Part shown: positions 1 through 64,000 of the stretch, one piece after another | Position numbering within the stretch: position 1 is the first letter of the stretch | Layout: each line of letters begins with the position of its first letter | NCBI GenBank assembly: GCA_003342815.1 | Contig: PTEX01000163.1 | Coordinates: 543,714 to 607,713 of the forward strand | From: Eudromia elegans | Taxonomy: Eukaryota; Chordata; Aves; Tinamiformes; Tinamidae | Direction: 5' to 3' | Length of the DNA: 64,000 nucleotides | Notes under the pieces: generated by a model | The model's input: the letters and a program-made list of their open reading frames with translations, nothing else | Databases searched by the model: none | What the model was told of the DNA's origin: nothing | Translations under genes and position numbers: made by a program

Positions 1-3000
1 TTGTTTTAAACAGATTGGTAACAGGGAGTTACCAATTTTGAGTAAATTATTCCAGAAACAGTGCTGATGCAATTTCTGTAAAATATTCAACGTGCATGTC
101 TTCGTTATCTTCTCAGTATAGCCCAAGATCACATATCTTCATGTACATATATATACATAAGGACAGTTGCATGCATTTTTATGTCTAAGTATATTGCAAG
201 GAATCACAACATATTTTCCCTTTCATCTGTTAAACCCAGAGCCGTTGCAAGAGGAGGAGCAACCACAATAATCATAATTAGCTTGTCGCTGCCAATTTTA
301 ATGAGATTCAGAACCACGCAGAAATTTTCTTGAAGAATGAATCATATACTTCATGAAAGTGTCATTTCCATTAAAGGAAAGACTGTGAATGTTTTCCCTT
401 ACTAATTGAGGGATTCATGAGGCCATAAGAATCCTCTGCAAATATACTTGGAGTTGTGCTTAACCCAACACTATATATGCAGAAAGGTGATTTTTTTTCC
501 GATTCAAGTGGTTCTGACAAAGTAGAAGAAAAAAGAATAATATAATTAGATAAGGTTTCTATATAAAATTAGAATAACAAAGTTTTGCTGCTTGCTTTGA
601 TACATGGTACTACAAAGAAAAGCATATTTAGTGTTTGCACTAAATTAATTGCATCCATGCAAAAAAACCCTAATTCTGCAACCACGATTGTTAATTTGTT
701 CTCTTAAGTGAAGGTTTGCATGTGCAGAAGTGAAGGTTTCAGAGCCAGGCAAAACCTGGCATTTCTCTGCATCTCCTTTTCTTCCTTACAAATGAGATTA
801 ATTTACTTAATAGTCCAACAATGGCCAGAGTAGATGGAGTGCATCTAACTTGTTATCCCACATAGCTCAGAAAATGAGCTCTAATGTTGGCCGTGCGCCC
901 TTACACGGCTTTGATGCCTGCAGTTTAGACATCAAACAGTTCTGCTTTTGCTGCCTCATCAGCGTGCATCCCGCATCATGCATAACGAGACTTTCAAGCC
1001 CATCGTGTTGGGTGGGTGAGAAGTGCTATTAGAAGAGCTTTACTGAGGTAGGCAGAAGCTCTGCCTGCATTTGGTGCAGATGGGCAAATGCCAGTCTCTC
1101 TCGGTGGGACACAGTCACAGAATTAGTGGGAACGGGAGCACAAGAGCAGGAAGTGTGGCTGTGGCAGGCAAAACCACAGCATCGTTAAGGCAGGAGTCTG
1201 CACAAGGCGCAGGCTCTGGTCCCTCCGGCCATGTCTATGCTGGAATGTGGCTGCCTGCAGTGTCAGGAGGGCCCCTAACAAACCTCTGCACTGAGGCAGC
1301 TGTCATCCTGACGGGAACCGCTCTGTGACTCCTAACTGCCGTTCTGCCCCTCGGTGCCCCTTGGTGCCCCACGGGAGCGCGGGGCAGGCTCCCGGTGCTC
1401 CGCACGGGAGGGAGGCCTCGCTGCCCCGAGCGGGCTGCTGCCGCAGATGGCGTGAGAAGCGCTGTGCCAAGCGCAGCAGCGCCAGCCAGGCGCACCTTAG
1501 TCAGTTCAGATCCTAACAAATGACACCCGTGTTCTCTCTGAACTCATATTTGCATGAACTGGCTGCGATCCCTATCCATACAGGGTATGTCCAGTTCCTT
1601 TCTTAAACTTGTCTCCGACTTCACCGGTATTACAGGCTGATGAATTTCTTGATGCATGAAGGGCAAGTCTTTTTAAATGCACCACCTTTTAACTTAACTG
1701 AATTCTGTAATACACAAGATAACAGAACATCTTGACTTTGCCTTCTCTTAACCATGCCCACTTGCTGCTTTCGTAACACAAACAGTTTCAGACTTTTCAG
1801 TCCTACCTTGCAGGAGTTTTTCTATGCCCCCAATACTTTTTGCCAGCTTTTTTTAGAGCTCATGTAACTTCAGGATTCTTTTTCTGGGATGGAGGTATGA
1901 CAAGTAGAACAAACGTGTAGGAAGAAGCTACACCCAGATGATACATCTCCTTGGAAATCCTGACATCTTGCTTTTTACTTACAGCCCATACATTAATCTG
2001 GTACATGTTTACAGCAATGGCCACATTGGAACCCACACCAATTTCCCTGGTTGCCATCCTTCAGTTTTAGTATCCTGTGAAGCACAAGATCAGTAACACA
2101 AAGCATGCATCCCTAATATCAGGTATCTCCAGAAAAGTCATTAGTAGGGTATAGCTGCAATTGTGTTCCTGCTCTCACAGGAGTGGAATATTAATTCCCG
2201 GTGTTAGGAGTACAAAGCACATACACTTTGCTACAAAGCACATTTTTTAAGAAAAATAATTAACTGAAATATGTAAAGAGGTAACAACTGCTCTCTCTTG
2301 TTGTTGCAAGCATGAATGTAACTGAAAATACTAAGTTTTTCCTTAATCCAATTTCACATCTATGTTCTTCACAGTGAACATTTTCTGCATCCTCCCATCT
2401 CTGAGTTTGCAGGCTAATGTTACTTCTCTCGAGATGCCTGCACCAGCTGTCCTCAAAAAATACTAAACCTGTGTGTAAACTGACATGCTAGGAAGTCCTA
2501 TTTTTATTCACAAAAGAATTATGATTGATTTATGTCATTGTATCAGGAGAACAAAAATGGCTGCCTACCTAAGTGTGAAAATAATTACTGCTGAAAAAAG
2601 GCTCTCTAACATCTGGTGCCTTTTGAGGAAATCTGTTCTACCTGACATTATGGCTTCATGCAGACCTTTACTGAACGATTCATGCCAACTCAGATTCACC
2701 AAAGCAGACCTTATAATGAATTTTATCAAAGACTTAAAACCAGAAAGAATTCTGCCATCCTTTCTTTTCTCCTCTCTCTGGAAGTAGCTCAAATGCGTAA
2801 TTACCTTCTTTCTTCTCTTCTACAAAGCACCTACTCAGGGAAAAGAGAGGGAATGAGCAAGAGGAATTTATGGTGTGTATACATACTTAGTGTAAAAATA
2901 TATATATAAAGTATATATGTGTGTGTATACATTCACACATGTATGCATACACAGAGACAAAACACATACACACTTTCAAATAATGCTTGGGATGAATTAG

Positions 3001-3480
3001 AGTAATCTTAAAGCCATATTTACGCATTGCACGAGCCCTTCCTGGATTAAAAGGAGCATATTTGAACGGACTTCTGGCTACTCTCAACAGAAAAGGTGCG
3101 TGGGAGAGATTTTGAAGCATCAACATTGAGAAGTGGGAGGGTCCCTTCTTCCAAGAATGATACCACTATTATGGATATTTGTAAAGAAATTAGTTCTTAT
3201 TAAGGGATATAAATATATATGTATATATATAAAATAATCAGAGTGATACTCCAAAAAAATCCAAAACTACAGTATTTTCTTCTGAACTTAGCAATTGGAT
3301 AATTCTTGTAATAAGAGATTTTGGATGAAAGGACAAACACAACGTAAGCAGCAGGTGCAGATACTGCCTCACAAAAGTTACGTTAGTCAAGGTCCAGTCC
3401 ACCTGTCTTCCAGAAGTCACAGGCATTTGTAGATCTTTAGCGTGATGTTTCTACGTCTACCTAGCTACAGAAACGCTTCC
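1..3480. other. Gene-free upstream region
   Basis: No exon, RNA gene or clear transposon is recognised here. The DNA is AT-rich with a GC-richer patch at about 1060-1500 and short AT/TG dinucleotide stretches near 2895-2945 and 3215-3235. Open frames are short and look like chance. In human, SYAP1 lies upstream of TXLNG, but I see no SYAP1-like exon. Confidence 0.5.
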
Positions 3481-3902
3481 CCGTGGTTACTGCGGGGTAC
3501 ATCTGCTCCCCGCAGAGCCGGCGCACACCCATCTCCACGCCGCATGCTGGGCACGCTTAGTTTTGCGCCCGGTTATCCTACACGCGTTCTCCAGAGGAAG
3601 GAGGCCCCGGCGCGCTCGTGGGGCCGCCCGCAGGACCCCACGTGTCCGCGCAGCGCGGGTCGCTGCTTTAGCGCCTGCCGTCCGCGCCCCTCCACAGCGG
3701 CGCCCCGGACACCGCGGCCTCCGCGAAGGCGGGCGAGGAGCGGCGGGACGCGGCCGCGGCGAGCGCTGCCCCTCGTCCCTCGCGCCGCTTCCCCGCGCAC
3801 CTCCACGAGAAGCTGGGCGCCGATGCGGCTGGGCCGCTGGGCCGCCGCTCCCCCGCTCACGGGAGGCGAACGAGGCTCCACAGGCACCGCCGCTCGCCGA
3901 CC

Positions 3903-3985
3903 GGGAGGCGCCACCCCTAACGGCTGTAACGGCTCTGCGGGGCCATAGGGAGGCGCCCTCGCTAACGGCTGTAACGGCTCCGCGG
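3903..3985 (+). repeat. Direct repeat with four TAACGG sites
   Basis: Two near-identical copies lie at 3903-3940 and 3948-3985, 45 bp apart. Each begins ggaggcgcc and contains taacggctgtaacggct. TAACGG therefore occurs at 3918, 3927, 3963 and 3972, in pairs nine bases apart. TAACGG fits the published Myb recognition consensus YAAC(G/T)G; actual Myb binding is inference. Confidence 0.75.
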
Positions 3986-4058
3986 GCCTCTGCGGAGGCC
4001 CCCCCACGCGCCCCACGCCGCGCTGTGCCCCCGTCCCGTGCTGCCCAGTACAGCCAGG

Positions 4059-4142
4059 ACTACAACTCCCGGCGCCCCTTGCGCGGCGCGTGCTGGGCGG
4101 TGGGGCCGGGTGGCAGGCGCAAAGCACGCTGGGAAATGTAGT
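4059..4142. promoter_or_regulatory. Inverted pair of ZNF143/STAF-type sites
   Basis: Positions 4059-4070 read actacaactccc on the plus strand. Positions 4124-4142 read, on the minus strand, actacatttcccagcgtgc. Both resemble the known ZNF143 (STAF) element ACTACAATTCCCAGCATGC. The second is the better match. The pair faces inward about 200-285 bases before the TXLNG ATG. Confidence 0.65.
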
Positions 4143-4343
4143 TCTTCTTCCCGCGCGGCGTGCACGCCAGCCCCGCATCCCCTCCCGCGCCGGCGGCGGC
4201 ACGGCGAGCGCGGTGCCACCCGCGCACACGTGGTACGCCGCACCGCGCGCCTATTGGCTGAGAGCGGAAGCAGGGGCGGGCCCGCGGGGAGAGCTTCCGG
4301 AGCGCCCCGGCGCGGCAGCTTGTTTGGATGCTGCCGTCACATC

Positions 4344-23969
<19,626 letters not shown>

Positions 23970-26310
23970 AGTGAAGTGTAAACACTGTATTGAGAGATAT
24001 ATTTTGTGTATAACTTTCTCTGTTGGTGGTAACTATTGGTTTTGTGGTGAAAATTTTCTTACTTTTTCTACCATATCTGTATTTTCTTAGAACTACTGGA
24101 CTTATGTGGTACAGGAAGCTGCCTAGCAGCTTTAAATAGCTTAAACTATAAATTTTTCACAACTGTGTTGCACATCTGCCTCATTTTTTTAAAAGAAAAT
24201 ATTTTTCCATAAAAGGATGCACGTGTTTGCTCCCCACAACACAATCATCGTCGTTGAAGACTGTAAGATGCAACATCGTTTCAGGGGATGACAGTGGCAG
24301 CGCGTCACTCTCTTGGTTTGAAGAACAGTGTTTTGTTTCTGTTTATGGAGTTGCCACTCAGTGTGCTAGTACGACTACCCATTTCTTCAGTGAGTGAGTT
24401 AATTCACATCGGGATGTCTGATGGCCAGTAAAAACGTCAGTTTTCTCCCCTAGTTTGTTTTTCATCTATAGCAATGAAAAAGTATCCAGAATATAGTGAA
24501 AGGTCTGTGAAGGGGATTTAGTGTACTTTGTGGTGTGGAAAAAACAGCTTTGAAACGCATTAATGTGCAGCTGGTGAAACAGGGTGTACAACTTCTTGCG
24601 GATTTCTCAGGGTTGTGTTGTAAAGGTTAGCCTGGACTATTTGCCCTACCTATGAACAAAGGAAATACAGAGGTGTGAGAAAGTGTTCAGCAGTGCTGCG
24701 GAGGGGAACGTTGCAGCTGTGCATCCTGTTAGGCAGATGTTGGTCACATTCTTCCCTCTTGGCTGCCGTGTGTCCGTGACATGGCTGATTGGGACTAGAG
24801 GAATCTGTTGCTGCCTACACGCTTCTCACTCTCTTACCTGAAGCTGTGGAAAACGGACATTTGCTGCCTGGTTTGTAGTAAAAAGAAGAACTTTTGGCAT
24901 ATAGGCTCCTCTAACAGCCCTGTATGCAACGTATTTAAGCATCAGCTGAGTATGCCAGTTATAACCGAATGTGTAGATTCATATATTTTTCCCAAAGTAC
25001 AATGTGAAACTTCTTGCACGCTCAACCTTGAAGCTGTAGCAGTTGGCAGGTGCCTTACCAGTTACCTGGTAGAGATGGTACTTCATCCACTCTGTTCGAC
25101 GTGTTCCTTTGGTAGCGCTTGAGCCACGTAGTCTTTCCATGGCAGACTCGATAGCCGCGTTTTGAGTTGTCTGCTGAGAGAAACCAGGACCAACAATTCT
25201 TTTTTTTTTTTTTTGGCAAGGCAATGTGTTAAATAACCACAAGCTACCCCTAACTTGAGTGCATTCGCTGTCTCGTTTTGGTTGCTGTCATTTTGAGAAA
25301 TATGAAAATGTGTAGCCTTTCCTGGTACTTAATGTTCTTTGCACTTACTTGGGGGGGATTTCCAAGTCAAGCACATCTCTAAATGAGCTTCCCACCCTTG
25401 TTGCCCTTGACCGTTTAGTGGCTAAATTTACTTGAATGTTCAGGCTGCACTGAGCTCCTGAGCCTTTTCTGTTGTAACGTACATTGAAATAATGTAGCTG
25501 TCTCTTAAAGAGAATAAGGTTATGTGAGGCCTGGGAAAGGGTGGTAGCTGGTCCCGCTGATGGGAGTCATGTGGATCCGGCCCTTTGAAGCTGGTGGAGC
25601 CAGGGGGGAGCTGCCTGTTTTTCTCCTGGCCTGGTGCGGTTTCTGTGTCTGTGGTCCAAGCACAATGCCGGAATGGGAAGAAGGGAGCAGGGAGCAGTCA
25701 GCCGAGTTGGGCTCGGAGCTCTCATACGTTAATCACGTTAACCATATGGCATATATATCGGAAAGAAGTCTTTCGGTCTTGCTCTCCAAATGACTTGCTT
25801 TGTAGAATCAAACTGTTTAAAAGTGGTTACTGCAAGAACTGGTTTTCAGTAACACTAAGCATGAGAATTTTCCTGAGGGAAAGTGTAAAACTTTGTATAT
25901 GATGCATCGTACCCTTGGCAAGGTAGGACGTGCAGTTTTCTATTTTTACAATTTATTATTTGAACATTTGTATCTTTAACAATTCTTTCTATTGTGCTTG
26001 TTCTATATGGAAGTATGGACCCTGCTGCAAGAATATTTTAAAGGGCTTGTAGAGATGTGACATGTATAGAACAGCAATACAATATATTTGTTACTGACTT
26101 GATCGGTAAGCGAAGCAAGTGCCCCAAGTAAGAGGCTTTTAAAGTGGGGATATCTTCTTTCTCCTACCTGTGACGTTGCCCACATCATACCAACTTTGTA
26201 TCTGGCCAAGGTGAGCTCTACTTTGCTTCCTGAAACCAGTTGATACCATTTTGTGATTTGCTTGAAGAGTGTTGCTTAAATGAAAAATAAAAAAAATACA
26301 ATTTTAAAAA
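23970..26310 (+). other. TXLNG: Probable TXLNG 3' UTR
   Basis: The first clear AATAAA after the stop is at 26286-26291 (gaaaaataaaaaaaat). This predicts a 3' UTR of about 2.3 kb, which is inference. No other gene or transposon is recognised inside it. A poly-T run lies at 25200-25214. Confidence 0.5.
26286..26291 (+). terminator. TXLNG: Candidate poly(A) signal for TXLNG
   Basis: AATAAA embedded in an A-rich stretch, the first canonical signal on the plus strand after the TXLNG stop. Cleavage would fall about 15-25 bases later. Confidence 0.5.
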
Positions 26311-29300
26311 GGGATAAGTTCAGCACTCAAACTGATCTGCCATACAGCAGGCTATTGCACTGCCAGTCTGCAGCCAAATTGGCTCCAGGGGGGTTTTTAG
26401 ATAAACTTGTATTAATGCCTTTCTTCCACTACCATGAACTCTTTAACTGGGGCTGTAACTCGACAGGGCCTGAAAGGAGGAGGTCTGATGGTCCAAACGC
26501 GGGGCCCTGATTGAGAGTTCCACCGTGATTAAGCTGCAGAACTGAATCCTACGTGATGCAAGTCCCAAGTGCGTGTGTGCGTGCGTACACCAGTGAGTTA
26601 GGGCTGTGTCTCGCTGATGTGTTGTCCTTCCTCTCATTACACTTACACCTGGTTACGTTACAGTTCAATTCTCAGGTGTTGCAGAAAATCTACCTCTTTG
26701 GACTGTAGATGGAAATAACTGTGAAAAAAGTGATGCAGAAATCTAGTTTGTGCTAAACACACTGCTTTATTTTTACAACCCATGTCTGCTTTCATGAGAG
26801 AAAAAAAGATAAATGAACAGGCAGTCTTTGTTTTGCTTTTCAAAAACATTTTGTAGAGATTTTTCACTAATGTGAATCTGAAATTTTATCTACTCGATTC
26901 TGTATAGATTAAGTAAATAAGTATGCTTAATATGTGGGGCTCCGAGTTTTTCTTTAACGTTGTGTTCACGCCTGACGGGATCTGCTGCACGCGGGCTGTG
27001 TTTGCTTGAGCGTTCAAGGCTGCAGATGAAACGATGCGCGACGTGAGGCGAAGCGCACGGCTCAACGCTAGGGCGCCCAGAGCGCCTTGCAAGGGGCGCT
27101 GCTGCTGCTCCTGCTGCACGGGAGCTTCGGCCCTGCCTCCCCCGAACTCAGGTGGCACCTTCGCTCTCCAGAAGGTTCTTGACTCCTCATCTGCCCCATG
27201 TGACGGGGACAGGGTTTTGCGTTTTGTTTTCAAGGGGCTGCCACAGGAGGCCGTGTGCAGCTGCCCTCCCTCAGCCTCTCTGCTCCCCTCCCCAGCCTGC
27301 ACATGTAGGGGTTGGAGATCGCTCTGCTCTTGTGTAGGTGTTTTCCTACAGGGAATATAATGGTGTTTATCACAATAGACTATTGTGGTGTCCTCTGTGA
27401 TGCTGTGAAGATGGCATAAACTTTTATCCAAAAGGCAGGTCACCCAGCTGCTCTTGTGAGAGAGGAATGATGTAGGTCTTTGTCCCTAAGCTTTTCCCAA
27501 GTATTTGAAAGTCTAGGTAGAGTCCATTGACTGTCCATGTTCTAGGGCTTCTTCCAGAGCATTCCCTGAGAGCTGAGATTTTTTTTTTTTCCCCAGAAAG
27601 GGTGCTGCATCACAGTCCCTGGCAGGAGGCTGTAGCGAGGGGCAGGTCCATCTCCAGACTAACTTTGGCTTGTGTGCACAATTGGATGTGGAAGAATGCT
27701 GAGGAGAGGGGCCATGGGACCTGCCCGCTGCTGGGGCGTGCTCAGCTTATGGCCGTGTCCCGTACACACACTCGTTATGGTACATTGTACCACCTGACGC
27801 TTATGTGCTGTTTACCTGATACTATCACCAGTCAGACTGTAACGTGGATCGATCATGCGCTTAGAGGGGTTGTCGAAGAACACGGATTCCCCTTCCCCAC
27901 TGCTCCCAGCCATGTGCTGATGCTCAGCAGTGCCTGGAATCTCCCCGTTGTTGTTTTCCTCCTGCTGGGAAGTGAGGGAGCCCGCATGCAGAAGCAGAGG
28001 CAGTAACAGCCCTACTTTCTTTGCCCACTGTGTGCCTCCAGGTTTGTGCGCCTGCTCCTGCTGGATGCCCCGGCGACTGCGTCATGGCCCAGGCATTACA
28101 GCCAGGTCAAGAGGAAAGGGCCTCAGAGGCACCAGGGGAGCTTCAGGTCAGATACTAGGAAGAATTTCTACACGGGAAGAGCAGTCAAGCATTGGAACTG
28201 GCTGCCCCGGGAAGGGGTGGAGTCCCCACCCCTGGCAGTGCTCAGAAACATGTAGGTGAGGCACTTAGGGCCATGGTTTAGCAGGCAGGGTGGGGATGGG
28301 CCTATGGTTGGGCTCCATGATCTTGAAGGCCTTTGCCATCCATGATTCTATGAAAATATATTTTGCAAAATTAGTCTCCTCTCTGGTACACATGCGTGTG
28401 CCCCTTAACTCTTCTGTCTTGTGAAGAGTGGCCTGAGGTGAGACCCTCCCTCACTGGCTGCATACAGGACAGGTTCTTCTGTTCTTGACAGCAGGCCTAG
28501 CACCTAGCCCAAGACAGGGCCAAGCACCCTCTTCTTTACTGCTCCCACAAAGCAAGCACTTCAGGCATCTAAAAACCTAAATACCTCCTCTGGGGTATTT
28601 GACCAAGCCAAAGGTGGTTAATGGAAGCCCCCACTTTTTTAAGCTTCCTTGTCTCTCTCCTGTCATGCCAGGGGCACTGTGGTCATGACAGTAACTCAGT
28701 AATAAAGGCCTAAAACAACGAGTGAGTGTAAATCCTCATATAACAAACAGTTCCCAACACCAAACTCCTCCTAGTTTCTAGGGTCTTCGCATGCAACAAC
28801 AGAAACAGCACCACTAAAACAAAAGCAGTTCTCCATGTAGAGGAAACAAACAGGAAAACCCCCAAATTTCTTTTAGGCTCGGGGAAGCAAAATGAAGGAA
28901 AATGATGTGCTGCCTCAGTGTGGCCAGGGCCTGGGTGTCAATCTTACAAACTACCTCTGTATCTATCACCCTTTTCAGCTCCTCATGCAGACATTTTTGT
29001 TTTTCCAGATCAGATTTGAACCAGCTGGTGACACACACCTTCAGGTCCTGAAGAGAGAAAAAAACCCCACACCCCGTAGAGAAATGCTGTGATGCTGAGC
29101 AGTAAGCTCGGCTTTAACGGCGGGCACGGAGCTGCAGCTCGGTGCTGGAAGCCTATGGGGGTTGCTCCTCTGCAGTGACTGAGCACCGATCTCGAGCGTT
29201 CAGGGGCTGGGACGAGCCAGGACAGCTCAACCTTGCAAACCCTAGTGCAATAAAGTAGCTTGTAAAGGCAGTTTCAAGAAGCTGCTTATTTTTCATCATT

Positions 29301-31200
29301 TTCTTTTTTTCAGTCAAAAGATGAATGAAAGAATTTGGATTTCTTTAACAAACACAGGCATTCTTTCTGCTGAAAAAATGTATGAAATATATATAGAGGT
29401 GAGGGCAAGTGAGGAAGCCACCATAAGCTGGCACTGCTTTAAGTTACCTTTGTAGCTTTTGTTACGGTCTCTGCCTGCACTTCTGCCAAGAGCTAGAGCA
29501 AAGCTGAGTGACAGGTCTGCAAACGCAACACGCCATTCCCTTGAACATAACTGAGAGCAACGGGCACTCATGCCGTCTTTACCTCTTTCCAGCGTGTATG
29601 AACCTCCAGGAATAGCAATTTGTTGAATTAAATACACTTGTACACTTAATAAGCACCAAAGAAGTACACCTAAAGCAACTACTGTTTAATAAAGAAAAAA
29701 AAAAAGCAGACCTTACTACATCCGTTGTTCAGGTTTGCCATTTTCTTCCTAAGCACTCTACTTATGATAGTCACCAACTTTTAAAAACAAATTATGAAGA
29801 CATTCAGATATGAATATACATTTTAAAAAATATGTCCTTTTTAATGCTTCATAAATATTCTACAAAGGCAATTAAAAAGTATAGGACTTGCTGTATATCA
29901 AATAACTTGATGTTATTGGATAACCAAATGTCTTGGCAGCACATTCTCAGCTATGAAAAGATTTAAGGTAACAAGATGCTATAACTTAAATTCTGTCTGC
30001 ATGAAGTGGCTGTGGGGCCATGATCTCTTATGTCTGGCATCATAAGGCTTGCAAAATGTTGCTACATGTTCAAGGAAAGTCTGTTTTGAACTTAGACTTC
30101 AGGAAAAGAAATCAATTTAGGGTTGTATTTTCTGCAGCATTTTCTGCAGCAAGAATTAAGCATGCTTTATGAAGAATTAAGCATTATACTCTGTTAGCAT
30201 GTGCAGCATTAGACTTTGAATTTACACTCATTTTCTTTCAAAAATGACTTGATGGGTTCCTGTTTCCACTCTGGATCTGCCTTCCAGGTGCAGGAGTGTA
30301 GGCAGTCCCTGCAGAGGCAGCTCTGGTGAGGAAACACCTCGTGCTCACAAACAGCCGCTGCCTCCGTGTTCTCACATCCCTGAGGTGGCAAACACAGCAG
30401 CAGGTGCAACCCAGGCTGAGGGGACAGGCCCTTCCTGGGACCCAGTCCCCACCTGCCTGTTCAAGCTGGCTCTGCAAGGAGGCAGCAGGAGGTTGTCAAA
30501 ACTGAAGTGAGCAGCTCTTAGGTTTTAAGTACTCTGCACCAGGAACACAAACAGCACCTTCAAAAATAAACCACGAGCATCCCCGCCTCTAGGCTTTTAG
30601 ATATGACCCAAACATCGTGCCCTTCCTTGCCAAGCATCTTGGTGCTTCAACAGGCACACTGCCCTCTTGCTCCACCAGGAACCCAGTCAGGAAAACTGAA
30701 GTTAGAGACGCTCCCCCCCCAGGACCTCTAACATCCATTTGTGTTCCCCTGAGGTCAGAGCACAGCGGAAGACAAGGACCTAATGACAGACACTGCTCGC
30801 CTTGCACCACCAAGGCCCAACACACCTTGTTGCCTGCCCTTAGCAGGAGGTACCACCCCACATGCTGGCAGGTGGCTGTCAAACCCAACTCCGCCTAGCA
30901 AACACATCGCCCTCCCCTGCCTGGACATGACACTGATGCCTTTTTAAACACATGAACATTAACAGTTAGAATGGAACTTGGTTAAAGGGATAGTGGCAAG
31001 GGGCCTCCAGCAGCTTTGACCTTTCACTGTGTTGAACATATCCTCCCCAAGCTGACTCTTATCTTACTATAAGATATAAGCTCCAAATTAAATTCTTTTA
31101 GTATCTGCAGAAATTAAGACTCCATTCTGAGAGCTATATTCAAGCTAAAATGCATTCACCTTCTAGCAAAAGACAACAGTTAAACATATATTTTACTTGA
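26311..31200. other. Intergenic region between convergent TXLNG and RBBP7
   Basis: It holds a GC- and CpG-richer patch at 26960-27350, a sense CR1 3' fragment at 28090-28352, and plus-strand AATAAA motifs at 29249 and 29685 that attach to no gene I can see. Open frames here are short and unsupported. Confidence 0.6.
28090..28352 (+). mobile_element. CR1 LINE 3'-end fragment, sense
   Basis: Shows the CR1 3' UTR pattern: caggtcagatactaggaaga, then ggaactggctgccccgggaa, then gggctccatgatcttgaagg, ending ccatgattctatg. More diverged than the copies at 21.0 and 51.3 kb, so older. Confidence 0.88.
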
Positions 31201-31205
31201 TAAGT

Positions 31206-31281
31206 TTTATTTATTCAAAGCCCATCAGAAAGTGCTGTGTAAAAGTGAAAAACGCTTTACATAGTGATAAAAACTTTTATT
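31206..31281 (-). terminator. RBBP7: Candidate poly(A) signals for RBBP7
   Basis: Minus-strand AATAAA occurs at 31276-31281, 31210-31215 and 31206-31211, 320-400 bases past the RBBP7 stop. This is a plausible 3' UTR length. Which is used cannot be told. Confidence 0.5.
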
Positions 31282-31602
31282 TGAAAATTCATTGCAATAA
31301 GAGTGAGCATTTAGCCGTCTTATTTACAGGGAGCTACTAAGCTAAGTTTGTTTAAAAATATAGACATAAGTATTCAGCCCTTCTCCTCTTCCCTAAAAGC
31401 TAAATGCTGTACATTACACAATAGCTCAGAGCACCCAGGAACCCAGGATCTCCCATTGCAACTTGGCTATACAAGCCTTTTGTGCCTGACAAAAATCAAG
31501 CATTGGGAAAAAGCATTATATCCAAACAAGAATATTCTTAATGTATATAGCAGTCAAATTATATTCCTATGCCACACCCAGTATTTCCTTCAGGAAGAAA
31601 AT

Positions 31603-38744
<7,142 letters not shown>

Positions 38745-39070
38745 TTTGGGCGAGCGCGCGAGGCGGCAACAGCGGCCGGGCAACGGCAGCAGAGGTGGCG
38801 CAGACGCGGCACCGTCCGGAACCCGCGCCTCGCGCCGCCCCGCGCCGCCCCGCGCATGCGCCGCCCCGCGCACGCCTCCCGCGCCGGCCAATGAGGAGGC
38901 GGGGAGGGCTGCGCGCGCGCTCCGCGCACGCGGGGCGGCGGCGGCGGCGCCTCCCCCCACCGCCGGGGTGGGGGCACGTAACGGTCCGCGGTGATCGTTG
39001 GAAGCCACTTACCACCATGAGGGGGTCCCGGGGGCTCCGGGCCTTTCCTGGCTATGGGCGGCTGCCCCGG

Positions 39071-42000
39071 CGAAAAATTAGCAATTAAATAAAAAAGTGC
39101 CAAGATCGGCGTGGGCACGGCTGTGCCGCGAAGTGGGGTTTTAAGTAAAATAAACCAGTAGTGGTGATGCTGCCACTGAGAGAGTTAGCTATTTATTTAT
39201 TTATTTAAGTGCGTTTGAAGGCGTTTCAGAGAACCCCGCCATCCCATCGCGGAAGCTGCCTCAGAGGCAAGCTGAGCTCCCCCAGCGGAGATACACTCAA
39301 GGGGCACACGTCAAATTTGGTTGTTTTTGTTATTGTTACTGCACCTCTAAGGCAGACGTGCTGAGTGTGGAACCACTGGTTGCGCAGTGGAAACTGGGGG
39401 AAAGAGCTGATAATGGGGCTTAACTCGTCAGTTTTTGTGTACAAACCAGTGCAGTCAAGAAACAGGAAAATGAAAACTAGTGGACTATTTTTACTGAAAT
39501 GCCCCAAATATGTGCTCCCTTTCACCAAACAGAAATGGTAATTTAGTTGTAAAAAGAGAAAAGCACGTCTGAAAGAGAAAAGAACAGCTAAAAAAACCCC
39601 AAAAAACACCTCTCATCAGGAATAAAATATATGTAAAATGAGTAGAGGTAGCTACGTTTGTGAAACTGCTGGGTTAGAGCAGAAAAGCAGAAGGGGACGA
39701 AGAAGGGAGAGCAGGGTGCTGTGCCAGGCTGCAGTGCGCACTTCGGCAGTCTGCACAGGAGGTGGCACTACCTCGACACCGGACAGCTACGTGCAGGCTG
39801 CAGGGCAAGGCCACACAAGGAGCGAAGAAATCTCCGCTCCTCTGCACAAGATGCAAGGCCTGGTTGCAGAAGTTTGAGGGTTTTTTTCATTTTTTTTTTT
39901 CCCTTCGCTCTGTATTGGTTACACCCTGGACTGGTCCGTGCATATGATTCCGGGGCGTTGGTGGTGAAATGGAGATTTCCTGGAGATCCAGTAGTTATCA
40001 GGCAGCCTCTACACATCTGAAACAAACTTAGGCGCAACAGCAAAGAATGGTGGTAGACATTATTTAGTATGTCTCAAATAATAAGCCCTAAATTGCACTG
40101 CAGATTAACTCAGATACTAACCCCTTTTTATAGCCCCAAAAATATAGATAAAAATGGTTACAGAGACCACTGCTAAATACTTTTCAACAGTGGGGCCGAC
40201 GATATGTTGTTTTATTTTCTACAAGAAAGACCTGTTTGGCAGATTTTTTAGTTGCAATAAAAGCATGCAAATAAACACAACTGCATTTTTGAATTCCCAC
40301 TCACATAATAACGGTCAGAATTACAACAGTTTTAAATGTTAGAGTCTGCAGTACCATCTGATTAATGTGGCGAGTGACACAATTTCTTGTGTCAGAGTTG
40401 CATAGAGATAGGTGTATGGCTTCAACATACACCTCACACCAAATCTTTCACCTCTCTCTCCTTTCAACTACTGCTAACCAAAAAGCCATTTGGTTTAACT
40501 GCTTTCTAACAAGCTTAAGTAAATAGCACTTGACTCATAAAACAGCCTTAACCAGAGCAGATCTCGAGGACAGGTAATAACATATTCTGACAGAATAGTG
40601 GAAATAAAGGCAGGTAGGGGTGAGACTAAATTCAACCAACTCCTTTGGTCTCAAACCTGCGAAGCAGAATTCTGTATTTTAGGGTCTTGAGCGCCAAAAT
40701 AGGCTGGAGTTGGCTCTGTAGTGCAGCTCCTTGTGCTCAGCAGGCGACAGAGTGGCAAAAGAGAAGGGAATTCACAGCCAAGTGAGAGGCAACATTTTTA
40801 TATTCACTCTGTGAGCAACTCTTCATGAGCTGAGCCATCTGTGGTCCATGTCCTGTTTTTTTGGAGAAGGAACGCAGTTATGGAAAATGTCTAGAGAAGG
40901 CTGGGGAGCCAAGGATAGTAATAGCAGCCAGAGGTTGTAGTATGGGAATTGGAGGATAGGCAGCCAGCTCCTCAAACAGGAAGTGTTTGTAATGAACCAT
41001 TCCTATATATGCCAGAGCGTTGAAAGCAGAAATGTTCTGGTGAAGCAGCCAAATTATTTATTTTAGCCATGTATTTATCTTCTTGAACCTGCACAAACCA
41101 GAATTGTATTAAAGCTATGTAATAAAAAGCTCTGCATTTATTGAAAAAGAGAATTTTGTTGAATGTGGAATAATCCGCTACATAGGAATGCACTAATGGG
41201 TATGTTAACACAGACTATGGCCTTGATCATACAAGATAAGTTAGAAACTTGCTTTTGGCAACGCTTAATACTTGTTTTGATATCTGCTGCCAAGTACGTG
41301 TCTAAACCTACAAAGTGCTGTGGCATTCCTAAAATGATAGGAGAGTGAAGATTGAGCTTTTCAGAGCCTGCGTGTCGTTACAGAGTGTTGATCTGCTAAA
41401 ATGCCAAGACTGAACAAAAGAAATCTCTCTCAGGCTTCTTGACTCGAAGTGAGTTCTGTTAGCTCTCACTGAAGCTTAATTATGTGGCTCCTTGAAAGAT
41501 TCAGTGCTTGGGTGGGATATTTTGTGTGTGTTTCACTTAAACAGCAGCATTGTTTTGGCAGTGCTTGCCTGGAACATGGTTGACAAAGTGTGATTTATTT
41601 TTGGAGAATGGTAAGCAAAATTATCTTTCAATGATGTCTTGTAGGGCTTGATTAAACTAGGAATTAAGAGAGACATTCTCCCCATTGCCAATTTCAGAAG
41701 ACTCATTATAGACCCTGCAAGTTAATTTGTGTTTTAGTGGTCTGTGAGGAGCACTACCAGTCTTGGTGAACAAAATCTGTTGCACCTGTTTATCACAGTA
41801 TTCTATAAGTGACCTGTGCCTTTGTCTTTGCCATCATTAGCATTTATACTTGCACACAGCCAGATTTTCTTTTAATTTACATATAAGCACACCAATAATC
41901 CTGCTGTTAAGTGTTTTTCACTCATCAGGATTGCCATGGAAAAGGCAGTTTTCAAACATTACAGCTATCAAAGAATGCATACCATCCATTTAAGGCTGGC

Positions 42001-42189
42001 TATTTGCAATTCGTCAGCGTCATTCGTATCTGTGACCAAACATTTAAAGGATATCCTTCGATTCTAGCACTTTGTCATGGAAATAATTATTGAAGGCCAT
42101 TGTTCATCACATTCAGTATGTGTAAAATGGATCATAAATCAGTTGTGAGGTACAACTGTGACTTGAATCATAAGCTACATTTTATTAAG
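39071..42189. other. Gene-free region upstream of RBBP7
   Basis: Contains a short (ATTT)n run at 39191-39206 and a T-rich run near 39880-39900. I recognise no exon or transposon. A transcript divergent from the RBBP7 island is possible but has no support here. Confidence 0.5.
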
Positions 42190-43096
42190 GCAGACTCCTT
42201 TCAGGTAGTATAGAGACTGACAAGGTATCTGTTGAGCCTTGTCTTCTCCAAACTAAATAACCCCAGCTGTCCCTGCTGCTCCTCATAAGGTCTGTGCTCC
42301 AGCACCTTCACCAGCTTCGTCATCCTTCTTTGGACATGCTCCAGCACCTCAGTGTCTTTCTTGTAGTGAGGAGACAAAGACTGAACACAGTATTCAAGAT
42401 GCGGCCTCACCAGTGCTGAGTACGGGGGGACAATCACTTCGCTAGTCCTGCTGGCTACGCTGTTTCTGACACAAGCCAGGAGGCCATTGGCCTTCTTGGC
42501 CACCTGGGCACACTGCTGGCTCACGTTCAGCTATCTGTTGACCAGCACTCCCAATTCCTTATTTGTCACACAGCTCTCCAGCCACTGCCCCAAGCCTGTA
42601 GCGCTGCATGGGGTTGTTGTGACTGAAGTGCAGGAGTGGGCACTTGGCCTTGTTGAACCTCTGCCCATCAATCCAGCCTGTCCAGATCTCTCCATAAAGC
42701 CTTCCTTCCCTCAAGCAGACAAACTCTTCCTCACAGCTTGGTGTCATATTCCAATTTGCTGAGGGTGCCCTCAGTCACTGCATCCTGCTCATTGATAAAA
42801 ATATTAAAGAGGATCAGATCCGTGGGGAACACCGCTTGTGACCGGACGTCAGCTGTATTTAACTCCATTCACCATCACTGCATGGGCCCGGATAGCTGGT
42901 CAGTTTTCACCTTGTGAAGTGTCCACCTCTAAGCCATGACCTGCCAAGTTTTCAAGAAGAAGGCAGTGTGCGACTGTGGCAAAGGCCTTACGGAAGTCTA
43001 AGTAGACAACATCACAGCCTTTCTCTAATCCATGAGGCAGGTCACCTGGTCATAGAAAGAGACTGAGTTGGTGAGGCAGGACCTGCCTTTCATGAA
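42190..43096 (-). mobile_element. CR1 LINE ORF2 fragment, antisense
   Basis: About 900 bases of CR1 reverse-transcriptase gene on the minus strand. At 42201-42524 a frame reads [20 protein letters not shown] and [15 protein letters not shown], the C-terminal RT region. Further 5' of the element (plus 42.78-43.09 kb) the plus strand shows the complement of the usual CR1 sequence around ggggaacaccgcttgtgacc, then gtctaagtagacaacatcac and caggacctgcctttcatgaa. It is broken by frame changes, lacks its 3' UTR at 42190, and is cut off at 43096 exactly where the tandem array starts. Confidence 0.9.
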
Positions 43097-46000
43097 GTCA
43101 CAAGCAGAGCCGGCAGCCTGGGCCTCACACTGCACAATGAGGCACAGAGGCCATAGTGATGCGACAAGTACAGGCAGCATCACTGACCTTGCACTACCCA
43201 AATAGGCACAACGCCCACAGTGATGACACAAGCTCAACAGTCAGCATAGGCCTTATGCTGCTCAATGAGGCACAAAGTTCATTGGAACATCACAAACACA
43301 GCTGGCACCATAGGATTCCCACTACCCAGTGATGCACAGAGACCACAGCAATGCCGCAAGCACCGTCAGCAGCATTGGCCAGATACTGGTCAGTGAGGCA
43401 CAGAGGCCATAGTGAAGTCACAAGCACAGTGAGCATCATTGGCTTCATGTTGTTCAATGAGGTACAGAGATCATGATGATGTTACAAGCAGACACTTGTC
43501 TCCTTTGCCAGACACTGTTCAAAGAGGCACAGAGGCCATAGTGGTGGCACAAGCACAGCCAGCAGCATTGGTCTCACACTGACTGGTGAGTCACAGAGGT
43601 AATAGTAATGTCACAAGCACACTATGCATCATAGGTCTCACACTGCCCAATGAGGCACAGAAACAGCAGTAACATCACAGGCATCACCAGCAACATAGGT
43701 TTCACACAGTGCACTAAGGCACAGAGGCCACAGTGATGTCACAATCACAGCCAACAGTATTGGCCTCTCTCTGCCTAGAGAAGCACAGAGCCATTAGGGA
43801 CATTAAAAGCACAGTTGGCTGCATTGTTCTCATGCTGCCCAATGAGGCACAGAGTCACAGAGGTGTCACAAGCACAGCCAGCAACATTGTGCTCGCATTG
43901 CCCAATGAGGCATAGATGCAAGTGCAACATCACAAATACACCAAGCAGGAGCGGCCTCACGTTTCTCACTGAGGCACAGAGTCCACAGTGACATCACAAG
44001 CACAGCCGGCAACACTGACTTCGCACAGCTCAGTGAGGCAGAGACCACAGTCACATCACAAGTAGAGTTGGCAGCATTGGCCTCACACTGCCCAGTGAGA
44101 CACAGAAGCCACAGTGACATCACACGCATAGCCAGGATCGTTGGCCTCATACTGCCCAATGAGATCCAGAGGCCATAGTCACATCACAAGTACAACCTGT
44201 AACTTTGGCCTCATGCTGCCCTGTGAGGCACAGAAGCAATAGAAATATCACAAGCACAGCAAGCAACATAAATCTCAAACTGCTGAATGAAGTACAGAGG
44301 CTGTAGTGAAGTCACAAGTACAGATGGCCCCACTGGCCTCACACTGTCCTGTTAGGCACAGAGACCATAGTGACATGACAAGCACACCACACATTTTCGA
44401 CCTCACAATGCCAAATGGGGCACAGAAGTCATGGTGACATCACAGGAACAGCTGGCAGGATCAACGTCGTACTCCCCAGTGAGCCATAGAGGCTTGAGTG
44501 ACATCAGAAGTACAACAGGCAGCACTGGCCTCACACTCTCCAGTGATGCTCTGAGTGAACAGTCATGTCACAGGCACAGCCAGCAGTGCCAGCCTCACAC
44601 TTCCAAAAGAAGCACAAAGGCCATAGCGATGTCACAAGTACAGCCGATGGAATCGGCCACCCACTGCCCAGTGAGGCACAGAGTCCATGGTGATGTCACA
44701 AGCATAGCCAGCAGCATTGGCTTCACACTTACCAATGAAGCACAGAGTCAACAGACATGTCACAACTGCAGCAAGCAGTTTTGGCATCTCTCTGGACAAT
44801 GAGTCCATAGTGACATCACAAACACAGGCAGCAACAACAGCTTCACACTGCTCAAAGAGGCACAGAGGCCGTAGCTATGTCACACATACAGTTGACAGCA
44901 CTGTCCTCACACTGTCCAATTAGGCACAGAGGCCACAGTGACATCAGAAGCACAGCTGGGTTCATTGACCTCAAATTGCCCAAGGAGGCACAGAGACCAT
45001 AGTGACATGACAAGCACAGCCAGTATCATCAGCCTCACACAGCCCAAAGGGGCAGAGAAGTCATAGTGACATTACAAGCACAGCCAGCACGATCAGCCTC
45101 AAGCTGTTCAATGAGCCATAGAGGCCTGAGTGACATCAGAAGCACAGCAGGCAGCATTGGCCTCACATTCCCCAGTAATGCACAGAGTCGAGTCATGTGA
45201 CAATCAAAGACAGTAGCGTCAGCTTCGCACTTCCAAACGAAGCGCAAAGACCACAGTGATGTCACAAGCACAGCCAACAGAACTGAGTTCACATTGCCCA
45301 ATGAGGCAGGGAGGCCATAGTGAGGTCACAAGCAGAGCCGGTAGCACTGGCCTTGTGCTGCCCAATGAGGCGTAGAGGCCTGAGTCACGTCAGAAGCACA
45401 GCAGGTAGTATTGGCGTCACACACCCCAATGACGCATGGCGGCCGTATTGATGTCACAAGCACCCCATGCATCATTGGCTTCACACTGCCAATGAGGCAC
45501 TAAGAGTCCTGTTACAAGCACAGTGAGTAGCATCACCCACACACTTCCAAATAAAGCACAAAGACCACAGTGATGTCACAAGCACAGTCAATAGAATTGG
45601 CCTCCTGTTGCTCAATGAGGAACAGAGGCCACGGTGACATCACAAGCAAACTGTGCATAATTGGCCTCACACTTCCCAGTGAAGCATAGAGGCAATAACA
45701 ACATCACAAGCACAGCCAGCAGCATTCGCCAGATACTACCCAATGAGGCACAGAGGCCACAGTGACATCACAAACACTCTGGGCAGCACAGACTTCATGC
45801 TTCCCAATGAGGCACAGAGTTCCTGGTGACATCACAAGTACAGCCATGAGCAGTGGTCTGATAGTGCCCAATGAGATACAGAGACCTGGGTGATGTCACT
45901 AGCCCACCCAGCAGTAGTAGCCAGTCACTGCCCGATGAGGCACAGAGGGCACAGTGATGTCACAAGCACAGCTGGCAGCATTAACCTCACCCTGGGCAAT

Positions 46001-48140
46001 GAGGCACTGAAGAAGTAGTGACGTCACAAACATACCAGGCAGCAAGCCTTATGTTTCCCAGTGAGTCACAGAGCCCATAGTGACGTCACAAGCAGAGTAG
46101 ACAGGATTGGCCTCACACCGCCCAAGGAGGCCTAAAGGCTATAGTGACATCACAACCATAATTATGGCATTGATATCCAACTGCCCTATGAAGCATAAAG
46201 ATCATAGTGACGTCACAAACACAGACATTAGCCTTGGCCAGACACTGGAAAATGCGGCACAGAAACAACAGTGATGTCAGAATCACACTGGGCACCACTG
46301 GCCTCCCACTGCCCAAGGAGGCACAGAAGCTATAGATACATCAGAAGCACTGCCAGTAACATAGGCCTGATAATCCCCCATGGGACATAGAGGCTGTAGA
46401 GAAATCACAAGCACAGCTGGCAGCATTGGCCTCACACTGCTGAATGAGGCACAGAGACCAGAGTGATGTCACAAGCACAGTCGGCATCATTTTCCAAAAA
46501 CTGTCTAATGAGTCACAGAAGCAATACAGAAGTCACAGACACAGTGGGCACCACTGGCCGCATGCTGCCCAACAAGGCATGGAAGGAACAGAAAAGTCAC
46601 CAGCACCGCAGGCAGCATAGGCATCACACTGCTCAATCAGGCACAGTGGCCATAGTGATGACACAAGAACTGGCCCCAATGGCCTCACCCTGACTCTCAA
46701 AGAGTCAAGAGTCATGTCACAAGCACAGCAGCACAGTAGCATCAGCCTCACACTTCCAAATGAAGCACCAAGTCTGTAGTGATGTCACTAGCCCACCTGG
46801 CAGCAGCAGCCAGACACTGTCCAGTGAGGCACAGAGGCCAAAGTGGCGTCACTAGCACAGCCAGCAGCATTAGTCTCACCCTGGGCAATGAGACACAGAG
46901 ACAATTGTGACCTCGCAAACACAGTCAGCAACATTAGCCTCACACTGCCCAGTGAGGCACAGAGTCAGGAGTCTTGTTACAAGCACAACCAGTAACATCA
47001 GTCTCACACTTCCAAATGAAGCATGAAGTCAGTAGTTATGTCACTAGCACAGCCGGCAGCACTGGTCTCACACTGCCCAGTGAGGCACAGAAGCAATAGT
47101 GACATCACAAACACACCAGGCAGCACTGACCACATGCTGCCCAATGAGAAACAGAGGCCACAGTGATGTCACAAGTACACCAGGCAGCACTGGCCAAACA
47201 CTGCTCAATGAGGCACAGAGACAATAGTGACGTCACAAGCACATCCGGCAGCATTCACCAGACAATGAATTTGGTGCTACTCAGTCAGGCACAGAGGCCA
47301 TGCTGACATCACAAACAGTCCAGGCAGCACTCACCTCACACTTCCCAATGAGACATAGAGTTCATAGTGACATCACAAGCATACCCATGAGCAGTGGTCT
47401 GTCAGTGCCCAATGGGGTACAGACACCACGGTGATGTCACTAACCCATCCAGCAGTAGTAGCCAGTCACTGCCCAATGGGCCACAGAGGGCACGGTGATG
47501 TCACAAGCACAGCCGGCAGCATTAGCCACACCCTGGGCAATGAGACACGAAGGGAATTGTGACGTCACAAACACACCAGGCAGCATTGGCCTCACACTGC
47601 CCAATGAGACACAAGGCAATTGTGACGTCTTAAGCACGGCTGAAGGCATTGGCCGGACCCTGTCCAGCAATAGTGATGCTACAAACACACTGGGCAGCAC
47701 CAGCTTCATGTTTCCCATGAACTGTCTTCATACTCCTGCATGAGGCACAGAGTCCACCGTGACGTCAGAAGCACAGTCGGCAGCACTGACTTCATGCTGC
47801 TCAATGAGGCAGAGACCACAGTGAAGTCACAAGTACTGCCGGCAGTTTTGGCCTCACACTCCCCAGTGAGGCACAGAGGTCACAGTTACGTCACACACAC
47901 AGATGGCAGATTTGGTCTTACAGTGCCCAGTGAGGCACAGAGTTAAGAATCAAGTGCAAGCGCAGCCAGCAGCATTGGCATCCTGCTGGCTAACGATGCG
48001 CAAAGGCCATTGTGACATCAGAAGCACAGCAAGTATCGTTTGCCAGACACTGCACAATGAGCACAAAGGCCACAGTGACGTCACAAGAACAGCCGGCAGC
48101 ATTGGCCTCACACTCTCCAGGGAGGCAGAGAAGCCATAGC
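43097..48140. repeat. 64-bp minisatellite array with a CRE-like core, about 75-80 units
   Basis: Consecutive copies of ggcacagagg-like sequence start at 43141, 43205, 43269, 43333 and 43397, exactly 64 bases apart. The period holds with small indels to about 48140. A typical unit in order is: ggcacagaggccacag, then tgaygtcacaagcacag or tgacatcacaagcacag, then ccagcagcattggcctcac, then actgcccaatga. Copies differ from each other at many sites, so the array is old or loosely homogenised. Since 64 is not a multiple of three, frames rotate and the minus-strand ORFs (repeated CLIGQCEANAA-like peptides) are by-products. I do not recognise the unit as a named avian satellite. Confidence 0.95.
46019..48083. 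promoter_or_regulatory. Seven perfect CRE palindromes (TGACGTCA) in the array
   Basis: TGACGTCA is present at 46019-46026, 46081-46088, 46208-46215, 47228-47235, 47560-47567, 47760-47767 and 48076-48083. This is the full CREB/ATF consensus. In most other units the same position reads TGATGTCA or TGACATCA. Binding in vivo is not shown by sequence. Confidence 0.7.
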
Positions 48141-50029
48141 ATCTGCAGCCACAGCCAATGTCCATCCATTACATGTTTGGGTTTGCCTAGAGATTATGAC
48201 CCCTGCAGCATAAATCTCACCCAAGTTGTACCCTGCCATTGCACAACGTTTGTCCTGTAGCAGTGATTTGTCTCTTCTTCTCCATCTTTGAGATGCAATT
48301 TGGACTCCATCTAACACATATCCAGTATGTTTCTTGTGGTTTGTTTCCACATAGGAAGCTGAGCTTGTGTCATGGCTCTGAGAGCATCCACAGGCCTTGC
48401 ATCTCCTGCCCAAGGGCAATTGATTCTCAACCTGAGACCACCACCATGGCACTAAGTCCAAAATAATTTTCTGTCCCACTGAATATTTTCCTGTTGTTTG
48501 TTACAGGCATGGTAGCATTCCCTCAGTGCCTTGATCTGCTGGGCTATTCGTGTGCTCTGCAGCATTTGCTTATCATTTTATGTGCATTTTCCAATAATTC
48601 ATATAGAATTTTGGATAAATTCTCTGAGTCATAGGTAACAGCATTTGTGTAGCTGGCTTGATATACTTTTATTGATTTTACACAGAATAATGGAACTGAT
48701 TGAATTATGGGAGGCAAGGGTATTTGTCCATTTTTTTTTACATGCCATTTGTGAAGCAGTAGTATAACAGATGCTGTTTTGCAAGCTACAAATTCCCAGG
48801 AAGCTGTTGGGTGTGCTCACATCATGTATTTGCTTGGAGTCCTGCAGTATGGACAGACTGTTTCCCATAGTGGAGTCTGAAGACCTATAGGGATACCAAA
48901 GGAGAAGAAAAAGACTATTTTAGCCTGCAGAAAATGCTTTGGCTTTTAGATGGAAATAGAAGAACTGCAAAATTTTACAGCAGTCTTTTTCTTTTTTTTT
49001 TCTTTTTTTTTCTTTTTTTTTGTCCCTGAAAGAATAAGTGCTTAAATTCATGCCAACAGTGATTTCAATAAGATGGAAGGAGACATCTCATCTCCAAGGC
49101 TCCCAACCTTTGGCTCAGTTCAGTGAAGTTCCTCACTGCATGTTACCTTGGCCTTTTCCCTGGGGATCTCAGAGGAATTTGGGGAGCTTGAATGGGGTAG
49201 CTTCAAGGCCATACCTGAGACACAGGGATCAGAGGAGACTGTAATCCATTTTTCAGTCAGGTGGGAGGAAGTCAAGGCAAACTGCTGCACTCAGCAGTGA
49301 GCTGGATCTTCACCAACACAGGAAAGCCGTCTATGAGTGAATACAGGTACCAAAATAAATGAGAAATGTTTATTATCATTCATTTCTTTTGTGTCTTCCA
49401 CCTTAGGGCTGCAGTTCTTCAGTGAACGAAACCAGTTTCTGCTCTTGCCTTGTAATCTTTGAGAATGCCCCTTCTCACATGAGCTACTTGACCTCCTTTT
49501 TCATGGACTTCTGTTAGGTCACCATATGCTTTTTTTCTCTGTTCTTCACTGATTCTTTGGAGACTTTAAGCAATTAATAGCAGCGTTATCCACAAGGTTT
49601 TGGGTATTTCAGCAGTGAATCCTCTGAGACAAGAACTGTGCCAAGCTGCTTTTGCACACTGATCAGCTTCTGTGGCATTGAAGATCTTTCTTTGTTTTCC
49701 TTGATTTACTCAGGCTTTATGGCAGATAACCCTCAGGTGCAATCTTGGGAAGCTCTAGAGATCTTAAATTCTATATCTGCCGTTCTTTCTGGATGCTGAA
49801 AACCACAGTGCTGTACAGTGTACTGCACTGAGGTTCATATGGTCAGTGGGGAACTGAAGCATGCTTCTAGTCCAGGTGTATTTCTTTTTTGGAGGAGTTC
49901 GTTTTCAGCCAGATCATCAGGCTGAGCATACTCACTATGTATGTGACTTCCAGAGTCTCTAAATCTGGCACAAAGGGGAACACAGCCCTGCAAGAGCAGG
50001 AATGGCACCACTGAGCATCTGATTTCACA
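48141..50029. other. Gene-free region after the array
   Basis: Holds a (T)8C-type run at about 48988-49021. A minus-strand reading frame extends from the last array unit to about 48465 without a recognised match. Confidence 0.5.
48988..49021 (+). repeat. T-rich simple repeat
   Basis: Blocks of eight to nine T separated by single C bases. Confidence 0.85.
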
Positions 50030-50395
50030 AGGTTGAGATTTGTAGGGTCCTCTGGATATCATCTAGACCAAATCTCCTGATCAAGCAGGGTCACCTATAG
50101 TACATTTCCCAGGATTGTGTCCAGAGAGCTTTTGAATATCTCCAAGGAAGGCAGCTCCGCAACCTCTGAGGAACCTGTTCCAGTGATCAGTCACCCTCAC
50201 AGTACAGAACTTTTTCCCTCAGGTGGACCTTCCTGTGTTTTAGTTAAAACACGTTGCCACTCATCCTAACACTGGGCACTACTGAGAAGAATCTGGCCTC
50301 ACCCTCTTCACAGTCTCCCCTCAGATGCTTATACACTTTGAACAGATCCCCCTCAGTGTTATCTTCTCCATGCTAAAGAGACTGTTTCTCGTAAG
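50030..50395 (-). mobile_element. CR1 LINE 3'-end fragment, antisense
   Basis: Plus strand reads the complement of the CR1 3' end: gggtcctctggatatcatct, then ctgatcaagcagggtcacct, then gaacctgttccagtgatcag, then cactgggcactactgagaag. The terminal octamer repeats are lost. Moderately diverged. Confidence 0.9.
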
Positions 50396-51334
50396 AGAGA
50401 AGCTGTAGTCACCTTATTATCTCTGTGCATCTTCTGCAGATGAGGAAACCAAGAAAGCAGATGAAAACCCCATTCATGTGATTTCATCTGCTGGCATTGG
50501 AGTAAATCAGAGTATATTGGGAGAACTTTAGGGGGAGACAACTGAGATAACTATGAGAACAGGGACTCCCAGTATCAAGGGATACAATCAAGACCTTACT
50601 TGTCACACTTTTAAATGTTATATAAGGAATTTTCTTAAAGTGAAAAAAGTTTTAGCAAAATGACTGCTTTGCTGGAAAGCAGCACAACTGGGTCAAACTA
50701 AATAAAGCGTGACTTTCAAAAGCACCTTGAGATTTGAGATCCTTCAGGGAACCTCTTTAAATGGTATCTGAGGCTGAGCATCAGCTGAGGAAATCCCTAA
50801 CACAGGAGGCTTTAGAAATAAATCTAAGCTTACGTATTTGAACTATTTCACCATACAGCTGGAAATGTAATATAAGCAGAGCCTAACTGTCTTGGCCAAA
50901 ATAACTTGAGCTCTGCTGAATTCTAATCCTAGCTCAAGTTTCTAGCTGCCTGCTCAGATTGCTAGCATTTGGAAAGAGCATCTGTACTCTCTTCCTTACA
51001 CAGAACCTGAAACTTGTTGAGATTTAGGAAGGCAAGCATAGAACACATGATAACGTATTTCTGCATGAGAAGTTGATTTTGGCTATATTTCACTTTTTAA
51101 AAAAGTTTGCACATGTGAGAAATTAAGGAGGGTTGTTTATGGGGCATTCATTGAGATGCAGTTAGCTGGATGTCAGGATGGTTTTATTAACTGTGTGTTA
51201 CAATTACATCTGCATACCACAACCAGGTCAGAATCAGATCAGAATCTGATTCTGTCAGCACTCAACAAACACCACAGGAAGGAGTCAACTGTTTACCTGA
51301 AGACCTTAGATTTTGGGGAGAAAACAGATGGATA
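50396..51334. other. Gene-free spacer between CR1 copies
   Basis: AT-rich unique-looking sequence; nothing recognised. Confidence 0.5.
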
Positions 51335-51731
51335 GAGGAAAATGAGGCTGACCCAGGAGAGAGCTGGGCCTGTTTAGCCTGCAGAAGATTGAGAGGTACT
51401 GCAGAAGTACAAATACTTGAGGGGAGATTGTAAAGAACACAGGGCAAAACTCTTCTCAGTGGTGGCCAGCGACAGGACCTTGGTAATGGGCACAAATTGA
51501 AACACTGGAAGTTCCATCTTCATACGAGGAGGAACTTCTTTCCTGTGAGGGTGACAGAGCCCTGGCACAGGCTGCCCAGAGAGGCTGTGGAGTCTCCTTC
51601 TCTGGAGATCTTCCAAACCCGCCTGGATGCCACCCTGTGCCCCGTGCTCTAGGGGTCCCTGCTGGCGCAGGGGGTTGGACTAGAAGATCTCTAGAGGTCC
51701 CCTCCAACCTCAACCATTCTGTGATTCTGTG
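51335..51731 (+). mobile_element. CR1 LINE 3'-end fragment, sense
   Basis: Runs from the end of ORF2 (gagagctgggcctgtttagc) through the 3' UTR (ggcacaggctgcccagagag; gggttggactagaagatctc) to the terminal attctgtgattctgtg. It is among the least diverged copies here, hence relatively young. Confidence 0.95.
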
Positions 51732-52418
51732 AGTTATTGGTGATCAAAATAAATGTTTTTCATCATGATTGCAACTTCTCTGATAAAAAATATATATAAA
51801 GAACAAAAAAAGGCAAGAAAAAAAGAGTAGATGACTTTACAGATAACTTCTATTTTTATTTAGAATTCTGCATTTTTTTTTTATTCTTTTAAGGTTAAAA
51901 TTCACATTTTTGTTTGGATTAGGAGTGCACTTTCAAGCAAACCTTCTGGTTGTCCCCACTTCCCACACTTGGGTTTACAGCACAAGGTGGTCTCAGAGCA
52001 CATGAAATGGATTCCTTTTGGGTGAAACTAGATTGGAAATATGCTCTAACTACTGGTGACAGTCATACAGAAATAAACTAGAGATAGTTTATAGTTAAAA
52101 AAAAGAAAAACATAGTCTTGTAAATGATATGTTGAAGATATTTCAAATGCCTGTTCATCAGCATTTTGGTAACGGCATAAATTCTTACGGAAAACCCTTG
52201 TTAAAGACAGTAAAGAGCAGAAATTATATCTCAGGGGACTTCTGCTTGAAACATTAGAAATTTTGAAAACATGTTACATGTTTCAACAGAAACATTTGGA
52301 AATACTCTTCCCCTTTTTCCATGTGTGGCCACAGAGTCATCCATCAGTCATTCCCCTCCACTCAGTTTATTTGGCTCCACAGTGGATGTACCCGGGGCAG
52401 TATACTCTCAATCTGTAT

Positions 52419-52540
52419 CATAGAATCACAGAATGGCAGAAAGTTGAGGTTGGAAGGGATTTCTAGGAATCACCTAGTCCAATCCCCCTGCACAAGCAGG
52501 GTCACCTGGAGCATGTGGCACAGGATTGCGTCCAGATCTG
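52419..52540 (-). mobile_element. CR1 LINE 3'-end fragment, antisense
   Basis: Begins catagaatcacagaatggc, then gttggaagggatttctagga and cagggtcacctggagcatgt. A 120-base remnant of the CR1 tail. Confidence 0.92.
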
Positions 52541-55500
52541 TATGTGAAACTCCCACATGTGTTTTATTATGGCTTAGCACTTTTCCAGGTCATACAGAAT
52601 GGCTTAGAAATGTAATGTTCTGATAAAATGCAGAACACAAAGAGAAAAGGTGGAAGTCAGAAATATGCAAACATTCTCCTGCCTCCAAATTTTCAGGGAA
52701 AAGGAGAAAAAGAGAAGGAGGTGCCACAAGTTGAGAGGGGTGAGATAGCACACTCTCACATGCAGTCACAGGGAAAAGGAGGCCCCAGGCAGATGAAACC
52801 TAGTTCTTCCCTCAGACTTTTCTTGGATTGGAGCTGGATTGGAGCTGCTCACGGTCTCTCCTTCAGTGCTCTGTTTGAGAGCTTAACTCTATTTAAAGTG
52901 TCATAGAGAATGTGGTCTCATAATAATCCATTACATTGGGAATGAATTCCTGCAACAACAAAAGGTCTACAATAAATTTTACCACCTGCCACTCCAAATC
53001 TCAGGCGCACTTCTTCAACAAAACCTCTGTAATATAATATAAATAAGTAGCAATAGAGGCATTAAGAAATAACGGCATGAAAGGAAAAAATAATCATGCT
53101 GAGACAATGAAGTATACAACCTTTCTCCTAATAAAGGATAAAAGAATAGCGAAACACTATTACAAGTATCAGTCATGCTGTTAAATGCATTCTTAAAAGG
53201 AGTTCAAAAACATGCCACAAAGGTGCATTCTTTAATAGAACAGAATCATCAAAGGGTATTACATTTGAATATACATACATTTTTTTTCTTAAGCAACAAA
53301 TAGTTGCATTAAATGTGTTGGTTACATAACAATAAATAAACCTAAAGCTATATAAAGATATGTTTGGAATGAGTTGTGGGGACAATACATGCTGGTAGCA
53401 TCCTGTTGCCTGGTGGGGTTTTTTTGGTTTTTTTTTGTTTGTTTGTTTTTGGGTTTTTTTTTCATTTATCAGCTTGCTTTTCTTTCCCCACCGCAGACAA
53501 CAGCAGCTTTCAGGAAGCCTGAAGAAGTGCCACAGAAGGTAGTGCCTCAGAGAAAGGCAAGCTAACAGTGATCAGCTGCTCCCACTTACATTTTACAAGC
53601 TGGGTAATTAGCTGGTTTGGGAGTTGCTGCTGTGGAGGAAGATGCAATCTTATTTAGAGCTCTCATTTCTTTGAGTTCAGAACTCAGCAGGACCTGGGTT
53701 GTGCCTATACCCAGGTGATCTTTTCTGTGTAAGGCACAGAATGCCAATGAGTAGGGAAACAGACCCCCTCTAAGCAGATCACACAAGAAGCTCTAACAAA
53801 GTAAATGAATTTGGATTAAGAGCAAAAAATAAAAATCCCCAACCCTTTCTAGCACAATATTCCAACAGAAAAGAAAGAGGAGGACTCCTCACAAATGGGT
53901 GCTAGTGAATATCCTGCATAACAGCTAACAATTGGTTTATTTCCTCCAGTAATACTGAAATACACGTAAGGTTGCAGCATATTGCAAACTGGGAAAGTCC
54001 TGTTCTCATGGGGAAGGGAAGGCTGTGAGCGCTCAGGCTACACTTACAGACTCAGACTGCACAGATCTGCAGCTGGGTGTAGACAAAACTAACCAATTGT
54101 GCAGCAAGTGCTGCGCAGTTCTGCAGAAGCAGGAAGTAGGCTGCAGTTCTTGATGTATTTTTTTAAAGGTGTGAAGATATCTGGTTTTGCGTACACGTAG
54201 TCTGGTTTCCACCTAGATTGCCTACTTCTCCTCAAAAGGAAGCACTTGTGAAAACAAAAGCAAAGGGGTATGGAAGAACACAGGTCCCAAAGCTAAGAGA
54301 TACCATCTCTTGTGATGTGCTGGGCTACAGTTTGTTTAGTGAAGGAAGAAGTATGAGAAGAGAGTCAGAGAAAAGTTTTGAGCCATTCTACTTAGTAGAA
54401 AGGCAAATCCAGCAGAAAAATCCTTGACAGAAGGACACAATGAAAGAACAATGCTTCCTACTGGGATTTAGGTTAGCAGTAGAGGTAGGAAAGCAGGACC
54501 CTACTGTGTAGCAGAAAGATGAGGTAGGAAACTGCTGTGATCACTGCATTTTTCCTAAACTTCTTGCTCAGTATCTTTGAGGCCAGCAAAGGTTGTGACT
54601 GATACTGTAATGGTGGAAACAGTACTGGGGGTTTCATGTTCAAGGGAACAATATCCACTCTATATGCTGTCTATCAGCTTGTGAATAGCTGATACAGCCA
54701 ATTCATTTCCTCTCAGTCTTCTTTTCTATTTCTCTTTGGCAAAGGAATCTTCTCTCTATGCAGGGGCCTCTGCTACCTGCATAGGTTCCTCATCCTCTAC
54801 TATCTTTCATCAAAGGTTGAGAGGTGTTTTTTTAATTAGGGGCATTCAGATGAAGTATATCCAGATGAAGTTGCCCCTTGTTTTGAAAGAGTAGAGAAAA
54901 ATGAAATAAACAACTTACAAATGTGGGATTTATACTACCCATGAGCGAAAATCAGTAGCTATTTTTCATCTTAAATATAGACTACATCAGAAAAATGTAT
55001 ACTTAGCATATCCTGTAATAGTATCAGCTCTGTCCCTGTCAGGTCTTCACCGCATCTGTAGGGTTCCTCTTGATTGATGACAATGAACTTGGTTTGGAAC
55101 CTTTTTTTTCCTTCCACTTAGGATTCAGCTATTGTTATGGGATGATGCTTTTGCCTCAGCTTGTTTACTTCATCTGTCACCAATCTTAAACAAGGCTGCT
55201 GCCCTTTCTATTCACTTCTTCTTTTTTCTTATCTTTACAATTATGGTCTGTCTTAATGTTAAGATAACAGGAAGAGGAATGGCACTTCCACCACGGGGTA
55301 ACTTTCCCACCTTACTCCATCATTTCTCAAGGGGCTTTCATGTACATGTTTCCGTTCGTACCAATCTCAGTATCTCTGTTACACGTCTCCACACGTCCAA
55401 ATGACAAACCAGTGTTCTTAACCATTCACTTTAAGGAGACCTGCCACACGTTGCAGCTTAGTGGAGTGTGGAACAGGCTGCAGTAGTCCCTCAGAAATCT

Positions 55501-58500
55501 TGGTGTTGGGTTTTACACCAACACAACAATCCCAACAACCCAATCTTGTTGGGTTTTAATGTGCACTACCCTAAGGGAACATCATTTGAGTATAAATAAT
55601 TTTCACTCTGCAGTAAAGTCAACTGTAGGTCATTTCATATTGCTGGATACTTTCCTTTGACCTAAGGTTATTATTCCTGCTTTCCAAATCAGTATTCCCC
55701 TCACTAACACACAGAAAACACTGAGGAATCACTTACATTCTTTGAGAGAGAGAAAGCTTATACTTACAAAAAATACTATCTCTTTATATAACTGGAAAAA
55801 GCAGGCAAGCATTCAAGCTCAATGTTCTTTCAGTAGGTCACTCAGGGTACAAAAACACTTTGATGATGATTAACATAAGTCTTTCAATTATTTACGTGTT
55901 TCACTCAGGTGTTTTTTATTGCTGCAACTTGCAGGAGTGCAGACTGATATGTTATCAACATGTTAGGTCAGTGGCAAATTAAAATCAAACCTTTCAAACA
56001 TTTTGACAAGTAGATGGTAGATAGAATCAAGTAGATGATTCTTAGTGCGTGTGTAAATACTTTGAAAATGACCTTTTAAAATTTGCACCTTACTATTTTC
56101 TCCTAACATTAAGCACATTAGGATTTGACATTTTCACAGTTATTGTAACTTATTGAAAAGCAGGAGCACAAACTCATTATCTTTGAAAATAAAGAATATT
56201 CAGTTCAAACTTCAGCAAATTGTAGTCTCAAGACTGGAATCTTCTATATGAGTGAGATCTGTCTCTGAAAGATAGTCATTCATTTGTTTGTGTATTTCTT
56301 TGCTTTGGTCTGGTGGAAAGTATTTTTTCCATCTGGAATATGGAATTTGTCACACTGGCTGGAGTCCATCTAGCTGGGCTCTGTCTCTAGTCAGTAGTAA
56401 ATGCATCCAGCCAATAATGGAGAACTGCACAGCCAAAGGGAATGGTTTTTCTTTCATGCCTCTTACAAGTGATTGGTTTATTTGATTAAGTTTATTAAAG
56501 TAGCTTATAACAAGTTAGTAGTCCCTAAAATTACATAGATGTTAAAAAAATATGTTGCAGTAATTAACTTGATGATCATCTGCAGAGATTAACTCCAGAT
56601 TTATTCCCTTCAGTTTCGTAAAATTGTAATTTTGGTCTTAGATACACATTTAGTTAAAAAAAAAAATAGCTGAAACAGTTTAAGATGTTACCACCCAGCT
56701 CTTTGTGGCCTTCTGCCAGAGGTAGAACCACATTTTTCTCATCTTCCTCTGCTGAATCAGTAAAGCAGAATGGTCATGTGAAATCTAGTAGTCTAGTAGC
56801 TGAACTTAAACTGCTGTGAGAGGCAGTTGATGCAAAGTGTCCAGAGTTAGTGTGACTGCGGCTTAGGAGCACTTAAGAATTACTTTCAAAAAGTGTGGAT
56901 AAGATAAATGGGGTTAGGTAGGAAGGGAAGAGCAAGGACTGGTAAGATCTTAAATCACTGCAACTGTTTCTTTTGTGAAAAAGAACACAGGCTTTTAAAT
57001 TCTAGATTGCTGACACGGTAGTTATTGCTGTATCCTTTGTTTTGTCATTTCTATATCTCTTGGAAGAGCCACTAAGGCTATTTAGTATAGCTAGTCTGCT
57101 TCCTCGCGTTCATTCCAGCAGTATGGCCACCAGTCACTCATGAGAAGATCTAAGGTTTCTGCTGCATCAGAAACAGAAATACCATTTTATTTGTGCCTTC
57201 AAATTTAGCTTTCAAAGTATTGATGTAGAAAACCTTTGTTGCAGAATACAAGGTTAGCCATTCACTAATTGCAAAATTTAATGGGTGATATTTCCTCTTC
57301 TATAAATTATCAACCATTCTCAATAAGAGATAAAAGAATGTGTAAATGTCTCCATTGTATTTAATAATTTAGAACTGGCAAAATGAAAACCATTAAACAC
57401 CTTAAACACCTTGGCATTAGACCAAATAAATTTTTTGAGCTTGAGCAAAGGTAAGAAGAAAAAAGTTGCTATACTTCCCATTCTCCTATTCAGTGTTGTA
57501 TACATACCATATGAAATGTACAACAAAACAGAGGAAAACACTCTTGGCAAAACTGCAGTTATCTTGTGCTGTATCTGTAGTGTGGGCACATTGCCAGACA
57601 GCACCGCTCAGCACCTCCCCTGCTGTCCTCTGCTGTTAACAAGACAAGCTGAAAACCCAAGGAATGACTCGGCACTTGGGCTTGTACCAAGGGAGCTGCG
57701 GGAAGCCTTGCACCCTGTCTTAGCACAGCCAGTGGTGCTGAGAGCCGTGTTTGTAGACAGCCCTGCCAGCTCCTGGCAGCGGGCTAGGTGTCACATCGAT
57801 TATCCCTGCTCCCGAGGCTGCTCTTGGCAGCACTGGCCGTGAGAAAGCTGCTGGCAATGGTGCTGCTGAATCACTGGGAGCAAAATTCGTTACTGTGCAC
57901 AAAATACCAGTGGTGGACATCCAAAAGTGCCTGCAAGTAGAGAGATATAACCAAGGCTGGCCAACAGCTGGACGGTGTGAAGCAGCTGTGCTGCTTGCAG
58001 ATAGTGGAGTTCAGTCTGCAACACAACAGATGTGCCTGGAAGGCTGTAGCTGGTTGCAGTATGCATGAAAATGCCCTCAAGGGTGGAAACAAGAAAAAAA
58101 ATCAGCAGATTTTAGCAGTGCTGTAGTCACAGTATTTACATGTCCTTCACAAGCATGGTCAGGTGACATGGCATTCCTAACCTGAAGGCAAAGGCGTAAG
58201 TATAGCTTAAGTAGAGGTATTGAAGACAGTTTAAAGCTCACTAGATAGTGTACAGAAAGTGTTGACATCTAGGCCAACAGAGATAGCAAAGCCAGTTTAG
58301 GAATCTAGATAAACAGCAGCTTTCTCAAACCATTTAGTCAGAAACTAGCTCCAGATTGTTGCTACAAGCTGCAGTCACATATTGACTGCAACACAGACAC
58401 ATACTGTGTTTCACTCCATACCTTCACTAGTCAAACTTTCTATACATTCAAAATAGTTGACAGAGTATTGGAAACTATTTGCTAAGGGGGATTTTATGTC

Positions 58501-61500
58501 CTCTCCCCAGAGATTCTATTGACACAGGATTGTTTTGAAATGATGTGTAGAATAAAAATGCTTTTTTTTTTCTGAATTATTTTAGTAGACTTTGCCAGTA
58601 ACTAATACAACACTGGCAAGGAATTCCTAATTCTGTGATGGGGTTTGTCCCCACATGGATTCCTTCTGAAGCCATTCCTAGCAAATTATCACACAGACTG
58701 GTTGGCAGGTTCACAGGTTGTGAGGAGGTATCTCACTGTTGGTTTTCCTCTCAATCTCATTCCCAAAACTCCCCTTTTCATTTGTTCATAGATATCCTGA
58801 TACCTGAACCTCCTCAACCAGCAATTCAGGATCATTCTCTGCTATGGGTACAGTGCTCTCTTTTCTCCCTGTGTAATTTATTAGGTTCATAATTATTCAC
58901 CTAAATGAGGCATTTGCCTGCTCCCCTTAAGCAGTAACTTATCTCTGTTGTATGAGATATAGGGACTTTCTGAAAAGCTGCAAGGTTTTCCTGGACGCAG
59001 GAAGGCAGGCAGGTGTTTTGGAGGTGACCAGCAGGCTCTCATCTCATTTCAGATCCCCACAGTCCTTGCTGCCCTGCACAGAGAGACCCTGCACCTTGGG
59101 GCAGGGCTGCACTCCTGCACTGCAGCGCTTCTCTGAAATGGTCCCTTCCATGATGCCAGACAGCAGCAGTGGCAAGTCATCCCTGCAGCTGGCTGGCCTG
59201 CAGCGAGGGGATTCAGGAATGCCAGAGTTCCTGCTGGATCTGCACAAAGCTGGATCCTCAAAGCTGGATTCACTGTCCAGCAGCTCCAAGGAGCTCCACC
59301 ACCCTGGGGCAATGGCCTCCTGGAGCTCTCTGCAACTCCCCACAGGCTGTGCAATTCCACAGCCTACTAAAGTGAATGAAATACCTTGTACACAGTGTGT
59401 GTGATTTTAACCATGTATATGTGTGCCTCTTCTGCATTTTCTTTAAGTGGCCACGAGCTTTTGCAGTATTGTTCTGCAGCTCCATTACTTTCCAGGGTTT
59501 TGAACCCAAGTCATTGTATCGAAATGATCTAAAGGATAATAATCCACACCAAGTCGCAAAGTGATACTGGCATTAATTTCCACCCTGCCACAAACTATCA
59601 TTATTAGGGGTCTCAAGTGGAAACAATTTTACCTTCCTCCCATAAGCCCCTCGCTGCCCTTGACAGGAGGCAATTTTGTGCAATGAAGACACCCATGCTT
59701 CAGTATAAAGCACATTATTCATGAGCTCTTTTATCACAAAAGTGCTCCAGCTGCTTTTTCTCACTGCAAATTTTGAAAAAGAAAATTAAAGATTTTTTCT
59801 GTTGAATGGCAGCTGCTGCTTTGAAAAACATCTGTTTACCAGCTCATACTGTACGACAGTAACATCCTCAGCTTCTGCTGTCAAGCAGCAGAAATAAAAT
59901 GGCAGCAGAACTGGGCATACTGATACACTGGAGGGAAAAAATCCTAACCATTCCTCAGTAGTGTGAGGAAATCTATATTCAGATATTTTTAGGCACCTCA
60001 TTTTCTGTTATTAGTGTCTTGAACAGTACTAAAAATAAAGAGTAGCTGATCTTGCGATTCCTTTTTCTTTTCCCTCTTTCTTTAGCATGTGACTTTCCTG
60101 TACCGTGAGGTGTTTAATGACAGATCAGTCCTTTCATTAGATCGCTATGTTGTTATGTATCTTTACTCATGAGGAACCCAAGATAGTCAGCAAGGCTATA
60201 CATGCACACGACGGTCTTCACATATTTATCTAATTTCAGAGCAGGGATGCGCATACACTGACTCGATTATGGAGCAGCAACTGTGGACCTTATTCCTGCC
60301 ATCTGGCTTCATACTTCTCTAAATTTGCACAAATTTGCAAAAAAACCTGCAAAACAAAAGATTATGATTGTTTTTCTCTTCCTTTTACTTTCTTAAGTAC
60401 AAATAAACTTTATTTATAAATATTGTTAAAAATCACCGTATCTTTAGAAGCCAGATTGGACAACAATATAAACAACTTACTGAACTTACTACCGCCCTCC
60501 AGAGGTTTGTGAGACCAGACAGGGTGCCGGCATTTGCCATTTACTCTTGCCATACATCCTTGGACCTTGTGGAGAGAGTTGAGGCGTAAGAGACACGTTA
60601 CTGTGATTTACACTCTTCTGCTTTACAATCTTAGCACTATATATTTTCTCTTGATCATTTAATCATGAAGAAGGTGCACGCCTGTGTCTGTGTGGATTTT
60701 TAAAGAGGCGTAACATGAGGCCAGAGAAATGACCTTCTTACTTTACAGAGGCTCTCCAAAGACTGCCATGAGCTTCATATACTGTGAGGTTTTCCTTTCC
60801 AGCAGGAGCAGTCGGAGCGGTTTGGCTGTGCGCTCGTGAGCAGAGGCACTATAGTGCTCACTCACTCACAGCCGTGCGCATGTATCCTACCTTTGCAAGG
60901 CTCACTGAGGAATGGCTTTGGCAGAGAATTGCTATGAACCACCCCCAAATTCTCCCTTCCTGTTGTAAGTGCTCCACTCTGAGTGCTAAGCTGGCCCTTG
61001 AATCTCTGACTGCTGTTGTCTAGTGCCCTGCTCTATTTAACATCCTTCATTTTCAAGGCTTGTGAGCAGCCCTTGGAAATGTGAGCCTCTTCTGCAGAGT
61101 TAGAACATAATGTTATCAGGGGTGAGTAAGGTCATATCCCCCAGACAGCATGTAATCTAGAACATGCAATCACTGGTTAGCAAATAGCTGCATATTGCAG
61201 AACTCGTTTTTGTCTTTCATTTACAAACTTTTGTGCATGTAACAGGACAGGATAAGATTGCATAATAAAATATTACTTGTGATATTTCCTTATTTTGGGA
61301 ATATCTAAATATTTATGTGGGATGTGTTCTCTAGAGCATTTCTAATATAATAGTGTCAGTCTTTAATTATCAAACCAAAGTAACATTAAAAACATGATTA
61401 CAATCTGAAAGGCTCAAGCATGAAGTTAAAAAATACATAATCATAAAATATTATTCCCCTCACTGCAGAGGTAGATTGCAATTACTCCTAATGAAATCTC

Positions 61501-63830
61501 ATGCTGCTGAGATCAGTATCTGGATTAATATAGCTGCTTTGCCCGCTGGATGCTAATTTATTCTTCCTGAGCAAGAAGGTTTTTCTCAGTTTTAATTTAG
61601 CTGATAACATAGGATGTGGCTAACAGCTGCCATGCTAAATTTCACAGATGATCAAGAGAAGCTTCAGGTGAATGTCTCCTCAATTAGGCAGTATCCATTT
61701 GCCCAGCTTGCACAGCAGAACATCAGAAGAGGAAAGAGGGATGGATGCATTTGTAGTCAACAGGCAGATTCTTTTTTGCATAATGCAGTGGCAAACTGAC
61801 GGATCCACCAAGGAAGAGAAACTCATTCTGGTAATGGTGGTATTAACTCACTACGCACTGGAGTGAGTGACTGCACCAAGTAAAAAGACATATAGGCTAA
61901 CGGGTACAAAACAGAAGAAACTTGCTGACTAAGCCTTTCTGCCACTATTGTGAAGACAGAAAGCAACACAGAGATCTCACTGGGGAATGTTTCTGTCCTT
62001 GTTGGCACCCAAGTATCCAGAGAACTGTGGGGAAAACACACTTTAGAAAGCCTGCTTCTCACAGAACTATTTTTCAGTTAGTAACACTGGCAAGTAAATT
62101 GCTTTCCATCTGCATTATCTTTGCTGAGTTTCCTCAGAATAAGACACTAGAATTTTTTCTCAATCTACAAGATCACCAAGGATTGCTAGGGCTGACATTA
62201 AAGAATGCACAAAAGAAAATTTGTCCTCTCTGTGGACATCAACAGCTATAATATTTCTAATACAGTTCTGATTTGTAAGCAGGCTGCCTTTGAACATCTG
62301 CTTATTAAATGTCCTGTAGAAATTAGTTTTGTACTGCAAATTTAAGTGATTCTAGTGTTACCATTCAATACTATAATTTTGTTCCTCTCAATGATTTTTT
62401 TTCAGTGTAGATAACTTCAAAGAAATCTGTTTGTCTGAATAGGTTGATATGGTCTTGGCTGTTTATTTATTTATTTATTTTTAACCTGGAAGGATTCTAC
62501 AATTCTTGCAGTCAGGCATCCTGCTTAGCTATTCTTTTCAGCTTTCATTTTTCCTTGCATATGATTTTAGTTCATAGAACTGGAAAAGCCATCTGACTTT
62601 TCAGATGCTGACTCTTCTTTCATCTAGATTCCTGCTCAAGATGTGCTCTTTCATTAATGTTTCAGTGACTAAAGTACAAAATTATATTTTAATGGATTTG
62701 CGGTAGAGCTTCATCTGGCACACTAGTTTATTGTAAATCCTAACACTGCTATCTACCCTACAATATATTTCCAAGACATTATCCTGCGTATGTTTAAATT
62801 TGCAATTGTGTGCAGTCCCACTCAAGTTCAGTATAGTCCATTTAATTTTCTTTCTTATTCTTTCATGGTTTTAAAAACTTAAGCAAGTACCAAGAGGTCG
62901 GGCTGTCAAAGTGTGGGGATTACCTGACTCTGGATGTACCTAAAGAATCAGTACAAAAAAGAATTAATTATTTACAAAACATATTAATAATACCTCTCAA
63001 ACTCGATATAGGCATACTCTGGTTTTGTCTACAGATCTTCCTACTTTATGAACTTTTCTACATTGATTTATCCCGATATTACAAGCTAACCAATATGATA
63101 TCAAAAACATAACAATTTTAGAAATGAATGTATTCTTCTGTAACTATATTAGGATATGGTTTTCAAAAATATTCTCCATGTTTACTTTGAATGACCCAAG
63201 GGAAAACAAAATGATAGTTAAGAAAAGCCCCAAAAGTCTATAATCAAATTGTCCTCTTTCAAATCAATTGCACTTTGAGTAAAACTCATCAAATTCCAAT
63301 ATATTCACTATAAACATTCTTGCCTTAAACTATCCAGCCTTTTGAGAAGGTAAGTCTTGTCAAATGTACATTAGTAAAACTATATGGGAAGTATAACGAC
63401 ATTCAAAAGTACAGCTGGTCAAAAATACTTGTTAGCTTGCTAAAAAAGTCCATCTGGGAACCAAAGGATTGCAATAATGACGGCTTGCCTTCTGAACAGT
63501 TCTACTTTAAAATGTAGTTACATTTTAGTTATAGCAGATCCCCTTACATTTCCTACATGAGAACAAGGCTCTGCTGGTTCACATATATCGGATATCCTAA
63601 CATATCATATCATATCATATCCCTCATAAAGAAAACCACCAGATATTATCAGGAGTTTTTAATTTCCAATAGTAATATTTCGTAAAATACTTTGTCTCTA
63701 GCCACGCTTAGAGCTGATTCAGGACAGAATAATCATGAGTTTCATTCCAGTGCTTTCAAGCAGAGAGCTGTTTTGACCAGAGCAGAGAGAGCTGAAAATC
63801 ATTTCTGAGTAGGACTGGAGCTTTGCTGTA
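52541..63830. other. Gene-free distal region
   Basis: About 11 kb of mostly AT-rich sequence with no recognised exon. Contents seen: a G/T-rich run at 53416-53462, a small inverted repeat at 55501-55557, GC-richer patches at 57590-57850 and 58960-59350, a (TTTA)n run at 62461-62480 and an (ATATC)n run at 63600-63621. The longest ATG-started frame, 150 codons at 58952-59404, resembles nothing known to me. Confidence 0.5.
63600..63621 (+). repeat. (ATATC)n microsatellite
   Basis: About four tandem copies of catat/atatc just before ccctc. Confidence 0.85.
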
Positions 63831-63839
63831 GGAAACACT

Positions 63840-64000
63840 TGTAAAACGTATTGCTGGCCTGCCAGGAGCGAGAGGGGCTGCTTCTCCTGTGGCCAGACTC
63901 GAGCCGTTTTTCTAGCACGGGAGGCAGGAGTGGTTGATTGCGGCGCCCGGGAGAGTGAACAGGAAAGGCCGCGTCTCCCGCGCGGCCCTGCGAGGGGAGG
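63840..64000. promoter_or_regulatory. Edge of a possible CpG island
   Basis: The last 150 bases become rich in G, C and CpG (for example ggcgcccgggagag, ccgcgtctcccgcgcggccc) after kilobases of AT-rich DNA. It may be the start of the next gene's promoter. In human the next gene after RBBP7 is REPS2, in the orientation pointing out of this window; that name is inference from synteny only. Confidence 0.4.

What the first reader, a model, noticed from the sequence alone, without database searches (positions are those of the whole stretch)
43097..48140. A 5-kb field of CRE-like sites built from a 64-bp tandem unit
Each unit places an eight-base CREB/ATF-type site (TGACGTCA or a one-base variant) at the same position, followed by caagcac. 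Around 75-80 such sites in one block, in phase every 64 bp, is a striking density. It could act as an enhancer, a sink for bZIP factors, or simply be a minisatellite whose founder contained a CRE. I know no named avian satellite with this unit.
Basis: partly seen in the sequence, partly recalled or inferred. Interest (0 to 1): 0.75.

Follow-up and report, generated by a model that had tools for sequence, protein, structure and literature searches.

The report
Decaying 64-bp satellite with CRE motif
A 5-kb stretch upstream of a common gene, probably in a bird, is an old, worn copy of a small repeat family scattered through the genome; its cAMP-response-like sites look inherited from the repeat's founder and have mostly decayed, so it looks ordinary rather than a dense enhancer.

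Summary
The array is real: 79 full 64-bp units at 43093-48139. The claim of 75-80 sites that are TGACGTCA or a one-base variant is overstated: in phase, 7 of 79 are perfect, 37 of 79 are one base off and 35 of 79 are two or more off. The centre of the site reads CG in 11 of 79 units, TG in 29, CA in 27 and TA in 1. That is the signature of methyl-CpG decay, and the unit's second CpG has the same 11 of 79 left. The unit is not unique. Ten other places found in the same 944-Mb genome carry it (a lower bound), from one partial unit to about 46, and one branch has TGACCTCA instead of the CRE. The array begins where a CR1-type LINE copy is cut off, and 5 of 22 array ends lie within 60 bp of such LINE pieces. 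Best reading: an old, dispersed satellite whose CRE was inherited from its founder and then eroded. Selection for bZIP binding is not shown; occupancy could not be tested. One result cuts the other way: all seven perfect sites lie in the right half.

The parts
43093..48139 (+). tandem array, 79 full units of 64 bp, consensus TGACGTCACAAGCACAGCCGGCAGCATTGGCCTCACACTGCCCAATGAGGCACAGAGGCCATAG
42195..43096 (-). truncated CR1-type LINE copy (antisense) whose 5' truncated end abuts the array; the name CR1 is by recall
   Evidence: 39 other scored copies, homology ends at window 43094-43102; 72-78% identical to five fetched copies
46019..48083 (+). stretch holding all 7 perfect in-phase TGACGTCA sites (46019, 46081, 46208, 47228, 47560, 47760, 48076)
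45699..46018 (+). block of about five units with a diverged copy at 47228-47559 (24 units away)
   Evidence: three-unit runs at this distance 78-87% identical, best unit pair 94%
47228..47559 (+). second copy of that block
35062..35226 (-). RBBP7 exon; the array lies upstream of this gene
   Evidence: PDB chain 7m3x_A, E 1.4e-30
38001..39000 (.). G+C-rich stretch (0.615), probable RBBP7 promoter region; first exon not mapped
   Evidence: inference

Best explanation
The block is one old array of an apparently unnamed, low-copy, dispersed 64-bp satellite family. Shown: the unit recurs at no fewer than 11 places in this genome (this one included), from one partial unit to 79. Inferred: the founder of this branch happened to carry TGACGTCA. 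The array grew by duplication of single units and multi-unit blocks (unequal exchange or slippage), homogenisation then stopped, and the units drifted to about 67% identity with each other. The CpG in the CRE was methylated in the germ line and decayed to TG or CA like any other CpG. Any CREB/ATF binding today would be incidental and mostly weak.
For: The same unit at ten further places in the genome (units shown); the consensus sequences of the eight places with three or more usable units are 75-92% alike. CRE centre CG 11, TG 29, CA 27, TA 1 of 79; if the two sides had mutated independently, 11 TA would be expected. At non-CpG sites C to T is 13.5% and G to A 14.2%. The second CpG is also retained in 11 of 79, with 43 TG or CA. 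Adjacent units are no more alike than the average pair, 67% each, which points to old, ended homogenisation; a 24-unit-apart block copy remains. The sister branch has TGACCTCA. Rfam finds nothing at gathering threshold in 38000-50000. PMC4992247 (passages) reports many small satellite families interspersed along chicken chromosome arms.
Against: The six non-CpG columns of the CRE are conserved at 88.8% against 79.1% for the 56 columns outside the CRE; base-matched random columns reach this with p = 0.018, uncorrected. All 7 perfect sites and 10 of 11 CG-keeping sites lie in the right half, while non-CpG identity is the same in both halves (Fisher p 0.005 and 0.003; halves chosen after looking). 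Local undermethylation or selection on the right half would also give this. The second CpG is a loose control: 11 of 79 units have AG there, so its founder state is less sure. The array sits about 4 kb from the G+C-rich region of RBBP7.
Confidence: 0.85

Rival explanations
1. The array, or its right half, is a cis-regulatory cluster: many weak and seven perfect CREs recruit CREB/ATF and tune RBBP7 or a neighbour.
For: In-phase sites; non-CpG CRE columns somewhat better conserved (p 0.018 uncorrected); perfect sites confined to the right half; TG variants can be functional CREs (PMC1796609).
Against: CpG in the CRE is kept no better than the other CpG; the conserved block runs on past the CRE (columns 64 to about 16); only 11 of 79 half-sites intact; CpG observed/expected 0.20, not island-like.
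Confidence: 0.06
2. The array is a sink that titrates bZIP factors away from other sites.
For: Number of related sites in one block.
Against: Seven perfect sites in one 5-kb array in a 944-Mb genome is few for titration (inference); most sites are altered forms, the commonest of them of reduced affinity (PMC1796609).
Confidence: 0.02
3. Compatible with the best explanation: the family was spread by CR1-type LINE retrotransposition, as chimeras of satellite RNA and truncated LINE RNA, so arrays sit next to truncated LINE ends.
For: 5 of 22 array ends within 60 bp of a LINE piece against 0.2 in random draws, 0 of 4000 draws reaching 5. In the window the LINE stops where the array starts. At 4 of these 5 ends it is the LINE's 5' side that faces the array. 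A beetle satellite sits in the 5' UTR of a CR1 element and retrotransposition was proposed for its spread (PMC3411249 abstract).
Against: With a 10-bp limit only 1 of 22 ends count (P 0.06), 2 of 22 with 30 bp (P 0.007). The 60-bp limit and the L022 array start were set after looking. Array strand relative to the LINE is not constant (L021 differs from the window, L022 and L030), and at L019 the LINE's 3' side faces the array. Target-site duplications were not tested. The unit itself is not LINE sequence.
Confidence: 0.25
4. The unit is an MHC-class-II-like X2-Y module (CRE plus a CCAAT box about two helical turns away), repeated in tandem.
For: The consensus has ATTGG 17 bp after the CRE and CCAAT 18 bp before the next CRE (consensus); the spacing in MHC promoters is recalled, not fetched.
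Against: Exact ATTGG in 18 of 79, exact CCAAT in 19 of 79, CRE within one mismatch plus both in 4 of 79.
Confidence: 0.01

Closest known systems
Small interspersed satellite families of chicken chromosome arms (PMC4992247, passages seen)
   Same: Tandem units over 60 bp, many small families on chromosome arms outside centromeres
   Different: No sequence comparison with that set was possible; whether this unit is among them is unknown
TCAST-like euchromatic satellite arrays of Tribolium castaneum (PMC3411249, abstract and opening seen)
   Same: Short dispersed arrays near genes, association with a CR1 element, proposed regulatory role
   Different: No sequence comparison made; TCAST is a major pericentromeric satellite (35% of that genome), while this family is known only from 11 places found here
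Canonical CRE and its TG/CA variants in vertebrates (PMC1796609, abstract and passages seen)
   Same: TGACGTCA decaying to TGATGTCA and TGACATCA with very few TA, outside a CpG island
   Different: Those are sites near gene starts; these are inherited copies of one founder site in a tandem array

Membership tests
Tandem satellite/minisatellite array | Head-to-tail copies of one unit | tested here: met
   79 units
Dispersed satellite family | Same unit at unlinked places in the genome | tested here: met
   Ten further places on nine other contigs; lower bound
Named avian satellite (Dfam/Repbase) | Sequence match to a library entry | not testable with these tools
   No such library held; four stretches of the unit found in 0 papers
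Functional CRE cluster (CREB/ATF target) | CpG-containing TGACGTCA or TGACG half-site kept in most units | tested here: not met
   7 of 79 perfect, 11 of 79 with a half-site
Functional CRE cluster (CREB/ATF target) | CRE conserved above the rest of the unit | tested here: inconclusive
   p 0.018 uncorrected, conserved block wider than the CRE; CpG no better kept than the other CpG; perfect sites clustered in the right half
Functional CRE cluster (CREB/ATF target) | Factor occupancy or open chromatin | not testable with these tools
   No ChIP or ATAC data available
Part of a CR1-type LINE | Unit is LINE sequence | tested here: not met
   Doubled consensus against parts of five LINE copies: best E 0.5

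The most novel reading that the evidence does not exclude
A dispersed avian satellite that carries a CRE flanked by opposed CCAAT boxes was spread by CR1-type LINE retrotransposition, and some of its arrays (this one's right half, and the CpG-rich array L020) still act as mobile bZIP/NF-Y regulatory modules.
Probability: 0.05. Interest if true: 0.65.

Novelty: new member of a known kind. Interest (0 to 1): 0.27.

Why it matters
It is a clean case of how a tandem repeat multiplies a transcription-factor motif and how CpG decay then removes it, giving 79 parallel outcomes from what looks like one founder site. If arrays with intact sites proved to be bound, it would show satellites seeding CREs near genes. 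As it stands, it mainly warns against counting motif copies in satellites as regulatory density.

Tried and rejected
CRE count as stated: rejected, 44 of 79 in-phase sites within one base, not 75-80. Coding array: 64 is not a multiple of three; a few open frames overlap the array and were not pursued. RNA family: none at gathering threshold in 38000-50000. Unit as LINE sequence: rejected. DNA hairpin: the two consensus units fold only slightly better than shuffles, z -0.9 and -1.1. One transposon carrying all arrays: flanks of the window array and six loci, arrays masked, shared only pieces that match the LINE-type repeats; 300-bp flanks of all 11 places added one 39-bp match between L028 and L023 that was not explained. 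Pfam on three LINE fragments found no reverse transcriptase, so the LINE call rests on high copy number and end points, on reverse-transcriptase-like frames in fetched copies recognised by recall, and on recall of CR1. MHC X-Y module: 4 of 79 units. Literature seen as listings only: minisatellite-CREB-bird (five papers, none on this by title and abstract start), chicken repeat names, MHC spacing, satellite decoys, CR1 and satellites, CRE methylation. Unit strings: 0 papers; avian satellitome with 64 bp: 0 papers.

Full report
Observation. The array is real and well above chance. TRF finds period 64 over 43093-48139 in two overlapping rows, and wrap-around alignment divides it into 79 full units with mean identity 79% to the consensus. 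The octamer TGACGTCA occurs 7 times in the array and nowhere else in the 64 kb. The stricter count does not match the finding: in phase, 7 of 79 are perfect, 37 of 79 have one mismatch and 35 of 79 have two or more.

Why the CRE looks like an inheritance. The two bases at its centre are CG in 11, TG in 29, CA in 27 and TA in 1 of 79 units; the other 11 are AG (7), AA, GG, CC and a gap. If the two positions mutated independently, 11 TA would be expected. A CpG that loses one side stops being a CpG, so this pattern is what methyl-CpG decay gives. Ordinary C to T and G to A in the same units run at 13.5% and 14.2%. The unit's other CpG, at position 19, is also kept in 11 of 79, though its founder state is less sure. 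CpG observed/expected in the array is 0.20, against 0.18 over 48.2-64 kb and 0.43 over 38.9-43.0 kb, and 0.23 and 0.05 in the 1 kb to the left and right. PMC1796609 (abstract and passages) describes the same decay of vertebrate CREs outside CpG islands, and says the TG form is functional but of lower affinity, so weak binding is not excluded.

Selection test. The non-CpG CRE columns are 88.8% conserved, the 56 columns outside the CRE 79.1%. Base-matched random columns reach this with p = 0.018, uncorrected. The best eight-base windows start at 64, 3, 4 and 2, ahead of 1, so the conserved block runs from 64 to about 16 and is not the CRE alone. Against my reading: all 7 perfect sites and 10 of 11 CG-keeping sites are in the right half, although non-CpG identity is equal in both halves (0.812 and 0.808); the other CpG shows 4 and 7. 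The split into halves was made after looking.

Family. Three genome searches with consensus units, together with the first with a window stretch, found ten other places, so at least 11 with this one: L019 to L024 and L028 to L031, on nine other contigs. The tool scores only its best candidates, so this is a lower bound. The CRE centre is CG in 5 of 6 units at L020, 4 of 7 at L021, 1 of 9 at L019 (5 TG, 2 CA), 1 of 5 at L022 and 1 of 1 at L023, but CC (TGACCTCA) is the commonest form at L024 (20 of 35), L028 (4 of 7) and L030 (3 of 5) and in the one unit counted at L031; L029 is a partial unit without the octamer (gapped octamers left out). The CRE is therefore mainly a property of one branch of the family. 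L024 is a second long array, 46 units in one alignment, its last ones poor, and 39 after dropping gapped units in a slightly shorter stretch.

Growth and age. Neighbouring units are no more alike (67%) than the average pair; a block copied 24 units away stands out. Mean K2P distance to the consensus without CpG columns is 0.23. At a recalled avian neutral rate near 2e-9 per site and year that would be about 100 million years, a rough guess that ignores later homogenisation.

LINE neighbours. The left flank is a dispersed repeat with 223 first-look candidates, 40 of them scored; in all 39 scored copies other than the window's own, the match ends at query base 245-253, which is window 43094-43102, so the LINE is cut off where the array starts. 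Five fetched copies align with it at 72-78%; three of them (L036, L037, L040) carry frames that I recognise by recall as reverse transcriptase. The name CR1 is by recall; Pfam was negative on three short fragments. Across the 11 places, 5 of 22 array ends lie within 60 bp of such LINE pieces, against 0.2 in random draws from the same loci and none of 4000 draws reaching 5. With 10 bp it is 1 of 22 (P 0.06) and with 30 bp 2 of 22 (P 0.007). The limit was set after looking, and one array start (L022) was moved. At 4 of the 5 ends the LINE's 5' side faces the array, at L019 its 3' side; at L019 another alignment puts the repeat directly at the array end. In 38900-43092 the only array-like match is one weak hit inside the LINE itself (score 26.5; none in four shuffles), so I see no array beyond the LINE. 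A beetle satellite with a CR1 link is a printed parallel (PMC3411249 abstract). I leave the cause open.

Setting. TXLNG exons on the plus strand (Pfam Taxilin at three places, two above and one below the curated cut-off; the gene name is by recall) and RBBP7 on the minus strand place the array upstream of RBBP7, about 4 kb beyond a G+C-rich stretch at 38-39 kb.

Verdict. An ordinary kind of thing with a tidy natural history: an old dispersed satellite, not a demonstrated CRE enhancer.

Noticed in passing
L020, locus bases 4513-4913 (contig C91): A short sister array that keeps CG in the CRE in 5 of 6 units and has CpG observed/expected 0.46; the best place to test whether the family binds bZIP factors.
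   Followed up: partly
L024 (G000:C86:1622501-1632400, minus strand): A second long array of the family (39 to 46 units by alignment) with TGACCTCA as the commonest form in place of the CRE.
   Followed up: partly
window 43093-48139, consensus positions 26-46: The inter-locus consensus holds ATTGGCC and GGCCAAT as an inverted repeat around a 7-base centre, so the unit has two opposed CCAAT-type motifs (the window's own consensus has GCCCAAT on the right).
   Followed up: partly
window 46019-48083: All seven perfect TGACGTCA sites lie in the right half of the array although both halves are equally diverged elsewhere.
   Followed up: partly
L019, L021, L022, L030 array ends: One array end at each of these lies within 60 bp of a CR1-type LINE piece, as in the window.
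   Followed up: partly
window 4001-5000: A G+C-rich stretch (0.78) upstream of the TXLNG exons, probably its promoter region.
   Followed up: no
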